This document shows, one piece after another, positions 1-60,866 of a DNA stretch of 60,866 nucleotides. A model generated the notes under the pieces. It did not search any database. It was not told where the DNA came from and saw nothing but the letters and a program-made list of their open reading frames with translations. Source of the stretch: an uncultured Alphaproteobacteria bacterium (lineage in GTDB: Bacteria > Pseudomonadota > Alphaproteobacteria > Rhodobacterales > Rhodobacteraceae); contig CACIIZ010000003.1 in assembly GCA_902586855.1 (NCBI GenBank), forward strand, positions 1 through 60,866, read 5' to 3'. Every line of letters begins with the position of its first letter. Position 1 is the stretch's first letter. Position numbers and translations under genes: made by a program.

Positions 1-851
1 GATTTCACCCAGAGGAAGAGGCTAACGACTTAAACTTTTCCAAGAAGTTGTCTGAATTAGGAGATATTTTTTGCAATGATGCGTTCTCCGTGTCACATCG
101 AGCGCATGCCTCTACAGTGGGGATTGCACAATTTATTCCAAATTGTGCAGGTCTTCTGATGAATCAAGAGTTGAAAGCTTTAAAAAAAGTTTTAACCAAA
201 CCAAAAAGACCAGTCGTGGCAGTTGTTGGAGGTGCCAAGGTATCCACCAAGCTCAATCTTTTAATGAATCTGATTCAAAAAGTTGACCATTTAGTTATAG
301 GTGGGGGTATGGCAAATACTTTTTTATATGCTCAAAACAAACCAGTAGGAAATTCATTGTGTGAAAAAGATCTTAAACAGACAGCACTTACGATACAGAC
401 AGAAGCGAAAAAGAAGAATTGTCAACTTCATGTGCCACATGACGTCATTGTAGCATCTGAATTCAAACCTCATGCCAAATCAAGAACCGTGAAAGTGAAC
501 CAAGTACCAGATAAGGCTCTTATCTTGGATATAGGACCTGAAACATGCAAAAGTATTTCGAAAGTACTCTCTAATTGTGAAACTCTTATCTGGAATGGTC
601 CAATGGGAGCATTCGAAATACCTCCATTCGATAGGGGAACCAATTTAACTTCTGCTTCGGCAGCAGAATTAACCCTAAATAAAAAATTGATTTCAGTTGC
701 TGGAGGTGGGGATACGGTGTCGGCACTTAGAAAGGCTGGAGTAGAAAGCGATTTTTCTTATGTATCTCTAGCGGGTGGGGCTTTCCTGGAATGGATTGAA
801 GGTAAGGAACTTCCAGGAATTTCATGCTTATATGAAAAATATAATTACTAA
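1..851 (+). CDS. pgk: Phosphoglycerate kinase, 5'-truncated by window edge
   Basis: This glycolytic and gluconeogenic cytosolic enzyme transfers phosphate between 1,3-bisphosphoglycerate and ADP. The reading frame is open from the first base: the partial Arg codon ending at base 2 is followed by FHPEEEAND, the family's RFH-x-EEE-x-ND segment. The start lies outside the window and about 283 residues are visible. Family landmarks are NDAF-x3-HRAHAST, the hinge segment VAVVGGAKVSTKL, VIGGGMANTFL, the nucleotide-binding IWNGPMGAFE and the C-terminal GGGDTVSAL. The gene ends 76 bp before ftsB on the same strand. In many alphaproteobacteria it is enolase (eno) that precedes ftsB-pdhA, so pgk in this place is a local rearrangement. 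Identity is certain. Confidence 0.97.
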   Translation, partial: FHPEEEANDLNFSKKLSELGDIFCNDAFSVSHRAHASTVGIAQFIPNCAGLLMNQELKALKKVLTKPKRPVVAVVGGAKVSTKLNLLMNLIQKVDHLVIGGGMANTFLYAQNKPVGNSLCEKDLKQTALTIQTEAKKKNCQLHVPHDVIVASEFKPHAKSRTVKVNQVPDKALILDIGPETCKSISKVLSNCETLIWNGPMGAFEIPPFDRGTNLTSASAAELTLNKKLISVAGGGDTVSALRKAGVESDFSYVSLAGGAFLEWIEGKELPGISCLYEKYNY

Positions 852-927
852 TTGTAAATAAAATGTTAACACTGATTGCTAGCCTGAAACAAAATAATAG
901 TAGCAACTTAACTTTGGAACTCAACAA

Positions 928-1254
928 ATGTTGAAATTCTCTAGCACCAAAAAAAACTTGAGATCAATAAGTTTTGATATAGCACTTGTTGCCTTATTAC
1001 TTTCAGCATGTTTATATTTTAGTGTCGTTGCAATTAATGGAAACCATGGTGTTAAGAAAAAAGCAGAATTAGAATTGCAAGTCTATGAAATAAAAAAAAA
1101 GCTAAGAGACTTAGAGCATTTGGCAAAGAATATGGAAACGAAAGTAAACAAGCTTAAGGGAGCTGGCCTGGATCTTGATCTCTTAGACGAACAAGCAAGA
1201 GAGGTTTTGGGGTTAATACGATCCGATGAAATAATTTTAGAGGAAAAGCCTTGA
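928..1254 (+). CDS. ftsB: FtsB/DivIC-like septum formation initiator
   Basis: A small bitopic division protein of 108 residues. A short basic N-terminus (KKNLRS) is followed by one membrane helix at about residues 17-36, then a coiled coil at about 40-80 and a conserved tail containing DLLDEQAREVLG. That tail motif is typical of the alphaproteobacterial DivIC/FtsB family that precedes pdhA. In the family the coiled coil pairs with FtsL and recruits FtsQ to the divisome. A GGAAC Shine-Dalgarno-like stretch lies about 9 nt before the ATG. It sits between pgk and pdhA on the same strand, which matches the usual alphaproteobacterial ftsB-pdhA arrangement. Confidence 0.88.
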   Translation: MLKFSSTKKNLRSISFDIALVALLLSACLYFSVVAINGNHGVKKKAELELQVYEIKKKLRDLEHLAKNMETKVNKLKGAGLDLDLLDEQAREVLGLIRSDEIILEEKP

Positions 1255-1302
1255 AAATATTTTTCCATTGCCAAACAAGTAGTTTAATATTAAACTAATG
1301 TT

Positions 1303-2280
1303 ATGGGAAAAAGTAGTTCTAAACCTCCTTTGCTAGAATTTTACAAAAAAATGCTTCTCATTAGGCGTTTTGAAGAAAAAGCTGGTCAATTGTATGGTAT
1401 GGGGAAAATAGGTGGATTTTGCCACCTTTACATTGGCCAGGAGTCTGTTGTTGTTGGGATAACAGCTACAAGGATTCCAGGGGACCAAACAATCACCTCT
1501 TATCGTGATCATGGCCACATGCTTGCCTGCGGAATGGATCCAAATGGTGTGATGTCAGAATTAACAGGAAAAAAAACTGGTTACTCCAAAGGTAAAGGTG
1601 GATCAATGCACATGTTTAGCAAAGCTGAGAATTTCTTTGGTGGCCATGGGATTGTAGCTGCACAAGTTCCAATAGGTGCAGGACTGGCATTTGCTAACAA
1701 ATATAGAGGAAACAAAAACGTCAGCTTCACATATTTTGGTGACGGAGCTGCCAACCAAGGACAAATTTATGAAACATTTAATATGGCTTCCCTTTGGAAG
1801 CTACCAGTAGTGTTTGTAATTGAGAATAATCAGTATGCTATGGGCACCTCAATTGAAAGAGCTTCTTCAACCCCTAATTTGTATTCTAGAGGCGAAGCCT
1901 TTGACATACCGGGAGAATTAGTTGATGGGATGGATGTCCTACAGGTTTATGAATCGGCAGAACGAGCATCTGACCATTGTAGGAAAGGCAAAGGCCCGTA
2001 CATACTAGAAATGAGTACTTATAGATACAAAGGTCACTCCATGTCAGATCCCGCAAAATATCGAACAAGAGAGGAAGTACAAAAAATAAAGGAGACGAAA
2101 GATCCCATTGAGAACCTGCAAAGAGTACTTGTAAAAAATGGGGATAGCGAAGACAGTCTCACAAAAATCGATCATCATATTAAAACAGTTATCGCCGAAG
2201 CCGCTCAATTTGCTATAGACAGTGATCAGCCTGAACTATCAGAACTATACGAGGACATTTATGTTATTACTGACCAGTAG
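1303..2280 (+). CDS. pdhA: Pyruvate dehydrogenase E1 component, alpha subunit
   Basis: The thiamine-diphosphate half of the E1 decarboxylase, 325 residues long, which is usual for the alpha2beta2 type. The TPP-binding segment [12 protein letters not shown] followed by [10 protein letters not shown] is clear, and the phosphorylation-loop region [11 protein letters not shown] is conserved as a structural loop. With PdhB it decarboxylates pyruvate and reductively acetylates the lipoyl groups of PdhB and PdhC, feeding acetyl-CoA to the TCA cycle and to the fab genes nearby. It starts 48 bp after ftsB, with a weak Shine-Dalgarno. PdhB follows after 35 bp, so the three pdh genes very likely form one transcription unit. 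Confidence 0.96.
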
Positions 2281-2315
2281 AAAGTCAGGGACTTCAACCC
2301 GGGGAATCCTTCACA

Positions 2316-3659
2316 ATGGACGATGAGGAAATTTTGATGCCTGCATTATCCCCTACAATGGAAGAGGGTGGGATAGCAAAATGGTTTATAAAACCAGGAG
2401 ATATGGTAAAAGCAGGAGATATAATCGCGGAAATTGAGACGGATAAAGCAATAATTGAATTTGAGGCAACATCCGACTGTAAAATTAAAGAGTTATTAGT
2501 AGAAGAAGGAACGACAGAGGTTAAAGTGAACACACCGATAGCCTCACTACAAACTGAAACGACACAAACATTAGTTTCTGCCACAGAAAACAAAGCGAGT
2601 CGAACGAATGTTACTGATGAAACCAAAAAAAATATAACGATAGATCCAAAAAATTCAGTAATTACACATCAAAAAGAACCACTTATAACTGTCCGAGAAG
2701 CCATACGGGACGCCATAGCAGAGGAGATGCGGAGAGATGAAACGGTATTTTTGATGGGAGAAGAGGTTGCTGAGTACCAAGGGGCATATAAAGTCTCTCA
2801 GGGCCTCTTGGAGGAATTTGGGGGAAATAGAGTCATAGATACTCCTATTACTGAGCATGGTTTTACTGGTTTAGCCGCTGGAGCTGCATTCGCAGGACTC
2901 AAACCCATAGTAGAATTTATGACCTTCAATTTTTCAATGCAGGCTATGGATCAAATTATCAACACCTGTGCCAAAACTCTCTACATGTCGGGAGGCCAGA
3001 TGAACTGTCCTATTGTCCTAAGGGGGCCAAATGGAGCAGCCTCTCAGGTAGCAGCTCAACACTCTCAGGATTTTGCACCATGGTTTGCGTCTGTTCCCGG
3101 CTTAAAGGTCGTCCAGCCTTTTACAGCTTCGGATGCCAAAGGGCTCCTTAAAACAGCTATACGAGACCCAAATCCAGTAATTTTCCTGGAAAATGAAATT
3201 TTGTATAATGACTCTTCTGCCTCATCACATCTTGGAAGTGACTTAATACCATTTGGACAGGCGTGCACCATAAAAGAGGGTTCTGATGTCACCTTGATTA
3301 GCTATGGGATTGGAGTAAAACACGCGCTCGATGCTACTGTACTTGCGGAAAAAGAAGGCATTAGTATTGAACTTATCGATCTGAGATGTCTTAGGCCTCT
3401 AGATTACAATACGGTTTTTTCTTCTATTAAGAAAACAAACAGGTGTGTCACTATCGAGGAGTGTTTTCCCGTGTGCTCAATTGGCAACCACTTATCTGCA
3501 TCAATCATGGAAAATGTGTTTGATTATCTAGATGCTCCTGTGATCAACTGCACGGGAAAAGATGTTCCAATGCCCTACGCAAAGAACTTGGAAATTGCTG
3601 CCTTACCAACAATTGAGGAAATTCAAATAGCAATCAAGAAAGTGACCAATCGAATCTAG
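2316..3659 (+). CDS. pdhB: Pyruvate dehydrogenase E1 beta subunit with N-terminal lipoyl domain
   Basis: A 447-residue E1 beta subunit. Residues 1-78 form a biotinyl/lipoyl domain ([12 protein letters not shown] and ETDKA, with lipoyl-lysine K44). A polar linker at about 80-125 follows, and then the transketolase-like pyrimidine-binding and C-terminal domains from about residue 126 ([31 protein letters not shown]). This lipoyl-E1beta fusion is known from alphaproteobacteria such as Sinorhizobium and Zymomonas, so it supports the lineage call rather than being new. The start is preceded by GGGGAA. PdhC begins 9 bp after the stop. Confidence 0.96.
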
Positions 3660-3668
3660 AGGAAAGAA

Positions 3669-4967
3669 ATGTCAATAGAAATACTTATGCCCGCACTTTC
3701 GCCGACAATGTCTGAAGGTAAATTGACTAAATGGCTAGTTGCTGAGGGAGATAGAATCAAGGCGGGAGACCTATTGGCAGAAATAGAAACTGATAAAGCC
3801 ATAATGGAATTTGAAAGTTCTGAGGATGGAGTTTTAAAAAAAATACTTGTTCCAGAAGGTGATGTGGACATTAATGTAAATCAACCTATAGCAATATTAG
3901 AAACCACGCAGCCTAGCATTACAAAGAAAGGGCAATCTACTAAACCTTCTACATCAGTTAATTCACCTAAAAATAGTGAGCCTAAACCAATTGATGAACA
4001 AAAAGATAATCTAAATGATAAAAACGGTGGTACCCGTTCCTTAACTTCGGTGAACGAGAAAATTCAAAATAGCGCTAGAGTCAAAATATCTCCTATCGCA
4101 AAGAAAATGGCAGAAAAGCTTAATCTTAATTTGGCTAATATCACAGGGTCTGGACCTGGAGGTAGAATAGTAAAAGCGGACATTGAAGATCAAAAACAAA
4201 AGGTTAGGCAATCAGAAATATCTTCGTTTGCGACTAACGTAGAAGATAATAATTCTAAGAAAAATCTTGGATCAGCAGAGTATGTGAAACTGACCCCAAT
4301 GCGAAAGACTATTGCCGAGCGTCTCACCCTTGCAAAGAGAGATATTCCTCATTTCTATCTGAGAAGAAAAGCACGCGTAGACAAATTAATTGAGGCACGC
4401 ACTATTTTGAATAAAAGTTTGGAAAGTAAGGGTATTAGAATTTCTCTTAATGATATAATTATCAAAGCAGTAGCTCAAGCCCTTCTCATTAATCCAGAAT
4501 GTAATGTTTGTTGGGGTGGAGACCACCTGATAAAAGAGAAGATTGCAGATGTAGCGATTGCTGTGGCGATTGAGGATGGCTTGTTAACACCTGTGGTTCG
4601 AAATGTGGGTGAAAAATCACTTACACAAGTTAGTGCTGAAACAAAAAATTTAATTCAGAGATCCAAAGAAAAAAAATTGCTGCCTACTGAGTTCTCTGGT
4701 GGCACAATAACAATATCAAACCTGGGTATGATGGGGATAAATTCTTTCGACGCAATTATCAACCCTCCACAAGGCTCAATTCTAGCAATCGGGGCAACAG
4801 AAATTGTTCCACATTATGACGAAACTGGTAATGTTAAAAAAACTACTATAATGAATTTTACATTATCCGTTGATCACAGGGCCATTGACGGAGCAGTTGG
4901 AGCAAAGTTTTTAGGTAGCATTGTAGCATTTTTGGAAGAGCCAATAAGCTTGCTTTCCTATATGTAA
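3669..4967 (+). CDS. pdhC: Dihydrolipoamide acetyltransferase (PDH E2)
   Basis: The E2 core of the pyruvate dehydrogenase complex, 432 residues. It has an N-terminal lipoyl domain (residues 1-76, lipoyl-lysine K43 in ETDKA), a flexible Pro/Ser/Lys/Asp-rich linker, a peripheral-subunit-binding domain at about 137-175 ([26 protein letters not shown]) and a catalytic domain from about 200 to the end. The catalytic signature SVDHRAIDG is intact. A GAGGAAAG ribosome-binding site lies 5 nt before the ATG. The partner E3 gene (lpd) does not follow here; the next gene is convergent. The complex must therefore use an lpd elsewhere in the genome. Confidence 0.96.
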
Positions 4968-5025
4968 GATTTTTTAATAAAAAGCTGAGGTGCTAGAAGA
5001 TAAGTTCCTATTTAATATTACAGTC

Positions 5026-6011
5026 CTAATCATCTAACTGGCGTTGTCTTAACTTTCGCCAAGCCCTAACATTTTTATTATGCTGCGAAAGGTTATCGGA
5101 AAAAGCATGTCCTCCTTTTCCATCAGCTACATAATAAAGAAACTTTGTCTTTGCAGGATTGGCAGCTGCAAATAATGAATCTTTACCTGGATTGCATATA
5201 GGCGTTTTAGGCAAACCTGAGATCATATATGTATTATGTTCTGAGAATGTTTTTAAGTCAGCCTTCAACAACCTCCGATCTAACTTTCTATGACCTTTGG
5301 TGATTCCATAAATGACCGTTGGATCTGCCTGTAATCTCATCTTACTTTCTAATCGATTGTGTAAGACTGAAGACACAATCGCTCGCTCACCAAATTTTCC
5401 AGTTTCTTTTTCAATAATTGAGGCTAGAATAAGCAATTCTTGCGGAGATCCAATAGATAATTTCTTAGAACGATTTTTCCATATTTTCTTTATGATCTCT
5501 TCTTGACCTTCTTGCATTTGTCGTAGAAGGGCTCTTCTTGTTTGGCCAGTTGAAAAGAAGTAGGTGTTTGGAGCAATACTTCCTTCAGCGGGTACAGTTT
5601 CTATTTTTCCTACCAGATATTCTATATCATTAAGGATCCTTATGACTTCGGCACTTGTTTTGCCTTCAGGGACTACAATTTTATTATTAATCACAGACCC
5701 CAAAGAAAGGTCACTAAGAATCTCCTTTATTGATTGATTTTCGTAAAATATATACTCCCCTGATTTAATATCTCTATCGATCTGATATGTCCTTGAAAAA
5801 AACTCAAATATGAATTTGTTGTGTATTATTCCATTATCACTTAATTTTTTAGCTATTTCTCTTAGATTGTCACCTTTTTCAACAACCACAAGTCTTTTCT
5901 CCAAGGCCTCTCTCCCTATTTCTGGTTTATAGGATAAAAGAGAATGAAAAATTATTAAAAACGCTAAAAAAAAACAATAAAGGAAAATAAATGTGCTACA
6001 GCTGACTTCAT
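5026..6011 (-). CDS. mltG: Endolytic murein transglycosylase MltG, start in shifted frame
   Basis: MltG cleaves nascent peptidoglycan glycan strands and sets their length; it sits in the inner membrane facing the periplasm. The long frame (from 5904 with a TTG) has a LysM-like region and the YceG domain. It includes the catalytic glutamate motif ASIIEKETG, the downstream LHNRL, and ADPTVIYGI. That frame lacks the required N-terminal membrane helix and stays open back to the fabF stop without any ATG, GTG or TTG. An ATG at 6011, four bases after the fabF stop, encodes MKSAVAHLFSFIV and then hits a stop just after a T9 run (A9 at 5966-5974 on the plus strand). Adding one T joins this to LAFLIIFHSLL and the rest, giving a normal anchor and about 328 residues. 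It is a homopolymer frameshift, a sequencing error or slippage. The gene is probably functional. Confidence 0.85.
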
Positions 6012-6015
6012 TAAC

Positions 6016-7275
6016 CTACTTTAATTTCCCAAATATTAGAGAAGCATTTGTTCCTCCAAAACCAAAGGAATTTGATAAGGCATAATTAATCTGTCTTTCA
6101 ACTGGTTTTACGGGTGCTAAATTTATCTTAGTCTCCATTTCAGGAGATGTTAAATTTAAGGTCTGAGGAGCCAGCTGATCACGGATTGCCAAAATACAAA
6201 AGATTGCCTCTACTGCTCCCGCGGCTCCCAACAAATGACCAATAGAGGATTTAGTTGATGACATAGTGGTATTACCAGCATGGTCTCCTAACAGCCTTTC
6301 AACTGCGCGCAACTCAATTGTGTCAGCCATAGTAGAGGTTCCATGTGCATTAATATAATCAATATCACTTCCGTGTAGAGCAGCAGACTTCAAGGCCGCA
6401 CGCATGGACCTGAACCCCCCATCACCATCTTCAGAAGGCGCAGTAATATGATAAGCATCACCGGAAAGTCCATATCCCTTGACTTCACAGTAAATATTCG
6501 CTTTCCTACTCATGGCGTGGCTATATTCTTCTAGTAGTACTACGCCAGCACCTTCACCCATTACAAAACCATCTCTACCTGAATCATAAGGTCTGGAAGC
6601 AATTGATGGATTTTTTTCATATTTAGTTGAAAGAGCCTTGCATGCATTAAATCCAGCTATTCCTATTTCCGTGATGGGACTCTCAGAACCACCTGCAAGC
6701 ATTACGTCTGCATCACCAAAACTAATCAATCTAGCTGCATCTCCTATTGAATGTGCCCCCGTAGAACAGGCGGTAGCAACAGCATGATTAGGACCTTTAA
6801 ATCCATGACGTATCGACACTTGGCCAGAAATTAGATTTATAAGAGCACCAGGAATGAAGAATGGAGAAACTCTTCTAGGCCCTTTCTCCTTTATTAGTAA
6901 AGCCGTATTCGCGATAGATCCTAGACCGCCGATTCCAGAACCGATCATTACCCCGCTTCTTTCTTTCTCAGTCTCGCTAGCTGGCATCCAACCAGAGTCA
7001 TTAATTGCTTGCTCTGCTGCTGCAACTCCATAAAGAATGAAATCGTCTATCTTTCTGAGGTCTTTGGCATCCATCCAGTCCTCAGGATAGAATGATGCGT
7101 CCGCTCCATCACCAAACTTCACTTCACACGCATATTTCGTAGCAATTTCTGATGCATCAAATCGAGAAATTAAGCCCGCACCCGAACGTCCGTTTAATAG
7201 CCTTTCCCAACTTTTTTCAACACCACAAGCTAGAGGGCTTACCATACCTAGTCCTGTAACTACTACTCGTCTCAT
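6016..7275 (-). CDS. fabF: Beta-ketoacyl-ACP synthase II
   Basis: This cytosolic condensing enzyme elongates acyl-ACP with malonyl-ACP in fatty-acid synthesis and governs the C16 to C18 step and temperature-dependent unsaturation. It has 419 residues, the usual length. The thiolase-fold catalytic triad is visible: Cys170 in ATACSTG, His311 in NAHGTST and His347 in SSIGHLLGAAGA, with Lys342 also conserved. A GGAGGG ribosome-binding site lies about 11 nt before the ATG. It lies 114 bp after acpP and four bases before the mltG ATG, matching the fabD-fabG-acpP-fabF-mltG order common in alphaproteobacteria. Confidence 0.97.
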   Translation of the reverse strand: MRRVVVTGLGMVSPLACGVEKSWERLLNGRSGAGLISRFDASEIATKYACEVKFGDGADASFYPEDWMDAKDLRKIDDFILYGVAAAEQAINDSGWMPASETEKERSGVMIGSGIGGLGSIANTALLIKEKGPRRVSPFFIPGALINLISGQVSIRHGFKGPNHAVATACSTGAHSIGDAARLISFGDADVMLAGGSESPITEIGIAGFNACKALSTKYEKNPSIASRPYDSGRDGFVMGEGAGVVLLEEYSHAMSRKANIYCEVKGYGLSGDAYHITAPSEDGDGGFRSMRAALKSAALHGSDIDYINAHGTSTMADTIELRAVERLLGDHAGNTTMSSTKSSIGHLLGAAGAVEAIFCILAIRDQLAPQTLNLTSPEMETKINLAPVKPVERQINYALSNSFGFGGTNASLIFGKLK

Positions 7276-7389
7276 TATGCTATAACCCTCCTAAACCTCT
7301 CTGAGAGATGCCTTCTCTCATTCAGCTTCAAACCAGGGCGATGCCAAAATTGGAAACATGCGAAAGCACTGATGATTTTTCTATGATCC

Positions 7390-7626
7390 TCAGCCCTTCT
7401 TATCTTTTATAAAATTAACAGCGTCACCAAATGTTTGGATTGTCTCAGCCGCATCATCGGGAATTTCTATATCAAATTCCTCTTCAAACGCCATTACTAA
7501 TTCAACCGTATCTAGGCTATCAGCACCGAGGTCATCGATAAAGGATGCGTCATCGCTTACCTTTCCTTCATCAACATTTAAATGCTCGACAACAATTTTT
7601 TTTACGCGATCTGTTATATCACTCAT
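7390..7626 (-). CDS. acpP: Acyl carrier protein
   Basis: A 78-residue, strongly acidic carrier of acyl chains in fatty-acid and lipid A synthesis. The phosphopantetheine site is Ser37 in [19 protein letters not shown], the near-universal AcpP motif. It lies between fabG (168 bp upstream) and fabF (114 bp downstream), which is the classic context. The longer upstream gap contains a candidate promoter and a hairpin, so acpP can probably be expressed at a higher level than its neighbours, as expected for an abundant protein. Confidence 0.98.
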
Positions 7627-7676
7627 ATTACCGACCTCATCCGTTATTAACTTATTTCAACACAATTTAATCATCA

Positions 7677-7748
7677 ATGCTTCAGAAAGCATCTTACTCT
7701 AAACTCTACAACTGCGAGACCTATACACGCGTGTTTAGCCTGACGCAA
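7677..7748 (-). promoter_or_regulatory. Candidate acpP promoter and leader hairpin
   Basis: On the minus strand, TTGCGT (7743-7748) and TATAGG (7720-7725) are separated by 17 bp, a good sigma-70 arrangement. Downstream in the presumed leader, the perfect inverted repeat ATGCTT-CAGA-AAGCAT (7677-7692, plus-strand reading) could form a 6-bp stem with a 4-nt loop. No T-run follows it, so it is not a standard terminator of fabG; an RNA-stabilising or regulatory leader hairpin is more likely. The call rests on motif reading alone. Confidence 0.4.
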
Positions 7749-7795
7749 TATATTTTTATCCATATCTAAATAAAATGTTTAAGTTATGACTTTTT

Positions 7796-8530
7796 TTAAA
7801 GCATAGCCATTCCTCCATTTACGTGGATAGTCTGTCCAGTGATGTAACTCGAGTGAGTTGAGGCTAAGAATATTGCGGAGGAGCTGATCTCCTCTGGTAA
7901 CCCTATGCGACCCACAGGAATTCTCGCTCTGATATTATTCACTTGATCATCACTTAATTTTGACGTCATCCCCGTTTGAATAAAGCCTGGAGCGATGCAA
8001 TTTACCGTCACACCACGAGTTGCAACCTCCGACGCGAGGGATTTGGACATCCCTAACAGTCCCGCTTTGGCGGCTACGTAATTTGCTTGACCCGGATTTC
8101 CGGTAATTCCAACCACAGAGGAGATGTTGATTATGCGCCCCCACCTCCGCTTTATCATATTTCGCAAAACTCCACGTGTTAACCGCATGACTGAGCTAAG
8201 ATTTAGTGCTAACACCTCATCCCATTGATTGTCTGTCATTCTAACAAACAAACCATCATTGGTCTTTCCTGCATTATTTATCAGAATATCTACTCCACCA
8301 TTCTCACCTAAAAACTCTAAAAGGTCAGCAACGGAACTTGCGCTTGACAAGTCGCATTTAAATATTTTGCAATTCCCCTCGAAATGCCTCTGCAACTCAA
8401 GTAAACGTTCCTCTCTAGTCCCGGTCAAAAACAGTTCTGCACCAAACTTAAAGAAAGCGTTAGCAAGAGCTTCACCAATACCACCTGAAGCTCCAGTAAT
8501 CAAAACTCGCTTCTTACACATATCAAACAT
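7796..8530 (-). CDS. fabG: 3-oxoacyl-ACP reductase
   Basis: This NADPH-dependent short-chain dehydrogenase reduces 3-ketoacyl-ACP in the elongation cycle. The Rossmann motif TGASGGIG lies near the N-terminus, NNAG in the middle, and the Ser-Tyr-Lys catalytic set is in NISSVVGITGNPGQANYVAA followed by Lys. A C-terminal TGQTIHVNGGMAM closes the cofactor fold. The ATG at 8530 was chosen rather than an in-frame start 33 bp upstream: AGGGA lies 8 nt before it and it gives 244 residues, exactly the family length. It overlaps the fabD 3' end by 8 bp, so the two are probably translationally coupled. Confidence 0.96.
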   Translation of the reverse strand: MFDMCKKRVLITGASGGIGEALANAFFKFGAELFLTGTREERLLELQRHFEGNCKIFKCDLSSASSVADLLEFLGENGGVDILINNAGKTNDGLFVRMTDNQWDEVLALNLSSVMRLTRGVLRNMIKRRWGRIINISSVVGITGNPGQANYVAAKAGLLGMSKSLASEVATRGVTVNCIAPGFIQTGMTSKLSDDQVNNIRARIPVGRIGLPEEISSSAIFLASTHSSYITGQTIHVNGGMAML

Positions 8531-9461
8531 CGTAACTATCCCTAAATAAATTAATTTCCTCAACTTTACCTATTGAACCTTGCTCCACATCTTTTAAAGT
8601 CCGCTTAATGAGATTGCTTAAAACCTTTCCAGGTCCTATCTCCAAAAATTTTTGGACTCCCAATGACCTCATCGCTATTACACTTTCTCTCCAACGAACA
8701 GTTTTAGTAATTTGCTTTACCAAATTCTCTCTAATCTTCTCTGGTTCAGTCACTAAATTAGCTGTTACATTTGAAACGATTGGAATATCTGGCTCCATAA
8801 TAGAAGCTTCAGTCAGCACTGCGAGCATCTTTTCTTGTGCTGAAGCCATTAATGAACAATGAAACGGTGCCGACACAGGCAGCTTAATTGCTCTCCTTGC
8901 ACCATGAGACTTTGCGAGATCGCAAGCCTTATTGATAGCATTCTCTACTCCCGATATTACGACTTGACTGGGATCATTATCATTTGCAATTTCACAAATT
9001 CCGTATTGAGAACAGGCACTAGTAACTTGACGGATGGACTCCATATCTAACCCCAGTACTGCGGCCATAGCCCCGCTGCCTAATGGTACTGACTCCTGCA
9101 TATACTGACCTCTTTTCCGTAATAATATAGCAGTGTCACTGAGCGATAAGGACCCCGCAACACACATAGCAGAATACTCACCCAAAGAATGTCCAGCAAC
9201 ACATAAACTGTTTGAAAAATCAACTCCTTCAGACCGCAATGCGGCTACTATCGCCAAAGAAGTTGCCATAATTGCAGGCTGTGTATTTTCTGTCAGTGTG
9301 AGCTCAAGTTGACTGCCCTCCCACATTAATTTTGACAGTGAGAACCCCAGCGCTGAGTCAACCTCGTCGTATACATCCTTCGCTGCTGGAAATTTGTTAG
9401 CGACATCTTGACCCATTCCAATGAACTGAGATCCTTGCCCGGGAAAAACAAAAGCTATCAC
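8523..9461 (-). CDS. fabD: Malonyl-CoA:ACP transacylase
   Basis: This enzyme loads malonyl groups from CoA onto ACP for fatty-acid elongation. The N-terminal FVFPGQGSQFIGMG and the nucleophile elbow GHSLGEYSA (Ser92 from the chosen start) are diagnostic; the catalytic His lies in SAPFHCSLM. A GTG at 9461 with GAGGAG 8 nt upstream gives 312 residues, close to the E. coli enzyme (309). The longer in-frame TTG start at 9494 has no comparable ribosome-binding site. It is the first gene of the minus-strand fab operon and is divergent from rpsF. Confidence 0.96.
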   Translation of the reverse strand: MIAFVFPGQGSQFIGMGQDVANKFPAAKDVYDEVDSALGFSLSKLMWEGSQLELTLTENTQPAIMATSLAIVAALRSEGVDFSNSLCVAGHSLGEYSAMCVAGSLSLSDTAILLRKRGQYMQESVPLGSGAMAAVLGLDMESIRQVTSACSQYGICEIANDNDPSQVVISGVENAINKACDLAKSHGARRAIKLPVSAPFHCSLMASAQEKMLAVLTEASIMEPDIPIVSNVTANLVTEPEKIRENLVKQITKTVRWRESVIAMRSLGVQKFLEIGPGKVLSNLIKRTLKDVEQGSIGKVEEINLFRDSYDV

Positions 9462-9697
9462 AACATTTACTCCTCGTTTATTTCTGAAACCCAAATGAAA
9501 ATTCGCACGATATCATCAACAAATTTAATTACAATGGGGTTTGACGGGGAAGCATAACATAACGGAATAAAATTTCGCAATTAACTTATGACTAATTTTT
9601 TAGGATCTATTTACTCTCCCTTGGGTTTACTTTTTTCTTATACTCTATTCTTTTAAAACGCTATTTGAGGACAAAGTAATATTTTTTATCATTCTCC

Positions 9698-9725
9698 TTG
9701 CATTCTAAAACTTCTAGGGTATAAC
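9698..9725 (+). promoter_or_regulatory. Candidate sigma-70 promoter of the rpsF operon
   Basis: TTGCAT (9698-9703) and TATAAC (9720-9725) are 16 bp apart in the 302-bp divergent gap between fabD and rpsF. Transcription would begin near 9732, leaving a leader of about 30 nt. The rest of the gap is AT-rich and must also hold the fabD promoter, which I could not place with confidence. Confidence 0.5.
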
Positions 9726-9748
9726 AACATTCCATGAAATAGCTTCTA

Positions 9749-9763
9749 TTTAGGGGACCTAAA
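9749..9763 (+). promoter_or_regulatory. Inverted repeat overlapping the rpsF ribosome-binding site
   Basis: TTTAGG-GGA-CCTAAA is a perfect 6-bp inverted repeat with a 3-nt centre, ending directly at the rpsF ATG and containing its AGGGG Shine-Dalgarno. In mRNA the stem would hide the ribosome-binding site. S6:S18-dependent autoregulation through an operon leader is known in many bacteria. I do not see that motif's conserved CCG element here, so a link to it is only an inference. Confidence 0.4.
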
Positions 9764-10147
9764 ATGGCTCTTTATGAGCACGTATTTATATCGAGACAGG
9801 ACTTGTCTACTACGCAGACAGAGGATTTGGTAAACCAATACTCGAAAGTTTTAACGGATAATGGTGGGAAAGTTGTTGGTACCGAGTACTGGGGCCTTAG
9901 GACATTGGCTTATAAGATAAATAAGAACCGCAAAGGCCACTATTCTCTGATTAAATCTGATAGTCCACCTGCTGCTGCACAGGAAATGGAAAGATTGATG
10001 AAGATTAATGAAGACATCATGCGAATACTAACTGTAAAGGTTGAAAAACATGAGGACGGTCCCTCTATAATGTTAAGGTCAAAAAATAAGAGTGATGACC
10101 ACTCTAGCGAATCATCAGAAAAAACAACCGAGGACCGCCTAAATTAA
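9764..10147 (+). CDS. rpsF: 30S ribosomal protein bS6
   Basis: bS6 binds bS18 and the 16S rRNA platform. The 127-residue protein begins MALYEHVFISRQDLS and has the characteristic YWGLRTLAYKINKNRKGHYS segment at about residues 43-62. The last 25 or so residues are a charged, Ser/Lys/Glu-rich tail, a common extension in alphaproteobacteria. It is the first gene of rpsF-rpsR-rplI and starts at the hairpin-covered ribosome-binding site described separately. Confidence 0.97.
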   Translation: MALYEHVFISRQDLSTTQTEDLVNQYSKVLTDNGGKVVGTEYWGLRTLAYKINKNRKGHYSLIKSDSPPAAAQEMERLMKINEDIMRILTVKVEKHEDGPSIMLRSKNKSDDHSSESSEKTTEDRLN

Positions 10148-10190
10148 CTATTCTTGTAAGCCTTTAAATCGAGTTAGGAGATAAATTAAA

Positions 10191-10421
10191 ATGATGATGA
10201 ATAAAACATTTTTTAGGCGACGAAAATCCTGCCCGTTCTCCCACCCATCTGCTCCGAAGATTGACTACAAGGACGTAAAAGTCCTTCAAAGATATATTTC
10301 CGAAAGGGGTAAAATAGTGCCTTCAAGAATCACGGCTGTATCATCTTCGAAACAGAGAGAGTTGAGCCTTGCAATTAAACGAGCCCGAGTATTAGCTCTT
10401 CTTCCCTTTGCGGTTAACTAG
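10191..10421 (+). CDS. rpsR: 30S ribosomal protein bS18
   Basis: A 76-residue basic protein that pairs with bS6 on the small-subunit platform. Diagnostic elements are [10 protein letters not shown] at the N-terminus and the [19 protein letters not shown] core, followed by [20 protein letters not shown]. The SD TTAGGAGATAA precedes a run of three near-N-terminal Met codons; the first ATG was kept. rplI starts 13 bp after its stop. Confidence 0.97.
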
Positions 10422-10434
10422 TGATAATATTGAT

Positions 10435-11082
10435 ATGAAAATAGTATTATTAGAGCGAGTACCCAAACTAGGTCAAATGGGTGAAATAGTTGAGGTGAGA
10501 GCTGGATATGCGCGGAATTTCCTATTGCCTAATCGAAAGGGATTGAGGGCTACTGACGAAAATATAAAATTTTTTGAAGGTAGAAAAGCCGAACTAGAAG
10601 CTAAAAACTTAGAAACAAAAGCCGAGGCAATATCGGCAAAAGACAAATTAGAAGGCCAATATTTTGTTCTAATAAGGTCAGCATCTGATGCAGGAGCTCT
10701 GTACGGCTCAGTCTCAGCCAAAGATATATGTTTAGCCACTGCAGATAAAGGGATTAAAATCTCAAAGGTTCAAGTATCTTTAGATAAGCCTGTAAAGGAA
10801 TTAGGAGTTCACAAGATCAATATTTTGTTACACCCAGAGGTCAATACTCATGTATTTATCAATGTGGCGAGAACCACCGAAGAGGCAAAAATTCAAGAGT
10901 CTGGAAAAACCATCCAAGAGAAAACAAGTCCCCCCGAGAAAGGGGCTCCAGTAGAGATCGATAAACTATTTGACGACACAGGTATGGCTGCCAAGATTGA
11001 AGAGGACAATGATGCCAGAGAAAGTAGCCTAAAGATTGAGTCAACTCCACCCCTAGAAGATTCAACTGAAAGCAAGAATTAG
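10435..11082 (+). CDS. rplI: 50S ribosomal protein bL9 with long acidic tail
   Basis: bL9 bridges the L1 region of the large subunit and helps keep frame. The ATG at 10435 gives the canonical start MKIVLLERVPKLGQMGEIV with RAGYARNFLLP. The in-frame TTG 27 bp upstream overlaps rpsR and adds residues not found in the family, so it was rejected. The protein has 215 residues against about 150 normally: after the C-terminal domain (to about residue 150) there is a hydrophilic extension rich in Glu, Asp, Lys and Ser. It has no recognisable domain and is probably disordered. Confidence 0.94.
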   Translation: MKIVLLERVPKLGQMGEIVEVRAGYARNFLLPNRKGLRATDENIKFFEGRKAELEAKNLETKAEAISAKDKLEGQYFVLIRSASDAGALYGSVSAKDICLATADKGIKISKVQVSLDKPVKELGVHKINILLHPEVNTHVFINVARTTEEAKIQESGKTIQEKTSPPEKGAPVEIDKLFDDTGMAAKIEEDNDARESSLKIESTPPLEDSTESKN

Positions 11083-11206
11083 TAACCCCTGAGGAATGTA
11101 TCCTTTAGTCAGACTAGGTGCTTTTAAAAAAAAAGGTTATACTCAGAAATAACAGGCTGTGAATTAGAATTTCTGTAGTATAATAACTCTAGTAGGTTTA
11201 AGAAAT

Positions 11207-12685
11207 ATGTCAGATTTTTTACAAACAGCCTCTCTGATTGAGACAGAAAAAACCAATTTGTTGCAAGAATTACCCAATATGCCTCAGAATATTGAGGCAG
11301 AACAGGGATTACTTGGAGCTCTTTTAGTAAACAATGAGGTTTACGACAAGATTTCACAAATAATTCGCCCGCAGCATTTTTTTGATCCAATTCATCAAAG
11401 GATTTACGAAGTAGCAATGGAGAAAATATCCAGAAACTCTTTAGCATCGCCGGTAACTCTTAAGGGATATTTTGAGAATGATCCAGGCTTAAAAGAATTG
11501 GGAGGGGTTTCCTATTTAGCGAAACTAGCAGCATCAGCAATTTCTATATTTGTAGCTGTCGATTACGCAAAATTAATTTTTGAATTAGCATTGAGGAGAA
11601 ATTTAATTAACCTTGGGCGCGAAATATCTGATAAAGCCTTGACTGAGGATATTGACGAAAGCCCTGAAGAGCAAATTTCTGCTGCGGAAACAAAACTATA
11701 TAACATCGCAGAAAAAGGTAATGAGACAACTGGGTTTATTCCTCTACTAAGTGCCTCAAGAGAGGCAATAGTCATTGCAAATAAGGCTTATCAACAAGAC
11801 GGTGGTATTTCAGGGATATCAACCGGGTTAATCGATCTAGATAAAAAACTTGGTGGTTTGCATGCTTCAGATCTACTGATTATTGCTGGGAGACCTTCAA
11901 TGGGAAAAACTTCCCTTGCAACTAATATGGCGTTCAGTATAGCAAACACATACCAAAACAGAATTAATGAGGATGGAACCACAGACCTAATTAAAGGCGG
12001 AATTGTTGGTTTTTTTTCTTTAGAAATGTCCTCTGCACAGTTAGCCACAAGGATTCTTTCTGAAAGTTCAAAAGTACCATCAGATAAAATCCGTAAAGGT
12101 GACTTAACAGAGAAAGAATTTCGAGAGTTTATTGAATCTACCCAAAAAATTGAGCAATGTCCTCTCTACATTGATGATAGTGCCGCTCTGTCAATTTCAG
12201 CTCTCACAGGAAGAGCAAGACGTCTAAAAAGAATGTATGGCTTGGATGTTTTATTTGTTGATTACCTTCAACTAATTAGACCCTCAACTCATAGAGACAG
12301 CAGAGTGAACGAAATTTCAGAGATTACTCAAGGTCTTAAGTCAATAGCAAAAGAGTTAAACATTCCAGTGGTAGCTCTATCTCAATTGTCAAGGCAGGTG
12401 GAAGCTAGGGATGACAAAAGACCTCAACTTTCTGACCTCCGAGAGAGTGGATCTATAGAGCAAGATGCAGATGTAGTAATGTTCATTTTTAGGGAAGAAT
12501 ACTATAAAGAAAGGGAAAAGCCAGATGAACATGATGTTGAAAACTTCCTTAAATGGCAGGAAGACATGAGTAGGTTACATGGACGAGCTGAGTTAATAGT
12601 AGGGAAACAACGTCACGGGCCAATTGGAACGGTCGAATTATCTTTCCAAAGTAAACTCACTAGTTTTGGGAATCTAGCGAAATAG
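11207..12685 (+). CDS. dnaB: Replicative DNA helicase DnaB
   Basis: The hexameric helicase that unwinds DNA ahead of the replisome, 492 residues. An N-terminal DnaB_N domain lies at about residues 25-130 (MPQNIEAEQGLLGALL) and a RecA-like motor at about 200-485. The Walker A motif is GRPSMGKT (228-235), Walker B is LFVDYLQLI, and the arginine-finger and DNA-loop region includes DLRESGSIEQDADVV. No intein is present, although dnaB is a frequent intein site. The rpsF-rpsR-rplI-dnaB-alr order is typical of alphaproteobacteria. Confidence 0.97.
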   Translation: MSDFLQTASLIETEKTNLLQELPNMPQNIEAEQGLLGALLVNNEVYDKISQIIRPQHFFDPIHQRIYEVAMEKISRNSLASPVTLKGYFENDPGLKELGGVSYLAKLAASAISIFVAVDYAKLIFELALRRNLINLGREISDKALTEDIDESPEEQISAAETKLYNIAEKGNETTGFIPLLSASREAIVIANKAYQQDGGISGISTGLIDLDKKLGGLHASDLLIIAGRPSMGKTSLATNMAFSIANTYQNRINEDGTTDLIKGGIVGFFSLEMSSAQLATRILSESSKVPSDKIRKGDLTEKEFREFIESTQKIEQCPLYIDDSAALSISALTGRARRLKRMYGLDVLFVDYLQLIRPSTHRDSRVNEISEITQGLKSIAKELNIPVVALSQLSRQVEARDDKRPQLSDLRESGSIEQDADVVMFIFREEYYKEREKPDEHDVENFLKWQEDMSRLHGRAELIVGKQRHGPIGTVELSFQSKLTSFGNLAK

Positions 12686-12723
12686 GTTACCTTTTAATTT
12701 AAAGTTCCTGTACATCTAAAGTT

Positions 12724-13764
12724 ATGAAAGCAACACTAAAAATTAACTTAACCAATATAAGAAAAAATTGGGAATATTTGAATAAGTTGTCTGGAAAGGA
12801 AACTGAAACAAGTGCAGTTCTCAAAGCAAATGCTTATGGTTTAGGTATTTCGGAAATAGCACCTGTGCTTTGGGAGGCAGGGACAAGAAGCTTTTTTGTC
12901 GCCACATTTGAAGAAGCCATTGATTTGCACAAATATCTCCCCAAAAATCGAAAAATATATGTTTTGAACGGCTATCATGAAATCTATAAAAGTACCGTTG
13001 ATAGTTTTTCAATCATACCGGTTATCAATTCACCTGCACAATTAATGTCCTTTTTAAAACACCATTCTCAAGAGAAAGTATGCCTTCAACTAGACATAGG
13101 TATGAATCGACTTGGCTTCCAAAGACATGAATTAGAAAAATTTCAGAAAACTATTGACTCCTTAAACCTTGATCTAATAATGGGTCATCTTAGTTGCGCC
13201 GATGAACCGAAAAATCCGTCGAACAAGTCCTCTCTTCAATATTTCAGTTCACGAACAAACACTTGGTCAAGGATAAGAAGGTCTCTTTCCGCATCACACG
13301 GTATCTTACTTGGAAAACAATACAACTTTCAAATGACTAGACCAGGTATAGCCCTTTATGGAGGCATAAGAGACGAGAACCTACTAAATACTATAAGTGT
13401 TGAACTCCCTATTTTACAGACTCACGACTTAGATCCTGGAGATGGTGTTGGGTATGGTTTGACCTTCACTGCAAAGAGAAAAACAAAGGTGGCAACTTTG
13501 TTTGGTGGCTATGCTGACGGTATAATGAGGAGCCTATCCCAGAAAGGTAATTTATATCATGGCAACGAACCTTGTCCAATTCTTGGTAGAATATCGATGG
13601 ATTTAATAACGGTTGATATTACTCGTTTGAACATTATCCCAGAGGGATTAACATTATTAGGAAAATCACAGACGATTAATGATCTAGCAGACATGGCTGG
13701 AAGTATCGCTCATGATGTCCTAACCAATCTTGGATCAAGATTTTCTCGATCATATACAAACTAA
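12724..13764 (+). CDS. alr: Alanine racemase
   Basis: A PLP enzyme that interconverts L- and D-alanine for peptidoglycan. Lys34 in AVLKANAYG is the Schiff-base lysine; the second catalytic base is the Tyr in VGYGLTF, and the GRISMDLITVDIT segment is conserved. At 346 residues it is slightly shorter than E. coli Alr (359). The TIM-barrel and C-terminal beta-domain landmarks are complete. It lies 38 bp after dnaB and 12 bp before the Mla-type permease gene. Confidence 0.95.
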   Translation: MKATLKINLTNIRKNWEYLNKLSGKETETSAVLKANAYGLGISEIAPVLWEAGTRSFFVATFEEAIDLHKYLPKNRKIYVLNGYHEIYKSTVDSFSIIPVINSPAQLMSFLKHHSQEKVCLQLDIGMNRLGFQRHELEKFQKTIDSLNLDLIMGHLSCADEPKNPSNKSSLQYFSSRTNTWSRIRRSLSASHGILLGKQYNFQMTRPGIALYGGIRDENLLNTISVELPILQTHDLDPGDGVGYGLTFTAKRKTKVATLFGGYADGIMRSLSQKGNLYHGNEPCPILGRISMDLITVDITRLNIIPEGLTLLGKSQTINDLADMAGSIAHDVLTNLGSRFSRSYTN

Positions 13765-13776
13765 TATTTAAAGACC

Positions 13777-14580
13777 ATGAATTGGAACAAAAAAGAAAAT
13801 CTCTTCTTTACCCTGTTAAGCTCAATAGGGACTAATGTGCTTTTACTTGCAGCTCAAGCAGGTGATTTGATATTATTCATTTTAAGAGCTCTCGTGAGAT
13901 CAACTTTATCCCCATTCTTTATTAAAGAGCACCTAAGGCAAATAGTTGTTATTGGCTGGGCCTCTCTACCAGTCGTCGGCCTTACAGCCTTTTTCACGGG
14001 CGGTGCGCTGGCGTTACAAATTTATTCTGGGGGCTCCAGATTGAATGCAGAAAGTGCCGTACCCTCGATAGTTGCAATAGGTTTCTTGAGAGAATTAGGT
14101 CCCGTACTTTGTGGCTTAATGGTAGCCGGTAGAGTTTCAGCTGCTATCGCAGCAGAACTAGCCACTATGAAAGTCACAGAACAACTTGACGCGTTAATTA
14201 CCTTGGGGACAGACCCCATGAAGTATTTAGTGGCTCCAAGAATAATAATTACAACTCTTTTTCTTCCACTATTAACGGCCATTGGTAATGTAATCGGTAT
14301 TTATGGTGGGTACCTTATCAGTACGGAAAGACTCGGTTTCAATCCACATCTTTACCTGGAAAGTACTTTCAAATATATTGAGACAGGAGATATAATTTCG
14401 AGCCTAACTAAGGCAGCTGTTTTTGGTTTAATCATTTCTTCTATGGGATGTTTTTTTGGTTTCAAGGCTTCCAAGGGAGCATTGGGGGTAGGTAAAGCAA
14501 CCACTAATGCCGTTGTCTCAGCTTCAATACTAATTTTAGCATCAAATTATATGCTCACTGAGGTAATGTTTAAGCAATGA
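13777..14580 (+). CDS. mlaE: MlaE/YrbE-family lipid ABC transporter permease
   Basis: An inner-membrane permease of the MCE/Mla type, which moves phospholipids between membranes to maintain outer-membrane asymmetry. It has 267 residues with five or six hydrophobic segments and the family signature block RELGPVLCGLMVAGRVSAAI followed by AAELATMKVTEQLDAL. A substrate-binding MCE protein (MlaD) and MlaB/MlaC are not adjacent, so they must be encoded elsewhere. The stop overlaps the start of the ATPase gene (ATGA), indicating coupled translation. The symbol is by family; the exact substrate is inferred. Confidence 0.85.
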   Translation: MNWNKKENLFFTLLSSIGTNVLLLAAQAGDLILFILRALVRSTLSPFFIKEHLRQIVVIGWASLPVVGLTAFFTGGALALQIYSGGSRLNAESAVPSIVAIGFLRELGPVLCGLMVAGRVSAAIAAELATMKVTEQLDALITLGTDPMKYLVAPRIIITTLFLPLLTAIGNVIGIYGGYLISTERLGFNPHLYLESTFKYIETGDIISSLTKAAVFGLIISSMGCFFGFKASKGALGVGKATTNAVVSASILILASNYMLTEVMFKQ

Positions 14581-15329
14581 CAGATGCATTTGAAGAACGC
14601 ATAACACTGGAAACCAAGGATCTGTCAAAAAGGTTCGACCAAAAAACTATCTTCAATAAGCTAAATCTCAAAATACGCTATGGTAAATCTATTGGGATAA
14701 TGGGCCCCTCGGGCACCGGGAAATCAGTCTTACTCAAATGCATCCTTGGGTTGATGGATTATGATGGGGAAATCCTTTACAAAGGAAAGGTCTTAGTAAA
14801 AAGAAATAGAAAAAAAGTTTTTGATAGTTTTGGCATGCTATTCCAAGGTGGAGCTCTGTTTGATAGTTTGACGATCTGGCAAAACATTGCTTTTAAACTT
14901 CTCAATAATGAGAAAAAAATTTCTAAAAAAGATGCTCTAAAGACGGTGATAGGTCTATTACACTCGGTAGGACTGAATGAAAATGTTTGCAATCTCATGC
15001 CCGAGGAACTTTCTGGCGGCATGCAAAAACGAGTTGCCCTGGCCCGAGCTATAGCAGATAAACCTAGCTTACTGTTTTTTGATGAACCAACAACTGGTCT
15101 TGATCCTTCGACATCTTTTTCCATCAATCAATTGATAAGTTCTATTGTGAAAAAAGAAGGTATTACTTCTTTAGTAATTTCTCATGACCCCGAATCGATA
15201 AGAAAAATTTGTGACGAAGTAATTTTTATTGAAAATGGCTCTATAGGGTGGCAAGGAAGTGTATCCGAAATGGAAAAGTCCAACCACAAATTGCTTGAAG
15301 ATTATCTTAGCCCCAAAAAAATCACATGA
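14577..15329 (+). CDS. mlaF: MlaF-like ABC transporter ATPase
   Basis: The cytosolic ATPase partner of the preceding permease, 250 residues. Walker A is GPSGTGKS, the signature is LSGGMQKRVALARA and Walker B is LLFFDEPTTGLDP. The signature SGGM-x-KR is the form seen in MlaF/Mkl ATPases rather than the LSGGQ of most ABC proteins. The switch His is in VISHDPESI. It overlaps the permease by 4 bp and is followed 41 bp later by cvpA. Confidence 0.87.
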   Translation: MTDAFEERITLETKDLSKRFDQKTIFNKLNLKIRYGKSIGIMGPSGTGKSVLLKCILGLMDYDGEILYKGKVLVKRNRKKVFDSFGMLFQGGALFDSLTIWQNIAFKLLNNEKKISKKDALKTVIGLLHSVGLNENVCNLMPEELSGGMQKRVALARAIADKPSLLFFDEPTTGLDPSTSFSINQLISSIVKKEGITSLVISHDPESIRKICDEVIFIENGSIGWQGSVSEMEKSNHKLLEDYLSPKKIT

Positions 15330-15370
15330 ATAAGAAAACAGATTTTAAAATATGAATAGGCGAATTTAAT

Positions 15371-15958
15371 ATGGAATTGGTTAACGGAGTGGATATCTTA
15401 AGCTCTGTCATAATATTTGTATCCATATTTCTGAGTTATTTCAGAGGATTTCTCCGAGAATGCTTTACTATTGCAGCATGGATAATATCAGGAATCTTAT
15501 CCTTGAAATATGGTCCAAACTTGGTACCAATTGTAATTGATATACCATTTCTAAAAGAATTTTTCTTAGGAAATTGTCCTCTGACCATGGTAGTTTCATT
15601 TGTTGTTTCCTTTGTCCTCTTTCTAACTATTTTCTCATTAATAATATCTTTTCTCAAACTACGAAGCTCCCCCAATAGTGAAAGATCAGTTATTGGGAAT
15701 TTAGATAGCATGGGTGGCATTATATTCGGATTTGTAAGATCAATTATCATTTTAATTTTCTTACTAATTTGTGTGCAGGACATTTTCCCACAATCATATC
15801 TCCCTTCGGATATAACCCAAGAAATACAAGAATCCGTGACCAAAAAATTGCTAACGCCTTCAAAAATCTATGTCACAGATAAATTTAGTAGCGCATCAGT
15901 CTGGTTTAGTACAACCTATGATTTCATTCTCCAGAATGAGTGTAAAAGATTGGTTTAG
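15371..15958 (+). CDS. cvpA: CvpA family membrane protein
   Basis: A 195-residue protein with four predicted membrane helices at about residues 8-25, 30-48, 70-95 and 115-140, and the family's N-terminal pattern with SYFRGFLRECFTIAAW. CvpA proteins affect colicin V production, envelope stress and biofilm; no biochemical activity is settled. In many alphaproteobacteria the next gene is purF, but here the SDR gene follows after 7 bp, with no purF remnant. The call is by pattern and context. Confidence 0.8.
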   Translation: MELVNGVDILSSVIIFVSIFLSYFRGFLRECFTIAAWIISGILSLKYGPNLVPIVIDIPFLKEFFLGNCPLTMVVSFVVSFVLFLTIFSLIISFLKLRSSPNSERSVIGNLDSMGGIIFGFVRSIIILIFLLICVQDIFPQSYLPSDITQEIQESVTKKLLTPSKIYVTDKFSSASVWFSTTYDFILQNECKRLV

Positions 15959-15965
15959 CCATTAC

Positions 15966-16658
15966 ATGAACACAAGTAAGAAATTAAATAGGCTAAAAAA
16001 TAAGATAATACTGGTTACAGGTGCCTCAAGAGGTTTTGGTTATCAAGCCGCTCTACAGTTGGCGACTAAGGGAGCACACATAATCGCATGTGCTCGAACA
16101 TCAGGGGCACTGGAAGAGTTATCAGAAAAAATTTTAGCGATTAAAGGAAGGGTGACAGTAGCTCCCCTAGACCTCTGCAAAGAAAAAGATTTCCAAATAG
16201 TTGCAAGATCAATTTATGAAAAATTTGGAAAAATTGATATTCTCATCCATTCGGCTTCCTTCGCAGTTCCAATGACCCCAATACAAACAATTCAAAAATC
16301 AGAATTAACTAAGTTCTTTCAAGCCAATACATTTATTACGCAAAGTGTAATTCAAATGATTCATCCTTTACTAAAAATGAGTAAAGATAGTATTGCATTA
16401 TTCATTCAGGATACAACCAATACAAAAAATAAGAAGTATTTAGGAATTTATAATGCGACAAGAATGGCGTCACGAGAAATAATAGCGGCTTATGCAGCTG
16501 AGCGAAAACGTCTTGGTCCAATTATTCTTACTTTTGAACCAAAACCGATGCCAACCAAGACCCGCCAAGTTCTATTCCCCGGGGAAGATAAGAAAAAATT
16601 AAGTACTTGCCAAATTGAAGCAGCGAGAATGGTGAGCTTTCTCAGCACACAACTATAA
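15966..16658 (+). CDS. Short-chain dehydrogenase/reductase
   Basis: A Rossmann-fold oxidoreductase of 230 residues from the chosen ATG. The nucleotide-binding motif TGASRGFG is present. The active-site region is altered: the usual Ser is in a DTTNTKNKKYLGIYNATRMA stretch, where Tyr and an Arg/Lys-like arrangement (YNATRMA rather than Y-x3-K) are seen, so catalysis may be atypical. An SDR gene after cvpA-purF is common in alphaproteobacteria. Upstream in-frame ATGs at 15918 and 15936 overlap cvpA and were not chosen. The gene is convergent with der, with a gap of 4 bp. The substrate is unknown. Confidence 0.72.
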   Translation: MNTSKKLNRLKNKIILVTGASRGFGYQAALQLATKGAHIIACARTSGALEELSEKILAIKGRVTVAPLDLCKEKDFQIVARSIYEKFGKIDILIHSASFAVPMTPIQTIQKSELTKFFQANTFITQSVIQMIHPLLKMSKDSIALFIQDTTNTKNKKYLGIYNATRMASREIIAAYAAERKRLGPIILTFEPKPMPTKTRQVLFPGEDKKKLSTCQIEAARMVSFLSTQL

Positions 16659-16662
16659 AAAG

Positions 16663-18087
16663 TTAGTTGTTTTTTTGATGTGTAAATGGATTATCTCCAA
16701 CCCTAATAATCAATCTAATTGAAACCCTGTAGAGTTTAAAGTCCTGCCTAAGTCCATTAATCAAGTATCGTTTATAACTTTTGGGAACCTCGCACTGGAA
16801 AGAAGAAAACAATACGAAGGTTGGTGGTCTTGCTTTGACCTGCGTAATATATTTTAATTTAATTCTTCTCCCACGAATCATTGGTGGAGGGTGATCTAGA
16901 ATCTTAAACCTAAGCCACTGGTTTAGATTCGCAGTAGGTATCCTTTTGACCCAATTCTTGTAACATTCTATGATAGCTCTTTTCAATGTTGCAGTACCAG
17001 CATTTTTTAAGGCTGAAATGGTGATTATTGGTAAGTCTGAAAATTGTGGCAAAGAAGAACAAATTTTGTCACTTATTTTTCGTAATTTATCTTCTTTATT
17101 TTTCTCTCTGTCCCACTTGTTCACTGCTAGTACTAAACCCCTCCCCTCTTTTGAGACAAAATTAATTATTCGTAAATCTTGAGCATCTAGTGCTTTTTCA
17201 TTATCCAGAAGCATCAAAACAATCTCTGCATATTTAATTACCTCAAACGCTTTCTTTACAGAAAATTCTTCCAGGCCCTTATTAATTTTTCCAGCTCGCC
17301 TTATACCTGCTGTATCAACAATTTGAAACGCGTCATCAAACCAATTTGTTGTTCCAACTATAGGATCGGTAGTGGTTCCTGATACCGGACTCGTAACCAC
17401 TCTCGACTCTCCTACTATACTATTAAATAGAGTTGACTTTCCCACATTAGGTCGACCAATAATTGCTAACTTTATTTTATTATTTTTTTCCCCCAACAAA
17501 GAAGCCTGTCTACGCGTAGACCCTCTGCCTGAAAAATACTGTTGCAAATTTTGATTTACTGGTGGTTTCCCATCTACATCCGGATCGATAGAATTGATAT
17601 GAATTGCAATCTCTTGTAATAAATCTTCTATTCCAAAACCCTGAGCAGCAGAGATAGGTATTGGATTTTCTATCCCCAAGGAAAAAAAATCCCAATATCC
17701 TGCCTGAGCAACCTTCGCCTCCATTTTATTACTCAAAAGAAAAATCTTATTATTAAATCTTCTTAAATAATGCGCAAACTCGATATCGTTAGGGGTTAAA
17801 CCAACTCTAGCATCCGTCATAAAAAGTATTATGTCAGCATCCTCTAGTAATAACTTAGTTCTAGAGGCTACTTCCTTATTTAAGGAATCTGATGAAATGG
17901 AGTCAATGCCAGCTGTATCAAATAATATACAATCGAAAGCCCCAATCTTTATTTCACCCTTTTTATAATCTCTGGTTGTTCCGGGATGATTATCTACAAT
18001 AGACACTTGTCTCTGAACCAAACGGTTAAAAAGGGTCGATTTTCCAACATTTGGCCGGCCGGCAATTATGATTTTTAGTGGACTCAT
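16663..18087 (-). CDS. der: Ribosome biogenesis GTPase Der (EngA)
   Basis: An essential tandem GTPase that matures the 50S subunit. Two G domains each carry GRPNVGKSTLFN (residues about 9-20 and about 215-226), with DTAGI switch-II motifs and NKWD in the second domain. In the first domain the G4 motif reads SNKME, a less typical NKxE form. The C-terminal KH-like domain follows (LRFKILDHPPPMIRGRRIKL). At 474 residues it is of normal length. It is the third gene of the TPR-bamB-der operon, 12 bp after bamB. Confidence 0.96.
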   Translation of the reverse strand: MSPLKIIIAGRPNVGKSTLFNRLVQRQVSIVDNHPGTTRDYKKGEIKIGAFDCILFDTAGIDSISSDSLNKEVASRTKLLLEDADIILFMTDARVGLTPNDIEFAHYLRRFNNKIFLLSNKMEAKVAQAGYWDFFSLGIENPIPISAAQGFGIEDLLQEIAIHINSIDPDVDGKPPVNQNLQQYFSGRGSTRRQASLLGEKNNKIKLAIIGRPNVGKSTLFNSIVGESRVVTSPVSGTTTDPIVGTTNWFDDAFQIVDTAGIRRAGKINKGLEEFSVKKAFEVIKYAEIVLMLLDNEKALDAQDLRIINFVSKEGRGLVLAVNKWDREKNKEDKLRKISDKICSSLPQFSDLPIITISALKNAGTATLKRAIIECYKNWVKRIPTANLNQWLRFKILDHPPPMIRGRRIKLKYITQVKARPPTFVLFSSFQCEVPKSYKRYLINGLRQDFKLYRVSIRLIIRVGDNPFTHQKNN

Positions 18088-18099
18088 CTACTCAGAAAA

Positions 18100-19404
18100 T
18101 TAATCGAAGGCAATCAATTTACCAGATCTCGTAACTACAAATAATTTGCTGTGCGCTGCATAAGGACGGTATAATGCAGGAGACCTGAAATAAAAATCTT
18201 CCACCTGTGTACCAGTCACTGGGTCAAATTTTCTTAGCCTACCATCAGTACCAGTTATCCAAATATAATTACCAGCCAAGGTAGGCCCAAAATACCTATT
18301 CTTATTCCCATTTTTTCTTTCTATTAAGCGACTCCAGACGATCTCGCCTGTACTCTCGTTTATTCTTACCAATTCACCCGATGAAGAAACAATAAATAAA
18401 AAACCGCCAGCGATTAGAGGAGTGCTCTGACTCCCAATAGGTAGTTGCCAAATTTGGCTACCATTCCTCGCATTTAAAGCTAACAACTGACCCGAAATGC
18501 TTACTATAAAAACCTTTCCCGACTTAAGTAAAGGACTTCCACCAAAGTCGCCAATTATGGACTGAGCATCTCCCTTTTTAGCACTGCCAAATGATTCTTT
18601 CCAAATCTCTGAGCCATTTGAAGATCTCACAACTCGTAAAATGCCCGCGCTAAAGGGTAAAAATACCTTGCCAGAAGAGGCCGCAGGGGCTGATCCCTTA
18701 CCCATCACTGTCGAGCGCGTAGCTCCCTCCAAGGTCCAAAGAATTTTCCCTTCTAGGGTCATCGCCACAGCCAAATCATTTGAAGTGACTGAGTAAAGCC
18801 TTTTATCCTTGATAACAGGTGCTCCCCTGAAAGGTGAATCAAATTTCTGACGCCAAAGTATCGAACCTTTAGACTTATCTAAAGATATAATCTCGCCATA
18901 TCCTGTCAAAGCAAACAAACTATCCCCATAAACTGCTAAGCCACCACTATATTGGCTATATTGCCGACCCTCTGTTTCAGGAACTAGGTTAGTCGCCCAA
19001 ATCGTCTTACCTGTTAAGTCAAATGCCACAAGATTTGCTTGTCCGTCTAAAACAAAAATATTTTTTTCAGTGATCACTGGAGCTGAAAGATTACCACCTC
19101 TCAAAACTGAAGTTTCCCAAGCTTTTACAATTGATCCACTAAAGGTTGCATGAATAAAATGATGCGTTGGACCATTATCCACTTGGTGAATTCTTACAAC
19201 TTTCTGAGGTTTTGATAGGCTTATCTTTTTACCCTTATAATCGAGGTATTTAGCAACTGGATCTGTGTAAATTTCTTGCCGCTCACCCGAAAGCTTGTTT
19301 TCATTCAAGCACCCTGTTGTTTGCATACAAAAAAGGCAAACTATTACAAATTTTTTTAGGTTTCCTTTATTAGAAGACCTAACTAGCATTTTAAATCGTA
19401 TCAT
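18100..19404 (-). CDS. bamB: Outer membrane assembly lipoprotein BamB-like beta-propeller
   Basis: A PQQ-repeat beta-propeller of the BamB family that supports the BamA beta-barrel insertion machine on the periplasmic face of the outer membrane. An N-terminal signal ending in MQTTGC supplies a (somewhat weak) lipobox. Propeller repeats of the type VFLPFSAGILRVVRSSNGSE and LLALNARNGSQIWQLPIG fill residues about 70-434. An in-frame ATG five codons after the first could also serve as start. The order TPR protein-bamB-der is common in alphaproteobacteria and in E. coli (yfgM-bamB-der). Confidence 0.87.
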   Translation of the reverse strand: MIRFKMLVRSSNKGNLKKFVIVCLFCMQTTGCLNENKLSGERQEIYTDPVAKYLDYKGKKISLSKPQKVVRIHQVDNGPTHHFIHATFSGSIVKAWETSVLRGGNLSAPVITEKNIFVLDGQANLVAFDLTGKTIWATNLVPETEGRQYSQYSGGLAVYGDSLFALTGYGEIISLDKSKGSILWRQKFDSPFRGAPVIKDKRLYSVTSNDLAVAMTLEGKILWTLEGATRSTVMGKGSAPAASSGKVFLPFSAGILRVVRSSNGSEIWKESFGSAKKGDAQSIIGDFGGSPLLKSGKVFIVSISGQLLALNARNGSQIWQLPIGSQSTPLIAGGFLFIVSSSGELVRINESTGEIVWSRLIERKNGNKNRYFGPTLAGNYIWITGTDGRLRKFDPVTGTQVEDFYFRSPALYRPYAAHSKLFVVTRSGKLIAFD

Positions 19405-19422
19405 AAGAAATCAATCAAAAAA

Positions 19423-20070
19423 TTAATTAGAATCTATTTTATCCTGGATTATTCTCTTCAGATTCTCAATTCTTGAGGTTATGCCAGCGGCAACTGTCAT
19501 ATCAGCTTCAATCAAATTAATCTCGTTTAAGGCTTCAACAAAATACTTTTCCCCTAAAAGCAAATCTATTTTGGCTTCAATAGCTAAAAATCGGTAAGGC
19601 CTGTCAGGTCCAGAAAGGATATTTAAGACATTCATTTTTTCATCATAATCTGCATCAGATAGATAAAAACTATATAGCAAGGCCAAATCTTTTAAAGCCA
19701 TCGGCAAATCTTCATCATAGGCCACATCCAACAAGTATGCCTGCTTTTCCAAACTAAAATTACCAGAAAGTAAGAACTCAGGGTTCAGTATTGCCAAAGA
19801 TTTACCAGGTAAATCCTTGTCTAAATAGGAAAAATATGCCTCCAAACTTTCATCTTGAGAAAAATTTTGTAAAATTTCTCTCAGAGCATCTCCATTACTT
19901 TCGGCAACTGTTCTCTCTTGAATCTTCCTCCATTCATTTATTCCTGCACCACCCACCAGAAGCAAAATTAGACAGAAACCAATCCACCAATATTTACGAA
20001 ATAGTCCAAATAACCTATCCCTTCGGACTTCCTCACTGACTTCCTGAATAAATGACTCATTTGAACTCAA
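19423..20070 (-). CDS. YfgM-like membrane-anchored TPR protein
   Basis: A 215-residue protein with a cytosolic N-terminus (EVSEEVRRDRLFGLFRKYWW), one membrane helix at about residues 27-44 and a helical periplasmic domain. This architecture matches the TPR_21/YfgM family, an ancillary SecYEG partner linked to periplasmic chaperones. The start is a TTG with AAGG about 8 nt upstream; no better ATG exists at the N-terminus. First gene of the bamB-der operon. Confidence 0.78.
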   Translation of the reverse strand: MSSNESFIQEVSEEVRRDRLFGLFRKYWWIGFCLILLLVGGAGINEWRKIQERTVAESNGDALREILQNFSQDESLEAYFSYLDKDLPGKSLAILNPEFLLSGNFSLEKQAYLLDVAYDEDLPMALKDLALLYSFYLSDADYDEKMNVLNILSGPDRPYRFLAIEAKIDLLLGEKYFVEALNEINLIEADMTVAAGITSRIENLKRIIQDKIDSN

Positions 20071-20158
20071 TGGTTTAACCTTTTTCTTGTTCTGGATTAT
20101 CTTTATACTGACTTATTAGAATAAAAAAAATAAAACTTGCTTTTCCTCTAGCATTTGT

Positions 20159-20186
20159 AGGATAACACCCCAAATGTTATTGTCAA
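20159..20186 (-). promoter_or_regulatory. Candidate promoter of the yfgM-like-bamB-der operon
   Basis: On the minus strand, TTGACA (20181-20186) and TATCCT (20159-20164) are 16 bp apart, with a perfect -35 box. The gap to the TTG start at 20070 would leave a leader of about 80 nt. The same 259-bp gap must also hold the plus-strand promoter of the RND operon, which I could not place. Confidence 0.5.
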
Positions 20187-20329
20187 AAGTGTTACACCCC
20201 CATTTGCTGGTTTGTCTACCAGATAATTAGTTGCCTGAGCAAGAAAAATTACGAAAAAACTGCCTAGTTCATAAAACTCCATAAAAAACTCAAGCATTCT
20301 ATTAGAAATTTAATATTAACGAGGAACAG

Positions 20330-21430
20330 ATGCGTGTAGTCTCATTACTTTTAGCGATCATTGTCTGCTTTAGCCTGTATTTCTTGATCATTGATCGTCA
20401 AACCCTCGTTTTATACTTGAAGACAATAATGACCGATCAAGAAGAATTGCAGGATGATGATCCCAAAAAGGTGGAAGTTACAGAAAGTTCATTCCCGCAT
20501 GTGATCATTAATAAATCAGAAGCAATAGAAGCTACCAATATGCTTGTCCTGCGAGGTCAAACTGAAGCTATAAGAAAGGTGGAGGTAAGATCTGAAGTTA
20601 GTGGAGCTGTGATTTCAGATCCACGTCCTAAGGGATCCAGAATTCGAACTGGTGAAACTCTCTGCGAATTAGCTGCCGGAACAAGGTTTGTAACTCTAAG
20701 TGAAGCCAAAGTAAGACTTTTAGAAGCAGAAAAAAAGGCAAAAGTTGTTCAATCACTTGGAGAAAAAGGCTATAGCACTGAAACTAGTAATCTTACACAA
20801 AAGACACTTTTGGAAGCCGCAAGAGCGGCATTGGCTAAAGCAGAGTATGAAATTTCCAAACTGGTAATTCAGGCCCCGTTTGCTGGATTATTGGAAAATA
20901 ATACGGCTGAACTTGGTAGTTACCTGAACCGCGGGTCACTCTGTGGAACTATTATTGACTTGTCAAAAATAAGGCTTATTGGTTACGTACCAGAGGTTAA
21001 GATCCGACAAATTTCAGTAGGTGCTTACGCGTCAGGAAAAACAGTATCTGGAATGGAAACCAATGGAGTTGTGAGCTTTATTTCGAAACAAGCTGACCCT
21101 ATAACAAAAACATTCCAAGTAGAAATCACAGCGGAAAATTCTGATTTAAAGATACGTGATGGTGAGACAGTTGAGATTGCCATAGATTTGGAATCTGATA
21201 CAGCACATTTGTTACCACAATCGGTATTGACTTTAAACGATGACGGTACTTTAGGAATAAGAGCAGTGCTCAATGGAGTCGTTAAATTCTACAAAGTCAA
21301 TATTCTGAGAGATCAAGTGAATGGTTTGCTTTTAACAGGGCTACCTAATAAAATTGATGTTATTACGGTAGGTCAAGAATTTGTATTAGATGGTCAAAAA
21401 GTTAATGTTACTTACGAGAATAATGAATGA
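20330..21430 (+). CDS. RND efflux periplasmic adaptor subunit
   Basis: A HlyD/AcrA-type membrane fusion protein of 366 residues linking an RND pump to the outer-membrane channel. It has an N-terminal membrane anchor (residues about 4-21), a split lipoyl/barrel-sandwich domain (RGQTEAIRKVEVRSEVSGAV and LVIQAPFAGLLENN), a short coiled-coil hairpin at about 125-170 and beta-barrel and membrane-proximal domains. No lipobox is present. SD GAGGAAC precedes the ATG. Its stop overlaps the permease start (ATGA), so the pair is coupled. No outer-membrane TolC-like gene is adjacent. Substrates cannot be read from the sequence. Confidence 0.9.
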   Translation: MRVVSLLLAIIVCFSLYFLIIDRQTLVLYLKTIMTDQEELQDDDPKKVEVTESSFPHVIINKSEAIEATNMLVLRGQTEAIRKVEVRSEVSGAVISDPRPKGSRIRTGETLCELAAGTRFVTLSEAKVRLLEAEKKAKVVQSLGEKGYSTETSNLTQKTLLEAARAALAKAEYEISKLVIQAPFAGLLENNTAELGSYLNRGSLCGTIIDLSKIRLIGYVPEVKIRQISVGAYASGKTVSGMETNGVVSFISKQADPITKTFQVEITAENSDLKIRDGETVEIAIDLESDTAHLLPQSVLTLNDDGTLGIRAVLNGVVKFYKVNILRDQVNGLLLTGLPNKIDVITVGQEFVLDGQKVNVTYENNE

Positions 21431-24400
21431 AACAAATAGTGGATTGGGCTGTCCAAAGAGCTCGAATGGTTTTATTTTTTGTGGTGCTATCTTTAGTTGC
21501 TGGGATCTATTCCTATATTAATCTCCCAAAGGAGGGTGAACCAGATATAGAAATTCCCGTAGTTTTTATATCAGTACCATTTCAGGGCATTTCTGCGGAA
21601 GATAGTGAGGCATTACTTGTTAAACCTCTGGAGCAAGAGCTATCTGAATTAAAAGGTTTAAAGAAAATTTCCTCAACAGCTGCTGAAGGCTATGCTGGAG
21701 TAGCTTTAGAATTTGATTACAATTGGAATCGTGAGGCTGCTTTAGCTGATATTAGAGACAAAGCGAATAAGGCTGAAAGCAAATTTCCAGATGGTGCAGA
21801 GAAATATTCAATAAATGAAATCAATTTCTCTGAATTCCCAATAGTTATTGTCACAGTATCTGGGAATGTTCCAGAAAGAACTTTGACTCGAGTGTCAAAA
21901 GATCTTCAGGATGTAATAGAAAGTGTTCCAAATGTGCTTGAGACTGGGTTATCAGGAGTTCGAGATGAAATGGTGGAGGTTCTGATAGACCCCCTGAAAC
22001 TCGAGCTATATAATGTTACCGCAGGTGAATTATATTCGGTAGTAAATAATAACAACCAACTCATTGCAGCAGGAGATGTTGAAGTAGGTTCAGGCGCATA
22101 TTCCATTAAAATCCCCTCAAGTTTTAAATCAACCAGAGATGTCTATGATCTACCCATTAAGATTAATGGGGATAGATTAATAAGACTAGGGGATATTGCT
22201 GAGATCAAACTGACTTTCAAAGATAGATTTGGAATGGCTCGTTTTAATGGTCAACCAACTATGGCGATTCAGGTGGTGAAAAGAAAAGGATCAAATTTAA
22301 TACAGACAGTTGAAGACGTCAAAAATATAGTTATTAATCACACAGAATCTTGGCCGTTAGCACTCAAAAATAATGTCAAAGTAAATTTTTCTTTGGACAA
22401 TTCTAAGCAAGTCAAAGGCATGGTTGACTCTTTAGAGTCAGCTGTTTTAACAGCCATAGCACTTGTAATGATTGTGGTATTGGCTTCTTTAGGAACACGG
22501 TCAGCTATCCTAGTTGGTTTTGCGATCCCTACCTCGTTTATGCTAACCTTTGCTTTCCTTGCTGTATTCGACATTTCCGTATCTAATATTGTAATGTTTG
22601 GTCTCATACTGGCCGTGGGAATGCTTGTTGATGGCGCTATTATTGTTGTCGAGTATGCCGATAAAGAAATAAGAAAAAATGTTGGACCAATGAGAGCCTA
22701 CACTGCAGCGGCCAAAAGAATGTTTTGGCCCATAATTTCTTCCACCGCCACGACCCTATGTGCATTCTTGCCAATGCTATTCTGGCCTGGGGTAGCAGGC
22801 CAATTTATGGGGAACTTACCTCTCACGATCATATTCGTTTTGTCCGCATCACTCGTTGTAGTCTTGATATATTTACCTGTTGTTGGAGGAGTTTCTGGGA
22901 GATTCTCTCGAAACATCAATAGATTGGCAAGAAAATTACAAGTCAGATTTTCATTCTCAATGAGATTATTATTTTTCTGTGGTTTTACGGTCGTCACTCT
23001 TGCCACAACTTTGTTAGTTCTAAAAACACTTTTTGTGGACGAAAATAATTTCTTAACCATGGTTTATGTGTTTCTTTTTATGATTGAGTGCGCCATTTTA
23101 TCAGTTCTGCTTTCAGCCTTTGAGAAAACTTCAGCCAAAGAAGGAAATGATGATTCTTATGCCAGAAACTCTACTGGAAAACTGGTATACTTTTTGGTGG
23201 GGAATCCCATAATGCCCGTGGTAACAATAATAGCTTGTATATTTTTACTATTTTCTATCTTCAAGATTTATCAAGAAAATAATAAGGGGGTCGAATTTTT
23301 TGTGTCAACGGAATTTGACCAAGCTTTAGCTCACGTTAGAGCTAGAGGAAATCTATCTGTTAGAGAAAAAGATAGGCTTGTAAGAATGGTAGAGCAAGAA
23401 ATCCTAGGGATTGAAGGCGTGGAAGCTGTATTTGCTTTTACGGGTCCTGGAGGTTTCACGAATGCCGACGGACTAGGAGACTCTAAACCTAGTGACACTG
23501 TCGGAGGAATTCAGATAGAGTTGGCATCATGGGACAAAAGACGGCCAGGAAAGATAATCATCAATGAAATCAATGAAAAGCTCAAAAGTTTACCCGGCGT
23601 TAAAGCTCAAATCTCAGAGCAAATAAGAGGACCTTCATCTCCAAAACCGATATTTATCCGAGTGTCTGGGAACGAGAGGGATAAATTATTGGCTGCTACA
23701 GAGATTATAAGAAATCGATTAAACTCCAATCCTTCCTTAAAAGATGTTGGGGACACCCGACCCTTGCCAGGTATAGATTGGCAATTTGATGTTAACGTAG
23801 AAGCAGCTGGTCGCTATGGAACCGACGTTTCAACCATTGGAGGAGTAATTCAATTAGTAACGAAGGGAATCAATCTAGGCACTATGCGAACAGAAAGCTC
23901 CGATGAAGAACTTGAGATACGAGTTAGATTTCCTGAAAAAGACCGCTTATTGTCTACCATTGATAATTTAAAAATCCGAACTAGTTTAGGATTGGTTCCG
24001 ATTTCAAATCTGCTTAACAGAAAACCTGTTCCCAAAATAGATAATATTGCGAGAGTAGATAAATCTAGAGTTTTTGACATATCAGCAGGTGTGATCGAAG
24101 GTGCAAATGCAAACCAAGAACTGCAAGAACTAGAGAAATGGCTTAGATCAGACAAGCCTTTACCCAAAGGGGTAAATTGGGAATTCACCGGAGAAGCAAA
24201 TGACCAAGCAGAAAGTCAAGCCTTTCTAGGTATAGCGTTTACCGGTGCCTTAGGTTTAATGTTCGTAATTCTCTTAGCTCAGTTTAACAGCTTTTATAAT
24301 TCAGTACTGGTACTTTTGGCTGTAGTCATGTCTACGGGCGGGGTACTCCTTGGTATGCTAATAATGGGACAAACATTTTCAGTAATTATGACAGGGACTG

Positions 24401-24810
24401 GTATCGTTGCACTAGCTGGTATTGTTGTGAATAACAATATTGTTCTCATAGACACCTATCAGCAATACAATCAGTCAATGAATACAATTGAAGCAATAGT
24501 AAGGACAGTAGAGGATAGAATAAGACCAGTATTGCTTACTACCATAACGACCATGGCTGGCCTGGCACCGATGATGTTTGGTTTGTCTTTGGATTTTCAA
24601 CAAGGCGGTTACACCTTGAATGAGCCAACAGTAACCTGGTGGAAGCAGCTAGCTACTGCTATTGTGTTTGGACTGGGTTTTGCCACTATTCTAACCCTGC
24701 TCCTCACACCAACAATGTTAGCAATAAGATACTGGAGCAGCCAATTCTTTACTAATATCACAAAGGCTCTTAACCGCAAAATTACCAGGAATACTGCTAC
24801 TGCTGATTAG
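21427..24810 (+). CDS. RND efflux transporter permease with extra helices
   Basis: An inner-membrane proton-driven exporter of the AcrB/HAE-1 superfamily. At 1,127 residues it exceeds the usual 1,020-1,050. The proton-relay segment AVGMLVDGAIIVVEY (Asp402) in helix 4 and the porter-domain halves are conserved. Between the sixth and seventh canonical helices, about residues 505-585, there is an insertion with two additional predicted helices (about 512-536 and 541-565) and an acidic linker. The downstream half continues normally with LVYFLVGNPIMPVVTIIACI. The gene ends 23 bp before the convergent ABC exporter gene. Confidence 0.92.
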   Translation: MKQIVDWAVQRARMVLFFVVLSLVAGIYSYINLPKEGEPDIEIPVVFISVPFQGISAEDSEALLVKPLEQELSELKGLKKISSTAAEGYAGVALEFDYNWNREAALADIRDKANKAESKFPDGAEKYSINEINFSEFPIVIVTVSGNVPERTLTRVSKDLQDVIESVPNVLETGLSGVRDEMVEVLIDPLKLELYNVTAGELYSVVNNNNQLIAAGDVEVGSGAYSIKIPSSFKSTRDVYDLPIKINGDRLIRLGDIAEIKLTFKDRFGMARFNGQPTMAIQVVKRKGSNLIQTVEDVKNIVINHTESWPLALKNNVKVNFSLDNSKQVKGMVDSLESAVLTAIALVMIVVLASLGTRSAILVGFAIPTSFMLTFAFLAVFDISVSNIVMFGLILAVGMLVDGAIIVVEYADKEIRKNVGPMRAYTAAAKRMFWPIISSTATTLCAFLPMLFWPGVAGQFMGNLPLTIIFVLSASLVVVLIYLPVVGGVSGRFSRNINRLARKLQVRFSFSMRLLFFCGFTVVTLATTLLVLKTLFVDENNFLTMVYVFLFMIECAILSVLLSAFEKTSAKEGNDDSYARNSTGKLVYFLVGNPIMPVVTIIACIFLLFSIFKIYQENNKGVEFFVSTEFDQALAHVRARGNLSVREKDRLVRMVEQEILGIEGVEAVFAFTGPGGFTNADGLGDSKPSDTVGGIQIELASWDKRRPGKIIINEINEKLKSLPGVKAQISEQIRGPSSPKPIFIRVSGNERDKLLAATEIIRNRLNSNPSLKDVGDTRPLPGIDWQFDVNVEAAGRYGTDVSTIGGVIQLVTKGINLGTMRTESSDEELEIRVRFPEKDRLLSTIDNLKIRTSLGLVPISNLLNRKPVPKIDNIARVDKSRVFDISAGVIEGANANQELQELEKWLRSDKPLPKGVNWEFTGEANDQAESQAFLGIAFTGALGLMFVILLAQFNSFYNSVLVLLAVVMSTGGVLLGMLIMGQTFSVIMTGTGIVALAGIVVNNNIVLIDTYQQYNQSMNTIEAIVRTVEDRIRPVLLTTITTMAGLAPMMFGLSLDFQQGGYTLNEPTVTWWKQLATAIVFGLGFATILTLLLTPTMLAIRYWSSQFFTNITKALNRKITRNTATAD

Positions 24811-24833
24811 ATGTCCTTCGCAGTCCAACAATC

Positions 24834-26660
24834 TTAGCACGTCCGTTTTCTGTCAACTGCTTGATTCTGCCAAAGTGATTGATACACCCCGTTTATGGCC
24901 AATAAGTCTTGATGAGTACCCTGCTCGACTATTTCACCAGAGTCTAAAACCAAGATCCTATCAACGTCTGTAATAGCAGACAACCGATGAGAAATAATAA
25001 TCATTGCTGTGTCACGTTTTTTTTGTCGCAGATTATCAAGGACTTTCTTTTCTGTTGAATAATCTAAAGAGGATGTAGCTTCATCCAACAGTAAAACCGA
25101 ACAATTTTTCAAAATAGTTCTTGCAATACCTATCCGTTGTTTCTCTCCACCCGAAAGCTTTAATCCTCTCTCTCCCACTAAGGTTGTGTAACCTTCAGGT
25201 AGCGCATTTATAAAATCATCAAGCCCAGCGTCGCGTGAAGCAGAACGAACTTCTTCAAAACTAGCATCTTGGTTAGCATACTGGATATTGTATAAGATCG
25301 TGTCATTAAAAAGGACTGTATCCTGAGGAACAACACCAACTTGTTCATGTATAGAGGCTTGTGTGACATCACTTAATCGCTGATTATCAATAAAAATGCC
25401 CCCCTTGTCAGGATCATAAAACCTGAATAAGAGTCTGGCAATTGTGGACTTGCCACTTCCACTAAACCCAACAATCGCTATTTGGTCACCTTTACCAAAG
25501 GTTAAAGAGAAATTACTTAAAATTCGCCTGCTCGAATCATATGAAAAATCAACGTTTTTGAATTCAATCTTAGCATTCGAAATAACCAAAGGTACAGCAT
25601 CAATTTTGTCCTCAATTTCTATGGGATGATTCAAAAGGGAAAACATAGAACCTAAATCGACTAACGCTTGGCGAATTTCTCTATAAACAGTACCCAAGAA
25701 GTTTAATGGCATACTAAGCTGAATGATAATCGCGTTTAGACCAACAAAACCTCCTAGGGTTAGTTCTCCATTAATAACGCCCAACATTCCCAATATCATC
25801 ACACTAAGTAAACCCATGGTAATGATTACAGATTGTCCAAAATTTAAGAGTGCTAAACTTACTCCTGTTTTTACTGCAGCATCTTGGTACTTTTTCCTAG
25901 ATACATCATACCTCTGTATTTCATATCTCTGGGCATTAAAATACTTAACCGTTTCATAATTGAGCAATCCGTCAATGGCCTTTTGATTTGAATCTGCATC
26001 ATATTGATTCATCTTTTTTCTTATAGCAACTCGCCATTCAGTGATTTTGAAAGTAAATATGACATATATGACTAGGGCTACAGTAATAAAAATTGTGTAA
26101 CTGAAATCATACCGATAAACTAATAAAAAAATTACTAAGAAAAATTCAACTAGCAACGGAATCACATTGAAAAAAAGAAATCGAAGAAGAAACTCTGTAC
26201 CAATTACCCCCCTTTCTACTACACGACTTATTGCACCTGTTTTCCTAGTTAGATGAAACCTTAAGGACAAAGAGTGTATGTGATCGAAAGTTCTTAATGC
26301 TATGAGCCTTAAAGCATTCTGTCCAACAACAGAAAATACCGCATCTCTAAGCTGAGTAAATCCAATGCTAAGGATCCTAAGAACATTATAAACTATTATC
26401 AATCCCAATGACCCAAATCCCAACACAAGATAAGGATTGGGATCCTCTGTTCCAGAACTAAAAGAATCCACTACCCAAATCAAACTCACAGGTATTAGAA
26501 CAGTAAAAACCTTTGCAAGAATTAAGGAGGTAAAAGCCAAAACCACACGTATTCGGTACGCTAGATTATCTTTAGGCCAAAGAAACGGCGTCAAATTCTT
26601 GATTATGGATATATTAGCATTTCTATCGTCGGTAGTTTTTTTCACTATTAAACCGTACAA
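24834..26660 (-). CDS. Atm1/HMT1-like ABC exporter (fused membrane and ATPase)
   Basis: A 608-residue half-size exporter. Six membrane helices fill residues about 35-330 and a nucleotide-binding domain follows from about 365: Walker A GFSGSGKS, signature LSGGEKQRIGIAR, Walker B VLLLDEATSSLD and switch His in ISHRLSAI. Similarity to Atm1-type proteins is indicated by the N-terminal PFLWPKDN and TRKTGAISRVVERGVIGTEF, typical of mitochondrial Atm1 and alphaproteobacterial homologues that export glutathione-linked sulfur or metal species. The start is a TTG; a GTG five codons later is an equal candidate. The substrate is inferred from family only. Confidence 0.87.
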   Translation of the reverse strand: MYGLIVKKTTDDRNANISIIKNLTPFLWPKDNLAYRIRVVLAFTSLILAKVFTVLIPVSLIWVVDSFSSGTEDPNPYLVLGFGSLGLIIVYNVLRILSIGFTQLRDAVFSVVGQNALRLIALRTFDHIHSLSLRFHLTRKTGAISRVVERGVIGTEFLLRFLFFNVIPLLVEFFLVIFLLVYRYDFSYTIFITVALVIYVIFTFKITEWRVAIRKKMNQYDADSNQKAIDGLLNYETVKYFNAQRYEIQRYDVSRKKYQDAAVKTGVSLALLNFGQSVIITMGLLSVMILGMLGVINGELTLGGFVGLNAIIIQLSMPLNFLGTVYREIRQALVDLGSMFSLLNHPIEIEDKIDAVPLVISNAKIEFKNVDFSYDSSRRILSNFSLTFGKGDQIAIVGFSGSGKSTIARLLFRFYDPDKGGIFIDNQRLSDVTQASIHEQVGVVPQDTVLFNDTILYNIQYANQDASFEEVRSASRDAGLDDFINALPEGYTTLVGERGLKLSGGEKQRIGIARTILKNCSVLLLDEATSSLDYSTEKKVLDNLRQKKRDTAMIIISHRLSAITDVDRILVLDSGEIVEQGTHQDLLAINGVYQSLWQNQAVDRKRTC

Positions 26661-26690
26661 AATAAAAGAGAACAGAAAAAAAAATTGAGA

Positions 26691-28187
26691 CTAATCTAAT
26701 AGCGAAAATACCTGCCCAGGATAAATAAGATCTGGATTTTTGATTAGATGATCATTTTTTTCATAAATTTCTAGATACATAATGCCCCTCCCATAAATGC
26801 GCCTGGCAATACGCCATAAGCTATTTCCTGGTTGAACAGTTATGGCGTCAGCAAAAATCTTATCCAATAGATCTTTTGGTTCTTGTTTAAAAGGAGACTC
26901 TATTCTGGACAAAACAGCGCCTTCACTATCCACCTCATCTAATCGGAGTGTATAAACCCCTGGGGTAACAATCCCCAGATCTACAGTCCAGCTTCCATCT
27001 TCCGCTGGGTCAATTTTGGTACGTAAGATATTATTCAAATATACAAAAACAGACATATCAGATCGGCATCGTCCATAAAGGATAGCGACACCTTCACTTG
27101 AATACCTAATTCTATCCAGAGAGACTTTTTCCACTTTTACCGGAAAAGGGTTTTGCTTAACTAACAAGTCATCTTCCGTAACTTCAACTATTGACAATGC
27201 ATTCAACTTTTCGTCATTTTTGGTTTTGCCCCCCTCTAACTGTTGAATCAGGCCTGGCAGTATGAAAAAGCTATTTGATGATACAACCCAAGCAGGATCA
27301 GAAGCTCCATGCGTATCCTTTAGCTCCTCCTGATTTTCATCTTTCGCATCTCTAGTTAGCAGCTTCAATTCCTGGGCATCATCCGAAGAGGATATTTGTC
27401 CAATAATCACAAAATTTCCATCCTCACTCGTCTCAGAGGTTCCCACAATCTCTGAGCCAATTCTTGCCTCTACAGAAGACTCTGGCTCTGCCTTACCCGC
27501 AATCACCGCAATGCCACTCTCATCAATCCTTAAAATATCAACTTTTGTCTGATTACTTTGCTGCTCCTTATCTCTATTTCCCCCCTTTAAAAGGAGGTTT
27601 CCAGATTTAAGATCCTTTGTCGTTTCAAGTTCCTCTGTGCTTTCATAATTCTTTGGCTCTAAAATATTAGCTGTTAGCTTATCGCTATCTTCCTCTTCTT
27701 CTTTCAAAATCTTGTCCGTACCTGTAAATTCCTGACTACTTTCAGTGTTTTTTGCCACCTCTATATTAGTTATATTTTTGTCTTTTTGGCTCTGCTTCGC
27801 CAGATCCTTATCTATATCAGCGTCGTCCACAATTAACTGATTCTTATTTAAAGCTGTCGCATCAAATTGCTCTTCTAAAACCTGAGGCTTCGGCAACTCC
27901 TTCCCATCAACTTTTTCTTCTGGCAAATCCTCATTCTTAAAGGAGGATGTCTCTATATTCGAAGTTACAACAGGGTCTATTTCAAGATCATCAGGCTTCG
28001 ACTCATTACTTACAGTAGCCGGTACTTTGCTATCATTTTTATTGATATCTTCCTCTATGGAACCCTTCTCAAACGGTTCATTTTCAAGAAGCGCTTTATC
28101 CACTACTAAATATATCACTAAGGACAGGAACCCTACCAAAATCACTAAAGCACCTGGCCATCCAAGCTTCATCAATATTTTATTCAT
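26691..28187 (-). CDS. Membrane-anchored LysM protein with Ig-like repeats
   Basis: A 498-residue envelope protein. A single membrane helix lies at residues about 10-30. A long acidic, Glu/Asp/Lys/Ser-rich and probably disordered stretch follows to about residue 215. Two Ig-like beta modules come next (around VIAGKAEPESSVEARIG and VAILYGRCRSDMSVFVYLNN), and a C-terminal LysM domain begins at VQPGNSLWRIARRIYG and ends at the stop. LysM binds peptidoglycan, so the protein probably spans the periplasm from the inner membrane to the wall. It is divergent from the LOG gene, an arrangement seen in other alphaproteobacteria. Its function is not known. Confidence 0.82.
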   Translation of the reverse strand: MNKILMKLGWPGALVILVGFLSLVIYLVVDKALLENEPFEKGSIEEDINKNDSKVPATVSNESKPDDLEIDPVVTSNIETSSFKNEDLPEEKVDGKELPKPQVLEEQFDATALNKNQLIVDDADIDKDLAKQSQKDKNITNIEVAKNTESSQEFTGTDKILKEEEEDSDKLTANILEPKNYESTEELETTKDLKSGNLLLKGGNRDKEQQSNQTKVDILRIDESGIAVIAGKAEPESSVEARIGSEIVGTSETSEDGNFVIIGQISSSDDAQELKLLTRDAKDENQEELKDTHGASDPAWVVSSNSFFILPGLIQQLEGGKTKNDEKLNALSIVEVTEDDLLVKQNPFPVKVEKVSLDRIRYSSEGVAILYGRCRSDMSVFVYLNNILRTKIDPAEDGSWTVDLGIVTPGVYTLRLDEVDSEGAVLSRIESPFKQEPKDLLDKIFADAITVQPGNSLWRIARRIYGRGIMYLEIYEKNDHLIKNPDLIYPGQVFSLLD

Positions 28188-28272
28188 AGTTTAGCAGAAA
28201 ACCCCATCCTCAACATGTTTCTGGAGTTAAGCACAACATTACGGTAACAGTAAATAAAAAAGGAAACCAATA

Positions 28273-28848
28273 ATGATAAAAAGTAAAATCAATGCAGTTT
28301 GTGTGTTTTGTGGATCAAGAGCTGGTTATGAAAAAGCATTTTCCGAAGCAGCAATTGAACTTGGGAGGCAGCTCGCTATTCAAAATTATAAGTTAGTTTA
28401 TGGAGCAGGAAATATTGGACTAATGGGCGCTCTAGCCAAATCTTGTGAGAAAGCTGGTGGTGATATATTGGGCGTTATGCCTAAAGCACTCACAAATAAA
28501 GAAATAGGAAGAAGAAGCATTAAGAGTTTTATTGTTACTGAGGACATGCACGAAAGAAAAAAGGTCATGCATATGAATTCAGACGCCGTAATTGCAATGC
28601 CTGGAGGTATTGGTACATTAGAGGAACTCTTCGAGATACTAACCTGGAAACAATTAGGCTTTCATCACAAACCTATTTACCTCTTAAACATTTTAGGATT
28701 CTGGAGTAAAACACTTGTCGCTCTTCAAAGTATAATCAATCTTGGCTTTGCAGAAAAAAAAATTCTTGATCACTTCAAGATATGTCAGTCTGTAGATGAA
28801 ATATTTTTAGACTTTGAAACATCTGCTCTTATAGAGTCTGATGAGTAA
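28273..28848 (+). CDS. LOG family nucleotide 5'-monophosphate phosphoribohydrolase
   Basis: A 191-residue protein of the TIGR00730/LOG family. It has CVFCGSRAG near the N-terminus, the MHERKKVMH substrate-loop motif, and the signature PGGIGTLEELFE. Family members release the base from cytokinin riboside or purine monophosphates; the bacterial role is probably nucleotide salvage or housecleaning. SD AAGGAAACC precedes the ATG. The last 64 bp overlap, on the opposite strand, the 3' end of the RarD-like gene. Confidence 0.92.
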   Translation: MIKSKINAVCVFCGSRAGYEKAFSEAAIELGRQLAIQNYKLVYGAGNIGLMGALAKSCEKAGGDILGVMPKALTNKEIGRRSIKSFIVTEDMHERKKVMHMNSDAVIAMPGGIGTLEELFEILTWKQLGFHHKPIYLLNILGFWSKTLVALQSIINLGFAEKKILDHFKICQSVDEIFLDFETSALIESDE

Positions 28849-29681
28849 AGAAATAGACTGATCCAGATTAAACAGAAGCTAACCCCATGAGTAAAACTAA
28901 AGGGTTCTGAAAAAATAAGCACGGCCACTAGAAATTGTAATGTCGGATTTAAATAGTTCACCAGACCAACCGTGGAATATTTTAATCCATAAGTTGATAA
29001 AGAAAATAAAAATAAAGGAACACCGGTTATTAGCCCAGAAGCAGCAAACATATAAAAATCCCATTTTGACATGCTAGCAAATATTTCTGGTGAATTAATA
29101 ATCAGAAAAATCAAATAACCCATAGCAATTGGAAATAATACGAAAATCTCAATTGAAACAGTCCTAAGTGGATCCATTCCTAGAGTTTTTTTTATGAGAC
29201 CATATATGCTGAAAGTAACTCCTAATAATATAGATATATATGGAATATTACCTAGTCCCATAGCCAAAAATATCACAGCTGAAAGTGCTAGCACCAACGC
29301 AATTAGTTGAATTCTAGAAAATTTTTCTCCCAAAAAAAGAAACCCGAGAAAAACAGCCATTAATGGAAAGATAAAATAAGCAAATGACGCCTGAAGCACT
29401 TGTTCTACGCTGATTGAATAAATGAAACCAAACTGATTTATTCCAATCATCAAACTAGCAAATATCAACAACCAGGAAGTTCTGTAGTTGCTTAATAAGG
29501 ATAAAATCCCAACTAACTTTCCAGTCATTATCAAGAAAAAAGCCAAGAAAAAGGTTGCCCAGATTAACCTAAAGGCCATAATGATTAGGGGATCAATGTG
29601 ACTCATTACCCTGTAAAATAATGGAGATAGTCCCCAAATTATGCACGCACAAACTAGTGATATTAGTGAGTATGACTTCAC
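28785..29681 (-). CDS. RarD-like EamA family transporter
   Basis: A 298-residue permease with ten predicted membrane helices in two five-helix EamA halves. The opening SLISLVCACIIWGLSPLFYR, with FRLIWATFFLAFFL, and NYLNPTLQFLVAVLIFSEPF near the end match the RarD subgroup of drug/metabolite transporters. The substrate is unknown; RarD was first linked to chloramphenicol sensitivity. The 3' end overlaps the LOG gene by 64 bp in convergent orientation. Confidence 0.87.
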   Translation of the reverse strand: MKSYSLISLVCACIIWGLSPLFYRVMSHIDPLIIMAFRLIWATFFLAFFLIMTGKLVGILSLLSNYRTSWLLIFASLMIGINQFGFIYSISVEQVLQASFAYFIFPLMAVFLGFLFLGEKFSRIQLIALVLALSAVIFLAMGLGNIPYISILLGVTFSIYGLIKKTLGMDPLRTVSIEIFVLFPIAMGYLIFLIINSPEIFASMSKWDFYMFAASGLITGVPLFLFSLSTYGLKYSTVGLVNYLNPTLQFLVAVLIFSEPFSFTHGVSFCLIWISLFLYSSDSIRADVSKSKNISSTD

Positions 29682-29708
29682 AGATTTCTTAAGTAAGTGC
29701 TCAGGTCC

Positions 29709-30311
29709 TCACCTCATGCGAGACGCTACATTTTCCCAATTTACTAGTTTATCAAGGAAATTACCTAGATAAGCTGGTCTCTTATTTCTGAAATCAATAT
29801 AATAAGAATGTTCCCAGACATCGCAACCCAACAAGGCGGTTTGATCGAAACATAAAGGGTTTACACCATTCTCAGTCTTGGTCACACTCAAGGAACCGTC
29901 CGATCTTTGAACCAACCAACACCAACCAGAACCAAATTGCCCCACCCCAGCGGCAGAAAATTCCTCTTTGAATTTCTCAACCGAACCAAAGTTTTCCTTC
30001 AGCGATCTTTCTAGTTCAGAAGGCATAGACTTACCTGTCGTACCCATCATATCCCAAAACTGGCAATGATTCCAATGTTGGGAGACATTATTGAATACAC
30101 CGTTTTGTGCTACGGAGCCGGAGCTATAGGTGCCAACTATAATGTCCTCTAAAGACTTATCTTCCCATTCTGTACCTGTTATCAATTTATTCCCGTTATC
30201 TACATATGCTTTATGATGTAAATCATGGTGAAATTCCAATGTTTCGGCGCTCATTCCCAACTGGCTGAGAGCATCGTGACTGTATGGTAGGTCAGGTAAT
30301 GTTAAACTCAT
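29709..30311 (-). CDS. sodB: Superoxide dismutase, iron type
   Basis: Cytosolic enzyme that dismutates superoxide. Metal ligands are His28 (LEFHHD), His82 (QHWNH), Asp164 and His168 (GCDVWEHSYY). Gln78 in NNVSQHWNH stands where Fe-type enzymes carry the second-sphere glutamine (Mn types have Gly there), which favours iron, though cambialism cannot be excluded. The ATG at 30311 has AAGGGA upstream and gives MSLTLPDLPYSHDAL and 200 residues, the family norm; the longer frame to 30374 adds an unmatched leader. It stands alone between the RarD-like and Mth938-like genes. Confidence 0.95.
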   Translation of the reverse strand: MSLTLPDLPYSHDALSQLGMSAETLEFHHDLHHKAYVDNGNKLITGTEWEDKSLEDIIVGTYSSGSVAQNGVFNNVSQHWNHCQFWDMMGTTGKSMPSELERSLKENFGSVEKFKEEFSAAGVGQFGSGWCWLVQRSDGSLSVTKTENGVNPLCFDQTALLGCDVWEHSYYIDFRNKRPAYLGNFLDKLVNWENVASRMR

Positions 30312-30416
30312 TGTCGATCCCTTAACTAAATTAATTTCATAAATTAAATCTGCAACAATATTCTGAAGAACCAAAGAAGTATGGCAAATAATTGTGCGCT
30401 ACACAACTATTTAATT

Positions 30417-30773
30417 TTACAGAATAGGAGCAAGTAAAGCCCCCGCCTTACGATATGCAGATATACTTATATTATAAGCCCTACAGGCAACTGGGGTTGG
30501 TAATATTTCTGTAACAATTCCCCTACTTTTAACCATAGTCTCCACATCACTGTCAACGGGTTCACAATATTTTCCAGTTCCTATGAATAGGATCTCCATC
30601 GAGGAAACATCTTCCTTTAAAAATGAAAGATCTTTAAATCCCTGCCAAGAGATCAAAATATTATAAAAAACAAAAACACCCCCACTTATTTTTTTTTTGT
30701 CAATCCTAAAGAAGTTTTTGCCATAAGATTGAATGGGAATAGATCCATGGTATTCAGTCTCTGAAAATAGCAT
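30417..30773 (-). CDS. Mth938-like domain protein
   Basis: A 118-residue protein of the Mth938/Xcc1710 (DUF498) family, related to mitochondrial NDUFAF3, a complex I assembly factor. The pattern MEILFIGTG-x-KYCEP followed by GIVTEILPTPVACRAYN is diagnostic. The bacterial function is not established. It lies 11 bp after secF on the same strand, the usual alphaproteobacterial context, so it is co-transcribed with yajC-secD-secF. Confidence 0.85.
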   Translation of the reverse strand: MLFSETEYHGSIPIQSYGKNFFRIDKKKISGGVFVFYNILISWQGFKDLSFLKEDVSSMEILFIGTGKYCEPVDSDVETMVKSRGIVTEILPTPVACRAYNISISAYRKAGALLAPIL

Positions 30774-30784
30774 TCCTTACTTAC

Positions 30785-31768
30785 CTATTCAGTAGAATTA
30801 CCAAAATTTGTTCCCGCACCTCCGGACTCCGATGAAGACCAATCCCTTTTAACCCCTAATTTAAGCAATATTGCCGAAGCAACAAAAATAGACGAATAGG
30901 TGCCTATCAGAACTCCCCAAATCATAGCAAATGTAAACCCTCTAATTACTTCTCCTCCAAAGATGTAGAGAGCCAAAAGTGCCAGAAGAGTGGTTACAGA
31001 GGTCATTATAGTTCTACTCAAGGTGTCATTAATCGATCCGTTGAGTAAGTCCACAAGGGATTTTGATTGGTATTGCTTCAAATTTTCCCTAATTCGATCA
31101 AAAACAATAACCGTATCGTTCAGAGAGTATCCCACAATAGTCAACAGCGCAGCTATAATAGACAAATTAAATTCTAAACCAATTATTGAAAAGATACCGA
31201 TTGTAATGATAACATCGTGAAGTAACGCCAGTACTGCGCCGAGTGAAAATTGCCACTCAAATCTGATCCAGATATAAAATAGGACAGCAAAAACTGCCAA
31301 ACATACCGCTAATACTGCCTTTTGAACCAATTCACCAGAAACCTTAGAACCTACGCTTTCTGTCTGTAAAAAGGTCACCGAGTTTAGTGCCACCTCCAAA
31401 CTCTTTTTCACATTAATGATCATCTGGTTTTGAACTTCTTCATTACCCTCTTGCTGTTCTATTTTGATCAAATATAAAGGGTTACTTTCTGATCCTACAA
31501 TCACAGCGGTTGGATCAGAAACCTCCGTGACTGTCAAATCACCCAAATCTAAATCACTCAGGGTTTTTCTGATTTTGCTAATTGAACTACCTTCAGATGT
31601 CTTGATCATCAGCATAGTCCCTCCCCTAAAATCAATTCCATAATTTAAACCATTTATGAAGTAGAATATCAAAGACAAAATTACGGCGAAACAAGATATC
31701 CAAAGGGCAACTCTCGATTTACCAAAAAAGTCTATAGACGTATTGCTCGGAACTAATCTCAGTCTCAT
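30785..31768 (-). CDS. secF: Protein translocase subunit SecF
   Basis: An RND-like membrane protein that with SecD uses proton motive force to complete Sec export. It has 327 residues, six membrane helices and the SecF signature GLNYGIDFRGGTMLMI, with VGYSLNDTVIVFDRIREN in helix 4. It follows secD by 10 bp, so the two are co-transcribed. Confidence 0.96.
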   Translation of the reverse strand: MRLRLVPSNTSIDFFGKSRVALWISCFAVILSLIFYFINGLNYGIDFRGGTMLMIKTSEGSSISKIRKTLSDLDLGDLTVTEVSDPTAVIVGSESNPLYLIKIEQQEGNEEVQNQMIINVKKSLEVALNSVTFLQTESVGSKVSGELVQKAVLAVCLAVFAVLFYIWIRFEWQFSLGAVLALLHDVIITIGIFSIIGLEFNLSIIAALLTIVGYSLNDTVIVFDRIRENLKQYQSKSLVDLLNGSINDTLSRTIMTSVTTLLALLALYIFGGEVIRGFTFAMIWGVLIGTYSSIFVASAILLKLGVKRDWSSSESGGAGTNFGNSTE

Positions 31769-31778
31769 GGGGACATCC

Positions 31779-33425
31779 TCATACTACCAATTTTTTTGGC
31801 CTAGAAAAATCTATGTAAAAAGCTACCAACAACCTGGTCAAAAACACTGCTGTAAAGACCGAAGTAATAATGCCTATACCTAAAGTAACAGAAAACCCCC
31901 TTATAGGACCAGAACCTAGTGTAAACAAAATTATAGCCGCAATAAACGTGGTTACATTAGCGTCAATGATTGAAGTCAAGGCCTTTTCATATCCCAATTC
32001 TATAGCCCTAAAAATAGTTTTGTTTACTTTTAGTTCTTCCTTAATTCTTTCAAAAATTAAAACATTAGCATCTACTGCCATTCCTATTGTTAAAACGATA
32101 CCTGCTATACCAGGAAGCGTTAGTGTCGCACTCATCGCCGCCATTATTGAAAAAATTAATGCAATGTTGATAATCAGACCAATATTTGCAAAAAATCCAA
32201 AAAGGCCATAGGTTAATACCATAAAAATCAGAATTAATAATCCTGCTATAATTGCCGCAATCTTTCCTGACTGAATACTATCGGCACCAAGTTCTGGACC
32301 TACAGTTCTCTGCTCAAGAACCTTGATTGAAGCCGGTAGTGCGCCCGCACGCAAAAGGATTGCTAGCCGATTGCTTTCATCAACTGTAAAACTACCTGTG
32401 ATTATTCCTGAACCTCCTGGAATATGGCTCTGAATTATTGGCGCCGAGATTACCTCTGAGTCTAAAACAATTGCAAAGGGATTACCTATGTTTTCCTTGG
32501 TATAATCACCAAACTTTCTTCCCCCTATAGGATTAAATTGAAAAGACACCGCAGGTCTATTGTTTTGGTCAAAGGAAGGTTGAGCATTTGTTAATTGTGA
32601 ACCAGATACAACACTTTTTATCTCCAATGAAAAACATACGTTAGAGTCTTCACTAGATGGCAAAATTATGCTTTTCATATTTGATTTTTTACTGCAGGAT
32701 ACGTTGTTGCTTATAACGGGATGAAATGTCAGTTTGGCTGTTTTACCTATAAGCCTCAATAATTCTTCAGCAGATCCCAATCCGGGCACTTGTATTAGAA
32801 CCCTCCTTTCACCTTGCCTTTGAATAGTTGGTTCTCTTGTCCCAGCTTCATCAACCCTCCTGCGGATTATTTCAAGAGATTGCGCCATAGTCAGCTTGTC
32901 AATTCTTGTTTGCTCAATTTCACTCAGCGAAATTCTTATGGTTTGATCATCGAAGGCAGTAAATTCCAATATTCCTCTTGATTTACTCTCTTGTTTTAAA
33001 AACTCTATTGCTCCTTGGAGACCCTCTTTCTGACCCAGTTTTATCAACAAATCGCTAAAGCCCCCTGAAATTTGCTTAATAGAACCAACAGAATCTCTGA
33101 TCGACCTCAGCTTTTTCCTCATTTCAGGCCAGTAAGAATTCAACCGCTCCGAATACACTTCCTCAAGGCTTACCTCAACTAAAACGTGAGCACCTCCACG
33201 GAGATCTAAACCCAGGTTCACTATTTTCGATGGCGCCCATGAATACCATGATGATTGCAGATTTCTTGACAACTCATTTTCTGCTAATTGACCAAGGGCC
33301 ATTTGGGCTTGAATATCATTATATTTCTCTACTTGTGAATAAAAAAGGTGCGGGATGACACTATAAATGCCCCATAGACAGGGGATAAAGATCAAAAATA
33401 TTTTCCACCAAGGAAATCTCAACAT
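31779..33425 (-). CDS. secD: Protein translocase subunit SecD
   Basis: The larger SecDF subunit, 548 residues: an N-terminal helix, a big periplasmic domain at about residues 60-375, and five more C-terminal helices. The motif NLGLDLRGGAHVLVEV is present, as are GIAGIVLTIGMAVDANVLIFERIKEE and the C-terminal VTLGIGIITSVFTAVFLTRLL. Its start lies 40 bp after yajC; the order yajC-secD-secF is the standard one. Confidence 0.97.
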   Translation of the reverse strand: MLRFPWWKIFLIFIPCLWGIYSVIPHLFYSQVEKYNDIQAQMALGQLAENELSRNLQSSWYSWAPSKIVNLGLDLRGGAHVLVEVSLEEVYSERLNSYWPEMRKKLRSIRDSVGSIKQISGGFSDLLIKLGQKEGLQGAIEFLKQESKSRGILEFTAFDDQTIRISLSEIEQTRIDKLTMAQSLEIIRRRVDEAGTREPTIQRQGERRVLIQVPGLGSAEELLRLIGKTAKLTFHPVISNNVSCSKKSNMKSIILPSSEDSNVCFSLEIKSVVSGSQLTNAQPSFDQNNRPAVSFQFNPIGGRKFGDYTKENIGNPFAIVLDSEVISAPIIQSHIPGGSGIITGSFTVDESNRLAILLRAGALPASIKVLEQRTVGPELGADSIQSGKIAAIIAGLLILIFMVLTYGLFGFFANIGLIINIALIFSIMAAMSATLTLPGIAGIVLTIGMAVDANVLIFERIKEELKVNKTIFRAIELGYEKALTSIIDANVTTFIAAIILFTLGSGPIRGFSVTLGIGIITSVFTAVFLTRLLVAFYIDFSRPKKLVV

Positions 33426-33465
33426 TTTATTAGATTACCCTTTATTCAGAAAGTACGGTCTAAAC

Positions 33466-33780
33466 TTATTTCTTTTCAAGCACATTCACAATCGTTGATC
33501 TCATAACCCTAACTTTTGTATTTGCGGCAATTTCAAGCTCAATTTCAGACTCATCTTTCACTTTTGTTATCTTACCTATTATACCGCCTTGGGTCAAAAC
33601 CTGATCACCACGCTTTAAGGCAGTCACCATCTGATTATGCTCTTTTGCCTTTCTTTGCTGCGGCCTAATTATTATAAAATACATGATTGCAAAAATGAGC
33701 ACTAATGGGATCAAAGAACCAAAAGTCGACCCAAAGCCTCCAGATCCAGTCGCCTGAGCATAAGCAGGGGTGAAAAACAT
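33466..33780 (-). CDS. yajC: Preprotein translocase subunit YajC
   Basis: A small accessory subunit of the SecDF complex, 104 residues. One membrane helix (LIPLVLIFAIMYFIIIRP) is followed by QQRKAKEHNQMV and a basic cytosolic beta domain (GDQVLTQGGIIGKITKV). The ATG at 33780 has AAGG 8 nt upstream and yields the usual MFFTPAYAQ start; an in-frame TTG five codons earlier was rejected. First gene of yajC-secD-secF-Mth938. Confidence 0.96.
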   Translation of the reverse strand: MFFTPAYAQATGSGGFGSTFGSLIPLVLIFAIMYFIIIRPQQRKAKEHNQMVTALKRGDQVLTQGGIIGKITKVKDESEIELEIAANTKVRVMRSTIVNVLEKK

Positions 33781-33938
33781 GATAGTACCTTTCAAATAAT
33801 TTAAGTAATGATCTTTAAATTTGAGACAAGAATAACCATTCTCAAATACTTCTCAATCCGCCTTTCCGACATTAACTATTTAAAAGCATTTGATCGGTCA
33901 AGTGTAATAATAGCAATGGGGTTAAAACTAAAGTAAAT

Positions 33939-34289
33939 CTAATTTTCCTGAGATGGACTAAATATATTTGAGAAGGCATTCACCTCCTCTGAAGTCAATT
34001 TCAGAGCCTTTTGCTTAAGATGAACCTGCTCCAGTTGTCTAGTTTCTGAATTGTTTACAATTTCACCAGGCAATGGCTTCCACTCCAAAACCAAATTTCC
34101 CTTCTTTAGTTTTGCAGGCAACTTTAGACCATAGCGATTTGCCAATTTCTCAAATTCTAGACGTAGGTCCTCAAGATTACTTACTTCGAAACCTTTCGGG
34201 AATACCACCTCGCCAAGGCTCTCGCCTAAATACTCTTCTTCACCGATTAAATATTCTAGGAATGAGATTTGTATAGGTTTTGGCTTCAT
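33939..34289 (-). CDS. Hypothetical protein upstream of yajC
   Basis: A 116-residue soluble protein that I do not recognise. It has an acidic N-terminus (ISFLEYLIGEEEYLGESLGE), a helical middle, and a C-terminal part rich in Gln, Lys and Glu. No signal peptide, helix or Cys is visible. A strong ribosome-binding site, CAGGAGATG, lies about 9 nt before the ATG, which supports it being a real gene. It is on the same strand as yajC with a 158-bp gap, so it could belong to the same region of transcription but need not be functionally linked. Confidence 0.6.
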   Translation of the reverse strand: MKPKPIQISFLEYLIGEEEYLGESLGEVVFPKGFEVSNLEDLRLEFEKLANRYGLKLPAKLKKGNLVLEWKPLPGEIVNNSETRQLEQVHLKQKALKLTSEEVNAFSNIFSPSQEN

Positions 34290-34453
34290 TTTTTTAACAT
34301 CTCCTGAGATAATATACCCAACAACCTATTGGCATTGCAACTATATTTAGCAATTTCTTTTTTATTAGGTACTAATTAATGGTAATACATGGAACTGAAG
34401 ATGCTTTATGAGGCTTTCAGTCAGACACTACAAATTCTCCCAGCATTTCTCAA

Positions 34454-34714
34454 TTAATAACACAAAATTAGCCTGCTCTCATATTGATAACCAAAAAAAC
34501 ACACCACTGGTGAGCCTCGAACTATTAGTTCAATTCTAGATAATTTTTTGAAATCTATATTTCTATTTTTCAGGATAACCTCTTTTTTGACATTTCTGCT
34601 AATGGAATCGCGGGTCAGCAAAAGCTCATGACCAACGCTAGTCTCTCCCCAAATCTTCACTCCAATCAAAAAAAATAAAAGTGAAAGAGACAGCAGTTTT
34701 ATACATTCCCTCAT
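34454..34714 (-). CDS. Small secreted hypothetical protein
   Basis: An 86-residue protein with a clear signal peptide (residues about 5-22, LLSLSLLFFLIGVKIWG), giving a mature part of about 64 residues with two Cys in the last third (VVCFFGYQY and ILCY at the end). I do not recognise a family. TAGGG lies about 6 nt before the ATG. It follows another small secreted-type gene on the same strand with a gap of 55 bp. The pair may be lineage-specific envelope or secreted proteins. Confidence 0.5.
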   Translation of the reverse strand: MRECIKLLSLSLLFFLIGVKIWGETSVGHELLLTRDSISRNVKKEVILKNRNIDFKKLSRIELIVRGSPVVCFFGYQYESRLILCY

Positions 34715-34769
34715 GGTACCCTATTTTGCTTTCTCACTACTTCTTATCCCTATTCATTAATCCTAAAAG

Positions 34770-35150
34770 CTAATTTGTTGCACGGCATTTGCTAAACCAA
34801 AACCAACGCCGATCAATATGCGGAAAATAGACCGCCACACGAAAAACAGCTTGTGTGACAGGTGCAGCAGTGACAAGGGTTCCGTTTGGTGCCACAAATA
34901 AATCATAGTTTGGTAAACTGTAGGACAGCTGCGAAAACTTTGGAATACCCTCTGGTAAGCCAGAACCACTACGAAAAGTCAGTGTGCCACTGTCGATGGA
35001 TGACATGAAAGGCTCTTTTTCTTTTTGTAAGGTAAGCGTATTAGTCCAGGGATCACAGAGATAATTATCCGCAAGAACTTTCTCAAGAGAGCACAAATAA
35101 AGGAATAACAAAATGAAGATAAAAGTATTCATTCGTTTGAGTTGAGACAT
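34770..35150 (-). CDS. Secreted hypothetical protein
   Basis: A 126-residue protein with a signal peptide (FIFILLFLYLCSLEKVLA, cleavage probably after ADN) and a beta-rich mature part with many Thr, Ser and Leu residues. No family is recognised. The ATG at 35150 was used in place of a GTG two codons upstream; another ATG five codons later would also retain the signal sequence. No strong Shine-Dalgarno is seen. It lies upstream of the 86-residue secreted protein and is divergent from the acyl-CoA synthetase gene. Confidence 0.5.
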   Translation of the reverse strand: MSQLKRMNTFIFILLFLYLCSLEKVLADNYLCDPWTNTLTLQKEKEPFMSSIDSGTLTFRSGSGLPEGIPKFSQLSYSLPNYDLFVAPNGTLVTAAPVTQAVFRVAVYFPHIDRRWFWFSKCRATN

Positions 35151-35244
35151 AATCACAAAATAACGATAAAAGTGTAAAAGGAAATTGTAAATAGGTAACG
35201 GGTAGAGCTATAGTATAGATTAATAAGGTTGGGACTTTATAATT

Positions 35245-36756
35245 GTGTACGACTTACTACTGAAAAAAATAGAAATTAATGAAGAAATAGCGTTGGAAGC
35301 CCCCTTTAGAGAACCTCTAACGTTTCGTAAACTCAATGAAACTCTGACGCATCTAAAGAGTACATTCGAAGAGCTACTAATTACGCCGTCAGACCCTGTA
35401 GCTATTGTTTTACCCAATGGTCCCGATTTAGGTATTTTATTCCTTGCTTCAGCCTGCTTTGGAATTGCTGCACCGTTAAATCCGAACTATAGCAAACAGG
35501 AGTTTTTGTTCTTTCTAAAAGATTTAGGGGCTAGGTTCTTAATTGTGGATCCTGCACTCAATTCTAATGCTTGCTCCGCAGCAATGGAGCTAGACCTTCC
35601 CATATTAGATTTATTTCCTACCAACATCGCCGGAAGTTTTACCTTAAAGGTGAGGACCAATCTTCGTGTGACAAATCAGAAAATTGATATTTACAGCAAA
35701 AATACTTCTTTGTTACTTCATACATCCGGAACCACTTCCAAACCAAAACTAGTACCATTAACTGCGGAAAATCTTATCCAATCGGCAACGAATATAGGCA
35801 ATACTCTTGAATTGTCAAAACAAGACACATGTCTGAATATCATGCCACTATTCCATATTCATGGTCTTGTAGCAGTACTACTGACATCTTTGCTATTCAG
35901 AAACAAATTAATCTGCTCTCCTGGTTTCAATGCTCTGACATTTTTTAAATTGATCCAAGAATATAAACCCACTTGGTATAGCGGTGTACCAACAATGCAC
36001 CAAACAATTCTGCAGCGCTCTACAAAAAACAAGGAGATTATTGAGGAAAACCCTTTGAGATTTATTAGATCTTCCTCGGCTGCATTACCAAAACCAGTTT
36101 TTAAAGAATTGGAGAATACATTTCAGTGCCCTGTAATTGAAGCATATGGGATGACGGAAGCATCTCACCAAATAGCTTCTAATCCTCTACCACCAGGATT
36201 ACGCAAACCAGGCACAGTAGGAGTAGCATCCGGTCCAAGGGTCAAAATAATTACCCAGGATGGCAATGAATTACCCGTTAACCAGGAGGGAGAAATAGCG
36301 ATCAAAGGAAAAACCGTTATTGATAGCTACGTCAATAATTCTGAGGCAAACCATAACTCATTTGTTCAGAATTGGTTTAAGACAGGAGACTTAGGCTACA
36401 TGGATAAAGAGGGATATATAAGAATTTCTGGACGAATAAAGGAGATCATTAATAAAGGAGGAGAAAAAATATCTCCAAAAGAAATTGACGATATTCTACA
36501 AGAAATGCCTGCTATTGATCAGGTGGTATGCTTTGCCATGCAGGACAAGAGGTATGGAGAAGAAATTGGATGTGCAATAGTATTAGTGCCTGGGATGAAC
36601 CTGAAAGAGCAAGAAATTGTTGAGTATGCATCAAAATTCCTTGCAAAATACAAAATTCCAAAGAACTTTTTCTTTCTTAGTGAAATTCCCAAGGGGGCTA
36701 CTGGAAAACTCCAAAGAATAGGTCTAGCAAAAAAGCTTGGTTTAGAAAATGAGTAA
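35245..36756 (+). CDS. AMP-forming acyl-CoA synthetase, oxalyl-CoA synthetase-like
   Basis: An adenylate-forming ligase of 503 residues that activates a carboxylic acid to its CoA thioester. The P-loop motif LLHTSGTTSKPKLVPLT, the A5 motif EAYGMTEASHQIASNPLPPG, the A7/A8 region TGDLGYMDKEGYIRISGR-x-KE and the C-terminal lysine loop PKGATGKLQR are all present. The extended VMPLFHIHG-like core (INIMPLFHIHGL form) resembles oxalate-CoA ligases, but the true substrate is not shown by the sequence. The start is a GTG. It overlaps the next gene by 8 bp, so the two are co-translated. Confidence 0.82.
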   Translation: MYDLLLKKIEINEEIALEAPFREPLTFRKLNETLTHLKSTFEELLITPSDPVAIVLPNGPDLGILFLASACFGIAAPLNPNYSKQEFLFFLKDLGARFLIVDPALNSNACSAAMELDLPILDLFPTNIAGSFTLKVRTNLRVTNQKIDIYSKNTSLLLHTSGTTSKPKLVPLTAENLIQSATNIGNTLELSKQDTCLNIMPLFHIHGLVAVLLTSLLFRNKLICSPGFNALTFFKLIQEYKPTWYSGVPTMHQTILQRSTKNKEIIEENPLRFIRSSSAALPKPVFKELENTFQCPVIEAYGMTEASHQIASNPLPPGLRKPGTVGVASGPRVKIITQDGNELPVNQEGEIAIKGKTVIDSYVNNSEANHNSFVQNWFKTGDLGYMDKEGYIRISGRIKEIINKGGEKISPKEIDDILQEMPAIDQVVCFAMQDKRYGEEIGCAIVLVPGMNLKEQEIVEYASKFLAKYKIPKNFFFLSEIPKGATGKLQRIGLAKKLGLENE

Positions 36757-37738
36757 AAACAATACCCACTACTGTGTTTTGGGAGCCGGGGCAATAGGTG
36801 GATTAATAGCTGCCCACTTATGTAAGTCTGGATATAATGTATCTTGCATTGCCAGAGGAGGAACTTATTCTGCCTTAACAAAAAATGGAATCAAAGTTAG
36901 AAACGAGCAAAGTCAATTTAATTCTCAGCCCAGGGTGTATCGGATAACGGATACCATTCCTGAAATAGATTACCTATTTATAACTTTGAAGGCTAGTTCC
37001 CTACCCAAAGTCGCAAAAGATATTTCAAAATTGCTCACCAAGAAAACAACCGTTATAACCGGAATGAATGGGATCCCGCATTGGTATTTCAACGGTCTTA
37101 AATCTGACTATGGGAGCCTAAGATTAAATTCTGTTGATCCTAATGGTATTGTATCCAAGGGACTTCCATCGGCAAAAATTATTGGTTCAGTCATTTATCC
37201 TGCTGCCGAATTAATTGAACCCGGTGTTATCTACCACAAAAGTGGCTATAAAATTACTTTAGGAGAGCCTGATGGCTCACGCTCCAAAAGAATTGAAAAT
37301 TTGTCGGTTGCTCTTAGTAACTCTGGCTTCAGAGCACCAATTCGAAAAAATATACGGGATGAGATCTGGATCAAGCTTTTAGGTAATGTAGCATTTAATC
37401 CTTTATCTGCCTTAACGGGAGGAAGTTTGGCAGAAATATGTGCTAATTCGGAAACCAGAAAAATTGTTTCCGAACTGATGGAAGAGACCAAGGCAATTGG
37501 TGAAAAACTTGGCGCTAATTTCCAAATATCTATTGAAAAGCGAATAAAGGGTGCCGAAGCCGTAGGAGACCACAAAACATCCATGCTGCAAGATTTGGAA
37601 GCCGGTCGTCCCATGGAAATTGACGCTATAGTCACAGCTGTTCAGGAATTGGGAAAAATAACTCAGACACCAACCACAGTGCTAGATATAATTAGTGGAC
37701 TCTTAAAACAAAAAGTTGAACTTCTTGGCTTAAATTAA
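36749..37738 (+). CDS. Ketopantoate reductase family (PanE/ApbA) oxidoreductase
   Basis: A 329-residue NADP-dependent dehydrogenase of the ketopantoate reductase family. The Rossmann motif GAGAIGG is at residues 12-18, and the catalytic lysine and asparagine lie in EIWIKLLGNVAFNPLSALTG (about residues 206-222). True PanE makes pantoate for CoA synthesis, but the family includes paralogs acting on other 2-keto acids. Fusion by overlap to a CoA ligase gene makes an acid-activation or CoA-linked role plausible, so the panE symbol is not assigned. Confidence 0.8.
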   Translation: MSKNNTHYCVLGAGAIGGLIAAHLCKSGYNVSCIARGGTYSALTKNGIKVRNEQSQFNSQPRVYRITDTIPEIDYLFITLKASSLPKVAKDISKLLTKKTTVITGMNGIPHWYFNGLKSDYGSLRLNSVDPNGIVSKGLPSAKIIGSVIYPAAELIEPGVIYHKSGYKITLGEPDGSRSKRIENLSVALSNSGFRAPIRKNIRDEIWIKLLGNVAFNPLSALTGGSLAEICANSETRKIVSELMEETKAIGEKLGANFQISIEKRIKGAEAVGDHKTSMLQDLEAGRPMEIDAIVTAVQELGKITQTPTTVLDIISGLLKQKVELLGLN

Positions 37739-37825
37739 TCATTTTTTTTCAATAAGTTATAAATTTTTTATTTTTTTTCTAAACAAATTTGTTTTTCAGT
37801 CGTTACAGATACAAATTTTAGAAAA

Positions 37826-37834
37826 TGCTATAAG
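37826..37834 (+). promoter_or_regulatory. Candidate extended -10 promoter of the giant gene
   Basis: TGC-TATAAG forms an extended -10 element without a good -35 box. Upstream (37741-37790) are several long T and A tracts that could act as an UP element. The start of transcription would be near 37841, leaving a leader of about 27 nt before the AAGGGG ribosome-binding site. A small AGGTT-GGA-AACCT inverted repeat overlaps the start of the leader. Confidence 0.35.
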
Positions 37835-37867
37835 GTTGGAAACCTGCCTATAGCAAGGGGTACATAA

Positions 37868-40800
37868 ATGGCTAAAATAGCATCCGCTACGGCGGTGATG
37901 GAGGCATATTACAAATTAACTCAGTCACCATCAAAAATGGAAGAGGATTTAAAAAGGGAACTTGCCGAACAGGCAAAAAATCAAAATGGTGAAACATCAT
38001 CACTAGATGATTTGACTGATGTGATTGGAGCCATAAAGGATGAAGTTCAATTTTTAAATAAGGCAAAAGATACGTTTAACGAAATTTATACGATTCTAGA
38101 AGAAGCTTATACTTACCTTATTAGTTTAAATCAGAAGTCCATCGAGGGGCAGTCACAACTAGCCTTAAAAGAAAAATTAGATGGGTACATTCAGAAAATT
38201 GACTCAGCTGTTAGTAATATGCATGACGTCAATTTTTCTCCCGAAATGATTGATTATATCAATCAACTTACTGAGATAGACCTTAGCAATATTCATTCAA
38301 CCCTGAGTGATCACGAAGTACAAACGAAGTCTAGATTGCTTGGAGGAATAGACTCTAGCATCTCTACAACTGAAATTCTTGATGCCAAGAGCATCACAAT
38401 CACCGGTTATCGCGGTAAAATTGCTCTTTCCCAATCTACGGGTCAATCAGCAAAAACTATAGCTTCTTCCATATCAGCAAACGAGGTAAAAACGGGAGTG
38501 GTAGTTGATGCTAGAAACACCCTATCCATTTCTGACCTAAGTGCAAATGGTACATTTACTTTTAAAATCACTAATTCAAAGACCGGAAGCTCTGGGCATA
38601 CCATTTCTGGAATAAATATCACTGATAAGTCTGACCTGACTCCACTACATGATGCTATAAATTCTGCATACGGTAACACAAACATACGAGCTGAAATAAA
38701 TGACGCTAAATCATTGGTTAGTATGATAGACGATACTGGGGATAACATAAACCTTACATCGGTAAATGAAGCAAGCGGGGTTAAAACCTTTAACGTTTTC
38801 TCAGAATACCGCAAAAGCTCAAGAGATGCTGCCTTAAGAGATGTTGCAATGAACTTTGGCAGTGATGCTGAACGTGCTGGTGGGTATATTGAGTTCTACG
38901 GGCATGACAAACTTCGCGCCGAAGACATTACTATCGAGAAAATAACTTCTGCTAGTTCAAACCTAGGAGTAGTTTCTATTGTTGGGAATCAGATTAGTAT
39001 AGGAACTGGGACAGATTCATCACCAATCGGATATATTCATTCAACTATTGATGGAGAAGATGGTGCCCGGCTTCGGATAAAATTCTATGAAACTATTTTT
39101 CCTAATGGTGATTTTGAAGCAGGAAATATTGGTGACACCTCATTAAATGGATGGACTATAGCAAATCAGCAATTTGTTTTAGGTTCTGGTCAAATTGGTG
39201 GGTTAAACACCCCTACTGATGATAATTATCCCCTTAATAATAATGGACAATTAGACGTTGGAAACTTAACATCTGGAACTTTTTCGTCTAGTTTGGTGGC
39301 TTCTACTCAAGGGGCCGAGCATGGTAAAGCTTTAGAGATGAAAAGTGATACTTTATGGACAAATGATCGAAGTGTAGCCCTTGGGGGACAAGGAAATGCG
39401 ATTGCCCGAGGACCCTACATTGTTAGTGATAACCCATTATATCTCAGATCTGGTGAAGAGGTTTCATTTGATTGGCGTGCCGTTGGAGGTGGAGATGCCT
39501 ATGATGTCTATGGATATTTAGTTAATTCTGATACAAACGAATTTATTACTATCTTAAATCAAACAGGTGGTGATAATGGTGGAGGAATTTCTTATCCTAA
39601 CCCAACAAATTGGGCTAATTCTAAAACTGATATAACCAAATCTGGAAATTATAAATTTGTTTTTCTGGCAGGAACATACGATGAAACTGGTGGAGGATTA
39701 ATGGGTGCAAACCTATATGTCGACAATATTGCGATAACCCCCGGACCTTCTCTTGCCATAAATAATGATGTGCTAACAAAAATAGCAAATAAGATTAGCC
39801 TAAAAGATGTCAACATGGACCTGACAGATCAGGATTTAAATCCTCGGATCGAGGCAGCCATTGCTCCAATCGGAGCATCAGTTACTACCAAAGCGGTTGG
39901 GGATAGCCGAACAACTTCGTTAAGCTCTTCAGCGGGGGGCTTAAGTGGAACTCATACAATATCTGTTGCAGGAATTTATGATACTGTAGGAGAAAGCATT
40001 GACACCAGAACTGTCACCATAGCGGCCAATGCCTCTGCTAAACTAATTAGCGAACAACTTAACGCTCAGATTGCGCATACAAATGTAGGTTTTACAGCTA
40101 AAACTGGACTAGTAATATCAGGAGCGGATGGGAATGATACCGTTTTGTTCAAGCTCTCAAATAACAACGGAGGAACTGCAAATATCTCTGCAAATATAGC
40201 TGGTGATCTCAACGATTTAAAGGACGAAATTAATGACGCTACTGGAACAACTGGAATTGTTGCTGCAAATGGAGTAGTAGCAACAGATGATGCTGGGAAT
40301 GCTTTGTGGACTTTAGATGATGATAACCTGTTGTTAACTCATACATCTGGTGAAGACATAGTGATCGCTGAACTTGCGGGTATTGGGTTAAATATTCAAC
40401 CAGCAAATTACTCTGCTACCACTTATGAGGATGATACGACACCAGTTACATTGCAAGCAGCCCGAAAATTAATTGTTGATCCCATAACTAGTGATCAAAG
40501 GGTTAAAATTACTGCTGCTGCAAATTCTATTCAAGCTACCTACAGAATAACTGGAACAAATCTTTCGGGAGGAGCCCAAACCCAAGATGTAACAGTCGCT
40601 CATAATGCCACAGGACATACTAGCGGTAGTTTTGCAACCGTAACACAGGTTCAACTACTCGCTGGTACTTCAGGGGCTACCAAAGTTGGAACTAGTTCTG
40701 ACGATGATGCTGTGGCAAATTCCTCGCCTGTCAATCAATCAAACTTATCAATTTCGGGTGGAACAGCATATTTGGATTTGGGAGAATATGTTAGGATACA

Positions 40801-43285
40801 AGCAGAAGCCAATACTAAGGCCACAAATTTCACTATTTATGGTAATAACGCAGATGGTACTGCAGCAAATGAAACGATTACTAGCAACCCAGGAAGTGCT
40901 GTTGCAACAACTAATAGATTTACTACCATTACAAGGATTGCAGCTGCAGGCGATATTGCTGGAGGTGAGTTAATACAAATCAGAGCTGGTAATGGAACAA
41001 CAAACGGGACACAATTCACTATCTCTGGAACTAATGCAAGCGGAGCATCTATAAATGAAACGATTAGCAGCATAGCTAATACTGCCGTGGCCACTAGCCA
41101 AAGATTTACCTCCGTGAGCCAAATTGCGGCTGACGGTGACCTAAATGGAACTGTAATCGCTGGTATTGCATCAAACACTAGCCAGCTAGCCACAAATCAG
41201 ACTGTGAGCGGTGCTGGGAACTTAACTTTAACAAGCAATACAACTACTCCTGGCAATCGCTCCGTGATAGCAGGAACTGCATCCGATGCTGACCAATTTG
41301 CGGTAAGCCAAACAGTAAGTTCTGCCAGCGATTTAAGTCTAACCAGCGGTACGCCTATCGAATTAACAGATGGCAAAGCTGTGACACTCTTCACCCCCAA
41401 TAATGGTGTAGTAGGACAATATACAATAACTGGGAAAAATAAGTCGGGGACTACCATAACCGAAACCCTAACTGGTTCCATTAATAGTACCGTAACTGGT
41501 TCAAACCTTTTTATGACTGTCACCAATGTGGCGGTGGATAGCTTAAGTCCCGGAAATATAAAAATAGGAACTGATAGAGATGATGATGGAATTTCTACAA
41601 ATTCTGCCTATACCGGAAATGGAACTGCCACGATAAATGGAGCCTATCAGTCAGGAGGGCGAGCTATACTAAACACCTCTGATTATGACCTTGCCGTTGT
41701 TGGAACAGATCGGGAAGGCAACGTAATTTCTGAAACAATAAATGTGGCCAATAATGCCGAAGCGGAAAGCTCTAATTATTATGGAACTGTTACATCGATA
41801 GCCGTTTCAGGAAGTGGAACCAATACCGGAAGGGTCCGCGTTTATGCGAAAACTGCCGGTGATGATATTGCTAGTAGTCAAATACCAAACTCAGGAGGCA
41901 ATTTGACCTTAACAGGAGCCAGTTATCAAAATGACTCTGGGGTTGTTGTTGGAGCGCTACAAGCGACTTCAAATCAGCGCTTTGCTATTACATCTAGTGA
42001 TAACTACTATTCCCTGCAAAATACAGGAGATGAATTAGATCCAGTAATTTTTACTACTCCGGTCCCAAGAGACACTTCAGTAGGTCTAAAAGTCAGCACT
42101 AATAGTAGCCATGAGGTGTTTTCAACAGGAGAGTTGTTTCTGAACTCCAATAAAGCTTTTACCGTAACTCAGCAAGATGCATCAGAGGAGTTAATGAAAA
42201 TAACCATAACAGCTGACGGAAGCACTCCTTCCAGAAACTTCACTGTCACAGGAACAGATCAATTTGGAACAGCTGTTTCGGAAACCATAGCCAGTGCAAC
42301 TAATGATACTGTCACGGGGAGTACTCCCTTTGCAGTAGTAACGGGAGTTAGTGTAAACGCAGATACAGTTGGGGCCGTTCAAATCGGTACGGCATTGGAC
42401 CCTGATCTTGTTTCTCAGTCTCAACGAAGTAGTGCCGACGGGAATCTTATTATTAACGGAGCAAGAACTAATACAGGAAATCCAGGTGTTATAACTTTTT
42501 CCATGGCCCATTCCTTCACAAACAACCACACCGCTAGTTTCACCCTTGAGGGAAGTACTTTGACCTACACAGCTGATGGATCAGAGACAGCTGCCCAAGC
42601 CCGCGACAGGCTCCTTACCAATCCCGGGGCAAACGAATTTCAGGGATCTGATAATGAAACTATAACAAGCAGTTCAGCAGGGGTTCTGCAAGTAACTGAC
42701 AAAAATGGAGTAAATCTATTCACCATTCAAAGTGATGGATCATCAACAGGACTCCGACTGACGGAGAGCAACCCCGATGGAAACTTCACTGTAACAAAGG
42801 TCTCAGGAAATGTACCCCCAAATGAAGTAAATACTGTCACAAGCTCCACTGCAAGAAGAGCAACAATAATTGATGACGGTTCAACATTCTTTTCAAATAC
42901 AACAAATAAAAGTGAAGTACGTTTAGCAAATTTCAGCCTAGAGCACGAAGTTGTGGATCAAGAATTTACTATACGTTATGCTCACGCTCTGACCGATATG
43001 AAGGGCTCCTTGACAACGATTGAGTCCGAGTTGTTACGGGAAACCGAAACAGATAGTGCTGGGGATGACCTGTCAATTAATGCGGGCAAATATAGCTATT
43101 CCAAGGAACAATTTGTTGAGATGGGTTTGACGACTGCAGAAAGATTAAAGAATCTAACAAGTAAAACACTGTTGATAAAAAATATTTACTCTCAACGGGC
43201 AAACCTCAACATGCTGATGAGTGGGCAACTTTACGGTTTTGCACTAATGAATTTCAAAGGTAACTTTGATCTTACAAAAAAATAA
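37868..43285 (+). CDS. Giant flagellin-like repeat protein, 1,805 aa
   Basis: A very large, acidic, Thr/Ser/Asn/Gly-rich protein that I place in no named family. Residues 1-155 are helical and resemble the flagellin D0/D1 entry (NEIYTILEEAYTYLISL, then KEKLDGYIQKIDSAVSN). Residues about 170-213 (AKSITITGYRGKIALSQSTG, then TIASSISA) resemble the Flagellin_IN motif. Residues about 408-625 look like a carbohydrate-binding jelly roll (FPNGDFEAGN... to NLYVDNIAIT). From about 877 to 1530 there are six divergent beta repeats with TGTDxxGxxxxETI and a late IGTxxDxD. The C-terminal 120 residues are helical and do not clearly match the flagellin D0 end. There is no Cys, Sec signal, LPXTG or RTX nonapeptide. 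AAGGGG precedes the ATG. It may be a filament or fibre subunit. Confidence 0.75.
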   Translation: MAKIASATAVMEAYYKLTQSPSKMEEDLKRELAEQAKNQNGETSSLDDLTDVIGAIKDEVQFLNKAKDTFNEIYTILEEAYTYLISLNQKSIEGQSQLALKEKLDGYIQKIDSAVSNMHDVNFSPEMIDYINQLTEIDLSNIHSTLSDHEVQTKSRLLGGIDSSISTTEILDAKSITITGYRGKIALSQSTGQSAKTIASSISANEVKTGVVVDARNTLSISDLSANGTFTFKITNSKTGSSGHTISGINITDKSDLTPLHDAINSAYGNTNIRAEINDAKSLVSMIDDTGDNINLTSVNEASGVKTFNVFSEYRKSSRDAALRDVAMNFGSDAERAGGYIEFYGHDKLRAEDITIEKITSASSNLGVVSIVGNQISIGTGTDSSPIGYIHSTIDGEDGARLRIKFYETIFPNGDFEAGNIGDTSLNGWTIANQQFVLGSGQIGGLNTPTDDNYPLNNNGQLDVGNLTSGTFSSSLVASTQGAEHGKALEMKSDTLWTNDRSVALGGQGNAIARGPYIVSDNPLYLRSGEEVSFDWRAVGGGDAYDVYGYLVNSDTNEFITILNQTGGDNGGGISYPNPTNWANSKTDITKSGNYKFVFLAGTYDETGGGLMGANLYVDNIAITPGPSLAINNDVLTKIANKISLKDVNMDLTDQDLNPRIEAAIAPIGASVTTKAVGDSRTTSLSSSAGGLSGTHTISVAGIYDTVGESIDTRTVTIAANASAKLISEQLNAQIAHTNVGFTAKTGLVISGADGNDTVLFKLSNNNGGTANISANIAGDLNDLKDEINDATGTTGIVAANGVVATDDAGNALWTLDDDNLLLTHTSGEDIVIAELAGIGLNIQPANYSATTYEDDTTPVTLQAARKLIVDPITSDQRVKITAAANSIQATYRITGTNLSGGAQTQDVTVAHNATGHTSGSFATVTQVQLLAGTSGATKVGTSSDDDAVANSSPVNQSNLSISGGTAYLDLGEYVRIQAEANTKATNFTIYGNNADGTAANETITSNPGSAVATTNRFTTITRIAAAGDIAGGELIQIRAGNGTTNGTQFTISGTNASGASINETISSIANTAVATSQRFTSVSQIAADGDLNGTVIAGIASNTSQLATNQTVSGAGNLTLTSNTTTPGNRSVIAGTASDADQFAVSQTVSSASDLSLTSGTPIELTDGKAVTLFTPNNGVVGQYTITGKNKSGTTITETLTGSINSTVTGSNLFMTVTNVAVDSLSPGNIKIGTDRDDDGISTNSAYTGNGTATINGAYQSGGRAILNTSDYDLAVVGTDREGNVISETINVANNAEAESSNYYGTVTSIAVSGSGTNTGRVRVYAKTAGDDIASSQIPNSGGNLTLTGASYQNDSGVVVGALQATSNQRFAITSSDNYYSLQNTGDELDPVIFTTPVPRDTSVGLKVSTNSSHEVFSTGELFLNSNKAFTVTQQDASEELMKITITADGSTPSRNFTVTGTDQFGTAVSETIASATNDTVTGSTPFAVVTGVSVNADTVGAVQIGTALDPDLVSQSQRSSADGNLIINGARTNTGNPGVITFSMAHSFTNNHTASFTLEGSTLTYTADGSETAAQARDRLLTNPGANEFQGSDNETITSSSAGVLQVTDKNGVNLFTIQSDGSSTGLRLTESNPDGNFTVTKVSGNVPPNEVNTVTSSTARRATIIDDGSTFFSNTTNKSEVRLANFSLEHEVVDQEFTIRYAHALTDMKGSLTTIESELLRETETDSAGDDLSINAGKYSYSKEQFVEMGLTTAERLKNLTSKTLLIKNIYSQRANLNMLMSGQLYGFALMNFKGNFDLTKK
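40496..42457 (+). repeat. Six divergent protein-level beta repeats within the giant gene
   Basis: Units of about 75-95 residues start near residues 877, 966, 1041, 1165, 1262 and 1443, with spacers between some of them. A shared core reads about (F/Y)T(I/V)(T/S)GT(N/D)xxGxxxxETI, then N-T-(A/V)-(T/S)-x4-F-x2-V(T/S)x(V/I), then an IGT or IRA element followed by Asp-rich text and (N/D)L-x-(I/L)-x-GA. The copies are diverged at DNA level, so this is an old expansion, not a recent duplication. Similar GTDxxGNxxTETI modules occur in phage fibre and decoration proteins. Confidence 0.6.
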
Positions 43286-43335
43286 AACCAAATATTTTTT
43301 TGCTAGGATTCCCCACTATTTTTTTGTTGTTAATT

Positions 43336-43350
43336 ATGACCATTGGTCAT
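43336..43350. promoter_or_regulatory. Perfect 15-bp palindrome between convergent genes
   Basis: ATGACCA-T-TGGTCAT lies between the giant gene and the convergent proline-racemase-family gene. It could form a hairpin in either transcript, but no T-run follows it on the plus strand (TTTAACTTG follows) or on the minus strand (AATTAACAAC follows). It may therefore be a weak terminator or a protein-binding site. Confidence 0.3.
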
Positions 43351-44385
43351 TTAACTTGAATTTGGCCAAGTGTCAGAAAGCTTATAGCCTGTTTGGAAAG
43401 GATCGCCTTTATCCCTTAAATACGTGTGATGCCCAGTAATCCACGCACTACCACTGATAACTGGAATCAATGCCTCAATATCTCCAACCATAGCAGTATC
43501 TTTTATCCTACATTCAAATTCAGTATTGAGGATGGATTTACCCACAAAAATGTCAGAGCTAGCTAATTCTTTCTTTGCACTTAATAGAGCCATTCTTGCA
43601 CTACAACCTGTACCGCATGGAGAACGGTCTAATTTACCTGGTTGTATGGCAACGGTATTCTTTCCAATTATTCTCCCCTTCTCATCTTTCACGACGGGTA
43701 ATGTAAACTGGCAGAACGAGATGTGATCCCATCCAGAAATGGTTGGATGAGAAAAACCTATTTGTTCATTAGCTGATTTAATGACCTTCTTTCCAACTCT
43801 TACCAAATCGTCTGCCTCATTTGGTGTTATTGAAAAGCCAAGATCATTTGCATTGATTATGACGAAGCTATCACCTCCAAAAGCAATACTAACCTTTAAG
43901 GTACAAAGACCAGGGACTTCTAAAGCTTGATCCATGCGGTAAACAAAGCTAGGCATATTCTGTATTTCCACCTTTTGCACCTTGCCCTCTTTACAAAAAG
44001 CTCTTGCATTAATTAATCCACCAGGAGCTTCCAGAATAAGGTCTTTAAACGGTTCCACCATAGGAATCATGCCTGTTTCCAATATAACAGTTGTGACACA
44101 GATTGCATTGGATCCTGACATAGGCGGATTATATTGAGGCTCCATAATGATCCACCCAAAGTCAGCCCTTTTATTTTTTGGAGGCAAAAGTAAATTGAAA
44201 TGTTTTTGAACTCCGCCCCTTGGTTCAGAAAGCAATAAATCCCTAAGTTTCTTGTCTTGCTCCAAAAATTTTGATTGCTCCCAAATTGTATTTCCTGGCA
44301 GGGGTGGGATCCCAGATTGTATTACTTCGCCTATCTCTCCAGCGGCATGACAGCCTATAGAATTAATAAAAATATCACTTTTCAT
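43351..44385 (-). CDS. Proline racemase family; probable trans-3-hydroxy-L-proline dehydratase
   Basis: A 344-residue PLP-independent enzyme of the proline racemase superfamily. In racemases and 4-hydroxyproline epimerases two Cys act as acid and base; here the first position is Ser90 (PMSGSNAI) and the second is Cys257 in DRSPCGTG, with a further Cys261 in GCSARMALL. The Ser/Cys pair, and the HAAGEIGEVI and EPRGGV motifs, fit the dehydratase subgroup (LhpH type) that converts trans-3-hydroxy-L-proline to pyrroline-2-carboxylate. A matching reductase was not seen nearby. The gene is convergent with the giant gene and lies 14 bp after the CIA30 gene. Confidence 0.75.
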   Translation of the reverse strand: MKSDIFINSIGCHAAGEIGEVIQSGIPPLPGNTIWEQSKFLEQDKKLRDLLLSEPRGGVQKHFNLLLPPKNKRADFGWIIMEPQYNPPMSGSNAICVTTVILETGMIPMVEPFKDLILEAPGGLINARAFCKEGKVQKVEIQNMPSFVYRMDQALEVPGLCTLKVSIAFGGDSFVIINANDLGFSITPNEADDLVRVGKKVIKSANEQIGFSHPTISGWDHISFCQFTLPVVKDEKGRIIGKNTVAIQPGKLDRSPCGTGCSARMALLSAKKELASSDIFVGKSILNTEFECRIKDTAMVGDIEALIPVISGSAWITGHHTYLRDKGDPFQTGYKLSDTWPNSS

Positions 44386-44399
44386 ATCGTTATAATGGG

Positions 44400-44954
44400 C
44401 TAATAAAAAGACACTTCAGATACATAAAGATCAGCGCTAAAATCTCTCCCAAATGCCACTAATCCTATACTCTTGATAGTTTCAGGTCTTATGATCCGTG
44501 CCAAAAATCCACTCGACCTCTGAAACTCTGCTATTGGTATTTTAACATTTTTCCAAGACTTCTTGACCAAAAACTCAGCCTTATAATATTGCCATGGGAG
44601 TATAGTACCACTTGTTCTTATAAAGACATGATAAACTTGATTATTTCCCTTGGCCTTTAATTTTATGCCCGATATATCCTTTGAGATTCCTGAAATTGTC
44701 TTTCTTATTTGAATAAAACCACCATTATTTTTTGTAGTGACATTACCGGTCAATCTAGCATAACTAATCTGGCCAGAAGAATTAAAATCGACCGTTCCTG
44801 TGGATTGACCTCCCATCACAGTATCCGCAAAATAAACCCATCGTTTTTCCGGAGCATCCTTAAATTTATCTATTATCATTTGATCACCTAAACAAAGGCC
44901 ACAAAGAGTTGCTGCTAGGACCAAGCCTACTATAAATCTTCCTAATAAATTCAT
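44400..44954 (-). CDS. Secreted CIA30-domain protein
   Basis: A 184-residue protein from the chosen ATG, with a signal peptide (LGRFIVGLVLAATLCGLCLG) and a CIA30 beta-sandwich domain including the family motif FADTVMGGQSTG near the N-terminus. CIA30 is the assembly factor domain for mitochondrial complex I, but bacterial members are often small secreted or periplasmic carbohydrate-binding-like folds of unknown role. In-frame ATGs lie 21 and 69 bp upstream; the one at 44954 leaves the cleanest signal peptide. It is on the same strand as the proline-racemase-family gene, 14 bp before it. Confidence 0.75.
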   Translation of the reverse strand: MNLLGRFIVGLVLAATLCGLCLGDQMIIDKFKDAPEKRWVYFADTVMGGQSTGTVDFNSSGQISYARLTGNVTTKNNGGFIQIRKTISGISKDISGIKLKAKGNNQVYHVFIRTSGTILPWQYYKAEFLVKKSWKNVKIPIAEFQRSSGFLARIIRPETIKSIGLVAFGRDFSADLYVSEVSFY

Positions 44955-45087
44955 ACCAACAAGAAATAACTCCATAAAGTTCTTTTGTGAACAAAAAGTT
45001 GAAAAAATAAATTCCTTTTGCATTAAGAATTGACTTCCACAAGTCGTTAACGGTCTTGGTGTTTACCTAATATGATAAAGTTTGCTG

Positions 45088-46842
45088 ATGCTTGATTATG
45101 ATGAAACAGTTTCCTTTGGTTTAGATACGAGCAATTCCCGCACTATCACAACCATGCTTCAAAGCGAATTACAGGATGATGCTCACAACGAGCCTCTGAG
45201 TCCTAAAGAAAAAAAGCTACACAACCGAGCACGATTGGATTACATCAAAAAAGAATTAATAAATAGAAACTTCTCAAATGCGCGAAAGGACCAAGAAGGC
45301 CTTGCAAATTATTTTAGGAGTAAACTCAAGCAAAACCCCTTTGACCCGGATTTAACTCTGAGTCTTGGAAACTGTCTGATCAAACTAGGCCAAATAGACC
45401 GAGTAAAGAGACTCTATTCTCGTTACGATAGGAAGAATGAAAATGCTACACTAATACTTCTTCGTTTGGCGGATATCTTCCTAGAGGAAGAATCTTTTAA
45501 GAATGCTGAATATTATTACCAGCAAGTTTTAGACTTGGGTACAGGATTATCTCAAGGGCAAATATATGTAAAACTAGCCTACTGTTATCATAAATTGGGA
45601 GCATTCAAGCGAGGCTCAAAGTTTGCAAATTTAGCTCTTAAAGACAAAACACCTACGATGATGCCAGAAATATGCTTTTTGTTTGGAAATTTGCATTTGG
45701 GAGCAAAAGATTATAGAGGGGCTGTTAGAGAGTACCAAAAAGGATTACGAAATCTTGAAAGTTACTCAATAGCAATTAAGAAAATAATAACCTCTTCAAC
45801 TACTAATCAGAAAATATGTGTTAAATCCTTTAATTTAGCATTGAACCTTGCCTCCCCAAAAAAACTTGAACCAAAAATCTTAAACAACCTTGGGAACGCT
45901 CTTAATAAACTAGGAAAATATACTTCTGCCAAAAAATGTTTGGAGAAAGCACTTTCCTTAAATAAGTGTGCTTATGCCTATAATAACTTAGCATTAGCTC
46001 TTAAAGCTTTAGGAAATTCAAGAGACGCTTTAGTTAATCTATATCATGCTAATGCGATGGATCGCAATTCTCCGCTTATCAATTATAACATTGCTGAAAC
46101 TCATCTAGTACTAGGCAATACAGTTCAAGCAACAATACATTTTGAGAAAACTTTGGAACTAGAAAAAAATAATGAATCAGCAGCATTCAAGTTAAAGCTT
46201 CTTTTAGGTGAACCAATAAACATAGCTCCAAAAGAGTATGTTTCGGACTTGTTTAATAAGTATGCAGAAACTTTTGATAGACATTTGATTTCAGTCTTAA
46301 AATACAAAGTTCCTAATGAAATTCATAGAGATATATTGAGAGCGTATGGAAAGTCCACGAGTTTGGGTAGAGTTCTAGATCTAGGATGTGGTACTGGGTT
46401 ATGCGGATTCCCACTGAAAGGTCGATGTGAAGAATTAGTTGGAATTGATTTGTCAGAGAGCATGCTAATAAAAGCAAGCCAGAAGTCAGCCTACACCCAA
46501 TTAAAAAATGTGGAGATACTCAAATATCTCAAGGAGTCAAAATCGAAGTTTGATTTAGTCTTAGCCGGAGACGTTTGCATTTATTTTGGTTCACTTAATA
46601 AATTGTTCCGTTACTGTGCGAGTGTTTGCAAAAACGGTAGTCGATTTATTTTCTCGATTGAGACATCACATTGCGCAGATTTTACGCTTAATTTAACTGG
46701 ACGTTTTTCCCACAACAAGAACTACATATCTCATTTGGCAACAAAATATCGCTGGAGAGTTGACGGTGAGAAAGGAATAGACATTAGACTAGAGGGTGAA
46801 AAAAGAGTGCAAGGTTTATTATTCACTCTTCTTAAAGAGTAA
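45088..46842 (+). CDS. TPR-repeat protein fused to SAM-dependent methyltransferase
   Basis: A 584-residue protein. About 370 residues of TPR-like helical repeats (LGNCLIKLGQIDRVKRLYSR, LGNALNKLGKYTSAKKCLEK, ALNLASPKKLEPKILNN) come first, followed by a Class I methyltransferase domain with VLDLGCGTGLCGF and GIDLSESMLIKA. The post-motif LVLAGDVCIYFGSL is also typical. Such TPR-methyltransferases occur in alphaproteobacteria; targets are unknown, and modification of sugars, proteins or small molecules is possible. An alternative TTG start is two codons earlier. It is divergent from the CIA30 gene, with a 133-bp gap. Confidence 0.8.
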   Translation: MLDYDETVSFGLDTSNSRTITTMLQSELQDDAHNEPLSPKEKKLHNRARLDYIKKELINRNFSNARKDQEGLANYFRSKLKQNPFDPDLTLSLGNCLIKLGQIDRVKRLYSRYDRKNENATLILLRLADIFLEEESFKNAEYYYQQVLDLGTGLSQGQIYVKLAYCYHKLGAFKRGSKFANLALKDKTPTMMPEICFLFGNLHLGAKDYRGAVREYQKGLRNLESYSIAIKKIITSSTTNQKICVKSFNLALNLASPKKLEPKILNNLGNALNKLGKYTSAKKCLEKALSLNKCAYAYNNLALALKALGNSRDALVNLYHANAMDRNSPLINYNIAETHLVLGNTVQATIHFEKTLELEKNNESAAFKLKLLLGEPINIAPKEYVSDLFNKYAETFDRHLISVLKYKVPNEIHRDILRAYGKSTSLGRVLDLGCGTGLCGFPLKGRCEELVGIDLSESMLIKASQKSAYTQLKNVEILKYLKESKSKFDLVLAGDVCIYFGSLNKLFRYCASVCKNGSRFIFSIETSHCADFTLNLTGRFSHNKNYISHLATKYRWRVDGEKGIDIRLEGEKRVQGLLFTLLKE

Positions 46843-46882
46843 TCAAACAACCTTTACAAAGAGCTTTGCAAAGTTCAGTGTC

Positions 46883-47083
46883 TCAAATTTTTTGCAACAT
46901 TTTTTTCGCAATTACTGGGAAAAAACCCTCTTCATTTAACTTAAGCTTGCTACCACTGACCTTTTTCTGGTCGTACCATCGTGATTTTGAAATGAAAGTT
47001 GGAAGAGATACATTCCGGCTCTGAAAAAAACGTCTGTAATCTCTATCATCTTTATTAAACTCTTCAGAAAAAAATTTAATCAT
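46883..47083 (-). CDS. Small hypothetical protein with strong ribosome-binding site
   Basis: A 66-residue basic, aromatic-rich protein (EEFNKDDRDYRRFFQSRNVS) that I do not recognise. No signal peptide or membrane helix is present. GGGAGGG lies 7 nt before the ATG, one of the best Shine-Dalgarno sequences in this window, which supports expression. It lies convergent to the TPR-methyltransferase gene. The 252 bp upstream (47084-47335) hold no convincing gene; a 102-residue frame at 47200-47508 overlaps the thioesterase and looks like its shadow. Confidence 0.5.
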   Translation of the reverse strand: MIKFFSEEFNKDDRDYRRFFQSRNVSLPTFISKSRWYDQKKVSGSKLKLNEEGFFPVIAKKMLQKI

Positions 47084-47335
47084 AATTTGCCCTCCCGAGC
47101 TAGTCTGAATGTCAACTAACTGACATAAGCAAAAACGATGCCAAGTCTGAAAAATTCATTATATTCAAATAGATAAAAATAACTTATATACACAAGGCAT
47201 CAATTTAGAGATTCCAAGGATTCCTTACACTTTGTCAGAAGCAGTCCTCCTAAAGTAGTTAAATCTTGATCACACAGTGATAAAAAACGTATTTTTTTAC
47301 TTGATGAATTACTATTATCATTATGTGGATCACTA

Positions 47336-47845
47336 CTAAAACTTTGAGACCACAAAATGCCCCGATGCTTTGGCAAAGGGCTTTCCTGGGTCAGTCTGCC
47401 AAGTTTTAGCTGAAACTGATGCATAGCGTCTTCCAATCCTATCAACGGAAGCTCGGGCAAAAGACTCCAATGGAAGTCCTGAATGCAAATAATCAATTGT
47501 GATATCAATTGTTTTTGGGAGTTTTATGGTTTTAGCAATATCAGATTTAGATATTGTGTCATCCCTCAAAAGGACTTCTTCTTTGTTGTTTTTTATAAAA
47601 AAAGTCCACGAAAGTTGGATGATTGCTGTTATCTCAAGAAAGGATCCTATCACTCCCCCATGAAGAGCTGGAATCGCTGGATTCCCAATAAATTCCTCCT
47701 TGAAGGGCAAATGTGCCGTAATTTCATCTCCAAGATAATCAACTTTTATCCCCAGTGTGTTACAAAAGGGAATTTTTTTGATCAAGGATTTTAACGCTCT
47801 TTTTCTCATCAAATCCAATCCATTAATTTTCATCACACTTTTCAT
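47336..47845 (-). CDS. PaaI-type hotdog thioesterase
   Basis: A 169-residue acyl-CoA thioesterase-like protein. The hotdog signature appears as PAIPALHGGVIGSFLEITA, where the His-Gly-Gly segment forms the active-site helix start. The family cleaves acyl- or aryl-CoA thioesters. Its start codon directly follows the stop of the next gene upstream (TAGATG), so the two are coupled. Substrate unknown. Confidence 0.82.
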   Translation of the reverse strand: MKSVMKINGLDLMRKRALKSLIKKIPFCNTLGIKVDYLGDEITAHLPFKEEFIGNPAIPALHGGVIGSFLEITAIIQLSWTFFIKNNKEEVLLRDDTISKSDIAKTIKLPKTIDITIDYLHSGLPLESFARASVDRIGRRYASVSAKTWQTDPGKPFAKASGHFVVSKF

Positions 47846-48289
47846 CTAAGTCTTCTTCACTGAAAATGGGCTTGTGAATGCACCAGTCGCTGTTGCCACA
47901 GGAATTTCTTTTGTTCCATCCTGTGCGGTTGCACGAACAAATACCACACTGCTAGTAACCCGATAACACTTCGCCTCCGCCACAATCACCCGCTTCGGCT
48001 CTGCTGGCCGCATATAATCAATCCTCAAGTCTATGGTGGCCGTTGAGAATTTTGGATCACCCGCAGTCATAACGGCAGCACCACAACAACTATCTAAGAG
48101 GGTAGTAACTACACCACCATGGATTACACCTGTTTTTGAGTCTCCAATTAATTTCTTTTGATAAGGCATAGACATCACAGCTTTGCCACCACCCAATCGA
48201 TCTAAAGTTAGTCCAAGAAATTTTGAAAAAGGTAAATTCATAAAAAACTCTTGCACCGTGTTGGGAGCTAAAGGAATATCTTCGTTCAT
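47846..48289 (-). CDS. PaaI-type hotdog thioesterase
   Basis: A second hotdog thioesterase, 147 residues, with TGVIHGGVVTTLLDSCCGAA as active-site segment and the C-terminal beta strands IDYMRPAEPKRVIVAEAKC. It shows only moderate similarity to the downstream paralog, suggesting an old duplication or a hetero-oligomer. The start is at 48289. The pair stands between the small 66-residue gene and ung; it is divergent from ung. Confidence 0.84.
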   Translation of the reverse strand: MNEDIPLAPNTVQEFFMNLPFSKFLGLTLDRLGGGKAVMSMPYQKKLIGDSKTGVIHGGVVTTLLDSCCGAAVMTAGDPKFSTATIDLRIDYMRPAEPKRVIVAEAKCYRVTSSVVFVRATAQDGTKEIPVATATGAFTSPFSVKKT

Positions 48290-48412
48290 TGTCGAGATCT
48301 CTCATTATCCATTTTCAAAAAAACTCATGCAATTTTTTGTAAGAAATATTATGGTATACTAATTTTGAAAAAACTTTATCAATCTACATGAGAAAACACC
48401 ATAGGACTTTTA

Positions 48413-49081
48413 ATGGCAAAAATTGCAATATCCGATGGTTGGTACAAACATCTTTATTCTGAATTTGAGTCAGATTATATGAAAAATTTAAGCAACTTTC
48501 TTAGGAAAGAGAAGAGGCAAAGAAAAATTATTTATCCAAGAGGTAGTAAAATATTTCAAGCCTTCAATTTGACCCCTTTTGAAAGGGTAAAAGTAGTGAT
48601 TCTGGGTCAAGATCCTTACCACGGACCCTCACAAGCAACTGGGCTAAGTTTTTCAGTAAGTCCAAACATACCTATCCCACCTTCTTTAAAAAATATATTC
48701 ACCGAACTAAGGCAAGATTTAGATGTTCAATCTAGGACTTCTGGATGTTTGGAGAATTGGGCTAAGCAAGGTGTTCTACTTCTAAACTCATGTTTGACAG
48801 TAGAAAAGGGAAAACCGGGATCCCATAGGAATAAAGGGTGGGAAAGGTTCACAAACGCCGCATTACAGGCGCTCACCACGAACAAAAAGAATATTGTTTA
48901 TATCCTTTGGGGAAAACATGCCCAGGAAAAGATTCATCTTATTAATCCAGAGCATAATATGACTGTCATTAGCCCTCACCCGTCACCCTATTCGGCACAA
49001 TCTGGTTTTTTTGGCTCTAAGCCATTTTCCAGAACTAATTCTTATCTACAGGACGTAGGTAAAGAACCAATCTATTGGTGA
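48413..49081 (+). CDS. ung: Uracil-DNA glycosylase
   Basis: A family-1 DNA repair enzyme that removes uracil from DNA. Water-activating Asp67 is in GQDPYHGPSQATGLSFSV and the minor-groove His189 in SPHPSPYSA; the intermediate motif LLLNSCLTVE is present. At 222 residues it matches E. coli Ung (229). ATAGGAC lies upstream of the ATG. Confidence 0.97.
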   Translation: MAKIAISDGWYKHLYSEFESDYMKNLSNFLRKEKRQRKIIYPRGSKIFQAFNLTPFERVKVVILGQDPYHGPSQATGLSFSVSPNIPIPPSLKNIFTELRQDLDVQSRTSGCLENWAKQGVLLLNSCLTVEKGKPGSHRNKGWERFTNAALQALTTNKKNIVYILWGKHAQEKIHLINPEHNMTVISPHPSPYSAQSGFFGSKPFSRTNSYLQDVGKEPIYW

Positions 49082-49166
49082 GCTTGTAACTATTGACCAA
49101 ATAGGTTTTATGGGTACCATGTTTTAATCAGTAAGATCTAATAGAATTTGTAAAATAGGGTTACAG

Positions 49167-50486
49167 ATGAATAGTACCGGTATTAAAAGCGCTTATGATG
49201 CCATAATAATTGGCGCAGGGGTCATTGGATCCGCTATTGGCTTTGAACTCACGAAGAAAGGTTGGAAAACTCTCAATATCGACCGGAATCCTACTTCTGG
49301 ATATGGTTCTACCGCCGCATCCTGCGCAATAGTCAGGGTACATTATTCTACCTTTGATGGTTGTGCCTTGGCATATGAAGGTTACCATTATTGGAAAAGA
49401 TGGGGAGAATACCTCGAATTTCCCGACGAAAAAGGTTTAGCAAAGTTCATAGAATGTGGATGTATGGTTTACCAAACAAAAACAAACCAATATCTTAAAA
49501 AAGTGATTAGTAGAGCAGAGGAGCTGAATATTCCTTTCGAGCGATGGAATCCAGCACAGATAAAATCTAGATTACCTATTGTAGATACTCGACAATATGG
49601 TCCGGTAAAACTTCCAAATAACAAAGATTTTGGCAGAGCTAGCAACAATGATCTAAGAGGCTCCATTTTTTTCCCAACAGCAGGTTATGTGAACGACCCA
49701 CAACTCTCTGCACATAATTTACAGAGAGCCACAGAGGCTAAGAATGGTACCTTTCTTTTTAATAGCTCTGTGACAGAAATTTTAGTGAGGAAGAGTAGAG
49801 CTTTTGGCGTAAAGTTATCTGATGGAAGAGAAATTCATGCACCCGTAGTTATTAATGTTGCAGGCCCTCACTCCATGAAAATAAACCAACTGGCGGGTGT
49901 AGAGGAGAAAATGAATATTAAAACCAAAGCTCTCAAAGTAGAAGTATCACATGTTAAGCCTCCTTACGGATTTGATTATGAAAAGCAAGCATTTATCGTT
50001 TCAGATAGTGATATTGGGTGTTACAGTAGACCAGAAACAGGTAACCACATTCTTATCGGGAGCGAAGATCCTGAATGTGATGAAAGAATATTTGTTGATC
50101 CTGATGATTGGGATGAAAATTTTACTGATCAGTGGAACACTCAATTATATCGTCAAGCCCAAAGGTATCCCGACTTACCACTATCATCTAACATTAAAGG
50201 AGTGGTTTCCTTATATGATGTCTCTGACGATTGGATTCCAATTTATGATAAATCTGACTTACCAGGATTTTACATGGCTATAGGTTCAAGTGGAAACCAG
50301 TATAAAAACGCTCCCCTAGCAGGAGTAATGATGGCAAAATTAGTGGAGAAATGTGAGGATGGTATTAATCATGACCGTGATCCTCTCAGCCTCCATCTCA
50401 AATATATCAATAGAGAAATCAATATTGGCTTCTATTCCCGAAATAGAAAAATTAACCCTGAAAGTAGTCTGTCCGTATTAGGCTGA
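49167..50486 (+). CDS. FAD-dependent amino-acid-oxidase-like (DAO) oxidoreductase
   Basis: A 439-residue flavoprotein of the DAO family (sarcosine, glycine or dimethylglycine oxidase type). The dinucleotide-binding motif is AIIIGAGVIGSAIGFEL (residues about 12-28) and the ribityl/substrate loop STAASCAIVRVHYS lies at about residues 50-63. The C-terminal FAD motif is GFYMAIGSSGNQYKNAP. The protein probably oxidises an amine or N-methyl amino acid, but the substrate is not determinable. It lies alone after ung and before a 401-bp gap. Confidence 0.85.
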   Translation: MNSTGIKSAYDAIIIGAGVIGSAIGFELTKKGWKTLNIDRNPTSGYGSTAASCAIVRVHYSTFDGCALAYEGYHYWKRWGEYLEFPDEKGLAKFIECGCMVYQTKTNQYLKKVISRAEELNIPFERWNPAQIKSRLPIVDTRQYGPVKLPNNKDFGRASNNDLRGSIFFPTAGYVNDPQLSAHNLQRATEAKNGTFLFNSSVTEILVRKSRAFGVKLSDGREIHAPVVINVAGPHSMKINQLAGVEEKMNIKTKALKVEVSHVKPPYGFDYEKQAFIVSDSDIGCYSRPETGNHILIGSEDPECDERIFVDPDDWDENFTDQWNTQLYRQAQRYPDLPLSSNIKGVVSLYDVSDDWIPIYDKSDLPGFYMAIGSSGNQYKNAPLAGVMMAKLVEKCEDGINHDRDPLSLHLKYINREINIGFYSRNRKINPESSLSVLG

Positions 50487-50887
50487 CGGGATCTACTACA
50501 ACTTGTTTGATTTTATTAGAAATAGATCTCATTGATCTATCGTAGCTACCTATGACTCTAATATTCTCTTCATTGCTATAAAATTAAAAATTATTTAGGG
50601 AAGTTTTGGGCCTATCAGAAAAGTGAATTAGGTGAACCTGCGAGGTTACCCCGATTGGCAAAATTGAAGAGTGAATATACCTTCTTCCTGTATGGGGATA
50701 GTATCCTCGACTTAACGATTGACGAAAAATACCTATGATCCCTGCAACAAATCTTTAAGCGAGAACTTAGTTAGGAGAATCAATCACTTGCACCATGGTC
50801 ATAGGATATGCAGTACAAGTTAGGAGATCCAATGCTCTAGGCTATTACATAACTTCTTTGAAGCAAGCTTTGAATTATAAAAAAATT
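50487..50887. other. 401-bp gap with a possible gene remnant
   Basis: No complete gene is found. A frame of about 59 codons without any start codon (about 50562-50738, plus strand) is open and looks protein-like, with segments such as KFWAYQKSELGEPA and LYGDSILDLTIDEKYL before a TGA. It could be the decayed end of a gene, but nothing in it is recognised. The rest is AT-rich without an obvious terminator or promoter. Confidence 0.3.
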
Positions 50888-51847
50888 TTAATTCATTTTC
50901 TGGTCGCTTCTAGGCTTGCGCCCAATTAATTGTGAAATTATATCGATGTGGGCACCTAAATATCCACGCTTTTCAATATATATATACTCTTTCAACTTCT
51001 TGTGCAATTTCGGCAATGCATGAAATGGTACTGAAGATGCGTAATGATGCTCTGCATGATAGTTCATATTCCAACATAGAAATTTCATAGGAAATGATAC
51101 TAAACTGCTCCTGGTATTTTCTTTTAAATCATCGACATTAGGACGCCCTACATGTTCTGTTAGACGAATAGCTCGCATTACAGGCTCTCCCATAAATAGT
51201 GGAATTATCCAAAACCATAAGGGTGCCCAGAAATTTGTTAACACACATACAATAAAGATAAGTAGGTAAAGAGATACCATGATACGAGCTTCTGTAAAGA
51301 TTGTATTCTTTTCTTGTTTTGGAACAAATATCTTTTCGTCATCACTTAATTGCCCAAAACAATGTCGGAAAATCTCAGAAAACTTATTTTTCCAATAGGA
51401 AAATGCTGAAATATACCAAATATACTTGTATATAGAGATTGGTAATGTGATCAGCTCTGGATCTTTACCTTTTAGGTTCGTATAAGTGTGATGATCACAG
51501 TGCTCATATCGAAAATGTTGGTGTGGGAGCATGATAGAAAAACCACAAATGTGACCAATAATGTCGTTCAGCTTCCGCGTCTTGAACGCAGTATAATGGC
51601 AGCATTCGTGTTGAAGAGAAAAGTGATGAACAATTATAATTCCATGGATAAACATTGCAGGGAGCAAAAACCAAGTTCCCATTGAAAGCCAAATCAAACA
51701 ACTTGTGAAGAAAAGTAGCGCTATCCAGATTACAATTCTTTTAAAGGCTGGCTTGTCAGATCGTTTCATTAATTCTTTTAATTCTCTTCGAGTTAAAGCA
51801 CCTTCTGTCATCGCCTGAGTGATCGGAGTTCTTACTTGGTTTGACAT
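50888..51847 (-). CDS. Membrane fatty acid desaturase/hydroxylase family
   Basis: A 319-residue di-iron membrane enzyme. Three His boxes are present: HECCH (80-84), HCDHH (116-120) and HAEHH (264-268), with EH at 231-232, and about four membrane helices. The family desaturates or hydroxylates lipids, carotenoids or alkyl compounds. A GGGGAG ribosome-binding site precedes the ATG. Substrate not assigned. A 25-bp tandem duplication lies in its upstream region, and a PhyH-family gene precedes it on the same strand after 230 bp. Confidence 0.85.
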   Translation of the reverse strand: MSNQVRTPITQAMTEGALTRRELKELMKRSDKPAFKRIVIWIALLFFTSCLIWLSMGTWFLLPAMFIHGIIIVHHFSLQHECCHYTAFKTRKLNDIIGHICGFSIMLPHQHFRYEHCDHHTYTNLKGKDPELITLPISIYKYIWYISAFSYWKNKFSEIFRHCFGQLSDDEKIFVPKQEKNTIFTEARIMVSLYLLIFIVCVLTNFWAPLWFWIIPLFMGEPVMRAIRLTEHVGRPNVDDLKENTRSSLVSFPMKFLCWNMNYHAEHHYASSVPFHALPKLHKKLKEYIYIEKRGYLGAHIDIISQLIGRKPRSDQKMN

Positions 51848-51910
51848 TTCAATACTCCCCTTTGAATTTTTAATACAAAACCTTGATGCCCGTAACTGAA
51901 ACTTTACATG

Positions 51911-51960
51911 AATATTAATGGAGAAAGTTTATTATAATATTAATGGAGAAAGTTTATTAT
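51911..51960. repeat. Perfect 25-bp tandem duplication upstream of the desaturase
   Basis: Two identical 25-bp units, each starting AATATTAATGGAGAAAG and ending TTTATTAT, lie directly head to tail in the 230-bp gap between the PhyH and desaturase genes. They are an exact duplication, so they are probably recent, and they may alter spacing or number of a regulatory site for the desaturase. Confidence 0.9.
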
Positions 51961-52077
51961 ATTGAAGGCAAATTTGTCCAACATTTTATCCACCTGCAAT
52001 ACCTAGTGATAATTCCATTATGTAATGCTCATATCTAAAAATATGCTCAAACCTCAATGAAAATTCTTAAAAAATTA

Positions 52078-52881
52078 TCAAGGGGTTAAATCCCTATTAT
52101 ATATCAATGGAAATTTTTCACTTTCAAACGCAGCCCCAGGTTCAAGATTTTCGTCCTCCAACCAATTTGCTACGCCCTGAGTTGGATCGTAAGTTGCTCC
52201 ATCAGTTGCAAAACGCACAGCATAACCGCGCCGTCGACGTGTAGATGTTTGATTACCCTTAGCTGAGTGAACTATAAAACCGTCAAAAGCCAACATATCC
52301 CCTGGATCCAAAGACCATGATTTAATTTTATATTTGTCTCGGTTCGCTTCAAAATCAGGCATTTCATCATATTGTGGATCATCTGGCTTCATATACCTAA
52401 CAAACTTTCCCAGTTGATCAGTCAAAAATGGGTGATATTTTTTACCCCACCGATGTGAACCTGGAATAAACTCCAGAGCACCATTTTCGTCGTCCACATA
52501 GTCAAGAGCTATCCAAGTTGTAATGATGGGTCCTAAGATTGGCCAGTAAGGTTGGTCAGTATGCCAACCTGTTCGGGTTTTGGTACCTACTTCTTTAACA
52601 AACATTTGATCAAAAACCAACGTAGTACCCTGCGAATTTACCAATTCAGCAACTATCCTACCAATTCCTGAATTAAAACAAAAATCTTTAAAACCACCTG
52701 AGTGCATCCGCATATTTCGATTATCAAAATACCGTTTTTTTTTCTTTACCTGTAATTCGACAGCTTCTTGTAAAACTTCCAACCAATGCGAGTTTATTGC
52801 ATTCCTAATGACTACCACACCGTTTTGAGCGTATTCGTTAAGCAGGTTTTTAACTTCTTTCTTCAAAATATGTTCAGTCAT
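52078..52881 (-). CDS. Phytanoyl-CoA dioxygenase (PhyH) family oxygenase
   Basis: A Fe(II)/2-oxoglutarate-type oxygenase of 267 residues. The metal-binding facial triad is His107 and Asp109 in TGWHTDQPYW and His205 in GFIVHSAKGNQ, with a following Arg-rich 2-oxoglutarate site (RRRRGYAVRF). Bacterial members hydroxylate small molecules such as ectoine, phosphonates, or lipids, so the substrate is unknown. GGAGAG precedes the ATG. It is part of the minus-strand oxygenase region. Confidence 0.87.
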   Translation of the reverse strand: MTEHILKKEVKNLLNEYAQNGVVVIRNAINSHWLEVLQEAVELQVKKKKRYFDNRNMRMHSGGFKDFCFNSGIGRIVAELVNSQGTTLVFDQMFVKEVGTKTRTGWHTDQPYWPILGPIITTWIALDYVDDENGALEFIPGSHRWGKKYHPFLTDQLGKFVRYMKPDDPQYDEMPDFEANRDKYKIKSWSLDPGDMLAFDGFIVHSAKGNQTSTRRRRGYAVRFATDGATYDPTQGVANWLEDENLEPGAAFESEKFPLIYNRDLTP

Positions 52882-53239
52882 TAACTCTCCATTTTCTCAG
52901 AGCTTATACTAAGCATTTTTAGCAATTATTGCGCTTTATCAATTGATTGCAAAATCGCATTAGTTTTCCAACTCAACTTAGCCTGTGATTTCAAGTCAAG
53001 CAAGGAAACTGTAGTAAAAATACAAACAAGATGGATAACGGCGCTGCATACCTAGAACGGGTCAGACTCAATACGAAGCTATATCAGTCTTAAAGCCTTA
53101 TTTTACGAATGATGAATAAGTAGCCAACGAAAATACAAGTTTATTATTTCGTCACTTAAAAAGCTGCTAGATTGATTGAATGGTTCTTATTCGTTTAGCA
53201 AACATGCCTTTAGAGAAGGCTACTGGCTAATTTGTATTT
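52882..53239. other. 358-bp gap without a recognisable gene
   Basis: The region between the TPR-protein and PhyH genes is AT-rich. Only a 20-codon ATG frame (starting near 53031, ending RVRLNTKLYQS) is seen and it is too short and unsupported to call. It must contain the promoter of the PhyH gene and the terminator of the TPR-protein gene. Confidence 0.4.
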
Positions 53240-54898
53240 TCAGTGGAGTTCTAATCGACAGAAACAAGAAGCCTTAATCGGCACATCAGCTCTGCCCAAT
53301 GCTAAATCTAGGTTCTGAGCGATTAAGGCTAACTCTACTTGCTTATTCTGTTTTTTTAGGCTTTCTGCCAAACCATGCAGGCTCCATACATTGTTAGGGT
53401 GTCTTCTGGCTCGAATAACAGACCTATCAAAGCCAAGGTCTTCCCTATAGACTGCCTCAGCCTTTTCTATCTCACCTTGCTCCAACAGAAGTGCTCCTAA
53501 CGCATGGCGGGCAGGTTGCATCCATCCCCAAGGCTCGTCATAGGGGAGAGCGTCCTCATTCTGGATTGCCATAGCAAGATGTTTGAAAGCGACTTCAAAA
53601 TTATTTTTCCTATATTCAATTTCACCCGTCAACATGGCGTCCGCAATTTTTAACAAATCGGCGCATTTATTGTTAAACATCATACGAGTTTCTGGAACTT
53701 TTTCAAAAGCACACTTAAATAATTTCTGCTCAATCTCTGCTGAAGATAAATTTCCAGAAGCAGCATAGGCTAAAGCTCTGGAGTAATGGTATATAGTAGT
53801 CGTTACTAAATACAAATCGGAATCAACTGGAGCAGGCATATTAATAATCTCCTCCCATTTTCCAAACCGAATCAAAGCATGATATTCCAATCCGAAATAT
53901 CCCTCGAACAAATCTGCCATTGGAGGACTCTTAATGCGTATTAATGCATCTGGAATAAGTTCGTTGAATTGTCTAACCGCCTCCATCGCCGAGCTATATT
54001 GGCCTAAAAACATGGCCCCATATAGCTTAAAATGTATATTATGTATGACTGAGCTCGCAAAAAGGTTTAGAATACCATCTCGTTCTATTACTTTTTTATC
54101 AGCATCGATTGCTTCGGAATTCCGAGTTACTACGTCATTATAATTTCCGCATTGAAAATCAATATGGGTCGGCATGTGAAGCAAATGCCCACAGTCTGGC
54201 ACTAATGTTCTCATTGTATCCCCAGCCCTTAAAGCTGCTTCTGGAGTGGGAGACATTTCCATGACATGAATATAATAATGTAAAAGTCCTACGTGAGGAG
54301 AAGATCCGGTCAACTCAATATTTTCAATAGCTTTTTCGAGCACCTCTTTAGCCTCAATAGTTGAGGCACCCATTTTTGGCCTCCCCGTATTCAAATCCCA
54401 AAGTTGCCACGGTGTTCGGGAAATTATTGCCTCAACAAATAACGCGCAGACATCTGGATTGTCTGGATATTTCTTACTCATATCTCTCATGGCTGTCGCG
54501 TAGTTGTCATTCCAAACACTAAAGTCATCTGGAGCCCGGTCAGATGGGTGTCTCTTTGTAAGAGAAAAAATGAAATCTTTCTCAAGAGAAGTTATTTCAT
54601 CACATAGCTCTAATGCGGTTTGCGACGCTTGAAAACATTCTTTTAAGACATTCGGCAATTCTATTTTATCTAGCTGATGCCACATTCTGTTATAATAGGG
54701 TCCTACTGCATACCCCAAGCCCCACCAACTCATAGCACATTTAGGATCTGCTTTAATAGATTTCTGAAAACAACTTATAGCTTCATCCCAATGAAATCCA
54801 TAAGCCCAGATCAAACCCCTATCAAACCAGAGTTGAGCGTCTACAGAGGAAGTCGATATTTTAAAACTATATGTCCCGGTATCAAAATTATAAGTCAT
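53240..54898 (-). CDS. Large TPR-repeat protein
   Basis: A 552-residue protein of helical tetratricopeptide-like repeats without signal peptide or membrane helix. Features are WFDRGLIWAYGFHWDEAISC at the N-terminus, SWWGLGYAVGPYYN, a conserved HMPTHIDFQCGNYNDVV segment, and LEQGEIEKAEAVYREDLGF towards the end. Such proteins with the HMP-T/S-H motif are widespread in environmental bacteria and often lie near oxidoreductases; their function is not established. AGGGAGA precedes the ATG. It lies downstream of the GST gene on the same strand after 112 bp, so it may be co-transcribed with P450 and GST. Confidence 0.75.
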   Translation of the reverse strand: MTYNFDTGTYSFKISTSSVDAQLWFDRGLIWAYGFHWDEAISCFQKSIKADPKCAMSWWGLGYAVGPYYNRMWHQLDKIELPNVLKECFQASQTALELCDEITSLEKDFIFSLTKRHPSDRAPDDFSVWNDNYATAMRDMSKKYPDNPDVCALFVEAIISRTPWQLWDLNTGRPKMGASTIEAKEVLEKAIENIELTGSSPHVGLLHYYIHVMEMSPTPEAALRAGDTMRTLVPDCGHLLHMPTHIDFQCGNYNDVVTRNSEAIDADKKVIERDGILNLFASSVIHNIHFKLYGAMFLGQYSSAMEAVRQFNELIPDALIRIKSPPMADLFEGYFGLEYHALIRFGKWEEIINMPAPVDSDLYLVTTTIYHYSRALAYAASGNLSSAEIEQKLFKCAFEKVPETRMMFNNKCADLLKIADAMLTGEIEYRKNNFEVAFKHLAMAIQNEDALPYDEPWGWMQPARHALGALLLEQGEIEKAEAVYREDLGFDRSVIRARRHPNNVWSLHGLAESLKKQNKQVELALIAQNLDLALGRADVPIKASCFCRLELH

Positions 54899-55009
54899 TT
54901 TTTTTGGAATCTCCCTATTTTGACTTACCTACCAAAGTTCCTGCACAATTAATCTTTGATCCATGACTAGGGTGCTATCTGAAATAGAGCCCTTGAGACT
55001 AACACAATT

Positions 55010-55711
55010 TTATAACTTTGACACGTCTATTTCGGCCGAAGGTAAAGTCCAATCTTCAGCTTCTGCCTCTCTTATCCAGTGAGCCAGGGGAGGAAAATCA
55101 CGCATATTTTTGCAGTACTTAGTAATATCATCTGGCAACTTAATATCGTAAGTGTAAAACCTATTTACCAAATGGGCAGACATAGCGTCAGCTACGGTAA
55201 ATTCGTCGAATAAAAAGCCACCAGACCCACCAAAGGTATTAATTAAGTTTTGCCAACGATTTATAAGATAATTTATACTCTCTACTACATGTTTTTTTGG
55301 TTCTACTCTATCAGTTCGCCGTCTAACATTTGTATCTAAGGAGTAAATAATATGCCTTGGAGCACCTGGAAATGCTCCACCAGTTGCATGCATTTCAGCA
55401 GCGAAGGTTCTTGCCTGTGCTCTCGTTTCTAAGTTTTCAGGCCAGAGATTCTCAGAAGGGTACAAATCATTTATAAATTCACATATAGCCAAAGAGTCCC
55501 AAACCTTCAAACCATTATGAATTAGAACAGGCACGCGACCTGTGGGAGCATACTCGAGCATTCGTCTACGCGTATTTTTTTGACCAAACCTGATAAGTAT
55601 TTCTGTAAACGGCATCTGTACTTTTTTCATACAAAGCCATGGCGCCAGGGGCCACAAACTATAATTCTTATCAGCGATTACTAATGTCGTTTGGCTCATA
55701 CAGTAATCCAT
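55010..55711 (-). CDS. Glutathione S-transferase
   Basis: A 233-residue GST. The N-terminal thioredoxin-like domain opens with LVIADKNYSLWPLAPWLCMK and includes the glutathione-binding TGRVPVLIHNGLKVWDSLAI; the all-helical C-terminal domain contains FTVADAMSAHLVNRF. This NKNYS/x-PWL type is a broad bacterial group with ill-defined substrates. An ATG four codons downstream is an alternative start (MSQTTLVIAD). It lies 34 bp after the P450 gene on the same strand, which supports a shared transcript and perhaps conjugation of a P450 product. Confidence 0.85.
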   Translation of the reverse strand: MDYCMSQTTLVIADKNYSLWPLAPWLCMKKVQMPFTEILIRFGQKNTRRRMLEYAPTGRVPVLIHNGLKVWDSLAICEFINDLYPSENLWPENLETRAQARTFAAEMHATGGAFPGAPRHIIYSLDTNVRRRTDRVEPKKHVVESINYLINRWQNLINTFGGSGGFLFDEFTVADAMSAHLVNRFYTYDIKLPDDITKYCKNMRDFPPLAHWIREAEAEDWTLPSAEIDVSKL

Positions 55712-55745
55712 TCTTTAAAAGGTGCCTTGTCATATTTGAAATTTC

Positions 55746-56939
55746 CTAATCCACCAAACTCCCAACTAGTGCTTTAACTGAGGTGAACATAGGAGAATGG
55801 CTAAAAGATGAGTTTATTAATTTAAAATTTGGAAATACTTTTGTCATATACTTAATGACCTCCTCAATTTCAATTGTGACTGCAAATCTTCCTATACAAG
55901 AAAAAATACCACCCCCAAAATTCAAATGAACTGGCTTTTCTGGACGATTAATATCAAAAATTTCCGGATTAGGAAAATAATTTGGATTCCAATGAGCTGC
56001 TCCAATATTTGGGAAAACTGCCTCACCTTTTGGAATAAAGAAATCTGCAAGTTCAACGTTTTCTAAAGTTTCTCTTGAGGTTGATAGAGACCTCGGGTGA
56101 TACCTCATCACCTCTCTCAAAGCCTGTGGAACTAAATCATGATTTTCACCCAGTAATTTCCAAATCTCCGGTCTTGAAGCTAATTCAATAATTGCAATTG
56201 CAATCTGATGGGACGAATTATCCGTATTCGCTTCAGCCAGCTTCACGACCCAGTTACGTAGTTCATCATCGGTCAGATCCCCGTTATCTGTAACCCTAAT
56301 AAGATCAGACAACAGGTCATCACCCAAAGCTTTTCGACTAATTTTTATGCGTTCATCAATATACTTTAATAAATTCTCAAATCCTATTGATACCTCTTTC
56401 GCCGTTTTTGGATCTCTTGTATGAACCTGTTGAACAATATGAGATGTTTGTGATACAAAATCTGCATCCTCTTGAGGAGCATTAATCCAATAACAATAAA
56501 CTCGCGAAGGTATCTTATCACAAAGAAACTTTATTAGATCAACTTCTCTGTTCTTTGGAATTTCCTGGAAAGTATTTTTAACGACACGTTTTATATCATC
56601 CCTAAATCGCTCGGAACCTTTGGGATCCATTAATTTTGTTATCGGCATACGCAGTCTTCGTCGCGTCTCACCTCGGTCGTGAAAAGAGATAGAATTCCTT
56701 TTATAGTTTAAAGCAGGCCCATCTTTGAGGCCTAAAACTTTCATCAATTTTGGATGACCTGTTCCAAATCTACGATCCAAAATTGAATCGCGACAGAGAT
56801 TATAGTCAAGGATTTCCACACCCCTCTCGCTCTTACCAACCTTTATTTTTTTAGATAAGTTTGCGAGCGTCTCTAGTGGCCTCATTAAGTATTCATTTGA
56901 GTGAAAATCAATTCTTGGTAAGTCAGACATACTCAGCAT
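55746..56939 (-). CDS. Cytochrome P450
   Basis: A soluble 397-residue P450 monooxygenase. Heme-ligand Cys348 lies in FGGGIFSCIG, the ExxR pair is Glu276 and Arg279 in REVMRYHP, and the ERR triad Arg (PRSLSTSRET) follows. In the I-helix the usual A-G-x-D/E-T-T reads A-N-T-D-N-S (residues 237-242): the conserved Thr is replaced by Asn241. A similar Asn occurs in P450cin. An ideal AGGAGG lies 6 nt before the ATG. No ferredoxin or ferredoxin reductase gene is directly adjacent; a Rieske ferredoxin gene lies about 1.4 kb away. The substrate is unknown. Confidence 0.93.
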   Translation of the reverse strand: MLSMSDLPRIDFHSNEYLMRPLETLANLSKKIKVGKSERGVEILDYNLCRDSILDRRFGTGHPKLMKVLGLKDGPALNYKRNSISFHDRGETRRRLRMPITKLMDPKGSERFRDDIKRVVKNTFQEIPKNREVDLIKFLCDKIPSRVYCYWINAPQEDADFVSQTSHIVQQVHTRDPKTAKEVSIGFENLLKYIDERIKISRKALGDDLLSDLIRVTDNGDLTDDELRNWVVKLAEANTDNSSHQIAIAIIELASRPEIWKLLGENHDLVPQALREVMRYHPRSLSTSRETLENVELADFFIPKGEAVFPNIGAAHWNPNYFPNPEIFDINRPEKPVHLNFGGGIFSCIGRFAVTIEIEEVIKYMTKVFPNFKLINSSFSHSPMFTSVKALVGSLVD

Positions 56940-56956
56940 GTAAAACCTCCTATAAA

Positions 56957-57038
56957 ATCGTTAAGCGTCGCGTTAGAAATTTAAATGTCCGCAATGCAAT
57001 GGATATGTCAACAAATAAATTTCAATACATCGTTAAAC
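56957..57038. promoter_or_regulatory. Divergent control region with direct ATCGTTAA repeats
   Basis: The 211-bp gap between the P450 and AraC genes contains ATCGTTAAGC (56957-56966) and ATCGTTAAAC (57029-57038), which match at 9 of 10 bases, with starts 72 bp apart (about seven helical turns). Between them on the minus strand is TTGACA (57006-57011), a perfect -35 box for the P450, but no convincing -10 follows at the usual distance. The repeats are candidate sites for the adjacent AraC-type regulator. Confidence 0.35.
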
Positions 57039-57150
57039 ATTTATTCTAATATGAATTACACTTTTTAACACTAGAAATGGGGATAAATTTCATCATCATG
57101 TTAGAGAAAGGCACCACAAAAAAAATTTCCTTCAATGATAAAGTACAAAC

Positions 57151-58146
57151 ATGCGACGGAATATAAAAATCATATTGGTGCCAGGGTTCTCATATTTATC
57201 ATTGGGAGCGATACTAGAGCCAATACATACACTGAACAAATTGTATCCTCACCTGATGATTGCCTACAAGTTAATCTCTATCTCAGACAAAAAAGTCTTT
57301 TCGGAATCAGGAGTTAGCATAAACTGTCACAACTCACTGCAAGAAACCCTTAAAGAGATAAAAAGGACGGCTAGCGATTCTGTGCTATTTTTGTGTTGTG
57401 GTCTAAAAACACCTTTTGGCGTACAAAATTTATTAAAAAGAATTTTACGCATATGTAGTCAATTCAAAATTCCCACATTCGGCGTTGGGGCGGCAGGTTG
57501 GAAGATGGCAGGTTCAGGTATACTTTCTAAAGGTGAAGGGACTGTCCACTGGACAACCTTAGCAGCTTTCAGAGAAATGAACCTGGACGTAGTGGGAAAA
57601 GATGCATTATTTGTATCATCTAAACATCTGACAAGTAGTCCTGGCGAAGCTGCAGCATTGGATATGACCATAAACTTCATAAGCAAAGAATACTCCAAAG
57701 AGCATGCGGATCAAGTTTGTGATCATCTGATGATAACCTTTACGAGAAGTGGCGATCTAGAACAGCCAAAAAGCAATGCTCAAAGGTTGCGAGATGTTCC
57801 CAGAAGCCTACAAAAAGTAATCTTTCTTATGGAAGAACACTTAGAAAACCCTCTGACACTAAATTCGATTTCGACGACTGCGGGTTTATCTTTGCGTCAA
57901 ATAGAAAGACTATTTGCCCGACATTTTAGTAAATCTCCAAAGAAATATTACATATCGAGGAGATTACTGCATGCAAGACAATTAATTGAGCATACTCCCC
58001 TTTCAATTTTTGAGGTATCGATTGTAAGTGGTTTTGCGAGTCGACAAATTTTTTCAAAATATTATAAGCAGGAATTCGGCCTTACACCCTCAGAAACAAG
58101 ACAAACACCGTTTAAAAACTCTGATAAAATCAGTTTCAAAGCCTAG
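57151..58146 (+). CDS. GATase1-AraC transcriptional regulator
   Basis: A 331-residue regulator. Residues about 5-190 form a DJ-1/PfpI-like glutamine-amidotransferase domain and about 215-315 an AraC-type helix-turn-helix pair (TLNSISTTAGLSLRQIERLF, then FSKYYKQEFGLTPSETR). Such GATase1-AraC proteins (GbdR, CdhR, ArgR types) sense choline, carnitine, arginine and related compounds. The usual Cys of the nucleophile elbow is missing here (FGVGAAGWKMAGSG), so this is a sensory domain without enzymatic activity. Divergent from the P450 gene, it probably controls the P450-GST unit. Confidence 0.88.
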   Translation: MRRNIKIILVPGFSYLSLGAILEPIHTLNKLYPHLMIAYKLISISDKKVFSESGVSINCHNSLQETLKEIKRTASDSVLFLCCGLKTPFGVQNLLKRILRICSQFKIPTFGVGAAGWKMAGSGILSKGEGTVHWTTLAAFREMNLDVVGKDALFVSSKHLTSSPGEAAALDMTINFISKEYSKEHADQVCDHLMITFTRSGDLEQPKSNAQRLRDVPRSLQKVIFLMEEHLENPLTLNSISTTAGLSLRQIERLFARHFSKSPKKYYISRRLLHARQLIEHTPLSIFEVSIVSGFASRQIFSKYYKQEFGLTPSETRQTPFKNSDKISFKA

Positions 58147-58302
58147 TAAAATTTGATAAAAATATGAGCACTTTGTTCATAACCTCTATGAAGTTAACAG
58201 CTTAACTTATAAGATGATTGAGTATTATGTGTTTATTGAAAATTTTAGGATGCAAAATGACCCACTATATAAAGCGCCTAATGGAGAAGATTTAAAGAAT
58301 TA

Positions 58303-58617
58303 ATGAAACTTCGCAAATGGCAGGATATCATTTCACTGGATAAATTAGAAAAAGGTGATGTAACTAACGTTAAGTTTGGAGCAAAGGATTTGGCAGTATA
58401 CGATGCAAAAGATGGAGTTTTTGTTAGCCATTCGCGTTGCACCCATGGAGCCGCAAACCTATGTGATGGTTATTTTGACGGTACTTATATCGAGTGCCCA
58501 CTTCATCAGGGTTTATTTGACGTAAGAACAGGAGAAGCAAAAGCTGCCCCTGCACGAGTACAACTAAAGATGATAGCCTCTAGAGTTAGAAATGGCGTAG
58601 TTCAAATTTATATTTGA
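58303..58617 (+). CDS. Rieske [2Fe-2S] ferredoxin
   Basis: A 104-residue soluble Rieske ferredoxin of the type that feeds electrons to ring-hydroxylating oxygenases. The cluster ligands are Cys46 and His48 in CTHGAANLC, and Cys65 and His68 in ECPLHQGLFD. It is downstream of the AraC gene on the same strand. Its last 10 bp overlap the convergent MATE gene. The Rieske oxygenase at the window end is a candidate partner. Confidence 0.9.
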   Translation: MKLRKWQDIISLDKLEKGDVTNVKFGAKDLAVYDAKDGVFVSHSRCTHGAANLCDGYFDGTYIECPLHQGLFDVRTGEAKAAPARVQLKMIASRVRNGVVQIYI

Positions 58618-59984
58618 TGTTCAGTTTTAAGTTTAATACCATTAATCTCAGATTTTGATACCTTGTATGCCACTGCAGAAGAAAGAAAAGATCCTAAGAT
58701 GACACTTGCTGCTGCACCATACCAAACCCCCCAGTAGTCAAAGCCCAAAATGGATATGAAAATCCATATGAAGAATGCGCATCCAACACCCTGCCTTAGG
58801 AATCCAATCCAAAATATTCCAAGGGGACGCTTCAATCCTTGTAATAAAGAATTGACAGAAAATAAAAATGCATAAATAGGTAAGACCAACCCATCTATCA
58901 CTAAATAACTTACTCCAACCTCAACAACCGCCTGGCTACTTGTAAACAGCATCATTACATATGAACTAAGAAACCAAATTACTGGATAAGCTGCCATCAT
59001 TGAAATCATTCCAATCTTAATGCACAAAAATAGAGATTTCCTTACTCGATCATACTTTCCAGCCCCAAAATTTTGTGCAACCAGGGGAATGAGGGCGTGA
59101 GTGAGACCAAGGATTGGTAAAAGCACTAGCTGCTCAATTCTGAGAGCAATACTGTAACCAGCAATTGCTTCTGGTCCAAAGTCCTTCAAGGCAAACTGCA
59201 TAATAAGAACTCCGACAATTATCATTTGAAAAGACATTGTGGGTGGAAGCATTTGCTTAGTTATTGCTATGAAGTAATTTGACCGAATAATCCAGTACTT
59301 AAATGATGGGAATACTGCACTTCTAATAACATTAAAAAGCATAAATACCATTACTGCAAAGTTACTTATGACCGTTGATACAGCTATTCCATCGAATCCG
59401 ATACCAGTCCAGAAATCTGAAATGCCAAATATGAGTAGAGGATTTAAAAATAGATTTAGGAAAAATGCAAAAACCAATGCTCTCTGCATCGCAATAGTAT
59501 TACCCTGGGCCTGCAAGATCCCATTACAAGTATACGATACTAAAAAAGCTGGTAATGATATCAATAGCCAAAAATAATATTGTAAAGCTAAATCTCTATA
59601 TACCCCTGGTTCCGACACTAATTCCAATATATGAAATCCAAAGAACCAACCAAATAGCATCAGAAAAATAGACAAAAATATTGAGAAAATAATCCCACTG
59701 AAAGCCAAAGATGACCTATTTTCGTCATTTTTCCCAATTGCATTCCCCATGAGACCAGCCATTGCAGCGGTTAAACCAAAACCAAAAGCGGCTATAAAAA
59801 AATAGGCGAGATAACCGAGCGACAATCCAGCCTGCGAATTAGTAGATAGCATGCTAGCGAAATAGACATCTGTTATGTTATATAAGGTGTGAAAAAGCAT
59901 ACCTAATGCTGCAGGTATAGCTAAGACACTTAAGTGATTTAAAATCGGACCTGAGGTTAAATCCCTGACATGTCCTTTCCTCAT
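58608..59984 (-). CDS. MATE family efflux transporter
   Basis: A 458-residue multidrug and toxic compound extrusion transporter with 12 predicted membrane helices. The N-terminal LSVLAIPAALGMLFHTLYNI is followed by ITDVYFAS, and the second half opens at about residue 230; LQAQGNTIAMQRALVFAFFL is a characteristic loop and helix region. It exports drugs or metabolites by sodium or proton antiport. The start lies 9 bp after the stop of the Rieske oxygenase gene on the same strand, so the two are probably co-transcribed. Confidence 0.88.
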   Translation of the reverse strand: MRKGHVRDLTSGPILNHLSVLAIPAALGMLFHTLYNITDVYFASMLSTNSQAGLSLGYLAYFFIAAFGFGLTAAMAGLMGNAIGKNDENRSSLAFSGIIFSIFLSIFLMLFGWFFGFHILELVSEPGVYRDLALQYYFWLLISLPAFLVSYTCNGILQAQGNTIAMQRALVFAFFLNLFLNPLLIFGISDFWTGIGFDGIAVSTVISNFAVMVFMLFNVIRSAVFPSFKYWIIRSNYFIAITKQMLPPTMSFQMIIVGVLIMQFALKDFGPEAIAGYSIALRIEQLVLLPILGLTHALIPLVAQNFGAGKYDRVRKSLFLCIKIGMISMMAAYPVIWFLSSYVMMLFTSSQAVVEVGVSYLVIDGLVLPIYAFLFSVNSLLQGLKRPLGIFWIGFLRQGVGCAFFIWIFISILGFDYWGVWYGAAASVILGSFLSSAVAYKVSKSEINGIKLKTEHQI

Positions 59985-59993
59985 CCCGATTTC

Positions 59994-60866
59994 TCAAGCA
60001 CTATCATGCTCTTTTTCGATCTTACGCCTTAGCAACATTCTGAATTGCTTGGCACCAGAATCTAGACCCAAATCTATGTTTGGTGTAGCAGGATTTTTCA
60101 TTCCAAGATGGACATCTTCCAAAATTTCTTTGTCCTCTAGAAAGGCCATTAAAGCTCCATCATTCATTTTTTCTGATATATCCTTATCATTCGGATCAGT
60201 ATTACGATGTTGAAACCAAAAATATCGCGTATTATCTTCGTCCAGTGGAGTCATAAAGTTATATGAGATATTTATATATGTTTTGTCAGTATGAGCTTTG
60301 CCCCGTCCTCCGGTACCCTCTGGCGTGTATATAGACTTATTGAGGGCTATAGCTGGCATACACATTTCATAATGCTGTAAACGATCACAATTACCATTAA
60401 ATTTGACTAAATCTGCATAGTATGGAGACGGTGGGTTTCCTTTTAGCCAACGAGAAACTATTACACCTCGATCCGTCTTTTCTATTTCTAAAGGTTCATC
60501 ATCAGTTCCGGCACCTGCAAACGAAGTTACGTGAACCCAGGCAACATGACTTGGATCTAACAAATTGTCACAAACCCAGAGGTAATTACATTTAATATCC
60601 ATAACTCCACCATCCGTATATCCCCATGTTGGACTTTCATAATTCTCAATGGGAAATATTGCATCTGGATCAGCGAGGTCAGGATTTCCCATCCATATCC
60701 AAAGTAATCTGTATTTATCAACGATAGGATAAGATTTGACGACTGCGCGCCTTGGAGCCATTCCTCTCTGCGTTGGCGAGTCAGTACACTGTCCCTTGTC
60801 ATTAAAAGTCAAACCGTGATAACCACAAATAATATTGTCATCGCTCAAATTTCCTTTTGAAAGCGG
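59994..60866 (-). CDS. Rieske non-heme iron oxygenase alpha subunit, 5' part missing
   Basis: A ring-hydroxylating or O-demethylating oxygenase (vanillate O-demethylase / VanA-type) whose N-terminus is cut by the window edge. The frame is open upstream of the first possible start (PLSKGNLSDDNIICGYHGL), and the CGYHG half of the Rieske site is visible; the first Cys/His pair is outside. The mononuclear iron motif is WVCDNLLDPSHVAWVH, with the third ligand Asp in LEDVHLGMKN. The enzyme probably takes electrons from a ferredoxin and hydroxylates or demethylates a small aromatic or cyclic substrate. It sits upstream of the MATE gene. Confidence 0.9.
   Translation of the reverse strand, partial: PLSKGNLSDDNIICGYHGLTFNDKGQCTDSPTQRGMAPRRAVVKSYPIVDKYRLLWIWMGNPDLADPDAIFPIENYESPTWGYTDGGVMDIKCNYLWVCDNLLDPSHVAWVHVTSFAGAGTDDEPLEIEKTDRGVIVSRWLKGNPPSPYYADLVKFNGNCDRLQHYEMCMPAIALNKSIYTPEGTGGRGKAHTDKTYINISYNFMTPLDEDNTRYFWFQHRNTDPNDKDISEKMNDGALMAFLEDKEILEDVHLGMKNPATPNIDLGLDSGAKQFRMLLRRKIEKEHDSA

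Follow-up and report, generated by a model that had tools for sequence, protein, structure and literature searches.

A putative giant flagellin paralogue with phage-type beta repeats and an apparently exchangeable insert in a genus of Rhodobacteraceae

Described relatives and the giant gene

The conserved core is the usual mark by which flagellins are identified. A flagellin homologue described as a surface protein is represented by PDB entries 2zbi, 3k8v and 3k8w, which we take to be the cell-surface flagellin of Sphingomonas sp. A1, involved in alginate binding. The giant protein described here resembles it through a weak fold match, but the chains in these entries are much smaller and, to our knowledge, contain no insert or repeats of the kind reported below. 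Giant flagellins of Bermanella and Oleibacter carry DE regions, and DE matches are also recorded in Pseudomonas (PMC6248924). Our protein shares with the giant flagellins a flagellin N-terminus, a length above 1,000 aa, a duplicated outer unit and a further insert, and its two D2-like units could match the DE regions in kind; its best fold match is likewise to a Pseudomonas protein (FliC D2/D3). Unlike the giant flagellins, it has lost the core signature, its C-terminus is unrecognisable and a long phage-type repeat arm has been added. As in flagellinolysin and further flagellins that carry foreign domains in the hypervariable region (PMC5595980), its outer region holds a foreign module; however, Pfam finds no protease domain in it, and its core is degenerate as well. 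Campylobacter jejuni FlaC, a flagellin that is secreted and not assembled (PMC5466977), offers a parallel for a flagellin paralogue that may remain unassembled. FlaC keeps D0-D1 and largely lacks D2-D3, whereas the giant protein is the opposite. The same beta repeat occurs in a viral protein encoded near capsid genes; that protein is small, has a single copy and belongs to a virion gene cluster, whereas the giant flagellin paralogue has six copies. In the latter the core is eroded and the outer part has grown, mixed with phage-type and adhesin-type modules that are also found in FlgK. A survey of titles and abstract openings in the open-access literature returned no report on phage-type domains in flagellins or FlgK, or on the giant protein itself.

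The window, that is, the whole stretch of DNA analysed, comprises 60,866 nucleotides and comes from an assembly of 1.79 Mb that is 67% complete. On its forward strand a single uninterrupted frame (37868-43285; ATG at 37868, stop at 43283-43285, no internal stops) encodes 1,805 aa, the product size given by an earlier, sequence-only reading of this DNA. A ribosome-binding-site-like AAGGGG lies at 37855..37860 (+), and AGGGGTACA is invariant in the seven aligned orthologues. The giant gene is a real gene, and it is under purifying selection: over the N-terminal 165 residues, comparison with the gene of genome G004 gave a dN of 0.085 against a near-saturated dS of 1.8. When 147 relatives were searched, the N-terminus was matched in seven genomes, all of the same genus (7 of its 12 genomes, the source genome included). 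As far as the contigs reach, all seven have an AMP-binding ligase, a ketopantoate reductase, the giant gene and a proline racemase-family gene in that order, and a closely related ketopantoate reductase was found in exactly these seven. Neither the giant gene nor the close reductase was found in the remaining five genus genomes, three of which gave distant reductase matches only; these five are incomplete assemblies, so that absence cannot be scored as gene loss. A phage origin of the whole gene was rejected on the grounds of this synteny and of a viral scan with the whole alignment, which used two N-terminal patterns and turned up no relative. Searches with the entire window protein (P0001) gave nothing over threshold in Pfam and nothing useful in PHROGs, the PDB or NCBIfam.

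In the genus no flagellar genes adjoin the giant gene, and no Flagellin_N or FliD_N match lies within the window. This agrees with one part of the earlier statement that flagellar, secretion and phage genes are missing nearby; the secretion part does not hold, as SecD, SecF and YajC genes lie at 30785-33795, about 4-7 kb upstream. These three are general housekeeping genes. Three genes downstream of the giant gene, in the syntenic block, a frame at 45082-46842 encodes a TPR protein fused to a methyltransferase domain.

The N-terminal part, the core signature and the C-terminus

What kind of protein does this gene encode? Based on sequence comparison, we interpret the N-terminal part as a divergent flagellin. 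In a BLAST alignment, residues 42-300 run in register with a canonical flagellin of the genus (1,112 aa; its residues 67-331), a protein that passes both Flagellin_N and Flagellin_C. The alignment scores 66 bits without and 45 bits with composition adjustment, and none of 200 shuffles reached 66 (largest 28.9). The helical, D0/D1-like region (residues 1-165; 37868..38362, +) is weak by itself, because it scores 25.4 bits and the best shuffle 24.3. With hhalign, an N-terminal profile restricted to the genus scores 11.3 (E 0.0027) against 25 flagellin N-termini, and the same profile with the homologue P0008 added scores 77.7 (E 1.9e-5; reversed flagellins 0.2), a rise that owes much to P0008, since P0008 alone scores 96.4. 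This homologue of 1,044 aa, from genome G348 of another genus, matches residues 28-476 of the giant protein with 117 bits and passes Flagellin_N (36.7 bits against a cut-off of 26.6), while its NCBIfam flagellin match stays below threshold (42 vs 531 bits). Its gene sits between fliL and FlgE/F/G, sigma-factor, ParA/FlhG-like, FlhF-like and FlhA-type genes, FlhF and FlhG being named by eye; a frame adjoining it in this cluster (L044:5483-6124, contig C70) matches ribosome recycling factor with 32.4 vs 29.7 bits. No direct hhalign match was obtained between the helical N-terminal profile and P0008 (1.2) or a flagellin of a third genus, G239 (0.6). The latter, an 863-aa true flagellin that passes Flagellin_N, Flagellin_IN and Flagellin_C, carries the block 337-799 of the giant protein at 31% identity (E 1e-46 in a set of 16 sequences).

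Residues 166-330 (38363..38857, +) form a first D2-like unit. A Flagellin_IN-like stretch had been proposed from the letters alone, and it is indeed present, albeit below the Pfam cut-off (16.6 vs 22.7 bits for the cut-out stretch 145-331). Two such units can be discerned, at about 174-300 and at 695-839, and the second (39950..40384, +) matches FliC and FlgK by BLAST. Residues 331-407 (38858..39088, +) are a conserved block that is also found in the G239 flagellin and in an adhesin-like protein encoded on contig C11 of the source genome. Flagellin_N was found above the Pfam cut-off neither in P0001 nor in its N-terminal piece, for which Pfam returned sub-threshold matches only, the best being a coiled-coil PI3K model (17.5 vs 31.5 bits), and none to flagellin. 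The comparisons show homology with the flagellin N-terminal core and a D2-like unit at a threshold below that of Pfam, and flagellin searches run at the Pfam threshold miss such members. Against PDB sequences the N-terminal profile found no flagellin (best E 0.12, TFIID bromodomain chains). A D0/D1 profile (A7) found the source genome only among 390 genomes of the order, a draw that excluded the other genus members found earlier. With a longer N-terminal profile, matches arose in 28 of 394 family genomes; judging by position and frame length, with few of the matches read, most of them come from the D2-like stretch that flagellins and long FlgKs contain.

The predicted structure of the N-terminal part has a mean pLDDT of 48.6; its block means are 24-44 over residues 1-160 and exceed 60 in just two stretches, about 221-290 and 371-380. 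In a Foldseek search the first 14 matches of this model were all flagellin or FliD (one FliD), three of them with E below 0.001; the best was Pseudomonas FliC D2/D3, and the cell-surface flagellin entries appeared with E values of 0.01-0.05. As the model is poor, these fold matches speak mainly for the D2-like unit. The flagellin-like N-terminus suggested earlier is supported by sequence and, weakly, by fold. The FliD match and a module in common with FlgK might place the giant protein among paralogues of the junction or cap proteins (FlgL or FliD type); however, hhalign of the N-terminus against FlgL, FliD and FlgK gave only 0.1-0.4 where flagellin gave 11.3, and separate fliD, flgK and flgL genes exist. 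We reject an identity as FliD, FlgL or FlgK, and a paralogue of that kind seems extremely improbable.

LSSG...DDAAG, which we take to be a flagellin signature segment and which is visible in the flagellin sequences compared here, falls in a gap of the giant protein. At the other end, which the earlier reading took to be helical, residues 1656-1805 (42833..43282, +) are conserved across the genus. A Flagellin_C-like C-terminus was not recognised there, either by Pfam (no match) or by hhalign (E 0.32 and 0.19), and outside the genus the C-terminal profile found nothing better than a chance-level E of 0.15 in 394 genomes. A weak flagellin match, in register, came from the C-terminus of P0008 (5.1, E 0.0076); we do not use it as evidence, because an unrelated reversed control reached 4.3. 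One homologue modelled whole had a pLDDT of 35.1, a low confidence. We place the giant protein in the flagellin family by descent, on the strength of its sequence, as a member that fails two usual flagellin tests.

How would such a protein be deployed? Its flagellin homology would suit a bulk subunit building a thick filament, as in Bermanella and Oleibacter, whose giant flagellins with repeat inserts form filaments at least 30 nm wide (PMC6248924). Given the loss of the LSSG...DDAAG segment, an unrecognisable C-terminus and the presence in the genus of three canonical flagellin types of about 550, 724 and 1,112 aa, the protein is probably not a bulk subunit, and we consider a thick filament made of it distinctly unlikely. 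Loss of the same segment, the precedent of FlaC and the fold matches to cell-surface flagellin are in keeping with a protein that is exported by the flagellar path and left unassembled, as a secreted or cell-surface flagellin-like product. Against this stand the reversed domain content of FlaC and the termini of the giant protein, whose conservation within the genus suggests that they still bind something; the unassembled state appears unlikely to us.

Phage-type repeats, the insert and the module in common with FlgK

The protein has six beta repeats, all on the + strand: residues 873-969 (40484..40774), 969-1047 (40772..41008), 1030-1129 (40955..41254), 1166-1263 (41363..41656), 1260-1355 (41645..41932) and 1439-1537 (42182..42478). 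The repeat profile was built from six segments of the giant protein, whose own six copies are thus found by construction. It detects six full copies and one partial copy (residues 1133-1162, before the fourth repeat), with two neighbouring pairs overlapping; in the other five full-length proteins it gives 5 to 9 matches apiece, counting weak ones. The TGTDxxGxxxxETI repeats that had been picked out by eye are borne out by these matches. Between the fifth and sixth copies lies a strongly conserved block, residues 1356-1438 (41933..42181, +), which is partly recognised in P0008.

A scan of IMG/VR with a single repeat gave 46 stretches that matched the pattern, and 14 of them encode a relative, with one frame in each of the 14 loci (L143-L156) scoring E below 1e-8 with the repeat profile. 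The viral relative is a small protein of about 200-315 aa with one repeat copy, and in the two loci examined (L147 and L148) its gene stands two places downstream of one that matches PHROG major head families. When built from six viral proteins alone, a profile finds repeats in all six full-length giant proteins at 61-89 bits (89 for the window protein), and the repeat region alone (873-1537) scores 127 bits with it, where the best of 200 shuffles reached -34. Applied at E 1e-4 to 510 frames of at least 150 aa from L001-L142, the viral profile matched frames of the giant gene and a FlgK of G348 only, in 12 rows of which several are pieces or copies of one gene; the G348 protein passes FlgK_D1 and contains one copy at 75.5 bits. 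Based on these profile matches, we interpret the repeats as homologous to a domain encoded near capsid genes in viral contigs. Neither the whole repeat region nor one repeat had a significant match among annotated phages, nine pieces of the protein gave nothing better than E 0.048 in PHROGs, and PDB searches with the repeats gave nothing useful. One viral relative, compared with annotated phages, matched four Caulobacter phage records over residues 103-209, almost wholly outside the repeat. The sequence-only reading had called the repeats phage-fibre-like. Their phage-type character stands, but the fibre is not supported: in both viral contigs inspected, the relative's gene lies close to one for a major head protein, and the PHROG comparison gave no sign of kinship with phage tail fibres.

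Residues 408-650 (39089..39817, +) form an apparently exchangeable insert, likened to a jelly roll in the sequence-only reading, which is absent from two of the six full-length proteins and for which a PDB search gave nothing useful. It is present in 6 of 295 family genomes, and its carriers include the G239 flagellin and a 1,521-aa DUF4347/cadherin/RTX protein of the source genome (L006:7576-12141, contig C11 of G000; 36-41% identity). An insert in common with such a protein, together with a locus isolated from flagellar genes, could betray a large adhesin that leaves the cell by another export path and has acquired flagellin-like domains. However, the RTX and cadherin matches present in the C11 protein have no counterpart in P0001 in Pfam, the N-terminus is not strongly hydrophobic, and flagellin homology begins near it; moreover, P0008 is encoded in a flagellar cluster, and the giant gene is preceded by the promoter-like element described below. 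A non-flagellar adhesin is, in our judgement, very unlikely.

Residues of about 1534-1671 recur twice, at 64-68% identity, in a 1,687-aa FlgK of the source genome; we delimit this common module as residues 1538-1655 (42479..42832, +). The FlgK (L007:4681-9744, contig C31) passes FlgK_D1 and is encoded with flgH, flgI, flgL and fliC. In other members of the family, frames of about 1,335-1,450 aa match the Flagellin_IN-like stretch and were judged by eye to be long FlgKs.

The alleles of genome G003 (NAT102) reveal a mosaic pattern. Its N-terminal 165 residues are 98% identical to G005 at the DNA level, while residues 408-480 are 99% identical to the window genome and 61% to G005, and residues 481-560 are 95% identical to the former and 52% to the latter. 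Over 481-744 a second G003 contig shares 97% identity with the window; thereafter it is 90-98% identical to G005, with two exceptions, 745-872 (G005 79%, window 82%) and 1264-1355 (G005 68%, window 86%). The two contigs (L019 and L017) differ by 7-23% of their DNA where they overlap (77-93% identical), so the bin holds two alleles of the giant gene. That the first contig is a chimeric assembly is unlikely, given that just to the left of the insert, over 331-407, its identity to both parents is only 77-79%. The pattern looks like interspecies exchange of a surface cassette.

A promoter-like element and the proposed role

An element CTAAA-N15-GTCGTT, resembling a sigma28 (FliA) promoter, lies at 37779..37804 (+), 64-89 bases before the start of the giant gene, and is the single match in the window, where 0.14 were expected. 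It aligns in all seven orthologues, which invariably have the TAAA box and GTCGT; three read GTCGTA and one reads TTAAA. A like element is found upstream of P0008. In a set of 18 other flagellar upstream regions, a loose form of the pattern occurs in nine, including those of fliS, fliL and flagellin genes (500 shuffles: mean 0.5, largest 3), and the strict form in eight (0.014 expected, largest 1 in 500 shuffles). This count does not cover the fliD upstream regions of G002 and G006, which were set aside beforehand. One of the 18 regions, that of the contig C71 flagellin, was already known at the time the pattern was defined, and in G000 a single intergenic stretch serves both fliS and fliD. 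Of the 31 strict-pattern matches in G348, 9 fall in a single 52-kb flagellar contig (0.73 expected, p 3e-8), one of the nine being the P0008 site that helped to suggest the pattern. On the other side, whole-genome counts in three genomes never show the pattern more often than its reversed control (16/25, 15/48 and 31/40). The orthologue alignment and the counts upstream of flagellar genes argue for a promoter-like element common to the giant gene and other flagellar genes. In Rhodobacter sphaeroides, fliC and fliD are driven by FliA (PMC7277832).

Based on the above, we somewhat favour a model in which the giant protein is a flagellum-exported, surface-decorating and probably adhesive flagellin paralogue, a minor component instead of the bulk filament subunit. 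The gene would be transcribed by sigma28 after hook completion, and the product would be exported through the flagellar type III path. Export by this route is suggested by the homology, the promoter-like element, the lack of cysteine and the lack of a strongly hydrophobic N-terminus; all six full-length proteins are free of cysteine, and the giant protein has no Sec-like signal. Small amounts might then reside on the flagellar filament or at its base, or else on the cell surface, where the insert and the repeat arm would face outward and offer a variable surface for recognition or adhesion. The adhesive function is probable, judging from the modules and the recombination only. The earlier suggestion of a new filament or adhesive fibre subunit survives in so far as an adhesive or filament role is still possible; a new kind of filament is not needed, because the genome has a flagellar system that could serve for export, the element upstream resembles those of other flagellar genes and modules are shared with FlgK.

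More tentatively, it is possible that a degenerate flagellin and FlgK share a phage domain whose gene neighbours those of the capsid, present in six copies in the flagellin and accompanied by a recombining recognition cassette, and that together these create a surface displayed on the flagellum, rapidly exchanged and either adhesive or turned towards phages, on a flagellin that is no longer a propeller. If the protein is displayed on flagella, the motility organelle would act as a carrier of exchangeable surface modules, and structural domains of virions and flagella would be linked.

The source genome (G000) has flgH, flgI, flgK, flgL, fliC, fliD and fliS, all away from the giant gene. A canonical giant flagellin, with open frames of 1,115-1,145 residues, occurs in 9 of the 12 genus genomes (e.g. 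L046:6243-9581). A sequence TTGGCAT-N6-TGCA, sigma54-like by eye, precedes the canonical giant flagellin of G005 and the 724-aa fliC of G000. Finally, two large frames and one small frame, TPR-like by eye, lie between two flagellin genes of G000 (L049:856-5763, contig C71) and might encode flagellin-modifying enzymes.
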